Below, piece after piece: positions 1 to 64,000 of a stretch of DNA of 64,000 bases. Source of the stretch: Cafeteria roenbergensis (Eukaryota > Sar > Bigyra > Bicosoecida > Cafeteriaceae); the NCBI GenBank assembly GCA_008330645.1, contig VLTN01000016.1:248001-312000 (forward strand), given 5' to 3'. Below the pieces are notes generated by a model that had not been told where the DNA came from, searched no databases, and worked only from the letters and a program-made list of their open reading frames with translations. The position numbers and the translations under genes were made by a program. Each line of letters opens with the position of its first letter. Position 1 is the first letter of the stretch.

Positions 1-2425
1 CCGCGTTGCCGGAGCCGTCTGCCTTTCCGGGAGGCGAGGCCACTGCTGTTTCCGAGAGAAGCTTTCCGAGGAATGCCACAAACTCGTGGCGCCGCATGAA
101 CAACGACGTTTGATGCGGCAGGGAGCCGCCTCCAGCGACGCCAGCAGGGCCCAGCAGCGCAGAGCTGCCGCCAGCATCAGATGGGGCAGCGGCAGCGGCA
201 CCACCACCAGCTGCAGCTGCTGCGGCAGCAGCATCTGCAGCAGCTACAGCAGTGCCGGACGAGGCCGCTGCCGGTGCCGCCGCCGCGAGCCGGCTCTCCG
301 CCGCCTTCTCCCTGAAGGCATTCACTAGCGCGTCGCTCTTCACCAGGTAGCGCCAACGGGCCACCTGTCGGGCGCGGGCCGCTCTCACCGCCGGGCTGGA
401 GACAGAGAACACGCTCCCTGCGACAGACGCTGCCTCGGAGCCTGCCCGCGAATTGCTGCTACCCACGGCGGAGTTGGTTCCGGCGAGCGAGGCGGCTCTG
501 TCGGCCCCGCCAAACACCTCGCCAGCCTGGCTGGCAGAGCTTCCGGCGGCCCCGGAGGCCGCGTCACCGTCTCCTTCGGCGGGAAAGCTCGCCGCCGATC
601 GCGCCGGCGCAACAGTGCCGTTGGCCGCGCCGTCTGTGCGAGCGGAGCTCGCGGAGCTGGGGAACCCGCCGAGGCTGTGCACCGTGGCCGGGGACGGCAG
701 CGCGGGCTCGCTCCCCCTTGAGATGGCGGCGTAAACGGGGGGCCCCGCCATCGAGGAGGAGGAGGAGGAGGAGGGGCGTTCGGCCGACTCGTCGGCGGGC
801 CGGGCTGCAGTGCTGTGGGGAGACTGGCCGATCGCCATGGAGGGCCTCGCAGCCGCGCTGGTCGGGGCGCACTGTGCCACGGCTTCGCGAGCTGCGGCTG
901 CCGGGGGGTGGGCCATGGAGGAGGAGTGGCGATCCGCTGCCGCTGCCGCTGCCGCTGCCGCTGCTGGTGGTGCAGCTGCCGCTGCTGGTGGTGCAGCTGC
1001 CGGCGCCGGAGCTGGCGCTGCGGCCGCAGACGCCGGGGGCCGGGCCGGGGAGCCGTGCTGGGCGGGAGCCACCCACCCAACGCCGAGCACACGGGCCACG
1101 CTGGTGGTGGACTCTGCCGGGGAAAGCGGCTCGCCAGTTCCGGGGTGGTCCTCAGCGCCCTCGGCAGCTTTCGACGCTTCTGAGTCGGCGACGCTGCGCA
1201 CTGCCGCCAGCCGCACCCGCGCCAGAAGGCTGCCCACGAGGCAGGCGTTGCCGGCGCGCCGCCAGCGGCGTGACACGTTGAACTTGCGCAGCCGCTCGAG
1301 CGCGGCGGCAGTTCCGAGCCCGCTGAGGCTTGCCTCGCCGCGCACAAACGGGTGCAAGGCCACCTCGGCGGCCGTGATCCTGCGATCCGGTCGGGGCTCG
1401 AGCATGCGCCTCACAAGGTCGATGCATTTCGGCGAGCGGGTCGCCCAGGCAGCGCCCACGAGCTTGACCGGGCCGGAAAGGTCGGCCACAGCGGTCAGCG
1501 CTGCCTCTCGCGTGCGGGAAGGGAAGGGAACGCCTCCCACGCACAGCGCGTGCATCACCACGCCCAGCGACCACACATCAGCTGGGGCTCCGTGCTGCCC
1601 GTCGCGCAAGACCTCTGGGGCTGCGTACTGGGGCGTGCCGAGGAAGCGACCTGCAAAGACGTCACTCGGAAACATGTGTGTCGAGTGGGCGTACCCGAAA
1701 TCAGCGAGCACGACGGCGAAGCCCGGGTACTCGGGCTGCGACGTGTCTTGCCGCCCCAGCGGGGGACCGTGCTGCGTCTCGCCAGCGGGCTCGTCGGCCC
1801 GCACGCCCAGCGGGGATGGCTGACCGGTCGAGGTTGCATCTGTCACCGGATGCTCTGCCGCTGTCGGGTCGGGTCCCTCGACCGTGAGAATGTTCTCGGG
1901 CTTGATGTCGCGATGAACGCACCCAGCGGCATGCATGCCGGCGAGGATGAGCGCAAGCTCGCGCACAATCCACGCGACGTGCGGCTCCGTGAGCTGCGTC
2001 CTGGCCTCGGTGATGCGGAAAAACAAGTCTTTGCTGCTGCACAGCTGGGTCGCAATGAGAATGTGCCTCGCAGTGCGCCGGGTCTCCACAAACCCCACCA
2101 TGCGGCGCCGATACTCGGCCGGAAGCCCCAGCGCGAGGCTCCGCAGCACGGCAATCTCGCGCAGCACGCACAGGCACTCTTCCGGCGGGCGGAGCGCAAG
2201 CGACGCCAGGCGGACCACCTTGAGCGCCACGTGCGTCCCGAGCGCGCCCTGCGGTCCGTCCCGGATGTGGGCGTCGTAAACCGACCCGTACGTGCCCTCG
2301 CCAAGCAGCCGGCCCTTGTCCGTGTCGTACCTGTCGACGAGGCGGCCGATTTGCTCGATGGATGCTAGGTGCTGCCTGATCTCAGCCACGACAGCGGGGA
2401 TGTCGCGCTCGGGGCGGGCAGCCAT
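1..2425 (-). CDS. CaMK/CDPK-like Ser/Thr protein kinase, 3' end off the window
   Basis: The minus-strand frame is open from an ATG at 2425 to the window edge, so the C-terminus is missing. The kinase core is clear: glycine loop GEGTYGSVY near residue 42, the lysine in VALKVV, catalytic loop HRDIKPEN near 170, an intact DFG near 241, then TPQYAAPEVL and ADVWSLGVVMHAL. After the core, a stretch beginning ALERLRKFNVSRRWRR resembles the segment that follows the catalytic domain in CaMK/CDPK kinases. About 70 residues separate HRD from DFG, against roughly 20 normally, because of a Pro/Gly-rich insert. The visible tail is long, Ala/Ser-rich and low in complexity; no EF hands lie in the visible part. 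An in-frame stop at 2564-2566 with no ATG between supports the chosen start. Substrate unknown. Group assignment is inference from motifs. Confidence 0.85.
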   Translation of the reverse strand, partial: MAARPERDIPAVVAEIRQHLASIEQIGRLVDRYDTDKGRLLGEGTYGSVYDAHIRDGPQGALGTHVALKVVRLASLALRPPEECLCVLREIAVLRSLALGLPAEYRRRMVGFVETRRTARHILIATQLCSSKDLFFRITEARTQLTEPHVAWIVRELALILAGMHAAGCVHRDIKPENILTVEGPDPTAAEHPVTDATSTGQPSPLGVRADEPAGETQHGPPLGRQDTSQPEYPGFAVVLADFGYAHSTHMFPSDVFAGRFLGTPQYAAPEVLRDGQHGAPADVWSLGVVMHALCVGGVPFPSRTREAALTAVADLSGPVKLVGAAWATRSPKCIDLVRRMLEPRPDRRITAAEVALHPFVRGEASLSGLGTAAALERLRKFNVSRRWRRAGNACLVGSLLARVRLAAVRSVADSEASKAAEGAEDHPGTGEPLSPAESTTSVARVLGVGWVAPAQHGSPARPPASAAAAPAPAPAAAPPAAAAAPPAAAAAAAAAADRHSSSMAHPPAAAAREAVAQCAPTSAAARPSMAIGQSPHSTAARPADESAERPSSSSSSSMAGPPVYAAISRGSEPALPSPATVHSLGGFPSSASSARTDGAANGTVAPARSAASFPAEGDGDAASGAAGSSASQAGEVFGGADRAASLAGTNSAVGSSNSRAGSEAASVAGSVFSVSSPAVRAARARQVARWRYLVKSDALVNAFREKAAESRLAAAAPAAASSGTAVAAADAAAAAAAAGGGAAAAAPSDAGGSSALLGPAGVAGGGSLPHQTSLFMRRHEFVAFLGKLLSETAVASPPGKADGSGNA

Positions 2426-3817
2426 CGCGCGATGCACCTGGCACACACGCTCGCGTGTCCGCCAGCCCTGGAAGTCGGGATCGGGGCGTGCGCGGCGCGA
2501 GAGAGTGTGGCGACTGTCGCTCGGTTGATTGGCGAAAACACCGGCCCAACTCTGCTCGCAGGTTCAAGCACGTTGGATGTCTCTGGCCCCGTGGCTGGCG
2601 CGCTCCCTGCAGCGACGGCGCCAGCAGCCAGGCCCCCCCTGTGTCGATGTGCGCCCCACGTGATGTGGCGCCGCCGGCTTGGCCTTGCGGGGCCTGCAAA
2701 GGCGTGGCAGCCCCCCGAAGAGAGCTGCATCCCGGAAGTCGGCTGACATAGTGTCCGGCAGATTTGCCAGCGCCTGGAGGCCCTGGCAGGCCGCAGCGCT
2801 CCGCCGCGCCCTGAGCAGCTTGTTCCAAGCGTATCACAGCCGAATATGCCCAGCCAAGCTAGCGGAAGGCGGGCCGGGTCCCACGAGGCCAATGACCTGG
2901 CATCGCTTCCCGGAAATTTCGCGGCGACGCTGGCGGAACGGTGCCCTGCCGAAACAGCGCAGCAATGCCACGCTCGCCCCGGCACGCCCTTCCAGCCGGT
3001 ACTCGTCACCGCCCTGATGCCCTCTGCGGTGCCCCCCACAGACAGGCCCGGGCTCGAGCGGTGGTTGAGGGCCGGATCATCGCAGCGCTGCGCCAGCATG
3101 GGCTGCGTGCTGCAGCTCCCTTGGAGGCTCAGACGGCTGGCGGGGCGTGCCGCTGCATCCGCCCCGCTTGGAATGCCGCAGGCATACGGGGGGAAGGCGG
3201 ACTGGGCGGACGCGAGCAGCCGATCGCATATCGCTTGCGGATCGCAGAGCCACGCGACTTGCTGAGCGCCCGTCATCAACGGCGCGTCAGCAGCTTTGTC
3301 GCGACAGCACCGTGGGGCAGCCGTTTTGGCCCCGAATCCGCCAAGCAGCACGGCCGGGGGATGGCCGGCGGCTGCCTTCCCACCCGCGGCACGATCCTGG
3401 CAGGCTGAGGAAATTCTCGGGACCACGCCTCGCCGCGGCAGCCCTCTAGCGAAGGCCCAGCGCGCCCCGGGCGCTGCCCAAGCCGAGGGTCTGCCACGAG
3501 GCACCGACGGAGGCGCTTCCAAACATGCACCACCAGGCGCCGAGCGCGCCGCTGAGAGGTGAGCGGACTGCCGACGGTCGTCGAGTGTCGCGCGTGCTCT
3601 GCCAGCGCTTGGGAGCAGGCCAGAACCTGCCCGCCGCAGCAGCGCACGCGCGTGGTCGCTGCGACGCGCGGCGCAGTAGCCGGGAGCAGTCCTCACGTTG
3701 CCCCGGTCCGGTGGCTCTTGGCAGGCCGCCCGCGACCGGCCTGGCGGAAGAGCCCTGGACCTCAACCAAGCGAGGCGGCGCATATTCCTGCAGCGCTAGG
3801 CCCGGTCGCGGCGACGT
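2426..3817. other. Intergenic region between divergent genes, about 1.4 kb
   Basis: Lies between the kinase start (minus) and the start of the membrane-protein gene (plus). Several long frames are open on both strands, the longest on the minus strand over about 2365-3783. None shows a recognisable motif and the GC content explains their openness. It should hold the promoters of both genes; I see no clear TATA element, tRNA or repeat. Confidence 0.5.
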
Positions 3818-5941
3818 ATGCTCATGCTGCGTCGCCACCAGAGCCAAGAGTTTGTGACCATTGTGACGCTGACGGTCCTGGTGGTCGTGGGCGTCGTGAC
3901 GGTGGCCCTGGCATGCTTTTTGTACCGTCGTTGGCGCATGCTGAGGCGGAGACATGTCCTGCTCCACGGCAGCGTGCTGGACTTTGACAGTGAGGCAGAC
4001 GAGGCCGGGGCCGATGGGGACAGTGGCACCTACGCGGGGCCAGGGGGCGACGCTCTTGTTGACGCTGGGCGGCGTGCGGGAGCGAGCGGCTGGCGACTCC
4101 GGCGCTTTGGCAAGTACGCCCGCTTGACCGAGGGCACTGCGTCGCTCCCAGCAGCGTGCCGCAAGGGCATCGACGCACTTGCTGCGTCCGGCGACGGGGG
4201 CGCGAGTCGGCAAGGGACCCACCCCGAGAGCGAGGCTGGCGCCTCTCGGCTGGCCCCAGCTCTGCCCGGCATCGACGATGCTCCCTCGGCTGCGCCGCAG
4301 AGGCAGGCGCAGCAGCAGCTGGATCGCCAAGCTGTCGCAGGGTTCGACACGTTTTCGAGCGACCTCCACCGCTTTAGTGTGGCCAAGCCTCGCGGCTGGC
4401 AGCTCGAAACGGCCGCCTCCACGGAGAGCGTGGTGGTGCGTTTCGCGACGCCGCGGAGGGCACCAGTCTACCAGCGGTTCACCGTCACGTGGGAGGACGT
4501 CTCTTGGGCGGCGACGCGGCCCGAGAAGTTCGCTCGCTCCCTGGCAGCGGAGCTGCGGCGGGACTTGCCGGGGGCCTCCGTCCAGCGCGTGGCCCCCTAC
4601 ACCGGCGTGGCGGCCAGGACATCGCCGTCGGGAGCGTGGCTGGTCGAGTACACGGTGCAGCAGAGCGCTTCGCCGCACTCTCGCGGCCCGCCGGCCACAG
4701 CCGCACCCGCTCCCGGCCCCGACCCCACCGCCGGCGCCGGCGCGGGGGCTGGCCTCAGGCTGCTGACAGTGATCCTCATGGCCGGGCGCGGCAGAGCCAG
4801 GGCCAGCAGGGCCCAGTCGTGGGCGCGCGCCTTCTCGCTGTCCTTCGCGACGGACGCGCCGGCATTCAAGGGCTCTGAGCAGCTCATGTCAGCGCTCATC
4901 GACTCCTTCGTGGTCGAGGACGCCGCCCACCACCTCGACGCCGAGGCGTGGATAGAGGGGGGGACGTCTTCCCTGGCGGACACCCCTCCGGAGTCGCCCT
5001 GTGTGGACTCGGGGTACCTTCCCACGGCGTTCGCGGAGCAGTCAGGACACTCCGCACCTGGGCCAGCGCGCGGCACGACGCCGGCAGAGCTGGCTGCAGC
5101 CGCCGCGGCCAAGGCGCGGGGTATGGCCGCGTCGGCTGGAGCACGGGCCACCAGCGCCGCCGTCGCGATTCCGGTCCGCAGGGCGCAGCGCGAGGGCTCA
5201 GCCGCGTCGGGGTTCGGTGGCGGCCGGAGGCAGTCGTCCACGGACGACGCAGCCGGCTCTTGGGCCGCGGCAGCAGTGTCCATGCCGCCCATGGTGCGCG
5301 GAGGCGTCTTCGGCCGGGCAGACGACGCCTCTGGCAGCACAGCGGCCCAGCGGGCGCTGCCGCTCAGCAGGCGGCCGGCCCACGCACAGCCGGCGCCCCT
5401 GGCTCTGCCCCGCCTCGAGCGGACAGAGCTGGGCAAGGCTGGCATGTCCGTGTCCTTGCCGGCGTCGTGGACGGCCTCGTCGGCAGTGTCCCCGACGGCG
5501 TCTGCCGCCTCGGCCGGCCCGCGGGTGGACCTGACGCTGCAAGCGCCCATGTCGAGCGCCCACTGGGGAGGATGCAGCGTGCGGCTGGTGTGTGTGGACC
5601 TCACGCCCCTTGCAGTGAGGGTCGACGGCACGCGGGCGCTCGCCGATCAGTGGGCGGCGCACTTCGAGCAGCAGGTTGCGGCAGGCCAGACTGCCGGCCC
5701 GAGCGCCATGGCTGTCGCGGAACGATCCAGAGTGTCCACCGACACAACGCGCTTTTCGCTGCGGCCCGGCGACGGGTCCAGCACCGCTGTGGCCCTGGCA
5801 GTGGTCGGGCTGCACTACAGGGCAGACAGCGTGTTCGGCTACCTGCTGACGGCATCCGGACCTGGGGGCGCCGAGGCCGCGTTGCGATTGCTTGCCGACG
5901 CAGTCGGGGGCTCCATGTCGGACTGCGCTCTTGCAACGTGA
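3818..5941 (+). CDS. Single-pass membrane protein, function unknown
   Basis: 707 codons from the ATG at 3818. A strongly hydrophobic stretch at about residues 11-35 (core TIVTLTVLVVVGVVTVALA) followed by an arginine cluster (YRRWRMLRRRH) suggests a signal anchor with the basic side in the cytosol. The rest is mostly disordered and rich in Ala, Gly, Ser and Pro. Two better-ordered stretches, near residues 175-365 and 545-705, each start with a short 'F-S-V-x-x-P-x-x-W' type pattern and alternate strand-like and helix-like segments. That recalls the Mog1/PsbP/DcrB fold, but the resemblance is weak and I do not assign it. It converges on the LRR gene downstream, about 300 bp away. Confidence 0.7.
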   Translation: MLMLRRHQSQEFVTIVTLTVLVVVGVVTVALACFLYRRWRMLRRRHVLLHGSVLDFDSEADEAGADGDSGTYAGPGGDALVDAGRRAGASGWRLRRFGKYARLTEGTASLPAACRKGIDALAASGDGGASRQGTHPESEAGASRLAPALPGIDDAPSAAPQRQAQQQLDRQAVAGFDTFSSDLHRFSVAKPRGWQLETAASTESVVVRFATPRRAPVYQRFTVTWEDVSWAATRPEKFARSLAAELRRDLPGASVQRVAPYTGVAARTSPSGAWLVEYTVQQSASPHSRGPPATAAPAPGPDPTAGAGAGAGLRLLTVILMAGRGRARASRAQSWARAFSLSFATDAPAFKGSEQLMSALIDSFVVEDAAHHLDAEAWIEGGTSSLADTPPESPCVDSGYLPTAFAEQSGHSAPGPARGTTPAELAAAAAAKARGMAASAGARATSAAVAIPVRRAQREGSAASGFGGGRRQSSTDDAAGSWAAAAVSMPPMVRGGVFGRADDASGSTAAQRALPLSRRPAHAQPAPLALPRLERTELGKAGMSVSLPASWTASSAVSPTASAASAGPRVDLTLQAPMSSAHWGGCSVRLVCVDLTPLAVRVDGTRALADQWAAHFEQQVAAGQTAGPSAMAVAERSRVSTDTTRFSLRPGDGSSTAVALAVVGLHYRADSVFGYLLTASGPGGAEAALRLLADAVGGSMSDCALAT

Positions 5942-6248
5942 GGCTGGCGCGCTTGCCGCTCTAGGGCGATTGCGTCGCGGAGGAACGGGTGCCGTGTCTG
6001 CTTTGAGGCGACGTGAGGGGCTTTTGTGGAGCTTGCACACACGTGGGTGTGCGTGCGTGCATGCGCGTGAGTGGGTGTGGTTGTGACTGCCTGTGGGTGC
6101 GCCCGCGTGCTGCGCGGGTCGCTTCGAGATCTGCTGCGACAGCGCAGCACAATGCTTCCACTTATTCAAGTTTGCCCCACGCACGGCGAGGCTGCCCCCA
6201 CACTGCGCACGCCCTGTCCGCTTGCGCCTCGCCGGCGACTCGCTGTCC
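5942..6248. other. Convergent 3' intergenic region
   Basis: About 307 bp between two converging genes. It holds a GT/TG-rich imperfect stretch near 6040-6085, followed by ordinary GC-rich sequence. Nothing else stands out. Confidence 0.4.
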
Positions 6249-9200
6249 TCACTGCGCCACGCCCGTTTGCGACGCCAAAATTGCCTCGAGCGCCGCAATC
6301 GTGTCCGCCTGCTCACGCAGTACAGCCTCCTCCAAGGTGCCCAGACGAGTTGTAAGTTCGGCCACTTGGGCCTGCGAGCTTTCTGCCAAGGCCCCAGCTC
6401 GCTCAGCCGCTTCGGAGGTGCGAGCTAGCGCCGTTGCCAGCTGCGGGTCCGGCCTGGCTTCCGCGCCAGCAGCGTTGCTCGGCGAGGATGCGTCGCTCGA
6501 AACTGCAGCCGCGACGGCTGCCCTGGCCGCAGTGGCTTCGGCTGCCTTGGCGGCAGCCACCGCCGTCGCTGTCTGCGCGTCGATCGAATCCAGCCGCGCG
6601 GCCAGGCGCTCGACGGTGCTGGCCAGGGAGCGCACCTGGGCCTGGGACTTTTCAGCCTCTGCTCTGTCCTCCGCAGCCTGCGTCGCTGCCTCCTTTGCCG
6701 CGGCTGCCGAGGCTTCGGCTATCGCTTCGGCACGCTCGGCACGCTCCACCGCGGCCGCTGCGCGTCGTTCTGCCTCAGCAGTGCGGCTCTCCAATGCCAT
6801 GAGGAGCGCGTGCACCCGACGGTCCTCCACAGCCGTGACGCCACCGGCAGGCGCGGAAGCAGGCGCAGGAGCAGGAACAGGCGCATGTGTGGCTGCTGCT
6901 GGCCCTGCCGGTGCTGCTGTCGCTGCTCCTGCGGCGGGGGCGGCAGGAGGAGCCGATGCTGACGAAGAAGCGGGGGCAGAAGGAGCGGGGACACGACTGC
7001 CGTCGGCTGCGCCGCAGCCGGCTGCGAGCGGCGGGCCGTGCTGGCTTTGTGGCCGAGCGGATGGGGCGGGCAGCGCCTGGTGCGCCTGCGGGGCAGGGCC
7101 GGGCGAGGGGCTTGAGGCCGCGGCGGGCTCGCCGGAACCGGCTGCGCCACCGGACACAGGGGTCGACTCAGTCGCAGAGGCAGCCACGACTGCGGGACCC
7201 GGCGCAGCCGCTCCCATTGGAGCAGCGGGCGCGGGCGGCTGGTGGCGCATGGGGGCCGCAAGGCGCCGCCCGGGGCCCCGCATTCCGGGCGGCAGGGCGT
7301 CCAAAGCAGGCATGGGCTGGACTTGGTCTCCCGCTCCCGCCGGTTGCGCAGCTCTGCCAGCGCGAGGAACGTGGGGCTCGCCGTGGCTCTGCCGGCCGCC
7401 CGGAGCAGTCCAGAGCTGGGATGCGCCTGGAGGCGCTGCCAGCGGCTGCTGCGCTGGACGGTCGGGCAGCGCCTCGGCCGCGCTGGCCGCGCCCGGACGG
7501 GGCTGCGGCACCTGCTGCTCCACGTGGGAGCCTGTTGATTGCACATCTGCGGGAACGTGGGCCCGGGCCCCGCTGCCCGCCCCGGCCGCGCGCTGAGGAG
7601 GCGCCTGCCTCTCCGCCCCGCGCAGATTTGCAGCGTCCAGTGCTGGCCTGGGTGCCGCTGAGGCGCGGGAAGCCACCGCCTCGTGCGTGGCAGGCGGGAG
7701 CGGCTGCATGACCGGGTCGATTCCGATCGCGCGGAGCGCCTCCACGGCCGCAGCCTGGACGACTGGGGCAAGCGCCGGGGAGGCAGTGATGACGTCCTCG
7801 TCGGCCAGCTCGACAGAGACGTCGCCGGCAACGATCCCGGCGAGCGACTCGGCCAAGGCCTCGCCCGCGCCCTCCCGCGCCGCCTGCTGGGCGGACCGCA
7901 TCGTGCGCCCGGTGAGGTCCACAACGGTCGGCAGAGACCGGCGAGCGTTGGAGGCAACGATGGCGCTGCCGTCCTCGGCTGACTCGTCCTCGGCTGCCCC
8001 GCTGGCCACGATGGCCGCCGCCTCCACCGCCGCTGCGCACGCGCGCAGCGCCAGCTCGCGCCCGATGCGCAGTCCGCCCAGCATGCCGTCGCCGGCGCTG
8101 ACGCAGTTTCCGCCGAGCCGAAGGTCCTCTGCGCGGCAGGCCGGGGACGAGAGCGCGACAGCTACGGCCTCCAGCCCCGCGTCTCCGGCGCCGCAGTCGG
8201 ACAGGTCGACCAGGCGGAGCGTTCCGGACGCGATGGTGGGGCTGAGGGCCTCGCACAGGGCGTCGCCACCTCCCGTGGAGCCAACGCTCAGCGCCTCCAC
8301 GCCCCGCCCAGCCGCCGCTCGCTGCTTAAGCGCTTCGCCAAGGGCCTTTGCCGCCCCAGGGCCAAGCGGGACGCCGTTGAAGCTGAGCCGGATCAGGCGC
8401 GGCCCTGCGTCCGTGATTGCCTGCGCGACCTGTCCGAACGACGCAGACCCAGCCGGCTGAGCGCGTGCGTGGTGCCTTGCCAAGGCAGTTCCGCTGCTGC
8501 CTGCATCGGACGCGGCGGCGCTGCACGTGCGCGACACGTCAAGCGCCTCGAGCCGCGAGCCGGGGGAGCGCGTGCCCCCAAGCAAGACCGCCACTGCGGC
8601 CTCGCCAAGGTTGCAGCTGCCCAGCTGCAGGGCGCGCAGCTCCGGGGCCTCTGCGCCGGCCAGAGTCAAACAGTCGCAAGGAGCGGAGGGCGGTTGCTCA
8701 TGCGCACGGCGGGGAGTTGCAGCGGCGACGGGGCGAGGCGCGCTTGCGGCAGGCGGTGCGAAGCTCACGCGCGATTGCAAAGGCAACTGCCCGCACAGCG
8801 GCAGCGTGCTCAGTGCTGCCCGGGGAGCCAAATCGACTTCCGGTGAGGTCCAAGTGCTCAACGGGGCTCAGCGACGAGGCGACTGCCGAGCAAAGCGCGA
8901 CCACGTGCTCGGGAGCCTGCGATCGCGGGGCGATGGAGGGGCACGTCGCACGCAGCAGCAGTGGCGGCGTGCTCGTCAGGCGAGTCCGCAGACAGCAAAC
9001 GACAGAGCGAGGCTCACCGGGAGCAAGGCCGCGATCGACACGGCACCGCTCGAGAGCGTGGCGACAACGTCGGCCAGCGGGCGCACGCCGACCATCTCGC
9101 AGCGCTGCTCGTACACCTCCGCTGGAGAGTCCGAAGGCACGTCGCCTGCCACGCTGCCTGCGCGGCTGTCCGACAGTATGATGGAGCCCACGGACACGGC

Positions 9201-9491
9201 GGGAGACGACTTGCCCCCCTGGGGCGCCAGGTATCTGCTCGGTTGCTGCTCGGGCTGGCGCGCCAGCGCGCTCTCAGCGACTGCACCGGGCGCTGCTGCG
9301 CGGGCGCCGTCGGGGCCGCGCTTGGAGGCCCGTGCCGAACCGGAGCGCGAGGCATGGTGCGCTCCGCTGCCCTGCGCTCCCGCACGGGGCGCAGCGGCCG
9401 TGCCGTGCCTGGCTGTCGCGCTGCCGTGGCCGCGCCCGAGCTCGGGAAGTCGAGGGGGCACCAGCCCTGGCGCCGGTGCAGCCTTTCGCAT
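6249..9491 (-). CDS. Leucine-rich-repeat protein with C-terminal coiled coil
   Basis: Assembled from three exons: 9018-9491, 8769-8916 and 6249-8650, total 3024 nt or 1007 residues. Introns of 101 and 118 nt both start GTGAGC and end CAG. Reading across the junctions restores consecutive leucine-rich repeats: ...VEHLDLTGSRFG..., ELRALQLGSCNLGEAAV, LIRLSFNGVPLG, LRLVDLSDCGAGDAGLEAVA, EDLRLGGNCVSAGDGML. These are ribonuclease-inhibitor-type repeats with alternating strand and helix. A Pro/Ala-rich linker follows, then an alanine-rich coiled coil from about 7000 down to the stop (ESRTAEAERRAAAAVERAER and on). The ATG at 9491 is only the best in-frame choice; the first 100 residues are low complexity and an upstream exon is possible. 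Likely a scaffold; the partner is unknown. Confidence 0.7.
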
Positions 9492-9977
9492 CGCCACGGC
9501 TGCTGGAGCAGGCGTGCGTGGCGCTCGTGGGCCCTCTTCCCCTGGTTCGGGACCGGGGGCTCGGATTCGCGGCGGGCTGTGCCGCGCGCGGAGCGGTTCG
9601 CGGGAGCCCGTTGGCTGTCGCCCAGTTTGCGACCGGCAGCTCTGCTCGGCGGCGCATGCCGTCGAAGCAAACAGCGCGCAAGCGTGCGGTGCCCATGGGC
9701 CGGCGCCACTCCCCAGCGTCCCGGAACCTCGGGCGCTGGCGGCCGCGGGCGCGAGACCGGCCTGCTCAGCCTCGGCGGCGCTGTGGGACCCGCCGCGCGC
9801 CTTCGGCAGGCCTTGCCCGTCGTTGCGCAAAAACACAAGCCTGCATCCGGCATGGCCGATGCGTTCCCCGAGAGGCGCCACGGGGGAGATGCTGGCGGCC
9901 ACGCGGTGCGAGCGCAGAATGCGCACGCATCAGCTCGCGGACTTTCGAGGCCCGGGGCGCTGAGCTCCAGCGCCGCC
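9492..9977. promoter_or_regulatory. Shared upstream region of the LRR and giant coiled-coil genes
   Basis: About 490 bp between two divergent start codons. Both strands remain open through it in several frames, so the starts are not fixed by stop codons. No TATA-like element is evident. Assignment as a two-way promoter rests only on gene orientation. Confidence 0.35.
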
Positions 9978-12900
9978 ATGGCGCAAGGCCCAGCACCGAC
10001 GCACCCGGGGCTGCAGCAGCAATCGCTCGGCCAGCCGGGGTGGACTCACGCGCCGAGCCGGCCTGCGTGGGACACGTCCACCTCCTGCTCAGCAGAGGGC
10101 GCGCAGGCCACGCCCTTCGGCCACGCCAGCGTTGCGCAAGGCCTGGGCGAGTCGGCTGTCGGCGACCCGCGAGTGTCCTCCGCAGTTCGGTCGTCCGGGG
10201 CGCCCGGTGGGAGCCGTGGGGCGTGGGGAGGCCTCCCTTCCAGTCGAATCGCTGGGGGCGCCGCGGCTGGGGCATTCCGTTCCGCGCCAGCTCCCGCGGC
10301 GTTCGGCAAGCCCGGCTCGAGGCCAGCAACCGATGCGCAAGACGAGGGCTCCGCCGCGCCGCTGTCGCTCGAGGCCCTCGATGCAGACGTGCCGCTCGGC
10401 GCGCGCATGGGCCACGCGGGCGCCCCTGAGGCAGCGCAAGGGCGCGCAGATGCATCGCCTCGCTCGCGAGCCGCTGGCCAGCCTGCCGCTGGCCACGAGG
10501 ACAGCGAGAGCGCCGCCGCCGCCGCCGCAAGCCTCGAAGATGCGGGCGACGACGATGAGGACACAACGGTGGTGTCCGCGGCGCAGCTGGCCCTCATCGC
10601 GGAGCGGGTCCGTCGCCTCGAGGAGTCGCTGGGCCAGGAGCGGGCGAGGGGCTTGGCGAGCGACGCCGAGCTTGCGCACGCCCGCGCCACCCTCGACGAC
10701 ATGGCGCGGCGCACGGAGGCCGCGGAGGCGGCCGCCTTTGAGCGCGGTCGGGCGTCCGCTGCAAGGGAGCAGCACAGAGCTGCTTCCGGAGGCTCTGAAG
10801 CGGGCGGCGCCTATCGCACCAGCGACGGCGGTGACGGCAGGGCGCGCGCTGCTGGCACGCACGACGGCGGGGACCGCCGCCGCGAGCCCGAAGGGCACCG
10901 CTCTTGGCGCGGCGGCGGCGGCGGAGGAGGAGGAGGGGGAGGAGGAGGTGGAGGCGGGGCCGCTGGCGTCGGACCCCGGCCTGGCGCAGAGTCGCCCCCG
11001 CACGCACGGGACACCGTGAGCAGCAGGAGTCGGTCGGCCGGGCGGCGAGCGCCCGAACAGCAGGCGGCGGCGCGTGGCACAGCGCACCGCGGCGTCGCGC
11101 CCGGGAGCTCAGCCCACGGCCAGCGCGCAGCTGCTGGCAGGCCAGCTGGTGCCTCCTCCTCCTCCTCCTCCTCCGGGCGGGTGGTGCCCCCCTCACCGCA
11201 GCAGAGCGACCCGTCGGGGGGCAGGGCTGCCGCCCTTCTGTCCGTTGCGGCCGCCTCGCAGGGCGCCGCGGAGCGGATGGCGGAGAGCCTGGCCAGCGCC
11301 AAGGCTGCCCTTCGAGCGCGGGACGAGGCCCTTGTGCGGCAGCACTCGCTCACCAGCCGCCTTCTGCACCGGCTTGAGGCGGTGACGGCGGACCTGGGAG
11401 CGGCGGCGGTAGCGGCGGACGCGGCCAGGCAGCGGGGAGAGGCCACCGCGGCGGACGAGCTGGCCGAGGCGACGGCCAGGGCGGAGGCGGCGGAGGCTGA
11501 CTCGGCGGCCGCGCACCGGGCCCTGAAGCGCGCCGAGGCGGCCGCGGATGCGGCCGCCACCGAGATCGCCAAGGGCCGGCAGCGCGAAGCCGAGATGATG
11601 GCGCGACTCGACGCCACGGCTCGCGCTGCCGCCAACCTCCGAAGCCAGACGCTCGGCGGCCAGGGGCCGGTGAAGGAGCTACGGGCGGCGCTGCGGCGCG
11701 CGCGCAAGGCAGAGGAGGACCGGGACGCGGCGGTCGCGCGGGCGGAGCGGGCGGAGCGCGCCGAGGCGGATCTCAAGGGCCGGATTGCTGTTGCGCAGCG
11801 GAGGGCCGCCAAGGAGGAGCAGCGGCGGGCCGCGGCGGAGGCTGCGTCGGCTTCGAGCCAGAGAGCGGCGGAGCGCCTGCCGCGGGTGCTGGCTTCTCTC
11901 AAGCGGGCCAGGGCCGAGCTGGAGGCCGCGAGGCAAGAGGCGGCCTGCACCGGGGAGGTGCGGCAGCAGCACCAGCGCCTCGCAGCTCAGCTCGAAGACG
12001 CCCACGCACAGCGCACGGAGGCGGAGACGGCTCTGGCGGAGGCAGTGGGAGCCCTGCTGGCCACGCGGGTTAGGCTGGCGGAGGAGGCGCAGCGGGCCCG
12101 CGAGGCCGAGAGCGCGGCAGAGACGCAGGGGAGGGGCATGCGGGGCCTGGAGGAGCTCGTGGCCTCGCTCAAGGAGACAGCGGCCGGCCTGCAGGGCCGG
12201 CTCAGCGGCATGGCGGCGCACGCCGCGGCCATGGAGGGATCGCCCTCTCGGTCCGGAAAGCTGAGGGGGAGGGGGGCGTCGGCGGGGCGTGCCGGCCGCA
12301 GCAGGGCGTCGACGCCTTCCGGCACGCCGGGGCGCAGCAGGGGCGGCAGAGGGGGCGCGCCGGGCCCCGGAAACGGCTCGCACCCTGGCCCGGTCGGCCC
12401 GGCCGCCTCTCCCGCCCCGGCCTGGGACGCATCCGCCCGCTTCGACGCCGCAGGGTCGCCCGAGCCGCTGCGGCCGTCGGCGCTGGCCACGCCGCACGGC
12501 GGGCCGGCGCCCACTGCTCCGCTGCCCGGGTCCGCCTCGGCAGCTGCGCGCCTGTGGGGCGGCGCCGGGGCCGACGCGCCCCCCGCGAGCGAAGCCTGGC
12601 ACAGAGCTGCAGCGGATCGCGTTCCCGCGCAAGCCAGGCGCGCAGCGCCCCAAGGGCTGGCTGGCGGCGAGTGGCAGGGGCAGAGCCCACCGCCAGGGGC
12701 CCACGCCGCGGCCGGGGCAAGGACGTCCCCGTGGCCGGCTGGCGACCCCGCCATGGTGGCCCCCTCCCCTGCGCCCGCCTACCCGGGTCCAGGCAGCGGG
12801 GGCCGGCGAGGCGACAAGGCCGCCCAGCACCTCCTCCCTCACGGGTGGCCGACCGCCTCTGCGGAGTTTTCGTCGGGAACGGCTTTCTCGCCGGACAGCG

Positions 12901-15900
12901 CGGCGCTTGGCCAGCCGCCCGCCTCCCCTGCACCGCCCACGCCCGTTCCGGGCCAGCCCTTGCCGGCCGGCACGTGGCAGAGCAAAGAGGGGTCCCCGCT
13001 CCGTCGGCAGCGAGAGCCAAGCCACAGGGCTTCTCCGGCTGCGGGGCCCAGCGGCGGCAGCCGCCAAGCCGCGGTATCGTCCAGCGACGTGGAGGCGGTG
13101 GAGTGGCTCGAGCAGCGGCTGGCTGCCCAGGAGGCCGCCGTCCAGGCCATGGAGCAGCGAGCCAGCCAGCTCGTCCACGCGATCCAGCGCAGCCAGTCCC
13201 CTGAGCCCAGGGAGGGGTCGTTGCGCGAGGAGGCGGCGGAAGAGGAGGATGGGAGAGGGGAGGGGGCGCCTCGCCTCCGGGCATCGCCCCCTGCCAACCG
13301 CTGGCCGCAAGCCGACGTCCCCGCTGCGATCGGCTCGCCAGCAACAGCCGCTGGCAAGCCGCACCCGGACCCGCCTCAAGCGGAAGCCGGCTCGGCGGCG
13401 CCATTTGCGCCCTCCGCCGGCGCCCTCCCTGCCCAGCCCACCCCGGGCCCAGTGTCCGCGCTCCCGCCGGCTTCTCAGCGCGTGGAGCGCGCGCCTGTTG
13501 CAGGCCCGCCCTCCCGGGCAGGGCGGTTCGCCGTGGACAGCACGCTGGGAGCACCAGGGGGCTGCGACCCTGAAGCGACGGAGCGAGCGGGAGCCAAGAT
13601 GACCGCCGCAGAGGACGCACCAGCGCCCAACTGGGGCGGAGCGGCTCCCGCGTGCGCGGCGGCGACAGGCGGTCCTAGCCAGAGCCCGCCGGCAGCCCCG
13701 GGCGCCACAGGCACCGGACACGCACCGACGTCAGCAGGCACAGCTTCTCCCCCAAGGGATACGCCTCGCGCCCGGCCAGCGGCCGACGCGTCCCTCGCTG
13801 GCTCGACTGCTAGTGCAGCGGCGGCCCCACCGCCCGCAACGCCTCCCCGGCCCCAGGCGAATGGCGGAGCGTCGTCGGCAGTCGCCTCCAGAATCGCTGC
13901 TGGCGGCGTCGCCCACGGCTCTCCAGCAGCGGGCAGGCGAGGCACTCCGGGGCGGGCGTCCCAGCTGCTTGCGGCCCTGCACCGGGCATCCCTCACCCCC
14001 AAGCCCGCCCCACCTCCGCCGCAGCTCCCCGACGCCGCGACGCAGGCAGGAGGCCCCGCACTGGAGCGCCAGCCCCCGGCAGAGCAGGCCCTGGTCCCAG
14101 CAGCAGGGTCTGGTGATGGCACAGCAGCGACGACGTCGCCGGGACGCGCGGGGCTTGCAACCGCCCCGCAGTCTCCCCCCGGCCGCGTTCCCGGCGGGAC
14201 AAGCCCTGCTAGCGGCACCCTCACCAGTGGCGGTGTCACTGCAGCACCGCGCGCCGATGGTGGCGGCCGCTGGCACCGGGCATCCGCTCCCGAGTCGATG
14301 ACGTCCAGCGGGTCCGACGACTCTGGCACGTCCTGGCGAGGCTCTCGCTCGCCGCCGCTGGGCGCCCGGCGACACGCTGGGGCGGGCGGGCCCTCGCCAT
14401 TCAGCCACGACGACGTCCTTGCCTCTCCGACCAGCGCCCAGCGCCCTGCGCGCGACGAGCAGCTGCCTGTGGCCGCGGCGAGGCTCGCAGCCGCCTCGCT
14501 CCCCTCGGACGTGCAGCGGACAGGCAGAGGTCTCGCCCCATCCTTCCCGGGATCCTTCCCTCAGGCGGCAGACGTGGCTGCGATGCCCCCCCCCGTTTCA
14601 AATGTGGGGGCGTCGGGACTGGGAGGCGGCTTGGAGCAAGGCCGCCCTCAAGACGACGGGGGCTCCCGGGCTGCCACTGGCGGGCAGTGGGCGGCACGAA
14701 ACTACGACGGCCCCCTCCCGGCCACCGGTGGGGGGAGCAGCGGAGGGGGGGGCGCAGCCGGGGGCGTTGGGGCGTTTGACGACGACGGCGAGCTCGACGT
14801 CGGGGACGGTGCAGAGGCCGGCAGCGGGGCCGCTGGCTCGGGACGATCCGCAGCGCCGCGAACATGGGGCGGCGCCTCAGCGGGCGCCAGTGGCGGAGCT
14901 GGGACTCCAGACGTGCCAGCAGACTCCGTCGCCGGCAGGTTCGGCCCCGCTGCGACAGTGTCCCGCGGCAACTCCAGCGGCGGGGTGGGCGGCAGCGCCG
15001 ACGCCACCGCGCCCCGCATGGCAGAGGGGGTCGCTGCGGGAGCGCTGCGGGGCTCCTCGCCCCGCGAGGGGACAGGGCTGATGCAATCCCCTCCGCGGGA
15101 GGAGCGGTGGGCGGCGGGCGGCACTGCCCACGCAAGCGAGAGCCCTGCCGCGGCGTGGCCTCCCCGGACGCGAATCCTCAACAGGCAGCAGTTGCTCCAG
15201 CAGCAGCAGCAGCAGCTGCAGCAACAACAACAACCGCCGGCGCTGCAGGGTGGCGTCGACCCCGCTGGCACCCGCGCGCTCAGAACCGGGGGTGACATGC
15301 ACCAAGGTGCGAACAACAGGCCTGGGAGGCCAGCCAGCCCAGTGGGCGCACAGGCCTGGGTAGTTTCCCCATCGCGCGGTGCGACGTCGCTTTCAGCTTC
15401 GTCGCCACGCTCCGGTCACGCTCCGACGGCATACCTGGCCGCCGCTGAGGCGCTGCACGCAGGGGCACGCAGACCTGCCGATGCCGCAGCGGCCAGGGGC
15501 GCGGCGGGGAGCAGCCACGAGGCCGCGGATGCGGGCTCTGGCCAGGAGGCAGCGGCAGCCGCTGCCGCCGCTCGTGGTCAGGGAGCAGAAGGAAGGGGCG
15601 ACCCTCCCGGCGACGTGACCGCCCCGGTGGAGGAGGCCTGCTTAGGACAGCTGGCTGCGCCTGGGTCGGGGCCGGCCACTGTCCTGCCGCCGGGCCAGGC
15701 CGGAGCGGGGTCTGGCTTCGACGGTGGGCGCCGGAGGGCGGGACTCGAGGGCGGCGTGGGCGGCACCGCGGCTCAGAGGTCGTGGTCGCAGGTACCATGG
15801 CCGGCTGCGAGTGCGTCGGGCGGCAGCGGGGACGACAGCGCAGCCGCTGCGGAGTCGCCTCCTTGGCGCGGAGGGCATGGCCGCCCGTCGTCGAGTGAGG

Positions 15901-17786
15901 CTGTGAATGCGGACGGCGGGCGTGGGGTCGGCGCGCACCACGCTGCGGCACAACCCGCTGCCGAAGCAGCCGCCGCTGCTGCCACCCACACAACAGGAGA
16001 TGGTGGTGGTGGTGGTGGTGGAGGAGGCGGTGGCGAGGACAGCGACGACGAGCAGCCGGACGAGGGCATGGCGGCCGCTGCAGCTGCCGCGGGAACTGGG
16101 GCTTCCGCGTCGGCGGGCGCAACCGGGCTCAGCTCCGTCAGGGCACGCGGATCCGACGGCCGGGAGGACGACAGCGACTTGGACCCGGCAGGGGCGGTCG
16201 AGGGCGACCAGGACAGTGACCGCGACGACTACGAAACGGACGGGAGCAGCATTCCAAGCCGCAGAGCAGCCGCACGCTGGGGCGCCGCCGCACCGGCGCC
16301 AGCCCCGCGATCACTGCCCTCCGGCCCGCCGATGGACACGCAAGGGCCTCAGCCAAGGCCTCTGCAGCCAGCCGCAAACGCGGCTCGCGTGTCGACGCAG
16401 CAGGCAGCTGCTCCTCCATCGGCCTCAAGGCCCCACCCAGACCCGCGGTGGCCAGCATCCGACGCGGATCAGGCTGTGGCTGGCGCTGGAGCGCGCCCCC
16501 CTGCAGCAGCTGCGGGCGGCGTTCGGCGCAGCCCCTTTGCTGCAGCCACGCGCCATGCCCAGCACCAGGCCGGTGCTCCCGGTCCCCGGTGGCACGCGGA
16601 GTCGCGGGGTGGCGAGAGCGCGCCGGCGGGGAGCCGCGGGGGCGCAGCGGGCGACTGGCTCGCCCCTGCGCTGGCAGGCGGGCGAGTGGGCGCGCTGCAG
16701 CTTCCCGACGGGAGCATCAGCAGCCCCATGCTCGTCGGCAGCGCGGCAGCGTCGCCGACCACTGCGGCAGAGCGCGCCGCTGCCCTGCAGGAGGCTGTCA
16801 GGTCCGCTGCTCTCTCGGCACGGCTCAGCGGCGCACGAGACAGCGGCGGCAGAGAGGGCGCGCTCTGTGAGCCCGGGACATCGGCGGAGGCTGCTGGCGG
16901 CCCCGTGGGCGATGGAATCCAAAGCCCCCTCTCGCAAGGCCATAGCTTCTCCAGCCGCGGTGTCGGCCCAGCTGGCAGTCCCGGCGGCCCGGGCATCGCC
17001 TCCGGCGCATCTGGCGCTGCTGGAACCCGTCAAGGCGCCGGCTCCCCCGGTCACCTTTGGATGCCGGACCGTCTGGCGGCCGCTCCGCGTCGGGGGGGTA
17101 GCGGCAGCGCCATCGGCGGCGAGGCCGGCGGCGGCGTGCCCGCAGGGGATGAACAGGCCGCAGCCTGGCGCCCCGACCCGAGGGGGGGCGGCCGTGCTGG
17201 CGGTGCCGCAGCCGAGCTACAGGGGTGGCCTCCTGGCCAGCCGTCGTCTCGAGCGACGGCAGGGTCTGGCTTGCCCGGCGCGGCGGGCATGCTCCCGGCG
17301 AGGAGGGAGGTCACTAGCAGCGGCGATGCGGCGGCTCCAGCTGCCGCCGCCGCGGCTGCGGCCGGAGCAGCCTCGCCCTCCGCCTCTCCCGGCCGGCAGC
17401 CTCCCCGCAGCCCCATCAGCTCGGGAGACGCCGCACCGGGAAGCCCTGCTCGTGACTCCGAAGCGTTCGCGTCGCTTGATCAGGCCCATCGCTGGCGGGA
17501 GCCGCGAAGCATGTCAGGCGCTGGGACGCAGCGCCGTCCTGCGACCGGCGACGCGCAGCAGCCAGGCGCGCAGTCGGGGCCCGCTCACGGGGCACCGCGC
17601 CCTCAGGCCGCGGGGCGCGGTGCTCCCAGCCCCTCCGACCCCGGGCAGTGGTCCCCTGGGGCCAGCGAGCATGGGGGAATCGACTGGGACGACGTGGACT
17701 CGGAACACCACAGTCTCGGCTTCGATCGGGGGGACCACGGGGGAGGCGATGTCGCCCTTGGGGGCGAAGGTGCGCGACAGCTCTGA
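9978..17786 (+). CDS. Giant coiled-coil and low-complexity protein, 2602 residues
   Basis: Begins at the ATG at 9978 (MAQGPAPTHPG) and stays open for 7.8 kb to a TGA at 17784-17786, far longer than the other frames. Residues about 190-760 form a long heptad-rich coiled coil (for example LALIAERVRRLEESLGQERA, and AEEAQRAREAESAAETQGRG), interrupted by a glycine run near 10910-10960. A second short coiled segment sits near 13085-13200 (VEAVEWLEQRLAAQEAAVQ). Everything else is Pro/Ala/Gly/Ser-rich, with a glutamine run near 15195-15240 and another glycine run near 16000-16030. No enzymatic domain is visible. Its architecture fits a cytoskeletal or centrosomal scaffold, which is inference. The frame also stays open upstream to 8961, but that part lies antisense to LRR exons and is excluded. 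Confidence 0.75.
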   Translation: MAQGPAPTHPGLQQQSLGQPGWTHAPSRPAWDTSTSCSAEGAQATPFGHASVAQGLGESAVGDPRVSSAVRSSGAPGGSRGAWGGLPSSRIAGGAAAGAFRSAPAPAAFGKPGSRPATDAQDEGSAAPLSLEALDADVPLGARMGHAGAPEAAQGRADASPRSRAAGQPAAGHEDSESAAAAAASLEDAGDDDEDTTVVSAAQLALIAERVRRLEESLGQERARGLASDAELAHARATLDDMARRTEAAEAAAFERGRASAAREQHRAASGGSEAGGAYRTSDGGDGRARAAGTHDGGDRRREPEGHRSWRGGGGGGGGGGGGGGGGAAGVGPRPGAESPPHARDTVSSRSRSAGRRAPEQQAAARGTAHRGVAPGSSAHGQRAAAGRPAGASSSSSSSGRVVPPSPQQSDPSGGRAAALLSVAAASQGAAERMAESLASAKAALRARDEALVRQHSLTSRLLHRLEAVTADLGAAAVAADAARQRGEATAADELAEATARAEAAEADSAAAHRALKRAEAAADAAATEIAKGRQREAEMMARLDATARAAANLRSQTLGGQGPVKELRAALRRARKAEEDRDAAVARAERAERAEADLKGRIAVAQRRAAKEEQRRAAAEAASASSQRAAERLPRVLASLKRARAELEAARQEAACTGEVRQQHQRLAAQLEDAHAQRTEAETALAEAVGALLATRVRLAEEAQRAREAESAAETQGRGMRGLEELVASLKETAAGLQGRLSGMAAHAAAMEGSPSRSGKLRGRGASAGRAGRSRASTPSGTPGRSRGGRGGAPGPGNGSHPGPVGPAASPAPAWDASARFDAAGSPEPLRPSALATPHGGPAPTAPLPGSASAAARLWGGAGADAPPASEAWHRAAADRVPAQARRAAPQGLAGGEWQGQSPPPGAHAAAGARTSPWPAGDPAMVAPSPAPAYPGPGSGGRRGDKAAQHLLPHGWPTASAEFSSGTAFSPDSAALGQPPASPAPPTPVPGQPLPAGTWQSKEGSPLRRQREPSHRASPAAGPSGGSRQAAVSSSDVEAVEWLEQRLAAQEAAVQAMEQRASQLVHAIQRSQSPEPREGSLREEAAEEEDGRGEGAPRLRASPPANRWPQADVPAAIGSPATAAGKPHPDPPQAEAGSAAPFAPSAGALPAQPTPGPVSALPPASQRVERAPVAGPPSRAGRFAVDSTLGAPGGCDPEATERAGAKMTAAEDAPAPNWGGAAPACAAATGGPSQSPPAAPGATGTGHAPTSAGTASPPRDTPRARPAADASLAGSTASAAAAPPPATPPRPQANGGASSAVASRIAAGGVAHGSPAAGRRGTPGRASQLLAALHRASLTPKPAPPPPQLPDAATQAGGPALERQPPAEQALVPAAGSGDGTAATTSPGRAGLATAPQSPPGRVPGGTSPASGTLTSGGVTAAPRADGGGRWHRASAPESMTSSGSDDSGTSWRGSRSPPLGARRHAGAGGPSPFSHDDVLASPTSAQRPARDEQLPVAAARLAAASLPSDVQRTGRGLAPSFPGSFPQAADVAAMPPPVSNVGASGLGGGLEQGRPQDDGGSRAATGGQWAARNYDGPLPATGGGSSGGGGAAGGVGAFDDDGELDVGDGAEAGSGAAGSGRSAAPRTWGGASAGASGGAGTPDVPADSVAGRFGPAATVSRGNSSGGVGGSADATAPRMAEGVAAGALRGSSPREGTGLMQSPPREERWAAGGTAHASESPAAAWPPRTRILNRQQLLQQQQQQLQQQQQPPALQGGVDPAGTRALRTGGDMHQGANNRPGRPASPVGAQAWVVSPSRGATSLSASSPRSGHAPTAYLAAAEALHAGARRPADAAAARGAAGSSHEAADAGSGQEAAAAAAAARGQGAEGRGDPPGDVTAPVEEACLGQLAAPGSGPATVLPPGQAGAGSGFDGGRRRAGLEGGVGGTAAQRSWSQVPWPAASASGGSGDDSAAAAESPPWRGGHGRPSSSEAVNADGGRGVGAHHAAAQPAAEAAAAAATHTTGDGGGGGGGGGGGEDSDDEQPDEGMAAAAAAAGTGASASAGATGLSSVRARGSDGREDDSDLDPAGAVEGDQDSDRDDYETDGSSIPSRRAAARWGAAAPAPAPRSLPSGPPMDTQGPQPRPLQPAANAARVSTQQAAAPPSASRPHPDPRWPASDADQAVAGAGARPPAAAAGGVRRSPFAAATRHAQHQAGAPGPRWHAESRGGESAPAGSRGGAAGDWLAPALAGGRVGALQLPDGSISSPMLVGSAAASPTTAAERAAALQEAVRSAALSARLSGARDSGGREGALCEPGTSAEAAGGPVGDGIQSPLSQGHSFSSRGVGPAGSPGGPGIASGASGAAGTRQGAGSPGHLWMPDRLAAAPRRGGSGSAIGGEAGGGVPAGDEQAAAWRPDPRGGGRAGGAAAELQGWPPGQPSSRATAGSGLPGAAGMLPARREVTSSGDAAAPAAAAAAAAGAASPSASPGRQPPRSPISSGDAAPGSPARDSEAFASLDQAHRWREPRSMSGAGTQRRPATGDAQQPGAQSGPAHGAPRPQAAGRGAPSPSDPGQWSPGASEHGGIDWDDVDSEHHSLGFDRGDHGGGDVALGGEGARQL
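15193..15238 (+). repeat. CAG/CAA glutamine-coding microsatellite
   Basis: A run of CAG codons with a few CTG and CAA codons inside the giant coiled-coil gene, encoding mostly glutamine. Likely length-polymorphic. Confidence 0.8.
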
Positions 17787-18117
17787 GGCGGGAACCACGG
17801 CTTGGGGCTGCGCCGGTAGCAGGCGGGGGGGCCGCAGCTGCTCGGGGCCTCGCTGTCTCCATGTCGAAGGGGGGGGGGCGCTCTCGATTGCGTGGTTTTG
17901 TACGATTGCAGTCACGTGCATGAACGAGTGGTTTGCAGCTGCGGTGCTCGGCAGGCTTGCCGGCTGCGAGCAAATGCCTCCATCATTGCACGTGAAGGGG
18001 TGCTGCCCCTTCTCACACACACGAGCGTTCGAACCCACGAAAGCACGCACGGCGGCACGGCCAAGGTGGAAACCGCACGCCCCCATACTGGCCTGCCCCT
18101 CCCCTCGAAAACAGTTT
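17787..18117. other. Convergent 3' intergenic region
   Basis: About 330 bp between converging genes. It contains runs of eight G near 17870 and no open structure of interest. A GTTCGAACC string near 18026 looks like a tRNA B box, but no acceptor stem or A box fits around it. Confidence 0.4.
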
Positions 18118-18738
18118 TCACTCCTCTTCGCCCTCTGTGGCCAGCTTGGGCCTCTTGGCTGCACTGGTGGCGGCAGCAGCCGCGCCCTGCTTGCGAGCCT
18201 GCACGATCGGCTTCAAGTACCCCTCGCACTGGTCCTTGGCCTCTGCCAGGGCGAGAACAAGATTCGCGTAGTGCCCCGTGCTCGGCCCGGTGGACATGGG
18301 CCCGCCGTCGTGGGTCCCAGTCCAGGCAAACGAGTGGGGCGTGGTGTCCGCAGCTTCCGGAGCGTCTGTCGCGCTGTCCCTGGCCACCGCGATGCGATGC
18401 GTCGGCCGCCCGTCAAGCGCAAAGTCAATGGTCACGAGCGCCGCCGGGCCAGCCATTCCACCGGTGCCTCGAGTGCTGGCCGCGTGACTGCGACGGCAAC
18501 CCAGCGCCGGCACCAGCTCTGCTGTTGTGCGGATGACAACAGCGCCCACGTGAGCCCCGGCCTGGGCCACCGACTCCGGCAAAGGAAGTGCGAGCTCGAA
18601 CGCCTGTGCTGACGGGACGAGCCGCCAGGGGCTCGTCTGGGGCAACTTTGCCCACCCCCGCGCTCTCGGAGCAGAATGCAGAGCCCTGCACGCCGGCAAG
18701 CCCGCGCCGCAGCCGTGGGCATTCGGCAGGCGGCACAT
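18118..18738 (-). CDS. Unrecognised protein of about 206 residues
   Basis: The confident coding core is 18118-18603. It reads FELALPLPESVAQAGAHVG, then VVIRTTAELVPALG, LVTIDFALDGRPTHRIAVA, a THDGGPMSTG loop, and a helix GHYANLVLALAEAKDQCEG, and it ends in a basic stretch (AAKRPKL) followed by EGEEE. The basic stretch could serve as a nuclear localisation signal. I do not recognise the family. The start is uncertain: the ATG at 18738 keeps the frame open, while a good acceptor (CCCGTCAGCACAG) just before 18603 would instead make the core a later exon, though I find no GTGAG donor upstream. An ATG at 18804 would overlap the neighbouring plus-strand gene. Confidence 0.5.
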   Translation of the reverse strand: MCRLPNAHGCGAGLPACRALHSAPRARGWAKLPQTSPWRLVPSAQAFELALPLPESVAQAGAHVGAVVIRTTAELVPALGCRRSHAASTRGTGGMAGPAALVTIDFALDGRPTHRIAVARDSATDAPEAADTTPHSFAWTGTHDGGPMSTGPSTGHYANLVLALAEAKDQCEGYLKPIVQARKQGAAAAATSAAKRPKLATEGEEE

Positions 18739-18787
18739 CGGCGGTGCCTTTCCCTGTGAGCCTGCGCCGAGACCCGGGCGGCAGTGG

Positions 18788-21700
18788 ATGCCGCAGGCTG
18801 CCATGCTCGGGAGGAGGAGGCGAGGCTGGCCCAGCTGGGCGGCGCTTGCAGTCGGGCTTGCGTTGCTTTGCGACTCGAGGGCTGCCGAGCCTGCCAGCTG
18901 GTCGGTCGACGAGGCGCTAGACCCGCTGTGGCCGGGCCCAGACACGCCGTATCATCTGACGAGCGCGCTCCGGGCTGCGGTGGAGCACATGCCATGCTTT
19001 GACAACGTGATGCCCGGGCCGGGCGCGCTGCATCTCAACTATGGCAAGCTGGTGCTGCAGGGCGGCATTGAAAATGCCAACGCAGGAGTCAGCGCTGCAG
19101 CCCTTCTGTACGAGATGCGCCAGTATGCTTCCAACACTGGGGCGCATGCCTCGTTCGGGAGATGGCCTGAGGCCGCGGCCGGCTCGGGGTCGGAGCCCTC
19201 CAACACAACGTGGCAGGGTCTCGCTTTCGACGCGGCTGAGACTGCCGAGCGGCTGCGCTTGTTTGACTTGAACGCGCCTGCTCCCAGCACGGACGAGCCC
19301 GGGGAGTGGGGCGGGGCCACGTCGCACGACGGGCGGCCGCGCGCCCGGTACATGCCTTTCGTGTCTCGGCTGCTTGTGCGTCGCGACACGACCGTGGTGA
19401 TGTTCGGGGACCTTCACGGCTCGCTTCACTCGCTGCTTCGAATCCTGTCAGGCCTTCGGGAGCGCGGAATGCTCTCCGAGGACCTGAGCATCGCTCCGGC
19501 GTTCAGGGGAGGCAAGCTCGTCATTGCGTTTCTGGGCGACTTTGTGGACCGGGGAGCGTACGGCGCGGAGGTCATGGCCACGCTGCTGCGCCTCCACCGC
19601 GCCAACGCGGGGCCTGGGCGCTCGGGCGGGACGAGCGACGGCGGTGGAGGGCTCGGCAGCATCTGGCTGCTGCGGGGCAATCACGAGGATCCCCGGATGA
19701 ACGTCCACGGCAGCTTCCGCGGGGAGCTCCTACGCAAGTACGGTGGGAAGGACTCAGGGGCTGCGGCGGAGCTTGCTGGCCTGGACGGAGCGATGCTGGC
19801 CGCGGCTGCAAGCTGGGACGTTCCGCGAGGCTCGCCTGGCACGGCGGCCGACCAGCTGCTTGGAGCGGTGGGCCGCCTCTATGAGATGCTGCCCGTGGCT
19901 CTCTTCCTGGGCGTGCAGGGGGCGGACACGCTGGCGGCGTCGCTGGGGACGCACGCGGAGCAGGAGGACGGGACGCCGCCGGTGTATGGGGCCTGTTCCC
20001 GCAAGGCGCTGGAAAAGGGCTGGTGCGGAGACGCGTCGGCCGCGCACGGCGCCTACGTGATGGGGTGCCACGGCGGAATCGAGCTGGGGTTCAACGCGCG
20101 GCCCCTCCTCCTGCACCCGTCGGAGCGGTCGCACGAGGCGGCGCCGGGCCTGCGGTCCCTCTTCTGGCCGATCACGGGGCTGTTCCGCGCGCAGTGGCTG
20201 GCGGAGCGGGCCGGATGGACGCGGCCGCACATTCCCGAGGGCCACTTGTCCGACGCTGCCTCCGCGCAGGCTGCGCCGGTGGCTGCTTGGGGCGCCAGCC
20301 CTGCCGCCCTGGGGCCCCTCTCCTACCCGACGCCGCCGTCGGCGGTGCATCCCGGCCTCGGCTTCCTGTGGTCTGACTTCTTCGTGGACGATGAGGAGCG
20401 GGTGATGGGGTGGACCCCTGGCCGAGGCCCGGTGTTCGGGAAGGCGCTCACGCGGCACTGGCTGGAGGACTCGGGCGTCGCGGCCGTTGTGCGCGCCCAC
20501 CAGCACCACGACTCCCCCATATCCGGGGACTGTCTCTCCAAGATGCGCCGCAACGGGGGGTGGGCGCCCCACTGGGGAGGAGACGGGTCGGTCACCACGT
20601 TCGTGTCGGCCAGCGGAATCCCCGGCCTTGGCCTGGCTCACGACGGCGTCGGAGTGCTCTCCCTCTCCGGGTTGCGGCCCGCAGAGTGGTCGCTGGCACA
20701 CTGCTCCAGCAAGGTGGGGGACCAGGTTGCCACCCTCCAGGACGGCCGTCGCATCGGCGGCGAGGAGTCATCTGCAGCTGCCATGGACGATGCCGGCATC
20801 CGCCCGGCCATCACCCACGCGTGCGATCCCGCGTACCGCCTGGAGTGCGAGCCGTTGCCGTGGGTCGGGCACAAGGCCGAGTTCCGGCCGGGCAAGGGCG
20901 AGCCCCTCCCGGCCCCGCTCAGCGGCGAGACGGGCCTCCCGCTGCGCGCTCAGCAGGGCGAGCCGCTCGAGGCTGCCCCGGGACCCGTCAGCGACGCCGA
21001 GCGCACGGCCGACGGCGCGTTCCCGGATGCGGGCGCTGAAGCGGCGCCAACCGGCCAGGCAGCAGACGCAGCCGCACCCGGGAAGCCAGCAGGGGTCGAA
21101 ACAGAGCGCTCGATCCTCACCGACTTTTCCCCCCTTGATGGCACGGCCAGCAAGGAGCAGCCGCCCGCGCAGGAGCAGCCGCCCGCGCAGGAGCAGCCGC
21201 CCGCGCAGGAGCAGCCGCCCGCGCAGGAGCACCCGCCCGTGCAGGAGCAGCCGCCCGCGCAGGAGCAGCCGCCCGCGCAGGAGCAGCCGCCCGCGCAGGA
21301 GCACCCGCCCGCGCAGGAGCAGACTCCCGCGCAGGAGCAGCCGCCTGCGCAGGAGCACCCGCCCGTGCAGGAGCAGCCGCCCGCGCAGGAGCAGACGCCC
21401 GACGGTGCTGTCGCAAGCGCTCCGGCGGCTTCGCCCCAAGGCGAAGCGCCCCTGCCCTCGGGCAGCCAGATGCCAGCCCGGCTTGCCCCGCCTCCTGCCT
21501 CGACGCTAGGCGGATCCGAGGAGGCGCTGCAGGCCCTGAGGGCGTCCGCAAGCCTGGCGATGCTCTCTCGCGCCGCGGGCGAGAGCGCGACCGAAGCAGC
21601 CACGGCGCCGGGCTCGAGGAGCCGCACCCTCAGCAGGCGCGTCAGGCAGCAAGTCGGGTGGCAGTCCTCCTTGCAGCCCACAGCGGAGGGCGACATGAGC

Positions 21701-22888
21701 GACGCGGGGGGGATCGCGTCGCTCCTGCACCTGGCTGCGCACTCTGGCCGGCAGCACGGATGCGGGGGCGGTCGGTGCGGGGGAGGCGACCCCTCCTCGG
21801 TGGCGTCAGTTGTGATTTTGCAGCCCGAGCACGGTGGGCGGGCGCGGCTGAGAGCCATGACCCACATGCTGGGCACTGCGCAGTTTGTGGCGATCAAGGC
21901 AGAGGTTCACAGCTCCGCGTCGGCCAGGGGGCGAGAGCTGCGGCAGTGGAGGGGCCTAGCCGGGGAGGCGAAAGCTGTCGGAGACGGGCAGTGCCCGCTT
22001 GAGGCGCCCACTGACGGCGCTGGCCACGGACCGGAGGAGGATGCAGAGGTCGCGGCTCCGCCTCCTGCCGGCCCGGAGAGCGAGTCCGCGCCGCCTGCAC
22101 CCCGGCACGAAGTGTTGGGTAGCAGTGGCGAGCAAGAGGGCAGCGAGGTGGCCGCCCCCCATCCGCACAGCGTCGAGGCGTGCTTGCTGCTACTGAGGGC
22201 GCGCTTGCCCAACCCGGCGGGCCCGCCGCCCGGCGCGCCAGCGGCCACGTCGCAGTCTGCTGGCGACGCCGCAGCTGCCTTGCCCCGCCAAGGCGAACCG
22301 GACATCATGCTCGCGTCTGCGGGGGGCACAGCGCAGGCGGGAGCGGCGAAGCTGACTGCCCCAGAGCAGCCGGCCGACGCGGTCGAGGGCTTGCTTCCGC
22401 TGCCCCGGCAAGAGGCTGCGGGCCCTGTGGCCGGCGCCGCCGCAACGGGCAATGCGGGGCAGCCAAGGCAAGGCGCCGGCGGCGAGGGCGGCGCCGATGT
22501 CGCACCCGAGGATGAGAGAGTTCTCGACGAGGAGGACGAGGCCCTGCGCGCGTTTGTTGCGCAGTGGGAGGCCGTGGGATCCATGCAGTGCAAGCCACTT
22601 CGGTTCGGCGAGGATGGCGTGGCTGCCGTGCGTTTCCGAGCCGTGGTGTCGCGCGGCGACACGGCGGCGGCTGTGGTGCTGGAGCACAGCGGCCGCACGA
22701 GCAGGGCCAGCCTGGCGATGCCAGCTCTCCCAGCGCCCAAGAGCGCACCCGCGGCAGGCAGCGCGGCCTCCGCTGGCGGCTCCAAGCCGTGGGCCGCTGT
22801 GGTGGCTGCGCGGGCCGTTGGGCAGCACCGGTGGCTTGCGTGGGAGGCCTCGGTGTTCGCGACGACGGACGAGTCGCGCGCAGCTTGA
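18788..22888 (+). CDS. Secreted/luminal PPP-superfamily metallophosphatase with Pro-Gln repeat
   Basis: 1366 codons from the ATG at 18788. An arginine cluster followed by a hydrophobic stretch (WAALAVGLALLC) up to about residue 35 is a signal peptide or anchor. The metallophosphatase signatures of the PPP family follow in order: GDLHG near residue 207, GDFVDRG near 251, GNHED near 296, HGG near 428 and RAHQ near 568. The GAYGAEV string after GDFVDRG is closer to bacterial-like PPP phosphatases than to PP1/PP2A. Between residues about 788 and 873 lies a Gln/Glu/Pro minisatellite repeat. The long C-terminal half is disordered Ala/Pro/Glu-rich, except for an ordered patch near residues 1235-1310. 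The substrate is unknown; the signal peptide points to the secretory pathway or outside. Confidence 0.85.
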   Translation: MPQAAMLGRRRRGWPSWAALAVGLALLCDSRAAEPASWSVDEALDPLWPGPDTPYHLTSALRAAVEHMPCFDNVMPGPGALHLNYGKLVLQGGIENANAGVSAAALLYEMRQYASNTGAHASFGRWPEAAAGSGSEPSNTTWQGLAFDAAETAERLRLFDLNAPAPSTDEPGEWGGATSHDGRPRARYMPFVSRLLVRRDTTVVMFGDLHGSLHSLLRILSGLRERGMLSEDLSIAPAFRGGKLVIAFLGDFVDRGAYGAEVMATLLRLHRANAGPGRSGGTSDGGGGLGSIWLLRGNHEDPRMNVHGSFRGELLRKYGGKDSGAAAELAGLDGAMLAAAASWDVPRGSPGTAADQLLGAVGRLYEMLPVALFLGVQGADTLAASLGTHAEQEDGTPPVYGACSRKALEKGWCGDASAAHGAYVMGCHGGIELGFNARPLLLHPSERSHEAAPGLRSLFWPITGLFRAQWLAERAGWTRPHIPEGHLSDAASAQAAPVAAWGASPAALGPLSYPTPPSAVHPGLGFLWSDFFVDDEERVMGWTPGRGPVFGKALTRHWLEDSGVAAVVRAHQHHDSPISGDCLSKMRRNGGWAPHWGGDGSVTTFVSASGIPGLGLAHDGVGVLSLSGLRPAEWSLAHCSSKVGDQVATLQDGRRIGGEESSAAAMDDAGIRPAITHACDPAYRLECEPLPWVGHKAEFRPGKGEPLPAPLSGETGLPLRAQQGEPLEAAPGPVSDAERTADGAFPDAGAEAAPTGQAADAAAPGKPAGVETERSILTDFSPLDGTASKEQPPAQEQPPAQEQPPAQEQPPAQEHPPVQEQPPAQEQPPAQEQPPAQEHPPAQEQTPAQEQPPAQEHPPVQEQPPAQEQTPDGAVASAPAASPQGEAPLPSGSQMPARLAPPPASTLGGSEEALQALRASASLAMLSRAAGESATEAATAPGSRSRTLSRRVRQQVGWQSSLQPTAEGDMSDAGGIASLLHLAAHSGRQHGCGGGRCGGGDPSSVASVVILQPEHGGRARLRAMTHMLGTAQFVAIKAEVHSSASARGRELRQWRGLAGEAKAVGDGQCPLEAPTDGAGHGPEEDAEVAAPPPAGPESESAPPAPRHEVLGSSGEQEGSEVAAPHPHSVEACLLLLRARLPNPAGPPPGAPAATSQSAGDAAAALPRQGEPDIMLASAGGTAQAGAAKLTAPEQPADAVEGLLPLPRQEAAGPVAGAAATGNAGQPRQGAGGEGGADVAPEDERVLDEEDEALRAFVAQWEAVGSMQCKPLRFGEDGVAAVRFRAVVSRGDTAAAVVLEHSGRTSRASLAMPALPAPKSAPAAGSAASAGGSKPWAAVVAARAVGQHRWLAWEASVFATTDESRAA
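21154..21400 (+). repeat. 18-bp coding minisatellite (QEQPPA unit)
   Basis: About 13-14 tandem copies of an 18-bp unit encoding GlnGluGlnProProAla, with some units changed to QEHPPV or QEQTPA. The scattered variants suggest the array expands and contracts by whole units. It lies in the phosphatase gene and keeps the frame. Confidence 0.95.
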
Positions 22889-23213
22889 GCGAGAGAAGCT
22901 TCGCTGTGGCCAACGATTGCGTGTCCCGAGTGTCGAGGGCTAACGGGGAAAGCCCACAGTTGCGAGTGGGGACGGATTGGGAAAGGGAGAGAGCGTGCAC
23001 CTCACACATCACTCAGCCAACAGCAAGACTGCCGGCCTCACGCGGTCAGAACACATCCCCTGGGCCCGCTGCGGGGTGCGTCAGGCCCAGCCCAATCCCC
23101 ATCTCGGTCACCTTCCTGCCTGTACTTGCCAGGTGCCGCCCGGGATCATGCGCCGGCGAGCTTGCGCCCAACGGTGCAGATCCGCACAGGCACTAGGCTG
23201 TGCTGCTGGGTGC
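22889..23213. other. Convergent 3' intergenic region
   Basis: About 325 bp between the phosphatase stop and the P1 stop. No feature seen. Confidence 0.4.
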
Positions 23214-23953
23214 TCAAGAAGAAGAGTCGTCGGAGCCGCCGAACATGCCGCCGGCAGCCACGGACTCCTCCTCCTCCTCCTCCTCTTCCTCCTCCTCCTC
23301 CACGGCGGCGGCAGCGCCAGCGTCGGCGGCACCGGCAGCGGCGGCGGGGGCGCCCATGCCGGGCTTGAGCAGGATCTCGTCGATGTCCTTCTCGGCGAGG
23401 AGCTTGGAGAAGAGGGAGGACCAGTAGGCCTGCACCTTGATGCCGGCGGCGCCGACAACGGCGTCGAGGGCCTCCTTCTGCGAAGCGAAGGGATGAAAGT
23501 CGAATACACACAAAATACGAGGTGTGGCTCAAAGGCTGGCAGTCATGGCAGCTCACGGGCCCGTGCACAGCACAGGCTGCCGCAGTGTGGAGACCAGTCT
23601 GGTCACCGACTCGACGCGATCGGCGCGCTGGGGAAGACTCGTCTGTTCAACGACCGGCCGCGCTTTCGGTTCCGGCAGCAATCAAAGTTGTCAGTCATGC
23701 GCCTGCCCGCCAAGCCCCTTCCCAGCCCCCGCGCAGTCTGCCCGGCCCCCATTCGACCAGAAGGGCCAGAATCACACGCCCACTGGCCCTCCTTGCCCTG
23801 ACTCGCGATGGGTGGGCGTCCAGGCGTCAGACGGACGCGAGATGCGCAGCTCACGGTGATCTCCTTCTCGCTGTCCTTGAGCAGCAGCACGGCCAGAGAC
23901 ACGGCCATGTCCTCCTTCTGGGCGTCGTTCTTGACGATGTTAGCGAAAGCCAT
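23214..23953 (-). CDS. RPLP1: 60S acidic ribosomal protein P1
   Basis: Two exons, 23855-23953 and 23214-23477, with a 377-nt intron (GTGAGC...CAG), giving 120 residues. The N-terminal dimerisation domain reads AVSLAVLLLKDSEKEIT, then KEALDAVVGAAGIKVQAYW and SSLFSKLLAEKDIDEILLK, matching the P1 helix pattern. An Ala/Gly hinge and a glutamate run follow, as in P-stalk proteins. P1 works with P2 and uL10 in the ribosomal stalk that recruits elongation factors. Odd: the conserved acidic-hydrophobic tail of P1/P2 (SDDDMGFGLFD in most eukaryotes) is absent; this protein ends GGMFGGSDDSSS. The start ATG at 23953 is 411 bp from the divergent DRC7 start. Confidence 0.93.
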
Positions 23954-24364
23954 GGTACAACTGAACTGAAGCCTTGATTTAAGGCAGGTGCGCCAGCCTC
24001 AGCTTTGGAAGGTGACGAGGCGCCGCCGTCACGTCGGCAAGGCAGAGGATGACGTCGTGGCCTCGATCGCTGGCTCTGCTGCAGCAAGCGGTTGCAGAGC
24101 AGCAGCCCGTTCGGGCCTCGGCAACGGGTGCAAGGATGAACGCCCCCTGCCCGCGCCGGTGCTGCGCGCGCCCACTGCGCGCTGAGCCGCGAGGCTTCGA
24201 GCGGCCCGGAAGCCCAGCGCGCAGCGTTTGACGCCGGTGCCTGTGGTGCCCCGCGCCCGCGCCCGCCCGAGCCGCTTGCGCTTGTCCCGCGGCGTTGTCC
24301 GGCCGCGCTGCTGCCACGCCGCGGCATTGCGGGCCGAGGCCGGCCCTGCTCCTGATACGGACCC
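23954..24364. promoter_or_regulatory. Shared upstream region of RPLP1 and DRC7
   Basis: 411 bp between divergent ATGs. AT content rises a little next to the P1 start (TTGATTTAA near 23973-23981). A GGCAACGGGTG string at 24119-24129 includes a half-site like those bound by RFX ciliary factors, and GCAACGGGTG recurs upstream of BBS4. Promoter role inferred from orientation. Confidence 0.35.
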
Positions 24365-27300
24365 ATGGACTCCGACTCTGACGCTGAGGTCGCCATCCCC
24401 CTGGCCCGGGAGCTGCCGGTGTTCACTGCCGCTGGCGTTGCCAACAGCAAACCCGAATGGCTCAGCACCGTGGACCGGGCGCGACTGCCCCTGTCCTACC
24501 GCGGCAACACGACCAAGGAGCAGCTGTGCCTTGAGTATGTGGACAACTTCCGCACCCAGTTCCAGGAGGCCTTTCCGGAGCGGCCGCCCCTCTTTCTGAC
24601 AGCCCTCAACGAGGCGGGCGTGCCCAAGTTCGTGTGCACCACGCTGCGCCCCGCCCTGCTGCCGGCCAAGGCGCTGTACGACCTCGAGCAGTGCACCGAC
24701 TTTGTCGCCAAGTACATCCGCTACGAGCCGCTGGCGGACCCGTGCTCGCCGCCCGAGTACCTCCTCTCCCCGGCCTCCACCGTGCAGCGCCGCGCCGGGG
24801 ACTGCTTCGACATGGCCGTCACGCTTGTCACGTTGCTCCTCGGCGCGGGCTTCGACGCCATGTGTGCGGTGGGCACTGCCCCTGCTGAGGTCACCTTGCG
24901 CGACACGCACCGCCTGCGGAGCACCTGGGAGCCCCCGGAGCTGCCCGAGCCGGCCACCGGGTACAAACGCGACTTCACCAAGGGCCTGTCCGCAGGCGCA
25001 GCAGCAGGCCAGACGGCAGGCTCCGCAGCAGCAGCAACCGCAGCAGCCGCCTCTGGCGCCGGCGGAGGTGCGGAGCCGTCCGCCTACGCTGCGCAGGAGC
25101 CTCCCAGCCTCAAGTCAGCCTTTGACGAGGAGATGCTTGCTCGCGCGGCCGAGTCGGCCGCAGCCGCGGCCAAGGAGGACGCCGAGTACGCCAGCGAAGA
25201 CGAAGCCGTCCCTCGGGGCCAGCGCCGCGACGTGTCTTGGGTCGCCGATGGCCGCCGTGGCGCCGCGAGCGGCGTGGCCCCGACGAGCGAGGAGGAGGAC
25301 CCGCTTCGTGCCCGCCGCGTGCACTGCTGGGTCGTGGTGCGCCCGGGCCCGCGCGGCGTGGGCGGCCTGCTCCACATCGAGCCCTCCACAGGGCGCGCCT
25401 ACTCGCCGGAGGAGGCGCCGTACCTTCACTGCGACGTCGTCTTCAACCACAAGAACCTGTGGGTGAACATGCAGGAGCCACCAGAGGGCGCCCTGCCCCC
25501 GGACGCGCTCGAGGGGGCGGCGCAGCCGGAGGAGGGCGACGGCCTCCTGTCCGACGCCGAGGCCGTGGAGCGCGGACTGGCAGGGCGCAGGGAGGCGCTG
25601 GACGGCGACATGGGGGTGCCCCCGCTGCGGTACGACCCCACGGGGCGCGTCATCCTCGACCCGCACGGCGACGGGCCCCACGGCGGGGGCAAGGAGGCCG
25701 ACGACGGCCATGCCGGCGACCACGACGGCGACGACGACGAGGACGACGGCGAGGCCGCCGACCCCATCGAGGCGGCGAAGCGGCGTGTTCTGGCGATTCT
25801 TGCCAAGGCCCCGACCAAGCCGCGAGCCCTTGCCGCCGCCTCGGCGGCCGCAGCGCTACTCGAACGCCTCGCGTCCCAGGACACCGCGGCGGCCAAGCCC
25901 GGCGCAGAGGGCGCCGCGGGTGCGCCCAGCGCCATTGAGGCGATGCGGGCCGAGGCAGAGGCGGAGGACAGGGAGGCGGCCGCGTTCATCGGCGGCGCCA
26001 CTGCCGCAGCAGCCTCGGCGACAGCCGGGGGCGGTGGAGGCGGAGCAGGAGGAGCCGACTCCGAGGGCAAGGATGCCGACGAGGGCGACGCCGGGGATGC
26101 TGCGGCCGGAGCAGGGTCCGTGCCAGAGCCGTCTGCCCCCATCGGCCTCATCTCCTTCCAGGTGGACGACCAGCACGACTGGGAGAACGTCTTCCTGGAC
26201 CCGGACCCGCAGACGGCGGAGGCGGAGGGCGAGGGCGAAGCCGCGGCCGACGACGCCGCCATGGCTGCCTTTGGCAGCGCGGCGAGCGGCCGGGGCGACG
26301 ACGGCGCCACGACCAGCGCGGCCTCTCGCGACGACGAGTCTGCTTCGGGCGCGACCGGGGCGCAGTCGAGGCAGGGCGCCAAGCCAGCCGACGGCTCCGC
26401 CGCGGACGGCGCGGACGGGTCCGCCGCTGCCGCCGAAGCGGCCGCCGCTGCGTCGGAGCTGCAGCTGGAGGAGGACGGAGAGCACATCCTCGACCTCCCC
26501 GCAGCGTGGGTGAAGCCGCTGCGGCTGCCCAGGTACGCCATCCGCGACGGGCTCGGCCTGGACGAGGATGACTCGTTCGGCCAGCGGGAGATCCGCTCCC
26601 TCTGCACGGAGACGCGCTGGGCGCCCAGGGCGCACCCCAGGGGCGTGGTGTGCCGCGTGGTCAGGTATGCCGACGATGCCCGGCTGTGCGAGGAGGAGGT
26701 GGTGGAGCACTTCGCCGACCGGGAGGACGGCCTGTTCCTGCGGGTGCGCCGCCCGGCGGAGGGCGTGACCGAGGAGCACTTCCTGCCAGGGCGGGAGGAC
26801 GGCCTTCGCTCGCTGGTGGAGACGTTTGGCCTGGAGCGCGACACGCGATTCTTCGCTTCGGCGCGCACCGACGCCCTTGTGCGCCGTCTCGAGGTCTTCG
26901 GCCGGAAGATCTCCGAGTGGTACGACGGCGAGGCCACGCCCGACAGGCTGGAGTTCCGGTCAGTCACCTTCCTTGGCAAGGAGTCGGTGGTGCGCCAGGC
27001 TGGGCTCTTCCCCGCGGACCCGACCGCGGCCATCACGACGGGCGACCCTGTGCCTGCGGACCTCATGGTCACCTCTGTCACGCCCACGCTGGCCGCCACT
27101 GGCGGGGTCTACGTCATCCGCAAGATGGCGGAGAAGTTCGCCCGCAACCCGGCTCTGCCGGCCCACCGCGACGTGGCCAAGCTCAAGTTCCTCTTGCTGA
27201 CGCAGGAGATCGAGGCCCGGTACCACACCGCCGAGGGCCGCGTCGTGCCCAACACGCGGCTGTACAAGAGCCGCCGCGCTGCCACCACGGACGTGTCCGA

Positions 27301-28006
27301 GGCCTCCGCGGAGGGCCACCTGGACGTGACGATGCTGACGGAGGACTCCTTCTCGCCCGTGGCCACGCCCTACGAAAAGGAGGTGGACTTCCGCAACGCG
27401 GTGCTGGAGCAGAAGCGGTGCTTCGAGATGCTCAAGCAGACCTACAAGGGCTGCACCGAGGTCCTCATGGGCACCCGGGAGGCCGAGGAGGCGGCGCCCA
27501 GGCTGGTGGAGGATGCCTTCGCCGAGGCCTCGCGGCGCGTGCGTGAAGGAGTCGCGCTCGAGGACAAGGACGACGGCGACGACGGCAGCGCCACCCGCCG
27601 CGTGGACTACCTGGCCCCCTTCCTCGTGGACGTTCCCGACCCGTACAACATGGACGAGCAGACAGCCCTCAAGGTCCAGATGAAGTGCGAGAAGGCTCTG
27701 CGGCGCCGGCATATCGATCGCATGGACATCATCCAGAGGCACCTCCAGGCCGAGCAGGAGGCCCTGCAGCGGCGCCAGCGCGAGTTCAGCCGCACGCGTG
27801 GCGACGGGAGTGAGGAGGCGGAGGCGGAGTTCCAAAAGGCCATCTCCGACCACATGTTCCGCATCGGCGTGCTGCGGGCGCGCGCCACGAGGCAGGAGCA
27901 GGTCATGATGGAGAAACTGCAGGAGCTCATGGCCACCTTCCGCGCCGACAACCGGCTCTCGGCCATTTACGAGGGCAAGGCATCAGCCGCGGCCGGGCGC
28001 CGCTGA
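24365..28006 (+). CDS. DRC7: Dynein regulatory complex subunit 7 (nexin-DRC)
   Basis: 1213 residues, intronless, ATG at 24365. The N-terminal part matches the DRC7/CCDC135 (Chlamydomonas FAP50) family: LCLEYVDNFRTQF, then LYDLEQCTDFVAKYIRYEPL, and a transglutaminase-like core with SPASTVQRRAGDCFDMAVTL, the cysteine at about residue 146. The C-terminal half carries the other family blocks: RGVVCRVVRYADDARLCEEE, SEWYDGEATPDRLEFRSVTF, and a terminal coiled coil. DRC7 is a linker subunit of the nexin-dynein regulatory complex on motile axonemes. Human DRC7 is about 870 residues; the extra length here comes from acidic and Ala/Gly-rich inserts at residues about 200-290 and 370-700. Whether the transglutaminase-like site is active cannot be judged from sequence. 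Confidence 0.92.
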   Translation: MDSDSDAEVAIPLARELPVFTAAGVANSKPEWLSTVDRARLPLSYRGNTTKEQLCLEYVDNFRTQFQEAFPERPPLFLTALNEAGVPKFVCTTLRPALLPAKALYDLEQCTDFVAKYIRYEPLADPCSPPEYLLSPASTVQRRAGDCFDMAVTLVTLLLGAGFDAMCAVGTAPAEVTLRDTHRLRSTWEPPELPEPATGYKRDFTKGLSAGAAAGQTAGSAAAATAAAASGAGGGAEPSAYAAQEPPSLKSAFDEEMLARAAESAAAAAKEDAEYASEDEAVPRGQRRDVSWVADGRRGAASGVAPTSEEEDPLRARRVHCWVVVRPGPRGVGGLLHIEPSTGRAYSPEEAPYLHCDVVFNHKNLWVNMQEPPEGALPPDALEGAAQPEEGDGLLSDAEAVERGLAGRREALDGDMGVPPLRYDPTGRVILDPHGDGPHGGGKEADDGHAGDHDGDDDEDDGEAADPIEAAKRRVLAILAKAPTKPRALAAASAAAALLERLASQDTAAAKPGAEGAAGAPSAIEAMRAEAEAEDREAAAFIGGATAAAASATAGGGGGGAGGADSEGKDADEGDAGDAAAGAGSVPEPSAPIGLISFQVDDQHDWENVFLDPDPQTAEAEGEGEAAADDAAMAAFGSAASGRGDDGATTSAASRDDESASGATGAQSRQGAKPADGSAADGADGSAAAAEAAAAASELQLEEDGEHILDLPAAWVKPLRLPRYAIRDGLGLDEDDSFGQREIRSLCTETRWAPRAHPRGVVCRVVRYADDARLCEEEVVEHFADREDGLFLRVRRPAEGVTEEHFLPGREDGLRSLVETFGLERDTRFFASARTDALVRRLEVFGRKISEWYDGEATPDRLEFRSVTFLGKESVVRQAGLFPADPTAAITTGDPVPADLMVTSVTPTLAATGGVYVIRKMAEKFARNPALPAHRDVAKLKFLLLTQEIEARYHTAEGRVVPNTRLYKSRRAATTDVSEASAEGHLDVTMLTEDSFSPVATPYEKEVDFRNAVLEQKRCFEMLKQTYKGCTEVLMGTREAEEAAPRLVEDAFAEASRRVREGVALEDKDDGDDGSATRRVDYLAPFLVDVPDPYNMDEQTALKVQMKCEKALRRRHIDRMDIIQRHLQAEQEALQRRQREFSRTRGDGSEEAEAEFQKAISDHMFRIGVLRARATRQEQVMMEKLQELMATFRADNRLSAIYEGKASAAAGRR

Positions 28007-28488
28007 GGCCCGGCCATTTGTTCGAGTGTGGACGTGCGCTCCGTTTGAAGGGGGGGGAATGACGGGGCCTTGTTTCTTTACCGGCACATTGGGGCGGCGC
28101 AGGGGTGGCGCTGCTCGGGCTCGGCCCCGGCACGCCAGGGGCGAGGCCACCCCGGCCCGGCCGCTGCTCTGTCCTCGCTGTGCCAGAAGCATCGTGGCAA
28201 GCTGCGCGAGTTGGTCCACTGATGCGGTGGGCGTGTGGACGAGTGAGGGCATCGCGGCAGAAAGCAACGGTTCACACGAGCTTACGTAGCGTCTGCCAGC
28301 GCAAACGACACAGTGAAAAAACAGCAGCGGTTTCGCCGCCGGCCCGGCGGCCTCTCGGCTCCGAGCCAGCGCAAGGTTGGGGGCACCTCTCTCAAACGGG
28401 CCCCTTCTGGCCTGGCCCCAGCGCGACAGCGGGGACTGCCTGCCGGGGCTGACGCCCTTTCCCCCGCCCCCGTGCCTGAGAGGCGGGA
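28007..28488. other. Convergent 3' intergenic region
   Basis: About 480 bp between the DRC7 stop and the POT transporter stop. A short A-run near 28317 and otherwise GC-rich sequence; no gene recognised. Confidence 0.4.
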
Positions 28489-30796
28489 TCACTCCTCTCG
28501 CCTCCCCAGCGCGGGCGCGAGCGAGACGTCCCCGACGCTGGCATCGTCTGCAGCTGCACCGTACTTGGTGCCGAGCGACCCCCTCGAGGCTGGCCTGCTG
28601 TCCTCGCGCGGGATGCCCGCCAGGGCGTCGTAGGGGCCGTCCTCGACCAGCGCCTGCGCCTCCTCGTCTCCCCCGAGGGCTCGCCGGGCCACTGGCTCGG
28701 GAGGGACGGACTTGTAGCCAATCGCGATGACTGCGTACACGCCGAACGCGACCACCATGAGCGCAGCGAACATGAGGTAGATGGCCGTCTGGCTGAGGCT
28801 CTTGGTGGCCTGGTACAGCAGGCCGCCGATGATGTCGCCGAGGCCGTTGCTGAAGAACCAGGCAGCCATGCACACGCCCTGGAGGTTGCGGTCCGCCTGG
28901 GTGTACGCCCACTCGAGGCCGGTCACAGACAGGAAGATCTCCGCGATGGTGATGAGGACCCACTGGGGGAGCTGGAGGAGGACTGAGACGGACTTGGGCG
29001 GGGAGGAGTCGATGACGAACTCCACGGCGGCGCTGAGGAGGAACGTGAAGGAAGCCAGCAGCATCCCGACGCCCATGCGCTTGAGGGGGGTGGGCTCCAG
29101 GATGGGGCAGCGCCTGCCAAGGCACTCGAGGCACGGAAGGATCGCGGCGCGGTACACGGGCAGCATGACCATGACAAGGAGGGGGTTGATGGCCCCCAGC
29201 TGGTCCGGCTCGAACGGCCCCAGGTCCATGCGCTTGGCCTGCAGCACCCACGTGTTGCCCTGCTGGTCGTAGAGCGCCCAGAAGAGCGCGATGATGCTGA
29301 ATACGGGGAGGATCGCCGTGATGCTCGCGGCCCCGTCCACCATTTCGTCAGAGAACTTGCCGCGCACGGCGTTGAGGCAGCCTGCGCGCTCGCGCAGCGC
29401 CATGCTGCGCACCCGCGCGGCCTCGGCCACGGCAGCCGCCTCGTCCTTCTCCGGCTCCCCGTGCGCGGCGGCGCTGCCCCCAGCGCGGGGGGAGGGCTTG
29501 GCGGACGCGGGCGACGCAACCATGGACGCCGACTCGGCATCCTCCGAGCCACCGGTGAGCGCCTCCGACCGATCAAGGGCCGAAGCGTGGTCTTCCCCGT
29601 CATCGAGCAGGGCGCTCGGGGTCGGCGGCTCCTCGCCTGCCACCGTGCGCTTCACTGCGCTCATGAGCCCGTCGGGCTCGTCACCATGGACGACAGAGGA
29701 ACCCGACGACGAGCAGCAGCTCAGCCACCAAAAGGTCCCGCGCGTGCGGCACTGCTCGCTGCAGCCGGCGGCGATCACCGCCAGGATGGAGGCCAAAATG
29801 CTGCCCTTGGGGCGCTCGCGCAGGTACTTGCGGCAAGGCAGCACAAACACCACGAGCGAGAGCGTCAGAACGATTGTTGCCGCGCCAAAGGCGGCCTCGA
29901 AGCCGCCGTAGCGGCGCGCAAGCGGCAACAGCAAGTAGGCGAACAGGGAGCCGAGGTTGATGCTGAGGTAAAACGACGAGAAAAAAATGGAGACGAGGTG
30001 CTGCGTCGTCCACCCCGTGGGCGGGTTATAGCTCGGGTCCATGAGCTGCTGCGCGCCGAAGGCGGCCACGCAGGGCTTGATGCCGCCGGTGCCAATCGCG
30101 ATGAGCACCAGGCCGATGAACGCCAGCCACATTTGCTCGCTGATGGCAGACAAGGTCAGGGCCGCCGCGCCGATGATGTACACGATGGAAAAGTCAATGA
30201 TGGTGAACATCTTGCCCAGGTATGCATCGCTGATGTAGCCGCCCAGCAGCGGGGCCAGGTACGTGCCGGCGGAGTACCAAAAGAAGATGGACGTCGCGTC
30301 GGGGTCCGAAAACAGGAAGACATCCTGCGCACAGGCACCAGCAGCAGCGGGAATCGGTGTGTGTACTCAGGGGGCGGACGGCACTCGTCGAGGGGGGCTG
30401 CGCACTCGCCGGGGCAAGGGCGCAATTCAGCGCCGCAGGGCGATGTTCAAGCTGGCACTCGATTCGCGGCGGCGGTTGTTGCCGTAGCAGCAAGTTGACG
30501 AAGGCACGTGGGGCGCGCCAGCGCTCACGGTCAAGAACAGCGTGAGGATTGCCTTGTTCCCGTAATACGTGAACCGCTCCGACACCTGCGGCGAAGCGGT
30601 GGGGGCGGCAGGAAGCGCGGGGGCGGGGGTGCCGGCGGCGTCAGTTCATCACAGCAACAATTCGCTGCCGCGGCGCACTGCAATCGGCCGCGGGAGTCCT
30701 CACCTCGGACGCAACGACGAACTTCACGGTGTTGGGCCCGGGGAGGATCCGCTCGCAGCAGGTGGGGCCGCGGCGTTCGACGGCGGAAGCAGCCAT
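28489..30796 (-). CDS. Proton-coupled oligopeptide/nitrate transporter (POT/SLC15/NPF)
   Basis: Three exons, 30704-30796, 30529-30585 and 28489-30324, total 661 residues. Introns of 118 and 204 nt start GTGAGG and GTGAGC. The splice junctions rebuild the POT signature KFVVASE|VSERFTYYGNKAIL (family pattern ERFxYYG), which also fixes the ATG at 30796. Further family blocks: YLAPLLGGYISDAYLGK, a GTGGIKPCVAAFG loop and FYLSINLGS. About twelve hydrophobic segments flank a long cytosolic loop with acidic and Ala-rich sequence (roughly residues 315-430). ALFWALYDQQGNTW matches the region around transmembrane helix 7. The protein should import di/tripeptides, nitrate or related solutes with protons across a plasma or vacuolar membrane; the substrate cannot be told. 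A Harbinger transposon begins about 100 bp upstream of the start codon. Confidence 0.93.
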
Positions 30797-30893
30797 GGCG
30801 CGTCGGCGCGCCTGGGCCGGCCGGGTGTGAGCGGGCGGGAGTCGAGTGTCGCCAGCGGAGCCCGCTGCCCGGCTCTGCCGGCCAAAGCACCTG

Positions 30894-30912
30894 GGGTCTG
30901 CCGCTCACCTCT
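30894..30912 (+). repeat. Left terminal inverted repeat of the Harbinger element
   Basis: Reads GGGTCTGCCGCTCACCTCT, the exact reverse complement of 35293-35311. Preceded by the CTG duplication at 30891-30893. Confidence 0.93.
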
Positions 30913-31071
30913 TTGAAAATGGCAAATACACCCAAATTCAGCATTTCGACTGGCAGAGCACCATTTTAACCCCAAATTCTGAGTCGCAAATTCTAGTCAG
31001 GATTTGACGCCTGATTTTGATAAACCATACCCAGAAACCAGCCGCTTGCCAGAAAATGGTCGCCACTTGAA

Positions 31072-33227
31072 ATGGCCGCCGCACCCGCAGAAGGAGCCCA
31101 ATGGCCCCGCGAGGACCAGCATGACCGCTCTGAGGATCTAGAGCAGGCTCTTCGCCAACTCTTCGACGATCTGGCTGTCTTGGCTGTCGAAGGAGACGCA
31201 GAGGCTTTTACGTCCCCACTTGACCGCGCGCTCCTGACCGCTGTCCATCAGCAAGCCTCGCTGCTCGTCGCCCAGCATGACCGGAAAATGTCTATGGAGT
31301 TTTTCCTGGAGCAAGAGTGGGGGGCGTTCGCAAGGAGCGTCATTATCAGAGCGCTTGCCAGTGTCGGCCACAAGGACGCCTTCGCCTCAGAGTTCAGGAA
31401 GGCGGCAGCTCAAGCTCAGCGTGTCCATTCCCTGAAGGAAAATGCCACCTTCCGTTCTGTTGGTCTCCTCGTCCAGGCGCGCCGTTTTTCGGCAGAAATC
31501 TTCAAGGACATGTTTGGCCTCAGCGAGCCTGCCGTTGAGCTGCTCGTGCAGCTCTCTGAAGCGCGCCTGCAACGAGGGCGGACTGCAAACTCCTTGGCAC
31601 TAAGCGCACGAGAGCGTCTTCTCATCGCGCTGCTTCATCTGCACAACGGTGAGCCAGTGCAAACTCGGAGCACCTCCGTTCGCGCCGCTCTTCCTCCGGC
31701 GACCCCCCTCGCCGCTGCCTGCGCCCCCTGTGCCCCTGTGCAGGAGGGCGGTACCGTCTGTTGGGAATGGCGTGTGGCGTTAGCCCGGACACTGTGCGCC
31801 GCTGCTTGCGGGATGCTGAGGTCCTGCTTTTCTCGCATCCGGTCATGCCATTTGACTACGTCCCTCCCGGTGGCGAGGACTGGAGGACACTCGCAGCGTT
31901 TGGCTTCGCGAAGTATGTGGGGGTGAAGTGCATTATTCTTGCCGTCGACGGCCACAAGGTGGGTTGCAAAGCACCTGTGGCGCCAAGCGAGCGCAGTGCC
32001 TACTACTGTGGTACCAAGGGCCCGTTCATTACAATGGGATATGCTGTCGACGACGCCCAAACGCCGAGGTTTGTCATGGGCGGCTTTCCAGGCAGCACGA
32101 ACGATGTGACGGCCCTTCGCTCAAGCACTCTGTGGAAGGCCATGGAGGACCCGGAGTCCTACAACCATGAGTCTCCCAAAGTACCCAAGGACAGGGTGGT
32201 CATTGCCGACTCCGCGTACATGATTCGGGACTGGCTTATGACTCCATTTTTGGAGCACTCCGTGGAGCGTGAGCTCTGCCCTCTGGAGATGCTTGCATTC
32301 AACTTCTTTCTCAGCGCTGCTCGCCAAAAGGTTGAGCACTTCAACGGCAGGCTGACACAGATGTGCGCGCCGATTCGGGACCGCGGCCAGCAGCGTGGAC
32401 CCGACATGGCTGTGAGGCTGGCTCGGACATGCGTTGGTCTCATGAGCTTTGGCATCCAACATGACACCATAAACCGAACTGGCCGCCTGGGCAGGAGCGT
32501 GCACGCGTGCAGGTCTTCTGGAAGATTTGCTCCGGAAGGACCTCGTCTGGTTCGCCTAGACCGCTCTCAGGGTCCAGTTGGCGACCTTGAGGCCAAAGAG
32601 GCAGGCAAGACCAACCGCCGCCGTCTGGCCACGGCGTGGGTTGCTGCCAAAGGCAGGTCTGTCGTTGTCCGGATGGGCCCTGACAGAAAGTTTCACCTGT
32701 TTTGGTTCAACATGGTGCTTGCACAGCCAACAGACGGCTTCTTGATTGACGCTGTTGTGGCGCAGCGGGCTGCAATGGGCTTGCCGCCCAAATACGCCAG
32801 CTTCTCTGGCCTGGCATCGTCTGCTGGGAACCTTTCCCACGTGCCGGCGCGAGGGAGCAGCCCCAGTGCGGTCGTGGCGGCCACCTCTTTGGCGGCCGAG
32901 CAAGCTGCCACCGCAGCCGGGTTCGTGCTTGCCACGTGCCCGGATGATAGCCCTGTCGAGAACAGTGTGCCGACAGCATCGGAAGCGTCAGCCCCGGCTG
33001 CAGCGTCTGCCCCCGTCGTCGCCGTATTGGACGTGGACCTGCCAGGGTCCGAGGTGGGCACCGAGGAGGCTCAGCACACAGCTGCGGCTGAGTCCACAGA
33101 AGGAGTCGCTGCTTGCGATCTCCACTTCGCGGCAGCCCGCACAAGCACCCCTCCTGGCGTCGCGCCTTCTCGGTCGAGCCGAACGAGAGCACGCCCAAGG
33201 CGCTATGCCGAGTTTGAAGTGCACTGA
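31072..33227 (+). CDS. Harbinger transposase (DDE_Tnp_4-type nuclease)
   Basis: Exons 31072-31648 and 31744-33227 with a 95-nt intron (GTGAGC...CAG), 686 residues. Across the splice the helix-turn-helix part reads ARERLLIALLHLHN|GGRYRLLG then MACGVSPDTVRRCLRDAE, as in PIF/Harbinger nucleases. The catalytic DDE core is present: first Asp in ILAVDGHKVG, the YYCGTKGPFITMGYAVDD block, GGFPGSTNDVTALR, second Asp in RVVIADSAYMI, and the Glu in QKVEHFNGRL. The C-terminal 200 residues are Ala/Ser-rich and end with an Arg-rich patch (SRSSRTRARPRRYAEF). It would cut at the terminal repeats together with the Myb-like partner. The reading frame looks whole. Its intron uses the same GTGAG donor as host genes. 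Confidence 0.93.
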
Positions 33228-33525
33228 GCCCCGAACGACAGTGTTTGCACCAGCCGTAAGCGTTTGAGCTGCGAAGGGATTGCTTGGAGCGAAAGTACCC
33301 CAAATACAAGCAATGCCAGAGAGCTTAGGGCTAGCCAACACAAGTGCACCCACGCATGGCTTTACACGTCGAGGGAATGCCACACTCAACCTTTAAGCAA
33401 CCGAGGTTGGCTGCGGGCTCTCAAAGCCGCAGGCGACAGGCAGGACTTGGACCAAAGCGCCCGCAAACGCGTCCAGCCGCCACGAACGTGCACTTGGGTC
33501 GCAGATCGCGTTCGCTTGCTCTGAC

Positions 33526-35048
33526 TCAGTTGGTTCTGGGATCGGCGCCGTCTAGGCGAGACTGCCAACCTGCGGAAGAGGAAGGCAATGAGGTGGCTGT
33601 TCCAGGCCCCGATGAAGCCGCAGCGGCAGCGGCTTCCGATCCAGCTCCCACGGCCGTGCCGAAGCTCTGTCCCGAGGTGTGGGGAGACATACTTGTCAGG
33701 GTGGAACGTTCTGCCATCCGTTCCAGGACAACTCTGGCTGCGGGGCTGAGAGATGCAAACAACTCCAAGCTTGTGCGATACTGGTCAAGCACTGCATGTG
33801 CGTCCGTTGGACAGAGAGGCCGTCTGGTCACTACGGCTTTCTGGGCGTCCGGGTGGGGTATGAGAAAAAAATCCCAGCCGCGTGCGGTCGTCCGCGGACA
33901 GATGGAACAGGAGAGCCTTGGCGATGGCGGAGAGCGCCACGCCATGCAGCGCGCACCCGTCGGGGTGAAGGGCCTGGAACATTTCAAGCACAGTGATAGC
34001 CTGGAAAACGTCCGCTTTGAGAGCCATTTCGACTGCCATTTGCCGCGGGTCTGTGTCCCGCGGCTCGTGGTCGCCTCCGATCATCGAAGCCAGCAGCGCA
34101 GTGTTCGGCCGTTTTGAGCGTAATCCTTCCAGCTGCCGGAGGCGCTCCTCTTCACGAGCACGCTTCTTCTCCCGCTGTCTGGCCAAGCGAGCTGCTTCAA
34201 TGGCAGATTGTCCAGCCGCCGCATGCGCAGCACGATCACTGCCCACCCAGGAGCCGCTGGTCTGGCTTGGCCGTCCAGCCGAAGCCCCAGTGGACGAGCG
34301 TGGCGGCACAAGTTCGCCGTCGTCGGAATCAGCACTCGAGTCGAGCGAAGAGTCGGTTGCGGCTTCGGGCAATGACCAGGGCCCGGAACCTGAAGCAGCG
34401 GCCACCAAGTCCTGCTGATGAGATGCTGGGCCCCGAAGCGGAGGCTGCGCGGTGGCTTCAACCCGCTTCCGGATAGATTCGGATAGTTCCAGGTGGCAAA
34501 CGACACCGAACTCCGTCGCGTAGAAAATCAGCAGCTCTTCGTTCACGGTCATGATCACGTCAGGCTTGCCAGCAGCGCGGCGAGCCTGAGTCGCCGTTGA
34601 AGTTTCGGAGGCTTGCTGCTGCGCGACCTTCCATGTAGCATTTGCAGCATTGAAGTGACGCTTGAATCGCAGATCAAGGTACTCCGCAGTCACGTGAGGA
34701 AAGCTTGACATGGTCTGCCACGTACGACCAAACCTGATGCCTGAGATGAGACGTCACCCTGAGCCGCATGGTAGACTCTTTCACCTTGCCTGGCCGTCGC
34801 ACGTGAGTGCCCTTTCTCAGGGTGTGGTTGGCTGTGGCAATCAGCCCGGGAAGGCGGTCCTTGAACGAGCGCAAAATGTCAAAGAACTGTTCCGCGTCCA
34901 TAAAGGCCGTCCGGGCGCCCCCTGCGCGCCGGGTCAAACGAAAAGCACAACGCACAACCCCTGCGTAAGCCATGGCGCCTGATTCCTTCGCCTTGGCAGG
35001 CGTGCCGCCGCGACGAATGCTGACCTGCGTGAGATGCCTCGGCGCCAT
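33526..35048 (-). pseudogene. Myb/trihelix-like accessory gene of the Harbinger element, frame broken
   Basis: A minus-strand coding region convergent with the nuclease, as in other Harbinger elements. The longest piece, 33785-34711, contains a trihelix-like stretch (TAEYLDLRFKRHFNAANATW), then a Ser/Asp-rich linker and a basic coiled region (ARLARQREKKRAREEERLRQ). Near its 5' end a frame that starts at an ATG at 35048 (MAPRHLTQVSIRRGG) does not join in phase to the next; a very short intron or a frame break could explain this. Near 33865-33875, at a run of seven A on the plus strand, coding sense shifts to the frame that ends at 33526 (ending in the block AVLDQYRTSLELFASLSP). So there are one or two breaks, unless sequencing error or splicing accounts for them. 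The Myb-like assignment is inference. Confidence 0.55.
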
Positions 35049-35292
35049 GCGCCATGGAGTGTGACTCAGACTGTGCTACAGCCATGGAGACTGGGGATCA
35101 CTTGCTTCAGTCGGGCAGCGTTGTTCCTGGGGGTCAAGCCGCACCCGGTGGCCCGCTTGGGGCGGTTGAGTGCTGCAGCGAACCCGCGGCCGCCAGCTCT
35201 GCTGAGTCAATATTCGGACGCAAGCATGTGCTGAATATGAAAGGAGCGTTTCGAATTCATATTTAAAAAGCATATTCGAAGACCATTCTGGC

Positions 35293-35311
35293 AGAGGTGA
35301 GCGGCAGACCC
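35293..35311 (-). repeat. Right terminal inverted repeat of the Harbinger element
   Basis: Reverse complement is GGGTCTGCCGCTCACCTCT, identical to the left end. Followed by the CTG duplication at 35312-35314. Confidence 0.93.
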
Positions 35312-35498
35312 CTGCGACTCGGGCGCGCAACGCTCAGGCGTTCCGGCACAGCCCGAGGCCCCCGAGGCCGGCGATTCGCGGCGGCCCTGCACCCCGGGCG
35401 CTGGCTGGGCTCCCGTCGGGGTGCGTTTCCAAGCGCTCGGCGCCTGCCGCGGTCCGTGGCCGCCTTGAGAGCGAGCTCTCGCCCAGCGAGCGGCCGAA

Positions 35499-36686
35499 AT
35501 GGCGGACTCGGCAATGGTGGCCGTGCACGAGGACCTGGCCTTTGAGGACGAAGCGGTCAAGGTGAGCGGGCCGCGCAGCTGCCCCTGGCTCCGGGGTGCA
35601 GTTGGCGCGAGGCCAGGCTGCCGCCCGCGCGAGAGGGAGGGCACCGGGCAGGCTCGGCAATTCTGCCAACAGTAGTAGTTGCGCTCGGGGTTGCACCCGG
35701 CTGGCTCGCGGGCCCCGCTGCGCGCGCCCCGGCATGAGCGCGACGCCTAGCCTGCGCGTCGTAGTGCGGCATTCTCACGCTGGCTCTTCTTGCATGTGCG
35801 CCACGCCTGGGTTGCCGACTGCAGGACTTCATCGCGATTTTGGAGGAGCACCGGCTCAACTGCGAGCGCCAGGGCAAGTACGTGGAGGCAGACATCGCGC
35901 GCGCGCGCCTGGACGAGCTGCGCGTGCACGAAGAGAACCGTCGCCGCGAGGCCATGCGCGCGCGGCAGCTGGCGGAGCGCTTGGGCGTGGAGGAGGCGCA
36001 CATGCTCGAGTTCCAGCAGTTCAACGTGGAGTGGGACCGCCGCATGGCCGACTACGAGGAGAACGCAGCCCGGCTCATCCTGGCTATGAAAGAGCGGCAT
36101 GTGGCGGAGCTGCGGGAGTTCCAGCAGAAGCTCATTGCCCGCGCGACCATCCCGCGCCACTCCAAGGAGTACCTCAACCTGAGGCGAATCCAGGACGTTC
36201 TGGCGAAGCAGAAGAACTACGCGGAGGCGGCCAAGATCAAGCAAAAGGCCGACGAGCTTGTGAGACCCGTCGCTTCCCCGCGCTGCTCGCGGTGGCGGCC
36301 CAGCGCGCGGAGCTCGCTCGGCGGCTTGCCCGGCCGCCGCCTGCCGCTGCCGCTGCCCCCCCGCCCGACCCTCGGCGTTGCTCGTGTCGCGAGCCTTGCC
36401 CCGCTGGCCGCAGATGGCATTCGAGGAGGAGAAGTGGAACAACGAGCGGCAGGCCGAGATGTACCAGAAGGAGATGCGGTTCAAGCAGAAGCTGCGGCTC
36501 GAGCTGCATGCGCTGAAGAAGCGCATTCAGCAGGGCAAGGCGGAGATGACGCGCCAGCGCCAGGGCGAGCTTGAGCGCTTGCTGCAGCGGTACCAGAACG
36601 TGAAGCGCGAGCTGGAGCAGCAGCAGCGCATGGAGCGCGTGCGCAGCGCCAAGCAGTCGACCATCCGCAACCGCAGCTCCAAGTGA
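35499..36686 (+). CDS. Conserved coiled-coil protein, possibly ciliary or centrosomal
   Basis: Three exons, 35499-35561, 35825-36259 and 36414-36686, total 256 residues; introns of 263 and 154 nt begin GTGAGC and GTGAGA. Almost the whole protein is helical and charged. A well-ordered block reads ILEEHRLNCERQGKYVEAD, then RHSKEYLNLRRIQDVLAKQ and KNYAEAAKIKQKADELE, followed by a basic coiled coil ending in KQSTIRNRSSK. The 'L-x-x-x-KNYxEAxKIKxKADxLE' pattern is typical of conserved eukaryotic coiled-coil proteins. I cannot name the family with certainty. A ciliary or centrosomal role is a guess based on the look of the sequence and on the number of ciliary genes in the window. Confidence 0.75.
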
Positions 36687-36960
36687 AGCCGTGGGAGCGC
36701 GCCTCCGTGTGTCGCGACGCGAGGCGGCGGAGAAAGGGCGCTTGTGAGGTTGCCACCGCTCGACACCGGCTCGGTCGAAGTGGCGACAGCGTGCTGCGTG
36801 AGCCTTGTTGATTGGAACGAGCCGTCGACGGCCTGCGGGGCGCTTGCCTGCAGCAAACACCGCCACACGACGCGCAAGCTCTGCCGGCAAGTCCTCGCGG
36901 CGCGCGGCCTGGCGAGGCGCGGGCGCCTGGGCACTCGCCGGGCCACCAGGGTGCGCCAGG

Positions 36961-39900
36961 ATGAGCAGGCGGGAGAGCCTCCCGCAGATGCTGGCAAGGC
37001 CGGCAGCGCTTCGCGTTGGCGCGGCCGCAATTGAGGCGGACGGCCAGCCCGCGAACAGGCTGCTCGCCGGCCCCCAATGGCTGGCCACAACGGGTCTGGC
37101 ATCCGGCGTGCCCGCGCTTTGGTGCACTGCGCGGGACCCGGGCCGCGTGTGGCTGGGCCTGTGCGCTCTGGACGCTGCCGCTGGCACTGGCCTGGCCAGC
37201 GAGGTGGCCGCCCGCCTTCCCGCTCGCGGTCCCACCCGAGTGCGCCTGTTCTGGGCCCGGCCGGCCGGCAGTGTTGAGCCGCGGGACTCGAACAGGCTGG
37301 GCGCCGTGCTGCGGTCGGCCCGGTCCGGGTGGGCGGAGGCCGTCGCAGGCCAGCGCGACGCAGCAGACGACCACGACGCCGACGGCCATGCCGCGCTCGT
37401 TGCCGCAGCCCCGGGCATGACCGGCCCTCCCAGGCTTGCAGTGACGGTGCATGTGCGACTGTGCCGGGCCACGCCGGGCGGGGACGAGCTGGAGGTTGAC
37501 CCAGCTGCCGAGGCCGCGGTTGCCGCTGCGGGCGGGGGCTCGGACGGGGCGACGTCGCTCCTCGGACCGGCTCTTCTGGGGGCGGTGGTGGCGCCCGGCT
37601 GCGCGGTGCGCCTCGCCCCGGAGCTGGCCGGCCCCGGGCGCTGGGCCTTCGTGGAGGGAGTCACCCCCGGAGAGGCCACCGTCGTTGAAGTCGGACCTGC
37701 CACCAATGTGATCCTGCCCCGAGTCGTGGTCGCAGACGCAGCGGCTGCAGTGGCAGGCGTGCCCAGCCCCTCCGTGCCCGCCTCCATCGCCTCCGTGTCC
37801 CAGTCCCCCGCGGGCCCGTCGACCCCGGCAGCAAAGGCTTCTCTCTCACGGGCGTCTGCTGGACCTGGCGCCGCGACCAGCCCCTCACCAGCGGCCGCCG
37901 CCGCCGCCGCTGCTGCTTTTGGTGCTGCTGCTGCTGGTGCACGGGCGGCGACGGCGGCGTCCTCCCCTGCCGCGGGCTCTGCCCCCTTCTCCTTCCGCAG
38001 CCTCGTGACGCCGCCGCGCTCTCAGCCAGCGGCCGCACCCAGCCCCCTCGCCGGCTCGCCGGCGGACGCTGCTGCCGGAACGCCCTCCCCCGCGGCTCCG
38101 CCGCGGCCCCCGGCCAGGACGTCGCCCTGGCACCCCTCGGCGCTCGACTGCGCCCCTCTCGACCTGAGCGCCCCGCTCGACGGTCTGCCGGGCGCCGGCC
38201 TTTCCTCGGCCGCGCTGGCGCTGCGGCAGGCCGTCGTCCTTCCGTTGCGGCGCCCCGACCTGGTGGGCTGGGGCTCGCGCCTCGCCGCCTCCGACGGCGC
38301 CGGGGCTGCAGCCTCGCCGCTGGAGTGGCCCGACGTCGACGCGCCCCGCGGCGTCTTGCTGCACGGTCTCCCAGGCACTGGCAAGAGCGCGGCCGTGGAG
38401 GCCGTGGCGCGCGAGGCCGCGGCGCTGCCCGGGACGGCAGTTCGGGTGGTCACCGTGAGAGAGGAGGACCTTGTGACCGGGGACGAGGACGAGGCGGAGG
38501 GGAGGCTGCGCCGCGTGTTCCGGGCGGCGCGCCGCTGGCTCGCCCAAGGCGACGCGTACGACGGAGGAGCGCAGGCCCCGGACTGGGGGGAGGGGCTGCT
38601 GGGCAGCGCGGCCAGCGCGGTGGCCGGTCGGGAGGCGGCCGCGCTGGCTGCTGTTGGGGGAGGCAACGCGCGAGTCGGAAGGCGGGCCCGAGTGGGCGAA
38701 GTGGCAGACTACCGCGGGACGGCAGAGCAGTCAGCCGGCGAGGCTGCCCGTGCCGGCGCCGGCACCACTGACGACTGTGCTGTGGCAGCCAGCGGGGGCG
38801 CCGCTGGCGCTGCAGCCGAGCAGGCCAGCAGCGCCGTGGCCGACGACGGGCTTCCCCTGTTCAGCTCTCGGCGCAGGGGCGGCGCGGACGGTGTTCCCGG
38901 ATGGGACGACGAGTCGGAGGCGCGGGTATGCATAGTCGTTCTGGACGGACTGGACAGGATGGCGGGCGCCCTGCATGGCGCGGGGGGCGGGGCGGAGGAC
39001 ACCGAGGACGCGCCGGGCGGCGGGGGGGGAGACGACGGTCCGGGGCTGCAGCTGAGCGACGCGGAGCTGCTGATGCGGGCGCAGCTGGTGGGGCTGCTTG
39101 AGGCGCACTGCTGGGCGCACGACGCGGAGGGCAGGCAGGCCCCGCCGGGGGCCCGCGTGTCGGGCGGGGGCGGCCGCTGGAGAGCCGGCCTGGGCGATGC
39201 CGCCGCCGAGGGTGCGATCGAGCTCGAGGAGAGCAGCCCCGACGAGGACGAGGAGGACCACGACCACGACCAGGACGAGGGCGAGGAGCAGGGCGGCTGG
39301 GCGGCGGCCCCCGGAGACGGCTGGGGCGGCGCTGGACCGGCTGGTGGCGCGGTCGCCAGGGGCAAGTGGCTGCCCGGCACCGGCGCGCCGTGGCGCCGCG
39401 ACTCGCTGCCCGCAGGGGCGCTTGGCCGCAGGCGCCTCGTCGCGCCTCGCCGGCTCGTCGTGGTGGGGACTGCAGCAGCCCGCGACGCCGTCGACGCGTC
39501 CCTGCTCGCGCCCGGGCTGCTGCAGCTCGACGCTCCTGTGGACGCGCCTGCGGTGGCTGACCGCGGGAGCGTCTTGCGCCAGGCCCTGCTGCGCGCGCGC
39601 GCCGTCGTGGGAATTCCGTCGCAGTCCGCGCTTGCCGGAGCAGCTGGTGGTGGCTCTGCCGACTGTGCAGAGCCCCAGTTCTCGCACGTCTTCGACCCTG
39701 CCGACGATGCCGAGCCGCTGCCCAGAGCCCTGCGCGGTTTCGCGGAGGGACTCATCGGCTACGTGCCCCGCGACACCGTGGCGCTGGTCCGGGCCGCAGT
39801 GGCGCTGTGGCGCGCCGACGAGGCGGGAAGGGAGGCCGCAGCGCTGGCCGGCGAGGAGGACATCTCCAGCTCCCTCCTCTCTGCGCTCGCAGACCTGGAC

Positions 39901-41241
39901 ACGGCTCTGACCGCTCGCGACGATGCTGGCGAGGCCACAGCGGCCGCCGCCGACCAGGCCACCCCCGCCGCTTCCGGCGACGCCGTGCGCGCAGGGCCAC
40001 CCGCCGCCGCCAGGCCGGACCAGACCCCGGTGCTGACCCTCGGGCTGCTGGAGCGCGCGCTCAGGGACGTGCCTGCGTCTGCCCTCAGCGGCCTGCAGAC
40101 ATCGGCTCTCCCCGCAACGTGGGACGACGTCGGCGGCCTGGAAGACGTCAAGCAGCAGCTCATTGAGCGGCTCCAGTGGCCGGTGGAGCACCGCGAAGTG
40201 TACGAGGCGGCGGGCGTGGGTCCCCCCCCCGGCGTGCTCCTCTTCGGGCCGCCCGGCTGCTCCAAGACGCTCCTCGTGCGCGCCCTGGCCACCACCACCC
40301 GCGCCTCCTTCTTTGCCCTCTCTGGCGCGGACGTCTACAGCCGCTACGTCGGCGAGGCGGAGCGCAACCTCCGGGAGGCCTTCCGCCGCGCCCGCGCCGC
40401 CAGGCCCGCCGTGATCTTCCTCGACGAGATCGACGCCTTGGTGGGATCGCGCGGGGCGGTGTCGGCGGAGAGCGACGGCGGGGCCTCCGCCGGCGTGCTG
40501 GCCACGCTCCTGACGGAGATGGACGGCATCGACAGCACTCCCGGCGTGGTGGTGGTGGCGGCAACGAACAAGCCCGAGGACCTGGACGCGGCCCTCCTGC
40601 GCCCCGGCCGGCTGGAGCTGCGACTTCCCGTGGGGCCCCCCAACAGGGCGGGCCGGCTATCCATCCTTCAGGTGCACACAAGGGCGCTGCGCCTCGGAGA
40701 GGACGTCAGCCTGGACGAGCTGGCGGATCGGTGCGCGCGCTTCACCGGCGCAGAGGTGGAGGCGCTCTGCCGGCTCGCGGCCACGCGGGCCGAGCGTGCC
40801 GCGCGCCTCTCCGCCAGGGATGGCCCGGCTGCCGGCGCGGCCGGGGCGGCGGCTGCGATCGACCAAACCGCGGACGCGAGGCCTGTGGTGGGCCACTCGC
40901 ACTTTGAGAGCGCCATGCAGAGCGTGTCCACGCTCTTCGGGGGGCCGCTCGGGGCCTCCAAGCTGCGGGCGGAGCTGGCGCGCCTGGCCGCGTTCTCGTC
41001 TGGAGCGGGAATGGCCAGGGCTGGCGCCGCCTCGATGCTGGGCGCCAAGGAGTTGGACGAGGCCGCGGCTGCGGCGCTGAGGACGGCGGGCGAAGCGCAG
41101 ACGCAGGCAGTCGGCGCCGCCGCGAGCGCCGCTGCGGACCCATTTGGAGCCGCGCTGGACGCCATGTGCTCGCCGGACAGGGCCGCCGACGACATGTCCA
41201 AGGCGGCGGCGGCCTTCTCCTTCGCGGCAGGGCCACAGTGA
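36961..41241 (+). CDS. AFG2: AFG2/SPATA5-like double AAA ATPase
   Basis: 1426 residues from the ATG at 36961 (MSRRESLPQMLA). Two AAA modules are present. The second is complete: Walker A GPPGCSKT near residue 1096, Walker B VIFLDEIDALVGSR near 1153, sensor ATNKPEDLDAALLRPGRLE. The Cys-Ser in GCSKT is a hallmark of the AFG2/Drg1/SPATA5 branch, which releases recycling factors from pre-60S ribosomes. The first module keeps Walker A (GLPGTGKS, near 469) but its Walker B is VVLDGLD, lacking the catalytic glutamate, and it carries two large inserts, the second acidic. Yeast AFG2 is about 780 residues; low-complexity inserts here account for the excess. The frame is also open upstream to 36805 but without an ATG there. 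Confidence 0.88.
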   Translation: MSRRESLPQMLARPAALRVGAAAIEADGQPANRLLAGPQWLATTGLASGVPALWCTARDPGRVWLGLCALDAAAGTGLASEVAARLPARGPTRVRLFWARPAGSVEPRDSNRLGAVLRSARSGWAEAVAGQRDAADDHDADGHAALVAAAPGMTGPPRLAVTVHVRLCRATPGGDELEVDPAAEAAVAAAGGGSDGATSLLGPALLGAVVAPGCAVRLAPELAGPGRWAFVEGVTPGEATVVEVGPATNVILPRVVVADAAAAVAGVPSPSVPASIASVSQSPAGPSTPAAKASLSRASAGPGAATSPSPAAAAAAAAAFGAAAAGARAATAASSPAAGSAPFSFRSLVTPPRSQPAAAPSPLAGSPADAAAGTPSPAAPPRPPARTSPWHPSALDCAPLDLSAPLDGLPGAGLSSAALALRQAVVLPLRRPDLVGWGSRLAASDGAGAAASPLEWPDVDAPRGVLLHGLPGTGKSAAVEAVAREAAALPGTAVRVVTVREEDLVTGDEDEAEGRLRRVFRAARRWLAQGDAYDGGAQAPDWGEGLLGSAASAVAGREAAALAAVGGGNARVGRRARVGEVADYRGTAEQSAGEAARAGAGTTDDCAVAASGGAAGAAAEQASSAVADDGLPLFSSRRRGGADGVPGWDDESEARVCIVVLDGLDRMAGALHGAGGGAEDTEDAPGGGGGDDGPGLQLSDAELLMRAQLVGLLEAHCWAHDAEGRQAPPGARVSGGGGRWRAGLGDAAAEGAIELEESSPDEDEEDHDHDQDEGEEQGGWAAAPGDGWGGAGPAGGAVARGKWLPGTGAPWRRDSLPAGALGRRRLVAPRRLVVVGTAAARDAVDASLLAPGLLQLDAPVDAPAVADRGSVLRQALLRARAVVGIPSQSALAGAAGGGSADCAEPQFSHVFDPADDAEPLPRALRGFAEGLIGYVPRDTVALVRAAVALWRADEAGREAAALAGEEDISSSLLSALADLDTALTARDDAGEATAAAADQATPAASGDAVRAGPPAAARPDQTPVLTLGLLERALRDVPASALSGLQTSALPATWDDVGGLEDVKQQLIERLQWPVEHREVYEAAGVGPPPGVLLFGPPGCSKTLLVRALATTTRASFFALSGADVYSRYVGEAERNLREAFRRARAARPAVIFLDEIDALVGSRGAVSAESDGGASAGVLATLLTEMDGIDSTPGVVVVAATNKPEDLDAALLRPGRLELRLPVGPPNRAGRLSILQVHTRALRLGEDVSLDELADRCARFTGAEVEALCRLAATRAERAARLSARDGPAAGAAGAAAAIDQTADARPVVGHSHFESAMQSVSTLFGGPLGASKLRAELARLAAFSSGAGMARAGAASMLGAKELDEAAAAALRTAGEAQTQAVGAAASAAADPFGAALDAMCSPDRAADDMSKAAAAFSFAAGPQ

Positions 41242-41469
41242 GACGTGACGTGACGTGCGCCGCGCCCCGCTAGCCCGGCCTGCTGGGCGCGCTGAGGCTC
41301 GCCAGTGGGTGTTTCGCGGGGCGCGCGGCGTGCTTGCTGCGCGAACGAGGAGGGCTGGACTGGATCCGAGCGCAATAGCACCACACACACACATACACAC
41401 AGACGAAGGGGCGCGCACTCTGCGGGCCGCACATGGGGGGCCCAGCAGGACTGGGGCAGCGCTGCTGCA

Positions 41470-42309
41470 TCATGCCTTAATGGCTGCGCTGCGCGTCTCG
41501 AGCTCGAGCCGCTCCATGGCGGTCACAGCGTCCATGATCTCCTTGCCGCTCGTCTCCAGCACCATGCCGCCCATCACGACCTCGTCGAGAATGTGGTGAA
41601 CCATGTCGGAGCGGAAGATGAGGTCAAGCTCGCACACGTTCTCGAACTTCTTGTCCAGAGTCTCCACGAACACCTGCACGAGGTCGAGCAGGCCCAGGTC
41701 CGACTCGTTGCCGTCCGCGGCGACTACAAAGTACAGGGTCGCGAAGTGCCTGTAGATGAGCTTCGTGTCCTTGGAGAAGGTGGTCACGCTGCATGGCGAA
41801 GCGGGCAGCGAGGCGCGGCGGGGAGGGGGACATTGGGACCCCAGCGAGTTCAGCAATGCCGCCGCGACGCCGCTTGCGTGAGCGCCGCGACCCCGCGGGG
41901 CGCGGATGCGCGCGGCCGCAAACCGCCCCTTGCGCACGTGGGGGCGGGCTGCGCGCCAGGCGGCCGCCGAGGCTGGGACCGAGGCCGCGGTTCAACATGC
42001 GCCTCACCTGCCGCCCTCGAGGAAATTGCAAACGTTGTCAGACCGCTTCGAGAGCAGACCGAAGATCTCGCGGACCGTCTGCTGCTGCTCGGGCTGGGTC
42101 TGCGGTCGGGGCAGGGGGGGCTGGGGGCGCAGGCGACCATCCGTGGGGCCCGGGAAGCGCGCCGGGCGCCGAGGCGGATCCCTCTCTGCGGCGCGCTGCG
42201 GGCTGCCGCCGTGGCGGGCTGCCGCCGCCGGGGGCCTCACCATGCGCTGGAAGTCCTTGATCAGGCGGGGCTTGCCATGGTTGTTGATCACGAAGATGCC
42301 CTTGATCAT
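41470..42309 (-). CDS. AP3S1: AP-3 adaptor complex sigma subunit
   Basis: Three exons, 42241-42309, 42008-42099 and 41470-41788, total 159 residues. Introns of 141 and 219 nt both begin GTGAGG. The joined protein reads MIKGIFVINNHGKPRLIKDF, then REIFGLLSKRSDNVCNFLEG, KLIYRHFATLYFVV, LLDLVQVFVETLDKKFENV and ELDLIFRSDMVHHILDEVVM. This is a near-complete match to AP-3 sigma, including the LSKRSDNVCNFLEGG block that separates AP-3 sigma from AP-1 and AP-2 sigma. AP-3 sorts cargo from endosomes or the trans-Golgi to lysosome-related compartments. It is followed on the same strand by VPS35 to its 5' side, with about 300 bp between. Confidence 0.96.
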
Positions 42310-42616
42310 CGTTCCCTGGCAGCGGGGGCGCGGGTGGGCGTTGTCGCGCCTCGGCGCCGGAACGCGATGCGTGGAGCACGCCCGGGCTCTGCTGCCTCGC
42401 GGCTGCAGGAGCGACTGGCGGGCGCCTCCTGCGGTGGCACCCAGCGAGGGATTCCGGCGCGGGACGGTGTTTCCCTGCCGCTGGCTGCCCGCTCCGACGG
42501 CGGGGCGTGTGTGAACGCGCTTGGGAGGCGTTCGAGGAGATGGAGCTTGCTCGGTCGGGTGCGTCAACGAGAGCACAACCACACGCACTCACACTAGCAG
42601 CCGCTGCGAAGCTACT
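42310..42616. promoter_or_regulatory. Intergenic, upstream of AP-3 sigma
   Basis: About 307 bp between the VPS35 stop and the AP-3 sigma start on the same strand; expected to hold the VPS35 3' end and the AP-3 sigma promoter. No distinct motif seen. Confidence 0.3.
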
Positions 42617-45600
42617 TCAGAGCTTCACGCTCGCCCAGGCGGCATACGCGGGCACGGAAGCGGCTTGCTCGCGGCAAAAGTTGATGTGGTCGATGATGGC
42701 GCCAAGATGCGCGTTCGCCTCGTCCGTGTCGGTCATCGCCTCGCTGATGCGCTCCTTGGCGACGGTCACCATGTTCAACACCAGGTCCGGCTTGACCGTG
42801 GGGCAGCCAAGCCCGAAGAAGTACACGTACGAGGCGAGGATGTCCACGAACGCCGCCGGGTCCCTGGGAATGGCGTCGTCGGCAAGGTCCAGCGCCTTGG
42901 TGAGGCACTTGAGGGTCTCGGGGGCGCGCTGGAAGCCAGGGCGGGCCTCCGCCACGCCAGCCTGGGGCACGGCCCAGAAGAGGCGGGCGCAAGCGAGCAC
43001 GCACTCCACGGCGTGCGCCTTGCGAAGCAGCTTTGCCGCGAACTTGGTGGAGCGGGTAGCGAGGGTGGTGTAGCCCTCCTCGCCCATGCCAGCCGGGCCG
43101 CAGGTGCGGATGGTGCCGATGGTGGCAAGCAGGCTGCTGCGCTGGAGCGCCGACTCCGGCACCTCCTCGTGCAGCACGAGCGCCTCCGTGAGGAAGTTGT
43201 AGCAGAAGCGGGTGTCGCGGGTGGCCGACGCGCAGAGGAGGAACAGGCGGAGGGCGGCGTGCGGGTGGGCGGAGCTGAGGGCAGCGCAGGTCTCGTGCGC
43301 GGTCCGGAGAACCGTCTTGGCCGGGACGCTTCCCGGCGCAGGAGCCGATGCCGCCGTTGCCGCCGCCGCCGCAGGGGCAGGGGCAGGGGCCGCAGTGCTT
43401 GCGGCCTTTCCTCCCTTCTTTCCTCCCTTTTTTCCTCCCTTCTTTCCTCCCTTTCCTCCCTTTGCTCCCTTCTTGCCGTTCCTCCCCTTTCCCTTCGCCG
43501 AGCCGCTCTCGCCCTTGGCGGTCTCGGCGCCGTCCTCTGCACCTTCGTCGGCGCCGTCCTCCTCATCCTCCTCCTCCTCGTCCTCCCCCTCCGCCTCAGC
43601 CTCCTCGTCGGCGCCGGCCCCGGACGACGCCGCCGCAGCAGCTGCCGCTGGAGCGGGCGAGGCCTTGCTGTCCGCCGTCGCGCGGGCCCGGTCGGCATCC
43701 ACGCCGGCTGCGTAGATCTCCAGGAGGCGCACCACCACGGGCTGCAAGGTGTACACGATGCGGTGGGTGCGGCCGAAGCCGAAGGCCTTGCGAGCCGCGC
43801 AGACGACAGCGTACTGGTCCGCGAGGGTGGGGGCGCCGCGGCCGATACAGTGCACCACGCGCGCAACGTTGCGCTGCTCGGCGGCGAAGGCTGCCGAGTC
43901 GGCGCTCGTGGGGGCCGGGGCGTCGTCCTCATCCCGGAGCAGCGGCGACAAGGTGCGGAGGATGGCATCGCACTCCGACACGGTGGAGATCTCGCAGCGC
44001 TGGGTGGCGAGGGCGTCGGCGAGGCTGGCAGCCACGCGGCGGCGCTGCTCGTGGCCCAGACAAGCGAGCAGGCCGGCCGTGCCCGGGAGGAGGGCGGCCT
44101 GCTTGGCGTCGAGGCCGGCGGCGCCGGCGCCCGTCGACCGATCACGGAGAGACGCCGACCCGGCTGCGGCGCCCGCCGCGGACATGGCCCCGGAGGAGCT
44201 CGACTGCGAGTCGCCCTCGCGCGGCTCCCACACCTTGCAGATGAGCTGCGCCACCGCGTCCTGGCCCGCCGCGTTGGCCTCGCGTCCCTCGAACACGGTC
44301 TCGGCGCACTGCTTCAGCACGACGTCCACCTTGGCGAGATCCCCCGGGTAGGCCGAGGCGGCGAACCCGACGATGGCGCCGAAGATGTCGGCGACGGCGG
44401 CACCGCCGATGCGCGCCCCGCGGCCCGCGAGGGCCTCCCGGGTGGCGGTGAGCAGCGCGTCGAGCACTTCCGCCCCGCTGCCCGCCGCCGCCCCCGCCTC
44501 CGTGGAGATGCGGCGGAGGATCCCAGTCATCAGGTCCCGAACGCTCACGCCGTCCACGACCGACGCCGCGGCGGCCACGAGCGGCTCCAGCGTTGCCAGA
44601 TGGAAGCTGACGGGGAAGGCCTGCAGCAGGCAGTCGAAAATGAACTCCTGGGCGAGCGCGTCGCCGGAGTTTCCGATTTCGGTGAGCAGAGCCGGGAGCA
44701 CCGCCTCCGAGTAGAGGGCCTCGGTGACGCCCTCCACGTTGGCGAGCTTGTCGATGGCCGTGCCGATGACCTGGCGGATCTCCAGGCGCTCGCGGGAGCG
44801 GCGCTTCTTGCTCTTGCCGTCGGCGGCGGCCTGCATGCGAACCCACAGGCGGATCATCTCCACGGCGTTCTCAAGCACGAACATGACGGCGTCCTCCACC
44901 GTGCCGCCCTCCCCGTGGTACGGGGACCCCTCCTCCGGGAGCAGCGTGCCCGTCTTTTGCAGGAGGAAGTAGCGCAGGAAGAGGCCGCGGGTGGGGTGCT
45001 GCACGCCGCGGCACATCTCGCACATGTCCTTGAGGACCTTGTTCGCAGGCATGCGCCGCGAGCGGATCACCAGGGGCCCCGCGGTCACCATGAGGTACAG
45101 CCGGGGCAGCACGTTTCCGGCGTGCTGAACCATCTCGTACAGCTCGCGCGCCGTACGCTTGCCACTGGAGGCCGTGTGGTGGAAGTATGCCTCGAGGGAG
45201 TCCAGCTGCGAGAACACGGTCATGTCTGCGGCCAGCGGAGCGCGAGGCACGAGGGCGGGCGGGGGGGCGGAGGGGCGGAGCGTCGAAACGCGCGTGGTTC
45301 AAGCGCCCAAGGTTGGCCGACCGCAACGCCGCCGCACGCGCGGCGACTCTGTTGCACCGGCCTCACAGAGCTCGTAGTAAGGCTTGGGCGACAGGTGCTT
45401 GGTCCTGAGCTCGTGGAGCATCGCCAGCGCGTGCTTCAGCGCCTCCTTCAGGTTGCCTCCGTCCTGCAAGCCAAATCAGTCAACTCGGGTCCAGGGAACG
45501 CAGCAAGCGTGGCCCCGCGCCGCCCGAGAGACGCAAAACAACGCGCCCCGCGGCACGTTGGAGCCGCGGCATGTGGCAGTACCCGCGGGGCAGCTCATGA

Positions 45601-45895
45601 GCGCTCACGATGGAGGTGCGCATGAGCCCAGCGTGCTTGTCAACGCGGCGCGCGGCGTGCTGCACATGATCCGCCTGGGCCGCTTTGGTCGTCGAGGCCT
45701 GCGATGGGAGCGCAGCAGCACGACACGGCCGCCAGTTGCGCGCGATGACAGCCACCTTGTGCGCGCGGGGTGCCCCGCTGGGGCGCCAGGGCAGGCTCGC
45801 CCTGTCGGCTGAGCGCCCGCCAGGCCAAGAGCGCGGCGCCGCGGCGCCGAAGCGGGCGCTCGCAAGCCGCGGGGCCGCAGCGCGGGGCTCACCAT
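42617..45895 (-). CDS. VPS35: VPS35, retromer core subunit
   Basis: Four exons: 45893-45895 (only the ATG), 45609-45698, 45367-45463 and 42617-45225, 932 residues in all. Introns of 194, 145 and 141 nt begin GTGAGC, GTGAGC and GTGAGG. Joined, the N-terminus reads GGNLKEALKHALAMLHELRT then KHLSPKPYYELY|MTVFSQLD, followed by EMCRGVQHPTRGLFLRYFLL and the helical solenoid of VPS35 (DALAQEFIFDCLLQAFPVSF). VPS35 is the scaffold of retromer, which recycles receptors from endosomes. Near 43310-43700 the solenoid is interrupted by an acidic run followed by Lys/Gly repeats and an Ala/Pro linker. The one-codon first exon is the least certain part; the next exons are well supported. Confidence 0.93.
43409..43470 (-). 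repeat. Short coding repeat in VPS35 (Gly-Gly-Lys-Lys units)
   Basis: Purine-rich on the coding strand, with about five near-identical 12-bp units encoding GlyGlyLysLys, in the disordered insert of VPS35. Confidence 0.85.
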
Positions 45896-46181
45896 CGGCA
45901 GGAGCCGCACGCAGGACCGGGTCTGCGCCCAGGGAGCCGGGTCCGGCAGCCAAGTGCGGGCCGGGGGGCGGCGGCGCGGGGCGGCTGCTGCGGCAGCGCT
46001 GGCAGAGGCGGTCGCTTGTTGAAGCTGTTCGCGTGTGGCAACGGCGTGTGCGGCTGCGAGTGCGGCGGCTCCCGGTCGCGCTCGAGCGGCACGCGTGGGA
46101 AACACCTGTTGGCGCAACTAGGCTTCATTCGCTCGCCGGTGCAAGCGGGTTGTGAGGGCGCGCCCGGGCAGCAATCGTCCA

Positions 46182-47310
46182 TCAGTCTTGCGACTGCTCC
46201 TCGAGCAGCGCGTTGGTTGCCTGAATCATGGCCTCCAGCTCGTTGTCCGACACGTCCGAGTGCATCCTGCAGCGCATGGTGGGGTGCACGGTCGGGGAGA
46301 GCTTCGGGCGCGAAGTCGCTGGTCGCTCGCCTGCCGCAAGGCGTGCCGAGACGAGAGCGGCGCCGCAACATCAACCAGCTCACCACCACCGGACCGTTCC
46401 TGAGCGGTCCAACAAGTACGAGCACTGCAACGTGCGGTTGTGAACCTTGGCGTCGAAGCAAAATCCCTGCGCGCCGATGGGGTGTGGTGGGAGGGAGAGG
46501 CGGGGGGAAAGAGGGCAGCGTACGGCAGTGGGCAGCGGTCGCAGTTCGCAGCAGCACATGCAAATGGCCGGCGATCGAGGCGGGCAGCACCGCGTCCTTC
46601 GCGCTGCCCAGTCTGCCGGTCCGCCACGCGCGCCCGCCATGCAGCCGCAGGCAAGCTGCCGCTCCGGCCCTCACCTCCGTCTTGCGCTCGCTTGCCTCAA
46701 AGCGGGAGTAGGAGTGTGGCCGCATGGCGGCGGACACTGAGCCGCGCAGCCCCGGCAGCATCATGGAGCGCATAAGCGCAAACACCCACCCGTTCGCGTA
46801 GGAGCAATCGATCAGCCCCACTCCCGGGACCTTGTCGGCCGGCGACAACGAGTCCAGGCGGTATGTGTCGAGAAACGCGGCGTGCACGGGCTCCAGCTGC
46901 TTTCGGGCGTGCTGCGTCATGGAGACCGTCACCAGCGTCGCCGTGTTGCGCCCTGCAAGCGACCTGATGGACTCAGTGCGCTGCTCGAACAAGTGCTCCA
47001 CCTCCAGCTCCGGGAACGGGAACGCGCCCGAGGTCTCGTCGAGCAGAACCGGGGCGGCCTCGAACCGCTTGTCGCGGTCGGCCCGCATCGCGTCCGCGAC
47101 CTTGGAGCCCGAGAAGCGGGAGATGATGATGCGCCGCTCGCGCTTGTAGGCCGGCTCGTCCGCGGCTGTCGCGTCATCGCCAGCTGGCGGCTGCTCCTTG
47201 CCGGCAGCCTTGGCAGCAAACGCCCTGCGGTCCGCCGCCGCTCGGGCCCCAAGGGCCAGCACGCCCTGCCTGCTCGCATTCGCCGCCCTCGCAATCGCCC
47301 TGGAGAGCAT
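46182..47310 (-). CDS. ATP10: ATP10-type mitochondrial F1Fo-ATPase assembly factor
   Basis: Three exons, 46675-47310, 46384-46466 and 46182-46266, total 267 residues; introns of 208 and 117 nt begin GTGAGG and GTGAGC. The ATG at 47310 opens an Arg/Ala-rich, acid-free presequence (MLSRAIARAANASRQ) typical of mitochondrial import. The body carries the ATP10 pattern: LIDCSYANGWVFALMRSMML, then KVHNRTLQCSYLLDRSGTV and RWW|MHSDVSDNELEAMIQ. ATP10 helps assemble the Fo sector of ATP synthase in the inner membrane. A longer open frame through the last two introns exists but loses the family match, so the spliced model is preferred. Confidence 0.85.
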
Positions 47311-47565
47311 CGCCGGCTGCGCCTCTCGCCCAGGTGCGCGCAGCACTGCGCCGACGGGTGTCGCTGGGGCGCGCTTGGCTCTGCAGGCTCCGGTGCTCGA
47401 GGAGCTCTCGCGCAGGGCAGCGCAGACCCTGCTGGGCCACGGCTGACGGGAGAAGCGACTGTGCTGCCTAGCCCACTTGGTCGCTCGCGTGTGGTGGGGT
47501 CAGCGCGCGTGTGCCGGTATGCCCGCAAACAATCGAGCTCTTTGCAATCGCGCACACACGCACTC

Positions 47566-48787
47566 TCACGGGGCGCCGGCTGCGGTGCCGCGGGGAGCGA
47601 TGACGTTGAGGCCAAGGCCGGCCACCGTCTGGAGCAGGCTCGTCTCGCGCGGCAGGAAGCGCACAGTCGTGTTCGCGCAGCTAGCCACCTCCCGGAGCAC
47701 CTCAACGTACTTGGTTGCGAGCAGGTACTTGGTGACGCTGCCGGGGCCGCCGTGCTTGAAGACGACGGAGCCCACGACGCGGGCCGTTTCGGCCTCACCG
47801 CGTGCCTCGTTCACGGTGGCGCGAGCATTACCCTTGGCAGCGGCAAGGGTCTGGGCGGCCGTGCCCTCCGCCTCGCGGAGGATCCGGACCTGGTCGCCCT
47901 CCGCGTCGATGATGGACGTCTGGCGGGTGGCGCGGGCCTTGAGCAGGAGCGCGTTGTTGTTGAGCGAGGCGTTCTTGGCGCGGGCCAGGGCGTCGTGGAG
48001 CGATCCCACGTCGACCGACTGGAACTTGACGAACTTGATCTGCACGCCCCAGCGGGTGGCGATGCCCGACATCTCGGAGGACACGCGGGAGGCGGCGCGG
48101 GAGGCCGCCGTGGACTCGATGAGCTGGTCGACGTCGAGCTGGCCGGCCACGTTGCGCACCTGAGCCTGCAGCAGCTTGGAGAGCATGTCGGGGACGTTCT
48201 GGGTGGAGTACAGCATGCCCTTGGACGAGGAGACGCGGAAGGACAGCAGGGCGTCGAGCAGCACGAGGCAGTTGTCCCGGGTGATCACGGCCAGGCGCGG
48301 GGTGTCGATGACCTCGTCCTTGAGCACGACGCGGTACGTGCGCTCGGACACGTGGTCCAGGCGGTTGTTCACCAGGCGGTGGAAGTCGCGCTTGAAGACC
48401 TTGGGGCGGTCGATGAAGGGAACCAGGCAGTGGCACCCGGCCTGGAGCAGCGTGTGGAACTTGCCGCAGCGCTCAACGACCACCTCTTGCTGCGCGAGAG
48501 GGAGGCAACGCGAGGGCGGTGGCAGGAGCAGGAGCGGCGGCGCGTCACGGGGCGAGCGGCGGCCAGCGGGCGGCGCGCGGGCTCGGCGCCGCCGGCGCGC
48601 GGCTCGGCCCGGCGCGGCGCGCGCACTAGAGGGCGAGCAGGCAAAGCAGGCAGGCCGCTCGCGGCGCCACGACGTGCCCGCCGCTCACGCGCTCCAGGAC
48701 CAGAATGATGGCCCAGTAGATGTTGTAAAGCAGCACCAGTCCAAGCACCACCCCGATGACCGCGCCGGCGATGGCGGCCCCGTCCAT
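47566..48787 (-). CDS. SPFH/stomatin-like membrane protein
   Basis: Two exons, 48689-48787 and 47566-48489, 340 residues; the 199-nt intron begins GTGAGC. The first exon encodes a membrane anchor (AGAVIGVVLGLVLLYNIYW). The second gives the SPFH domain: VVVERCGKFHTLLQAGCHCL, VPFIDRPKVFKRDFH, then VITRDNCLVLLDALLSFRV and a long amphipathic helix with AEGTAAQTLAAAKGNARA. This is the stomatin/SLP pattern. Such proteins form oligomeric membrane scaffolds. Without a clear mitochondrial presequence I would not call it SLP-2. Same strand as ATP10, about 255 bp upstream of it. Confidence 0.88.
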
Positions 48788-49131
48788 CTGCGCGGCGAGC
48801 GCCCAGGCGGCAGATTGCAGGGGCGATCAAGCGCAGGAAGCCTCGGGCGCCCAGCGAAGCAAGCGGCCCGCCGCTCCCCCGCACCCGCGCAGCGCAAGCG
48901 CCAGTGGGTCCATGCGGCACGGACGCCCCTCGCACGGGCAGCAAGGCGCGGCACCGCCGGGCTCACCGCGTCGGGACGTTGCGCGAGGGAGTGTCCCGGA
49001 ATTGACTGGCAGGCCGGCCGCTGGCTCTGCCCGACCGGGTTGCTGCTGCAGCCCGGGCGCGTCAACGCCAGCAAGGTCTGGCGGCGCGCAAGGCGCAACC
49101 GTTGCTCCCACGAGGCACAACCACGGCGCGG

Positions 49132-49164
<33 letters not shown>

Positions 49165-49490
49165 GGGAGGGCGCACGATTGGGCAGCTCAAAACATACTG
49201 CGGGCCCCACTGCATCGGCGCCACACAAGTTCCCCTGGCCGCCCCTGGAGGCCGGACTGCGGCGCGCGGCCCAAGGCACGACGCTGGCAGGTACAATCAG
49301 TCAAAGGGGGGCCACCGCTCCGCAGATTCCATCCGGCGTTGAGGAGCCTTTTGCTGGCGTGACGTTCGCCTGCAGAGCCGGGTGCTGGCGTTGCGGGTTG
49401 GAAGCTTGCGGCGGCGCCTGCGGCAGCGGCGGGCCACGAACACAGACGCGCAGCTGGACCAGGGCGCGCCGCAGACGCGCTGCGGGACAA
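48788..49490. promoter_or_regulatory. Upstream region shared by SPFH and glutaminase genes
   Basis: About 700 bp between divergent ATGs. It contains a 29-bp TG microsatellite at 49134-49162. No gene is supported here, although several frames are open. Role as a two-way promoter inferred from orientation. Confidence 0.35.
49134..49162. repeat. (TG)n microsatellite
   Basis: Uninterrupted TG dinucleotide run of 29 bases between the divergent SPFH and glutaminase genes. Confidence 0.97.
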
Positions 49491-52400
49491 ATGGCGTCGG
49501 GTGCCAGCGACAAGGCGCCTCCACCCATCAGCACACCGGCGGTGGCCAGATCTCCTTCCCGTTCCCTGCTGGGCCGCACCAAATCTGGCATGCCCCTCGG
49601 GGTGGACCAGTTCCGCAGGTCGAAGTGAGCATTGTACGCGGGCTTGAGGCGGAGTTCGGGCCTGCGGGCGACGGAGGCGTCGCTCCAAGGGGCTGGCTGG
49701 TGCCGGGACCGTGAATTGGGCGTTGAGTTTTGGCCCGGCCGGGCCCGGAAACGAGTGCCGCACGGAGCGCGCGAAGCGCAGCAGCACGTGCCGTTTATCG
49801 CCGCGGTGCCTTCCCCGCGTGTGTCCTTGCCCCTGTTGGGCCGCAACCGTCAAGGCGGCCTGGGGTCGCTGTCGAAACAGAGCTGCATTCCCTGCGGCGC
49901 CGGCTCCCCCCCCCCCAACCCTCGCGACACCCGGCCGCCGGGCGGCAAAGCCCTTCGCGCTTCAAGCCCAACAGTGCAGCCCTTTCAGGCAGCGCTGCAT
50001 CGCTCCCGCCCCCTCCCTGGCGGGTGCGCGGGGCGCAGAGGCAATCGCTGCGCGCGTGAAATGTCTCGTTCCTCTGCGGTTCGCAGGCGCGATGCGATGC
50101 CCCGCGAGGACCTCGTGAACTTGCTCGAGGGCCTTGGCATCCGCACCACTTCCGGCTACGTTGCCAGGGAGATTGAGCAGCTGACGCGGGCGGACGGCCA
50201 GGTAAGCCTGCCTCTGTCCCGCAGCCACATCTTCACCCGCGCAACCCAGGGAAGGCTGGCCATTCCGGCGTGGAACGAGTTCGCGGGGGTCATCACGGAC
50301 ATTGCGGACAGCGTGCGCCGCGACGTGACCGGGGGCGCCAACGCGGACTACATCCAGGTGCTCCGGGACGCTGACCCGACCAAGTTTGCAGTGTCCGTGG
50401 TGACTGTGGACGGGCAGCGGTACAACTACGGCGACTTCTCGCACACGTACAGCATGCAGTCGTGCTCCAAGCCCCTCACGTACGCGATCGCGGTGGACGA
50501 GGCCGGCGGCGCCCGCGGCCTGCCGTTCGTGCACAGTCACGTTGGCAGCGAGGCCAGCGGCCTGGCGTTCAACTCCATCTCCGTCAACGACGCAGGGCTT
50601 CCCCACAACCCCATGGTCAACGCGGGCGCCATCGCCTCCGTGGGCCTCGTGGGCAGGCACTGCCCCGACCTGAGCTCCCGCTTTGCCTACCTGATGGGGC
50701 GCTACAGGGAGGTGGCCGGCGATACGGAGGTGGGCTTCAGCCAGGCGACGTACCTGTGCGAGCTGGAGACCGCCTGGCGGAACAACGCCATCCTGTACAC
50801 GCTCTCCGAGGCCGGCGTGTTCAACAAGCGGACTCACCCGTACACCACGCTCGACCTTTACATCCAGGCTTGCGCCACCGAGATCAACACCGAAACTGCC
50901 GCCATGATCGCGGCCACCTTCGCCAACGGCGGCGTGCAGCCAATCACGGGAAAGCGCGTCCTGTCCACGGCCGCGGTCAAGGCGGCGCTCACCCTGTGCT
51001 TCAGCTGCGGCCTGTACGACGGGTCGGGGACCTGGGCCGTCAACGTTGGCCTGCCCGCCAAGTCCGGCGTTGCCGGCCTCATCTACGTGATCATCCCCGG
51101 CGTGGCGGGCGTGGCCGTCTTCTCGCCCCCCCTGGACGAGCACGGCAACTCCGTGCGCGCCGTGGCCTTCTGCGAGCGGCTCGTGCGCACGTTTCCCTTC
51201 GGCCTCTTCGACAAGGCCGTGTCCGACGTCCTCTCCGAGCTCTCGCCGCCCATCGACCCGCACATGCTCTACCTTCCGCCGCACCTCCGCCGCGCCCGCG
51301 CTGTCATGGAGGCGGTGCGCAACCGCCTCCGCAAGGCGGCCAAGAACGCAGCCAAGTACGGGGGAGCGGCCTCGATGGCCGCAGCCTCTGCGGCCGCGGC
51401 TGCGAGGGCTGGCTTCGGGCCCGCCTTCAGCGCCTCCCTCTCCCGCAGCACGCTCCGCTCTGCCGTGGGCACCACGGACGCAGGGAACGAGTCCGAGGAC
51501 TCTGACGACGAGACCGCCTGGGCGGAGGCGGCGGTGTTCCGCGCCCAGCAGCTTGGGATCGACGTGGACTACGGCATCGACTACTCTTCTGCGTTCAGGC
51601 TGCTGCAGGAGCCGGCGCTCGACCCGGACAAGGAGGCCGACGCCGACGGCGGAGGCGAGGACGAGGCTGTGTCGCTGGCTCCCGTGGCGCCCGCCCTCCT
51701 CCTCAGCCACAGTCTTGCAGCCGCGCACTCGCACACCAGCGGGACGCCTGTGCCTAGCGCCGGCGCGGGGTCGGCCGCTGGCGGGGGCGTTGGCGCCGGC
51801 CGAGGCACCGGCTCCGCCGGGCGGCGCGAGGGGGCGGCCTCTGGCCCGGGAACTCCCGGCGCTGGACTGGGCAGCGCGGCCTCCGAGGCGTCAGCGACTC
51901 GCCAGTCGGGCCGCGACTCCGCCCGCCAGCCCGTGGGCTTCACGAGCGAGGCGATTCGTCACCTTCACGCGCGCTTGGGTGTCCGACACGTCATCCGAAA
52001 GCTCGGCAGACTCTGGGCCGCATTCCGCGCCCTGAGGGACTGGGCGCCGGGCCGCCACGACGTGCGCCTGCGTGACGGGCGGGGGAGCTGGGCCAAGGGC
52101 ACTGCGCGCAGCGCTCCGGCCTCCGATCGCCAGCCGGGCTCTGCGGCCCGAAGCGGTCCGGGCTCCGTCGGCCCTCCGAGCCTGGCCTCGACCCACGGCC
52201 GCGCCGGCTCTGACGTCCCCAAGGCCTCGCCTGCGTCCGCTGCTCCGGCTGCTGGCAGCACCGGCCCAGCAAGCTCGGCGGCGCGCGGCTCTTCCATCAG
52301 TGCCGCAACTGCGATGGCAGCCTCCACGTCGGCCTCGTCCGTGCGAAAGACCGTGACGGGTGCCAGCGTCGACTCCACCGGCTCCGCCGCAGAGCTCTTC

Positions 52401-55400
52401 CCCGACGTGTCGGTGGTGCCTTCGGCCGGCATCGAGGCGTGGCGCTTCGCGTCGTTCCTGGCGTCCAAGGGGATGGCTTGCACGCACGCGAACAACCCGC
52501 GAGTGACCTTCCTGCTGGTCACGCTGGCGCGCGACACGGGAGTCATCCGCTTCCAGGACCTGGTCCTCTCCCCGGTGGCGGCGGCGGACGCGCTGCTGCT
52601 TCGCGCGCTGCTTGGGAAGCTCGTGGTGGATGACTTCCAGGGCGTTCGGCAGTCCATTCGGGACATGGCCACGGCCGTGCTGCGGTTCGTGCCGCCGGTG
52701 CCGATCAGGCGCGACGGGACGGTGCCTCCCTCGGCCGTGGCAGAGTTTAACGAGAGGCAGCGGCTTCACCAGGCGGACGGGATGGCGGCGGCGGCCGCTG
52801 CGGCCTCAGCGCTGTCGCACCGGGGGGGGAGCACGGGCGGACGCAGCGACGCCGGCGACGCCTTTGCCGCGGCGCTCTCCGCCCCTGCGCCGCAGCGCCG
52901 CCGCCAGGTCAGCCACGGGCACGACTCCGGGGCAGGCGTGACTGGCGACGCGGCCACGCTCGCGTCGGAGCAGGAGGAGGACAGCGCGGACGCGCTCCGG
53001 GAGGCTGCCGCCATCAAGTCGGCGGCGGACCCGCTGCACGACCTCAAGGAGCAGATGGGCAGCCACGGCGCTGCAGGCGCCGGCGGGGCAGGGGGCGCTG
53101 GCGGGGGGGCTGGCAGCGGTGCCGGTGCCGGCGCCGGCACCGGCACCGGCGAGGACGGTGCCGGCGGGGCGGGCTCCGCGGCCGGGCGGTATATGTCCGA
53201 TACTCGCCGCTCCAAGGTCGACGAGCACCGCGACGCCCTGGACGAGGAGCTCAAGTCCGTGTGCGGCGTGACCCCCGACACGTTCGGCGTGGCCCTTTGC
53301 ACCTGCGACGGGCAGTACGCGTGCATGGGGGACTCCACGAAGCGGGTGCCCATCATGGAGATCGCGTTCCCGCTGCTCTACGCCATGGCGATGGAGGACT
53401 CGGGGGCCGACGCCGTGAACGCGTGGGCGGGCACCGAGCCGTCCTCGCATCCCCCGGACAGCTTCACGCTGCGGGACCCGACGGGCGGCGGTCACGGCGG
53501 CGGGGGCGAGGACACCAAGGACGATGACGAGGGCGCTGACGGCGAAGCGGCCGCGATGGGCACCGCGGAGTGGGAGGCGCTGCCCGAGGACGTGCGCCTG
53601 CGGCTGGAGGTTCGCGGCCTGAGGAGGCGAACGAGGGTGCGCCGGGAGAGGAGAAGGCGGCGGCGGCAGCAGCGCAGGCGCTGGAGAGAGATGCGGTCGA
53701 GGGGGGGCAGGGAGGCTCTCATCGCCGAGCAAGAGGAGGCTGCTGCGACCGACTCGGAGACGACGGACTCGGACAGCGCTGGAGACGAGAGCGAGGCCGC
53801 AGGCGCTGGCCCTGCCGCTTCTGCTGCTACCGCTGCCGCTGCCGCTCGGGAGCGCGACGGTAAGGAGGACTCTGGGACTGACGACGAAGCTGCGGAAAGC
53901 CTGCGCCCCCAGCGGGGACAGCGCATCACGCAGGTGGCGCCTCTCGCTCCCACCGCGCAGGCAGCCTTCCCCAGCGGAGGCGCGGGCCTGGCGCTGGATC
54001 TGGGCGCCAAGCGCCGCGCCGCGCCTGCCAAGTCGGGCCTCGCTCCCATCTTGGGCACGCAAGCAAGGGGAGCCCGGGCCGGCGCTGGAATCGGCGGGCT
54101 TGGCGTGCCGGTGGCTGCCACTGGGGCCGGGATGGCGGGAAGGGCGGGCACCCTGGCTACGACTGTCAGCGGCCTGCCGCCAATGCAGCCGCCAGCGCGG
54201 CGGTTTCGCGGGGTAGCCGGGACGGGATCGGCTGTGCTTCACGACGCTGCTGCCATGGGCGGCGTGGACCCGAGCCGGGACCACAAGGCCATGCCAAAGC
54301 CGGGAGCGCACCGTCCGTACAACGCGTGCACGCTGGCTGGCGCCCTGACAGTCATGTCGTGCGTGGGCAGGGGCCACCTGCGCAAGCGCGAGCAGCTGTT
54401 CAAGGACTCTGGCAGCCGCTTCACGCACGTCGTGACGCGCTTGCAGGAGTGGGCAGGAGACACCCGCCTCGGGTTCAACAACGCTGCGTGCCTCCTGCTC
54501 AAGCAGCGGTTCCTCCGCTGCCTCGCGATGGCGCACTACCTCAAGGGCATGGAGGCGCTCCCGCCGAGGTGCGACCCAACGGACATTGCCCAGGCGCTGG
54601 TGCAGTGCATGAGCGTGGAGGCCACCGTGCGGCAGCTCGCCACGCTGGCAGCCACGTTCGCCCGCGCGGGCGCCTGCCCGACCACGGACCGACGCTGCAT
54701 GCGGCCCTCGACGGTGAAGAACACCCTGTCCATGACCTACACCTGCGGCATGGGCCCCATCTCCGGAACGTGGACCTTCAACATCGCGCTGCCTGCGACC
54801 GTCGGCTGCATGGGCGTCACCCTCGTAGTCATCCCGGGCCTCGGAGGCCTGGCCCTGCTCGACGGCACCAAGGCGCGGCTGGACCCGTCGCGCCCCATGC
54901 CCGCCCGCTCTCTCAAGTTCTGCGAGATGCTCGTCCGCCAGTTCCGCGTCAACATGTTCGACGCCCTCATCGTGGCCTCCTCCGGCAGCGGCGACTCCGG
55001 CCAGCAGATCACCAACGCAAGCGAGGCCAAGGCCACCGCTGCGTCTGCGGCCGCGCGCCGGGGGGACCTGTCCGCGACACTTCTCTCCTTCGAGCTCATC
55101 TCCGCGTCGGGGGCCGGTGACCTCGACAAGGTCATGTCCCTCATCAAGATGGGCGCCGACGTCTCCTCCTCCGACTACGACGCACGCACGGCGCTGCACA
55201 TCTCGTGCTGCGAGGGCCACCTGGACATCGTGGCCGAGCTCACGCGACAGGGCGCCGACCCGCTGGTGCGCGACCGCTGGGGGCAGACGCCGTTCGCGGA
55301 GGCGTCGCGGTGCGGCCACGGGCACATTGTGACCTTCCTAGAGAGCCACCTGGTGTCGCATGGCCAACAGCCCCCGCTGGAGAGGCACGCGGAGCCGGCG

Positions 55401-55436
55401 GCGGGGGAAGAGGCCGCCGCTCACCCGCGCGGGTGA
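49491..55436 (+). CDS. Giant glutaminase: active domain, degenerate second domain, ankyrin repeats
   Basis: Exons 49491-49624 and 50087-55436, 1827 residues; the 462-nt intron begins GTGAGC. The first unit has the EF-hand-like helical domain seen before animal glutaminase, then the catalytic domain: QSCSKPLTYAIAVDEA (Ser170, Lys173), NPMVNAGAI, CGLYDGSG (Tyr355) and GLPAKSGVAG. These match the serine, lysine and tyrosine of human GLS, which hydrolyses glutamine to glutamate and ammonia. A long low-complexity linker leads to a second EF-hand-like and glutaminase-like unit where QSCSK is replaced by VPIMEIAFP, CGLYD by CGMGP and PAKSG by PATVG, so it should be inactive. Two ankyrin repeats (ARTALHISCCEGHLDIV...) close the protein, as in human GLS. 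The N-terminus is basic and Ser-rich; mitochondrial targeting is possible. Confidence 0.93.
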
Positions 55437-55865
55437 TGTGTCTGGCCAGGGGGGGGGGGGGGGAGGCAGCGAGGGGCCGTCCCGCCTTGACTCGCAACCA
55501 GCCGCCAGTAGCTATTCCCGAGGCTCCCAGTGCCCTTGCTGTGCGAATGAGCGCCTGTATTCGAGTGGCTGTTCAGTGCGAGGCGCCTGCTCGGCGAGGC
55601 TGGAGTTCAAACGGGGCTATTTTGAAATCGCCGGCGAGCCCTGGGGCAGGAGGCGACCATAGTCGAGGCAATTTGCAGCATGAAAAAACACGCACGTTCC
55701 CCCTTCCCCCCCCCCCCCAGCAGCACTCAAGCTGCAAACGAACGGTGGCACAAAAACTATGCAAGCACAGGGCAAAACGTCTCCGAGAGCGGGTCCCATG
55801 GAACGCAGAAGCGGGGCGACGGTGCGAGAGCGAGAGGCAGCCGGAGCGCAGGAGGCCCCCGGCAG
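55437..55865. other. Convergent 3' intergenic region with G15 and C-rich tracts
   Basis: About 430 bp between converging genes. It holds a 15-G run at 55449-55463 and a C-run near 55712-55720. No gene seen. Confidence 0.5.
55449..55463. repeat. Homopolymer G15
   Basis: Fifteen consecutive G just 3' of the glutaminase stop; likely unstable in length and error-prone in sequencing. Confidence 0.9.
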
Positions 55866-57846
55866 TCATCCTCTGCGCGTCCGCTTGCCCGGCGGCGCGT
55901 GAGACTGCAGGGTATCCCACGCACCAGACGGCAAGTGGTCGATCTGCTGCGACGAAAGTGACGGCACACGCGCCAAGTCAGAGGGCGCGCCCCCGCTCAC
56001 GGGAGCGAACGCTCGGGACTGTGCCGCGCTCAGCACGGCCGCCGGGTCGTCCTCGTCTTCCTCGTCTTGCTCCGCGGCTGCTGCAGCGGCTGCTGCTGCT
56101 GCCCCGCCGACCGCCTCGCCTGGTTTGCGCGTGCCAAAGCCTTCGTCTCTGCGAGTTGGGGCCCTGTGCTCGATGGAGCCGGTTGACATGACGCCAGCTG
56201 AGCGCTCGCGCTTGATCGAGTTCCGGCCGGAGCGGCGCGGCCCGGCGGCGGCGTCGGCAGTCGCGGAACTAGCCGCTGCCGCCCGTGCTGCCGCTGAGGC
56301 TGCCGCTGTTGCGGCTGCTGTTGTGCTGGCTGCGGCAGAGAGCTGCGCCGCGGCGATGCTGATGGCGCTCGCGCCGTCCATGCCAGGCGGCCCCTGGGTC
56401 GGGCCGTGCTGGGCCGGGTGGATGCCGAGAGACGGTGGATCCACGGCGGGGGCCGATCGGTCGGCGGGGATGGGGCCCGAGTGCATTGAGGAGAGGAAGC
56501 CTTGCAAGGGCGGGGCGGCTCCGTACGCCGCGCTAGACGTAACGGGCATGGACTCCATGGCGCTGAGTGGCGCGCTCAGGTGGGCGGCCATCACAGGGTG
56601 CCCGTTGCTCTGCTGCGCCTGAACGTGGCCGCTGGGCTGGACGGTGAGCCGGCCGCCGACGTGGCTGCCGAGGGAGCTCCGGGCGAAGAGCAGCTCCGGC
56701 TGGCTGCCGGGCGGGCCGGCGCGATGGTAGCTGCTGTAGCCGTGCCCGTGCGTGGCGGCGCTGGAGTGGGCGACCTGCGGTCCCGTGGCTCCCTGTGGTG
56801 CGTACCCGTGCGCCCGTCCCGCTGCTGCTGCCGCCGCGCTGCTGCTCTGGGCAGCGATGCCCTGCAGCATGGACATGACGGACTGGAAGTTGCGCTCCAT
56901 GGTGGAGCGCAGGTTGGCGACGCTGGTCTGCAGCTCCTGCACCTCCGAGTGCAGGGCCTCGATGTCATCAGCGCCGGCGCCGACGCTCCCCGAGGAGGCG
57001 ACCCGCGCAGGCGCGCGGCGCGAAACGATGCGCTCGCCAGTCCGGCGCTTGCTCATCACGCAGATGGGGATCGACTGCACGCCGCGCACAGCCATGGCCG
57101 CCGCGGCTGCTTCGGCGTCGCTGGGGGTGGCGTCGCCGGGGTCGGCCGGGGCCACGAAGACGCGGAAGCGCTGGCCGTCCTTGCGCCTGGACACCTTTTC
57201 AAGCCGGAACTCCACCTCGACCTCCCCCTTTCCGGCCGGGATGACCCAGGGGTCGTAGTCCGGCTTGCACAGGTTCAGGATGGCCTGGTCCCGCTGCTCC
57301 ACCTCGCGGCCGCTCTCGTAGTACAGCACGAACCGCAACGGCACGTCCACGCTGAGGTCGCGCGCGTCCGGGTGCGCGACCACCATGACCAGCTTGTTTG
57401 AGCGGCCGCCCTCATCCTGCAGGCGCGCAAACGGGCGAGGCAAAGCGCGGGGGTGGGGGGCAGCAACGGCCTGGCGGCGCAGCCGCATGGCTTTCCCGCT
57501 CCCCGCCGCTGCAGTGCCCCGCTGCGCGCGCTCACCTTCCAAAAGTTGGCCTCCGGCTCTTGCGTGATCTCAAGCGCCTGCGGAGGCGGGACGCGCCGTA
57601 GCGGGCGAGGAGTGGAGAGCGCGCACGCACCCGCGGGGCTGTTGCGGCCGCAAATGAGCAAGTCGCATGCATAGGGGCCGGGCGCTGCGGTTGTTCGCGC
57701 GCGGAAGCGCGAGTCGCCGCTGCCGCCCGCGGGAGGGGCGGCAACCGCGCGTGTTCGGCCGCCTTCCGCCTCGCGCTCGCGGGTAAACTATCGCCTGGAT
57801 CGGGCCGCGGAAGTTGCCAACTCACCCGCTCGTCTTGCCCGGACAT
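55866..57846 (-). CDS. Protein with an unrecognised N-terminal domain shared with its head-to-head neighbour (copy A)
   Basis: Three exons, 57826-57846, 57536-57577 and 55866-57416, 537 residues; introns of 248 and 119 nt begin GTGAGT and GTGAGC. The joined N-terminus reads MSGQDER|ALEITQEPEANFWK| DEGGRSNKL. The domain continues VPLRFVLYYESGREVEQRD, VEVEFRLEKVSRRKDGQRFR and ends with SIPICVMSKRR. It aligns block for block with the plus-strand neighbour. A short coiled coil follows (IEALHSEVQELQTSVANLRS), then a long Ala/Gln/Ser-rich tail and a basic patch. The domain looks rich in beta strands. The SKRR motif, coiled coil and disordered tail would suit a nuclear regulator, but that is a guess. 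Start codons of the pair are 224 bp apart. Confidence 0.8.
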
Positions 57847-58070
57847 GTCCCGCGCGTCTCTTCGGGTGCTGCCGAGAACCTGCAAAGAACCTGCCTCATC
57901 GATCGCAATGGAGTAAAAACTCGGGCCCGGCACCAGCACTCGTTCGCCACGGCAACGTCGTCCACTCCGGCCCGCCCCGAGAGCGCCCGGACACGCAAGA
58001 GCCCGGCGAAAGCAGGCTCCTCGACTTCATTTCCAGTCCTCGAACCGGCCCGAGCGCGACAGCTGCAGCA
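57847..58070. promoter_or_regulatory. Bidirectional promoter region of the paralogue pair
   Basis: 224 bp separate the two ATGs, so both genes must share or abut promoter elements here. A short less GC-rich patch (TGGAGTAAAAACTCG, 57909-57923, itself nearly palindromic) lies near the middle. Role inferred from arrangement. Confidence 0.5.
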
Positions 58071-59808
58071 ATGGCATTCGACGGCGGAAGCGCACGTCTC
58101 CACCTGGCGTCATCTGCGCCCGGCGCATCGGACGAGGGCCCTGGCCTCTCCATCAAGGAGCAGCCCCTCAGCGTGTGGTACAAGGACCAAGGCGGCAAGA
58201 AGGCCCTCCTCTCCACGGTCGTGGGCGCCTCGGTGAAGCTGACGCACGTTGTCCCGCTTCAGTGCCGACTGCTCCTGGAAAGCGGCTCGCCTCCGCCCGA
58301 CGCAGCCTCGCTCCTGCAGATCGAGGGCCTCTCCAAGACGGACATGCTCGCCCTGGGACCCAGCGCGTCCGAGATCACCGTCTCGTTCCGCATCGCCAAG
58401 GTGAGTCCGAGCCCGGACGGCCGCGCTTCGGCGCGTGCTCGTCGTTTTTTGCCGGCTTTGGAGACGTCCGCAAGTTTTCTCCGCGTTGGTGGGGACACGT
58501 GCGCGGGCGGCGGAGCTCCCGCGCCGCCGAGGCCCCCCTGCAGGGCAGGCGTGCAGGCGTGCATGCCTCGGCCTCCCGCCCGGTCTCGGGGGGTGCGGCC
58601 GCGGGGTCGCTTGGCGAGGCGGGCGGCGGGCGAAGAGGCGACCGGGTGGGGTTTTCGTTGGGTGCTCCGCCGCGGTTGCCCGCCATCGCGCCATCGGGCG
58701 CCGGCCCCGAGCCGCGCGCCAGCCCGCGGGCGCGCTCGGTGGGGAGGCTGGAGCCGGGCCGGGATGCGGGGCTTGCCTAGTCTAAACCGGCTCGAAACAG
58801 TCGGCGGGCAGTCACTCCATTCCCGCCGTGCGTTTCCCGGTCGAACTTTCGCAGGTGTCGAGGAATTTCGACAACTCTCGGTTTGTTCTGGAAATCTCGC
58901 CCGACTACGAGAAGGCGGCCGTCGTCCCGCCCCCCGAGCAGCAGCTGCGGAGCGTGCGCACGTTCCCCATCCTGGTCAAGTCCAAGCGCAGGCGCACCTC
59001 CGGGCGGGGCGCGGGCGACGACTCCTCGGTCACGGGCGGCACCGGCTCCGAGACCGCGACGGCAGGCCCGCTGGTGGTGCCTCCCTCTTTGACCGCGCCC
59101 TCCCAGCGCCCGGGCGCCGACGACGGCCTTCTGCGCACTGTCCTGGCGGAGCAGCGCCAGCAGTCGCAGATGATGGCGACGATCCTGAGCAACCAGATGG
59201 CCATCATGAGCCGCCTCGGCATCCAGACGTACCGCCCACGTATGTTCGCGCCGCCGCCCCACGGCGCCCACGACTATGCCGTGGGCGCGGGCGCGGGCGT
59301 GGGCGTGCCGCCCGCTCCCGAGGGCGAGGCCTCCCAGCGCCCCGGCACGCCGGGCCAGGCCCGCTACCGCCGGGAGGGAACGGACTCCTCGATCAACTCG
59401 GCCGCGTCGGACGTCTCCCTGCTCACCTCGGCCCCGGACATCTTTGGCGCTGGAGTGGTGCGGGGCTCGCAGCCAGTTTCGGCGGCAGCCCAGGCGGCCG
59501 CCGTGGCCTGCTCCGACGCGGCAGCGACGGCTTCCGTCGCGGGCCGGTCTCCGCGCAGCGCCATCCTGACGCCGTACGCGCACTCGGCGTCGTCCATCGT
59601 CGCCCCCAGCATGCGGCCCTCGGCAGTCACGTCTGGGACCACGGCAATGGCGTCGGCGGCTCCGTTGGGCCCCACGCTGTCGTCGTCCACAGCGGGCTCG
59701 ACCGCCACCGCCGCGCCCCAGGGCGGCATGCACCAGCTGCTCGTCGCCGCTGAGGTCGCGCACAACGCCAGCAAGCGGCCCCGTCGTCAAGTGGAGCCCT
59801 TCCGCTGA
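58071..59808 (+). CDS. Protein with an unrecognised N-terminal domain shared with its head-to-head neighbour (copy B)
   Basis: Exons 58071-58400 and 58855-59808, 427 residues; the 454-nt intron begins GTGAGT. The N-terminal domain runs GLSIKEQPLSVWYKDQGGKK, VVPLQCRLLLESGSPPPD, EITVSFRIAK|VSRNFDNSRF and VRTFPILVKSKRRR. Each block pairs with one in copy A (ITQEPEANFWKDEGG, VPLRFVLYYESG, VEFRLEKVSRRKDG, IPICVMSKRR). Here the intron falls between the two last strands; copy A has its introns earlier, so intron positions are not shared. A short helix (VLAEQRQQSQMMATILSNQM) follows the domain, and then a disordered Ala/Pro/Ser-rich tail ends in a basic KRPRRQ. Function unknown. Confidence 0.8.
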
Positions 59809-60385
59809 GCCCTGGCCCTCGAAGGCGATGGACCCCCCCCCACCCCCCCCCCCCGCTCCTTAAACTATCCGCATGCAGCCTTGCTTGGCCTTGCCGTCTC
59901 GAGCGACGAGGCAATGCTCTATGCGTGACCTTCTTCGCCATCGCGTCTCCCCCTCTGCACGTGGCCTTTCGTCTCCGATGCACCCTTTCTTGCATGTCCA
60001 GCGACCCTCTGCTCGACCTCGCGCCCTTTCCCCCGGAGCCTTCTCCGGCATGCCTTCGCTATTGCAATTCAACGAGTCCCAGCATTTCGCGGGTTGTCCC
60101 CGATGCAGCCTAGCTCTCCCTCCCTTCCTCCGAGTCCCCCTCGAGCGCAAGTGCGAGTGTGCGTGTTTGTGCGACAGCAACACCCCGCCCCCCACCACCC
60201 CGTCCGTTCCCGCCACTGCCAGTGAACGCGTGCGGTGGATCGCAAAAAGCCGGCATCACACCGCCTGCCTTGGCTTGCAGCGCTCCTGCCGCAACCACGC
60301 AAGAAAGCACTTGCCATTGCTGTCGAGCGGCCCAGCAGTTGCGGCAGTTTTGCGTCCACTGCATCACAGGCACCGGGCGCAACGG
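59809..60385. other. Convergent 3' intergenic region
   Basis: About 580 bp between converging genes, beginning with a C-rich tract at 59833-59854 and less GC-rich than surrounding coding DNA. No gene recognised. Confidence 0.45.
59833..59854. repeat. Poly-C tract with one interruption
   Basis: Nine C, one A, then twelve C, just past the stop of copy B. Confidence 0.9.
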
Positions 60386-62146
60386 TCAAGCGAGCCCCGC
60401 GGCCTCAACAGAGCCACCGAAGCCAGAGCCCATCCGCTCCGACTCTGCAAGCAGCGCGCTGGCAAGCGGGCCGAGGGGGGCATCGGACCCGCCCTCGTCC
60501 GCCTTTGCGTCCTCCCTGGTACCGGCCTCGCGCGCTCCCCCGCCCCTGCCGCGCGTCCCCGCCGTTCCCCCCGCCGACGAGCCCCGATCCGCCCCGCTTG
60601 CGGCGCTGGTGGCACCCCCGTCCCCGGGCAGGCTCGCGGGCACGTCGCCGGTCAGCCCGAACGGCCTCCCGATCCCACCATCTGCGGAGAACCCCCTCCC
60701 GACCGACAGCTTGGAGACGCGCCCCGTGCGCATCGACGCGACTGTTTCCGCGCCCCCGCCGGCCCCCGCAGCGGCGGCGGCCTCCGACTGGTTGATCTTT
60801 GCGAAGAGCAGCGACAGCACCCGCTCGCGGTCCTCGGGGTCGAGCTCGCGCAGCCCAACGTCTGCCTCGGCCTTGGGGGCTGCTCGGGCGCGGAGCGGGG
60901 ACGTCGGGGCCCGGCCCCCAACAGCCCCCCCGGCGCCAGCACCAGGCCGGCCAACTAGCGCCGGCAGCGAGAGTCCCCCCGCCCCGACCGTCGCCGCCCG
61001 TGCCTGCGCCTTGCGCCTCTCGGCCCGCCTGGCCCTGACCTCCGCCTTGACCTCGGAGAGCGCCTCCACAAGGAACTGCTCCACCTCCGTGCGCTGCCCG
61101 AGGATGGCCTGGGCGAGCCTCCGCACGGTCCGCAGCTCGTCGTTCTTCATCCGGACCAGCGTTCGCAGGCCCTGCACCTCCGTCGCGAGGTCCTCCGCGT
61201 CCCGGCCGGCGGCCTCCACGTCGTCCGCCCTCCGGCGCTCGTACTCCCGCGCCATGGACCCGACGCTGCTCTCCAGCCCCTGGATGCGCGCAACCATCTC
61301 CCTGCGCTCTCCCTCCCGCCTCGCGGCCTGAAGCGCGTACTCGCGCTCCTTGTCTGCCGCGATCTCCACCTCCCTGGCGAGCACCTGGTTCTGCTCCGTC
61401 AGGGCCGCGGCCTCTCGCTTCAGCACCCGCGTCTGCTCCCTCAGGAAGCGCAGCTCCCCCGTGGCCTTCTTGCTCTGGATCACGATGCGCTTCACGTCAT
61501 CGTCCAGCCTCGCCTGGGCCTCCTGCCGCGCGCGCCGCTTCATCGCGACGTACTCCTCCTTGCGCTCGTCGATGCCGGCTCGCTTGTCCAGCATCCACCG
61601 GCGCTCCACCTCCGCGACCTCCTCTCGCCGCGCGAGCTTCTCCTTGCCCAGCGCCTCCGTCAGGCCCGCCACCTGCGCGTCGATGCTCTGCTTGTTGGAC
61701 TTGTAGTGGTCGAGCGCGTCGAGGCCCTCCTGCAGCTCGTCGATCTTGGCCTGCAGCGCCGCCTGCTGCCGCTCCGCCGAGGCCTCCAGCCCCGCCCGCT
61801 GCTCGTCCAGCTGCGCCTGCAAGCGCCGCACGGCCTTGGCGCCCTCAAACTCGGACGTGCGAAGCTTCTCCCGCAGCTCGTCGATTTTGGCGTCGCGCTG
61901 CTCCAGCTCGCCCTGAAAGTACGACACAAAGTCCTTCGTCTCCGTCCCCAGCCTCGTCCTCGTCCGGCGGAGCAACTGGTTGGACTCCTCGAGGTCGCGC
62001 ACCCGGTCCTTGAGCGCGGCGACTGTGGCCTGAAGCGACTGCCGGATGAACGCCTGCTGCTGCTCGCCCGCCTTGTCGCTGGCCGCCGCATCCGCGTCCG
62101 ACGCGGCAGCCGCCGCGCCCTTCTTGGGGGGCTTCTTGGGGGGCAT
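60386..62146 (-). CDS. BBOF1: Basal body-orientation factor 1 homologue (CCDC176)
   Basis: 586 residues, intronless; the ATG at 62146 gives MPPKKPPKKG, a Lys/Pro-rich start like that of vertebrate BBOF1. Long coiled coil over residues about 30-395. Family blocks: LLRRTRTRLGTETKDFVSYF with QGELEQRDAKIDELREKL near the start, and VRMKNDELRTVRRLAQAIL with GQRTEVEQFLVEALSEVK near residue 380, matching the diagnostic 'LxMKDxEMxRVKKLAxxILDxRTEVExFFLxAL' of human BBOF1. The last 180 residues are low complexity. BBOF1 aligns basal bodies in multiciliated cells and stabilises axonemal microtubules in sperm; the role in a flagellate is presumably axonemal or basal-body related. Head to head with BBS4. 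Confidence 0.85.
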   Translation of the reverse strand: MPPKKPPKKGAAAAASDADAAASDKAGEQQQAFIRQSLQATVAALKDRVRDLEESNQLLRRTRTRLGTETKDFVSYFQGELEQRDAKIDELREKLRTSEFEGAKAVRRLQAQLDEQRAGLEASAERQQAALQAKIDELQEGLDALDHYKSNKQSIDAQVAGLTEALGKEKLARREEVAEVERRWMLDKRAGIDERKEEYVAMKRRARQEAQARLDDDVKRIVIQSKKATGELRFLREQTRVLKREAAALTEQNQVLAREVEIAADKEREYALQAARREGERREMVARIQGLESSVGSMAREYERRRADDVEAAGRDAEDLATEVQGLRTLVRMKNDELRTVRRLAQAILGQRTEVEQFLVEALSEVKAEVRARRAERRKAQARAATVGAGGLSLPALVGRPGAGAGGAVGGRAPTSPLRARAAPKAEADVGLRELDPEDRERVLSLLFAKINQSEAAAAAGAGGGAETVASMRTGRVSKLSVGRGFSADGGIGRPFGLTGDVPASLPGDGGATSAASGADRGSSAGGTAGTRGRGGGAREAGTREDAKADEGGSDAPLGPLASALLAESERMGSGFGGSVEAAGLA

Positions 62147-62361
62147 GGCGCGCCGGGGGGCTCTCGGCAGGCGCCTCGGGCTCGGCCCCGCTGTGGGCGC
62201 CGGAGTTGCCCCCGCGTCCGCAACGGGTGGGATATATACGAGCCGAGTGCAAATATCGGGGCTTGCGCGCAAGCTCGGGGCCTTGCACAGCCCCGCACTC
62301 GGGCGGGCACCGCCGGACTGCGGCCGCTTGCGTCCCGGGAAGGGGGGTGCATCTCGCGGCG
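62147..62361. promoter_or_regulatory. Bidirectional promoter of BBOF1 and BBS4
   Basis: Only 215 bp separate two ciliary genes. A GATATATACG patch at 62231-62240 is TATA-like. GTTGCC (62205-62210) and GCAAC (62220-62224) form an inverted pair like spread RFX X-box half-sites, though the 9-bp gap is wider than a classic X-box. Function inferred. Confidence 0.5.
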
Positions 62362-63886
62362 ATGTCCGCGGCTGCGCGCAGCATCCTGCGCGAGCGCAAG
62401 AACTGGCTCGTCCACGAGCTGTACGTGCGGCGCGATTTCGGAGCGTGCCTGCGACTCATCGACGAGCAGCTGGACGCCTCGGGCGGGCTGAGCGAGTACG
62501 CACTCTACGTCAAGGGTGAGTGGCGCGGCAAGCAGCAGCGACGCGCCTCGCCCTCGTGCCAATGCGGCTGAGCCTGCTCGCCGCGAACGTTGCGGTTGCC
62601 AACGCCCCCCCCGCCCCCCGCTGGGTGCTGGCGGCCCCGCGCAGGCATGATCAGGCGCCAGCAGGGCCGAATCACGGAGTCGTTGCAGCTGTTTCAGGCG
62701 GCGCTGTGCTTGTCGCCACGCAACGTGCGCATCCTCAAGCAAGTGGCTCGCTCGCTGCAGCTGCTGGGCAAGCACAGGAACGCGCTGAGCGTCCTGGAGC
62801 AGGCCGTCGTCTGCGGGGCCTCTGAGGACTGGGAGGTGCACCACGCCAAGGGCGTGTGCTACCTGTTCCGGCGCGACCTGGACGACGCCATCAACGCGTT
62901 TGAGGAGGCCAACTCGTGCCACCCGCACGAGAGCACATACCTGCAGCTGGGGTGAGGCGCTGCGCGCGCAGTGAACGCCCCGGTGGGCCGCAGCCCGCAG
63001 GCCCGCCGGCTGCGCCGTGGCCGCGACCCGTGTCTCGGCGGAGCAGCTGCGATCGGCATGCGCTCCCTCGGCGTGTCATTCCTTTGTCCATGCGTGTTCG
63101 TTGGTGTGCCTGTCTATGCTTTGGGAGGGACAGACCCAGGGAGAGGGGCGAGAAGGGGCGAAGTGGGTGGATGCAGCCCGAGGGAGCACCCCGTGCCTTT
63201 CCCGCCAGGGCTTTGCCTCCTCCACCGGACAGCCTCCTCGCCGCCATGGCTGTGTCGCAACCGCTGCCGGCTGCTTCCTTGCGAAAGCCCCCCGCCGCAG
63301 GAAGGCCCACGAGCTCAAGGGCGACCTAACCTCCGCCCTGGAAACGTATATGGAGGCGCTGGAGTCCTCGCCGGACTCCACCGAGCTCCTCACCACCGTG
63401 GGCCTGCTGTACATGCGCAAGCGAGACACCGACAAGGCCTTTGAGTTCCTGGGCAACTCGCTGACCCACGACCCGCGGGACCCCAAGACGATTCTGGCGG
63501 CGGGGTCCATCATCCAAGACCACCGCGACTGGGAGGTGGCCCTGAGCAAGTATCGCGTGGCCGCCGCGCGCACCCCGCACAACCCCCACATGTGGAACAA
63601 CATCGGCATGTGTTTCTTCGGGCTGGACAAGTTCATCGCCTCAGTGGCCTGCCTCAAGCGGGCCGCCTACCTGGCCCCCTTCGAGTGGATCGTCCAGTAC
63701 AACCTCGGCATCGTCCACCTCCGCACGGGCCAGAACGCGTCTGCCTTCCACCACCTGTCCGCCGCCGTGCAGCTGAACCGGCGCCTTGGCAACGGCTTCC
63801 ACTACCTCGCCGTCGCGCTTGGCCGCCTTGGCGACCCGGATAACGCCATCTCCATGTTCGAGCGCGCGCTCAAGCTGGACGAGTGA
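62362..63886 (+). CDS. BBS4: BBS4, TPR subunit of the BBSome (3' end probably beyond the window)
   Basis: Exons 62362-62515, 62645-62951 and 63301 onward; introns of 129 and 349 nt begin GTGAGT and GTGAGG. Joined protein: ILRERKNWLVHELYVRRDF, QVARSLQLLGKHRNALSVLE, STELLTTVGLLYMRK, ILAAGSIIQDHRDWEVALSK, MWNNIGMCFFGLDKF, LKRAAYLAPFEWIVQYNLGI. This follows human BBS4 TPR by TPR. BBS4 is part of the BBSome, which moves membrane proteins in and out of cilia. A TGA at 63884-63886 would end it at 348 residues, against about 519 in human. But the TGA is inside a GTGAGA donor (63883), and the window's last 40 bases are pyrimidine-rich like a 3' splice site, so more exons probably follow. Confidence 0.93.
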
Positions 63887-64000
63887 GACCTGGCGCGCGT
63901 GGTGCTTTAAGGCCGCTTTCCGTCGCTGCGGGCCCGTGCCCTTGCTCCCAAGCGAGTCCTCCCGTTGCCGCCATTTCCCCCCCCTCCCCTCATCACTGCC

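What the first reader, a model, noticed from the sequence alone, without database searches (positions are those of the whole stretch)
49491..55436. Tandem glutaminase: a live domain joined to a pseudo-glutaminase domain and ankyrin repeats
Two full EF-hand-like plus glutaminase units lie in one 1827-residue protein. The first keeps Ser170, Lys173 and Tyr355 and the PAKSG loop. The second keeps the fold markers (GFNNA, CGMGPISG, VVIPGLGG) but has lost the serine-lysine pair, the tyrosine and the PAKSG lysine. Known animal and bacterial glutaminases have one catalytic domain per chain and work as homo-oligomers that form filaments. Here dimer-like pairing may be built in, with a dead domain that could regulate the live one. 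I know of no described enzyme with this layout.
Basis: partly seen in the sequence, partly recalled or inferred. Interest (0 to 1): 0.75.

Follow-up and report, generated by a model that had tools for sequence, protein, structure and literature searches.

The report
Glutaminase fused to its dead twin
The only glutaminase gene found in a marine flagellate's genome encodes one apparently working copy of the enzyme joined to a second, apparently dead copy, and the same live-plus-dead design recurs in many protist-like sequences, which suggests that the dead half has a job, probably as a built-in partner.

Summary

It is not a Cafeteria oddity. Of 37 scored proteins with two near-full glutaminase units, 32 are live-first, dead-last (the window and two other Cafeteria entries included). 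In the window's family 36 dead units form one clade (100/100). Dead units lost the catalytic set (16% kept, 59% expected) but kept most residues reported to contact the next tetramer in human filaments (79%, 42% expected). Their activation loop is longer in 36 of 36 (21-332 residues against 18 in 22 of 22 live units). Other tandem glutaminases fall outside this family, one with the dead unit first.

Best reading: a selected pseudoenzyme acting as built-in partner of the live unit. Loss of activity is inferred from residues, pairing from model confidence; regulation is untested. Searches of open papers found no description.

The parts
49491..49624 (+). Exon 1 (residues 1-44 and two bases of codon 45)
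   Evidence: ATG at 49491 read directly. The annotated P0002 starts at an internal Met, MPLGVDQ.
49625..50086 (+). Predicted GT-AG intron, 462 bases
   Evidence: the P0002 protein joins RRSK to RDAMPRED. No transcript was seen.
50094..50246 (+). Unit 1 helical N-terminal (EF-hand-like) domain, residues about 48-98
   Evidence: The same region of relative P0007 aligns with the N-terminal domain of GAC (model 20-408 against GAC about 141-539).
50247..51221 (+). Unit 1, live glutaminase domain, residues about 99-423 (S170, K173, N223, E270, N277, Y303, Y355, V373)
   Evidence: PF04960 over its 286 positions; 9 of 9 catalytic positions kept.
51222..52394 (+). Linker between the units, residues about 424-814, low complexity; a stretch resembling a relative's (FTSEAIRHLHARLGVRHVIRKLGRLWAAFRALRDWAPG) at about 51939-52052
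   Evidence: 56% identical to P0004 where aligned. P0004 has a similar stretch and the P0007 model a long helix, 436-468, in its linker.
52395..52643 (+). Unit 2 helical N-terminal domain, residues about 815-897
   Evidence: The model of 52395-55433 aligns from its first residue with GAC from about 147-149.
53214..53477 (+). Unit 2, first part of the pseudo-glutaminase domain, residues about 1088-1175 (E1136, F1139 in place of the catalytic Ser and Lys)
53478..54290 (+). Low-complexity, charged insert in the activation loop of unit 2, residues about 1176-1446
   Evidence: Activation loop longer in 36 of 36 dead units than the 18 residues of 22 of 22 live units; low model confidence here.
54291..54971 (+). 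Unit 2, second part of the pseudo-glutaminase domain, residues about 1447-1673 (L1461, L1516, C1523, L1549, G1601, C1619 at catalytic positions; N1510 at the place of GLS2 N308)
55080..55352 (+). Ankyrin repeats, residues about 1710-1800
   Evidence: PF12796, PF13637 and PF00023 above their cut-offs; second stretch aligned with the GLS2 ankyrin region.

Best explanation
One chain carries a working glutaminase (unit 1) and a conserved pseudo-glutaminase (unit 2) that most likely takes the place of a second subunit. Unit 1 should hydrolyse glutamine to glutamate and ammonia with its Ser170-Lys173-Tyr355 set. Unit 2 should not hydrolyse glutamine. It keeps the fold, its own helical N-terminal domain and most residues reported to touch the next tetramer in human glutaminase filaments, so it most likely packs against unit 1 as a fixed GLS-like partner, two chains making a tetramer-like body with two live and two dead sites. 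Its activation loop, which moves into the active site in human filaments, has become a long variable insert, and the only ankyrin module hangs on the dead half. Shown: gene layout, residue pattern, family-wide conservation, modelled fold. Inferred: loss of activity (from residues), pairing within the chain (from model confidence), assembly and regulation (by analogy with human GLS).
Against: No coordinates were available, so a GLS-like dimer pose was not seen. pTM of the window half is only 0.59. One filament-contact position (D345) is kept in only 11% of dead units, and unit 1s mostly have Gln at N308. The filament positions are also conserved in the 17 reference rows, which include at least one bacterial protein, while bacterial enzymes are said to lack a conserved filament interface (PMC13142944 passage), so these residues may serve the fold and not filaments. 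Some dead units keep Lys222 (64%) or Ser219 (19%). P0020 has two live units, P0156 and P0027 a live and a nearly live one, P0049 two degenerate ones, so a live/dead pair is not obligatory. No activity, transcript or oligomer data.
Confidence: 0.6

Rival explanations
1. The dead unit is a plain scaffold: it keeps its fold to stabilise the chain or to carry the ankyrin module and the long charged insert to a binding partner, with no effect on catalysis by unit 1.
For: Long variable loop insert in 36 of 36 dead units; ankyrin repeats follow the dead unit in the window; the dead unit diverges about 1.6 times faster than the live one (median path ratio, 22 proteins).
Against: Retention of reported filament-contact residues above the matched expectation (14 of 20000 draws as high); a family-specific motif on the helix that lies at the dimer-dimer interface in GAC (PMC10912226 section 8).
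Confidence: 0.2
2. The dead unit has a re-used pocket that binds another ligand and works as a sensor for the live unit.
For: Many dead units share new polar residues at old catalytic positions: Asp at 268 in 23 of 36, Asn at 399 in 23 of 36, Ser at 417 in 18, Glu at 219 in 16.
Against: In Cafeteria the pocket positions are mostly hydrophobic or small (L, L, C, L, G, C), so the pocket there looks filled; the pattern varies between lineages.
Confidence: 0.1
3. The chain is cut in the long linker and the two units act as separate subunits, pairing in trans.
For: Low-complexity linkers and insert of hundreds of residues.
Against: Fusion kept across the family; P0007 and P0009 have short linkers. 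No processing data either way.
Confidence: 0.07
4. Artefact: two neighbouring genes merged by the gene model, or an assembly error.
For: The P0003 gene model drops part of the linker, so annotation of this gene is not uniform; the intron is predicted only.
Against: One open frame of 1783 codons; the same layout in other Cafeteria entries and in many relatives; dead units form a deep clade.
Confidence: 0.02

Closest known systems
Animal glutaminases KGA (GLS) and GLS2
   Same: Helical N-terminal domain, glutaminase domain and C-terminal ankyrin repeats; unit 1 and the ankyrin region align with GLS2, and the second half of the window protein aligns with near-full-length KGA (8gwr, model 1-987, large rmsd 12.9 A).
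   Different: One catalytic unit per chain in GLS and GLS2 (alignment; PMC13142944 passage). Here a second, degenerate unit lies between the live unit and the ankyrin repeats. Lys320, which binds the activator phosphate in GAC, is Glu, Asp, Ser or Ala in the family's unit 1s.
Bacterial glutaminases with one catalytic domain (E. coli YbaS 1u60, B. subtilis YbgJ 1mki, Mglu 3if5)
   Same: Glutaminase fold of both units.
   Different: No second unit (by the lengths).
Other tandem glutaminases found here (P0020, P0022, P0027, P0057, P0074, P0153, P0155-P0158)
   Same: Two glutaminase units in one chain, in most of them one degenerate.
   Different: They fall outside the window's live and dead clades. 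The three scanned with Pfam (P0020, P0022, P0057) have ankyrin repeats right after unit 1. P0153 has the dead unit first; P0020 has both live.
Enzyme-pseudoenzyme pairs such as JAK kinase JH1/JH2 or plant PDX1.2 (JAK recalled; PDX1.2 seen in the abstract of PMC6829848)
   Same: A dead relative of an enzyme domain kept next to the live one.
   Different: Another fold and reaction. Whether the glutaminase pseudo-unit regulates anything is untested.

Membership tests
Glutaminase family PF04960 (unit 1) | Match over the profile's curated cut-off | tested here: met
   Residues 128-419 match positions 1-286 of 286; whole protein 448 bits, cut-off 27.
Glutaminase family PF04960 (unit 1) | Catalytic Ser-Lys-Tyr and substrate-binding residues | tested here: met
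   9 of 9 positions.
Active glutaminase (unit 2) | Catalytic Ser-Lys-Tyr and substrate-binding residues | tested here: not met
   None of 9 kept in the window; 16% kept across 36 dead units.
Active glutaminase (unit 2) | Glutaminase fold | tested here: met
KGA/GLS2-type glutaminase | Helical N-terminal domain + catalytic domain + C-terminal ankyrin repeats | tested here: met
   Second half: and ankyrin families. The live half lacks ankyrin repeats of its own; none is listed between the units.
KGA/GLS2-type glutaminase | One catalytic unit per chain, homo-oligomer | tested here: not met
   Two units in one chain.
Filament-forming glutaminase | Assembly into filaments on activation | not testable with these tools
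   Only contact residues were compared: 79% kept in dead units against 42% expected.
Pseudoenzyme (unit 2) | Catalytic residues lost while the fold is kept by selection | tested here: met
Pseudoenzyme (unit 2) | No catalytic activity; an effect on the live partner | not testable with these tools
   Needs an enzyme assay.

The most novel reading that the evidence does not exclude
The dead unit is a built-in assembly switch. It keeps residues of the filament face but has lost the lid, the substrate pocket and the moving activation loop that in human GLS couple filament growth to glutamine and phosphate. These protist enzymes would then assemble without substrate or phosphate, the live units being held active, or gated through the loop insert and the ankyrin module, by permanently assembly-competent dead neighbours; and the fusion of a live to a dead glutaminase would have been invented more than once.
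Probability: 0.18. Interest if true: 0.78.

Novelty: new variant of a known kind. Interest (0 to 1): 0.6.

Why it matters
Human glutaminases are drug targets whose activity depends on dimers, tetramers and filaments (PMC10912226, passages), and in a homo-oligomer it is hard to say what each subunit contributes. Here evolution has split the roles: one half keeps catalysis, the other keeps fold and contact surfaces. This natural experiment makes it testable which surfaces and loops serve assembly and which serve chemistry. I found no description of the family in the open papers searched; where its members bear a name it is 'hypothetical protein', 'glutaminase' or 'glutaminase A', so annotation hides that half of each protein looks dead.

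Tried and rejected
Merged genes or assembly error: rejected. A duplicate in free decay: rejected, as unit 2 is 84-89% identical to P0004 where linkers and insert are 36-60%. Independent decay of unit 2 in each lineage of the window family: rejected, as dead units cluster with each other, also without the catalytic columns. 'All filament contacts kept': rejected, D345 is mostly lost. Human-like phosphate control of unit 1: doubtful, as Lys320 is replaced in its family. A pseudo-glutaminase living alone: no clear case. The short dead-unit proteins P0048, P0053, P0056 and P0161 may be cut gene models (not checked), and P0193 and P0200 are single and partly degenerate. Mitochondrial targeting: not tested. 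Organisms of P0011 and P0023: I recall Halocafeteria and Platysulcus from the name prefixes, but searches did not confirm it. Pasquali 2017 on glutaminase evolution is not held, so earlier mention there cannot be excluded.

Rows dropped or set apart: P0006 (oyster, four pieces) was left out of the residue tables, so 37 of 38 two-unit proteins were scored; ten more proteins with a partial second unit were not put in that count. 'Live' there means at most 1 of 9 positions changed and 'degenerate' at least 3, gaps ignored, so P0047 (Tyr399 changed) and P0026 (Lys to Arg) count as live, and P0013, P0015, P0018 and P0045 are cut at the N-terminus of unit 1. Near-duplicates and short rows were dropped before the trees (92 rows, 83, 70). 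The live set (24 rows) and of the loop count (22 rows) leaves out P0049 unit 1, which is itself degenerate. The 17 reference rows include unit 1 of the other tandem proteins P0020, P0022 and P0057. The join of the live and dead clades is less firm than each clade alone: 95/77, 82/79; live and dead rows taken together needed three changes. The bootstrap had not settled and long branches are present, so the number of tandem origins is unsure. One search scored 7980, 7990 and 7994 candidates (those sharing most words), and one search listed 120 of 134 hits, so family size is a lower bound. I fixed the filament set from the paper but had already seen that N308 is kept.

Full report
What is there. 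The window lies in an unnamed 36.3 Mb, 167-contig genome. Its protein matches Cafeteria roenbergensis FNF31_05825 (100% over 98% of the query) and FNF28_01171 (100% over 56%) in best local alignments. Size and GC fit the published assemblies of that bicosoecid flagellate (PMC6972860, passages; strain BVI there has 170 contigs and 36,327,047 bases). The gene starts at ATG 49491, has a predicted intron 49625-50086 and ends at 55436, for 1827 residues. In a six-frame search it is the only gene of this genome that matches the glutaminase family PF04960.

Two units, one live. By GLS2 numbering (Y182, S219, K222, N268, E314, N321, Y347, Y399, V417), unit 1 has Y133, S170, K173, N223, E270, N277, Y303, Y355 and V373; unit 2 has E1099, E1136, F1139, L1461, L1516, C1523, L1549, G1601 and C1619. 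The lid position E1099 lies near the start of the aligned piece and is the least sure. The list of nine follows the GLS structure literature by recall. Ser286, Lys289 and Tyr466 of GLS are named as catalytic triad in PMC13142944 (passage), and Lys222, Glu314, Tyr182, Tyr251 and Tyr399 of GLS2 appear in PMC10912226 (passages and sections 8, part 1, and 9).

A conserved family. The three protein searches and the window gave 120 proteins with a glutaminase domain. 38 have two near-full units, 37 of these were scored, and ten more have a partial second unit. Of the 37, 32 are live-first/dead-last, 1 live/live (P0020), 1 dead-first/live-last (P0153), 1 with a slightly changed first and a live second unit (P0156), 1 live with a nearly live second unit (P0027) and 1 with both degenerate (P0049). 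Six of the 32 (P0022, P0057, P0074, P0155, P0157, P0158) lie outside the window's family, and three are Cafeteria (window, P0002, P0003). In the 92-row tree, 36 dead units form one clade (100/100), next to a clade of 26 rows (99/91) with the live unit 1s, the single-unit protein P0032 and a stray middle piece of P0008; the join of the two clades has 95/77. A second tree with other rows gave 20 dead units at 100/100 and the join at 82/79. Without catalytic and activation-loop columns, pseudo and live rows each need one change (SH-aLRT 99). Live and dead subtrees agree on 5498 of 10626 quartets for 24 proteins, against a mean of 33% and a maximum of 38% in 30 shuffles. Path lengths correlate (Spearman 0.70, 22 proteins, pairs not independent), the dead unit moving about 1.6 times faster. 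This fits one old fusion followed by joint descent.

What was lost and what was kept. In 36 dead units the catalytic positions match the reference residue in 16%, against 59% for positions of similar conservation (4 of 20000 draws as low). Seven filament-contact positions named in PMC10912226 match in 79%, against 42% (14 of 20000 as high), although one of them, D345, is kept in only 11%. N308, whose change to Ala keeps GLS2 at tetramers with less activity (PMC10912226, section 9), is Asn in 32 of 36 dead units, but Gln in 17 of the live unit 1s. These positions are conserved in the reference rows as well, which include at least one bacterial protein, so they may serve the fold. The activation loop is 18 residues in 22 of 22 live units and 21 to 332 (median 54.5) in 36 of 36 dead units. 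Its aromatic lock residue (GLS2 Y251) is Phe or Tyr in all 23 live rows with a letter there and kept in none of the dead ones. Dead units share a motif of their own at GLS2 325-331: S or A at 325 in 36 of 36, H at 326 in 30, Y or F at 327 in 36, K at 329 in 34, G at 330 in 36, M at 331 in 29. It lies on the helix with GAC Tyr394, Glu397 and Lys398, reported at the dimer-dimer interface (PMC10912226, section 8). Live units differ there, which would fit an asymmetric live-dead contact.

How it most likely works. Unit 1 catalyses. Unit 2 is a fixed partner that should not turn over glutamine but offers the surfaces of a glutaminase subunit. The ankyrin repeats sit on the dead half. [quoted passage not shown] My confidence: unit 2 dead about 0.95; kept by selection about 0.95; paired with unit 1 within the chain about 0.6; regulatory about 0.45.

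More than one fusion? P0153, P0155/P0158, P0057/P0157, P0022 (source name CFRG0549T1, which I recall as Creolimax), P0020/P0156, P0027 and P0074 are tandem glutaminases outside the window's clades. The two units of P0153 are each other's nearest relatives (88/90) and stand in reversed order, which suggests a separate duplication. The bootstrap had not settled and long branches are present, so at least two origins is likely, not shown.

What is known. Searches for pseudoenzyme, tandem, inactive or duplicated glutaminases gave 19, 0 and 4 papers, none about this family as far as the listings show. A wider search held 32 papers, 10 listed. A 2026 review of filament-forming glutamine enzymes has no word starting with 'tandem' or 'pseudo' (PMC13142944, passages). 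Pasquali 2017 on the evolution of glutaminases and their ankyrin repeats is not held, so earlier mention there is possible.

Verdict. A real and conserved fusion of a live with an apparently dead glutaminase: a new variant of a known enzyme family, with a plausible but untested built-in-partner mechanism.

Noticed in passing
P0153: Tandem glutaminase in reversed order: unit 1 degenerate (AGKSENFGI at the nine positions), unit 2 intact; its two units are nearest to each other.
   Followed up: partly
P0039, P0040, P0041: Single glutaminases split by an insert of roughly 540 to 900 residues in the middle of the catalytic domain; P0039 and P0040 are named Amoebophrya.
   Followed up: no
P0006: An oyster protein (Pinctada imbricata, partial) with four glutaminase pieces in one gene model; could be merged neighbouring genes.
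   Followed up: no
P0049: A family member in which both units are degenerate by the nine positions.
   Followed up: no
P0016, P0017, P0203, P0204: Glutaminase proteins that also carry a cyclic-nucleotide-binding domain (PF00027, precomputed); P0016 and P0017 are tandem members.
   Followed up: no
window 51720-52394: The FNF28_01171 gene model (P0003) drops this part of the linker as if it were an intron, while P0002 and P0004 translate it and P0004 has a similar sequence.
   Followed up: partly
window 42617-45250 - and 47566-48483 -: Neighbouring genes: Vps35 (E 4.2e-141) and a Band 7/SPFH protein (E 7.5e-17).
   Followed up: no
window 55866-57542 - and 58071-59808 +: Divergent neighbouring ORFs with no Pfam match at E up to 0.01; by eye their first parts look alike, perhaps a diverged gene pair.
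   Followed up: no
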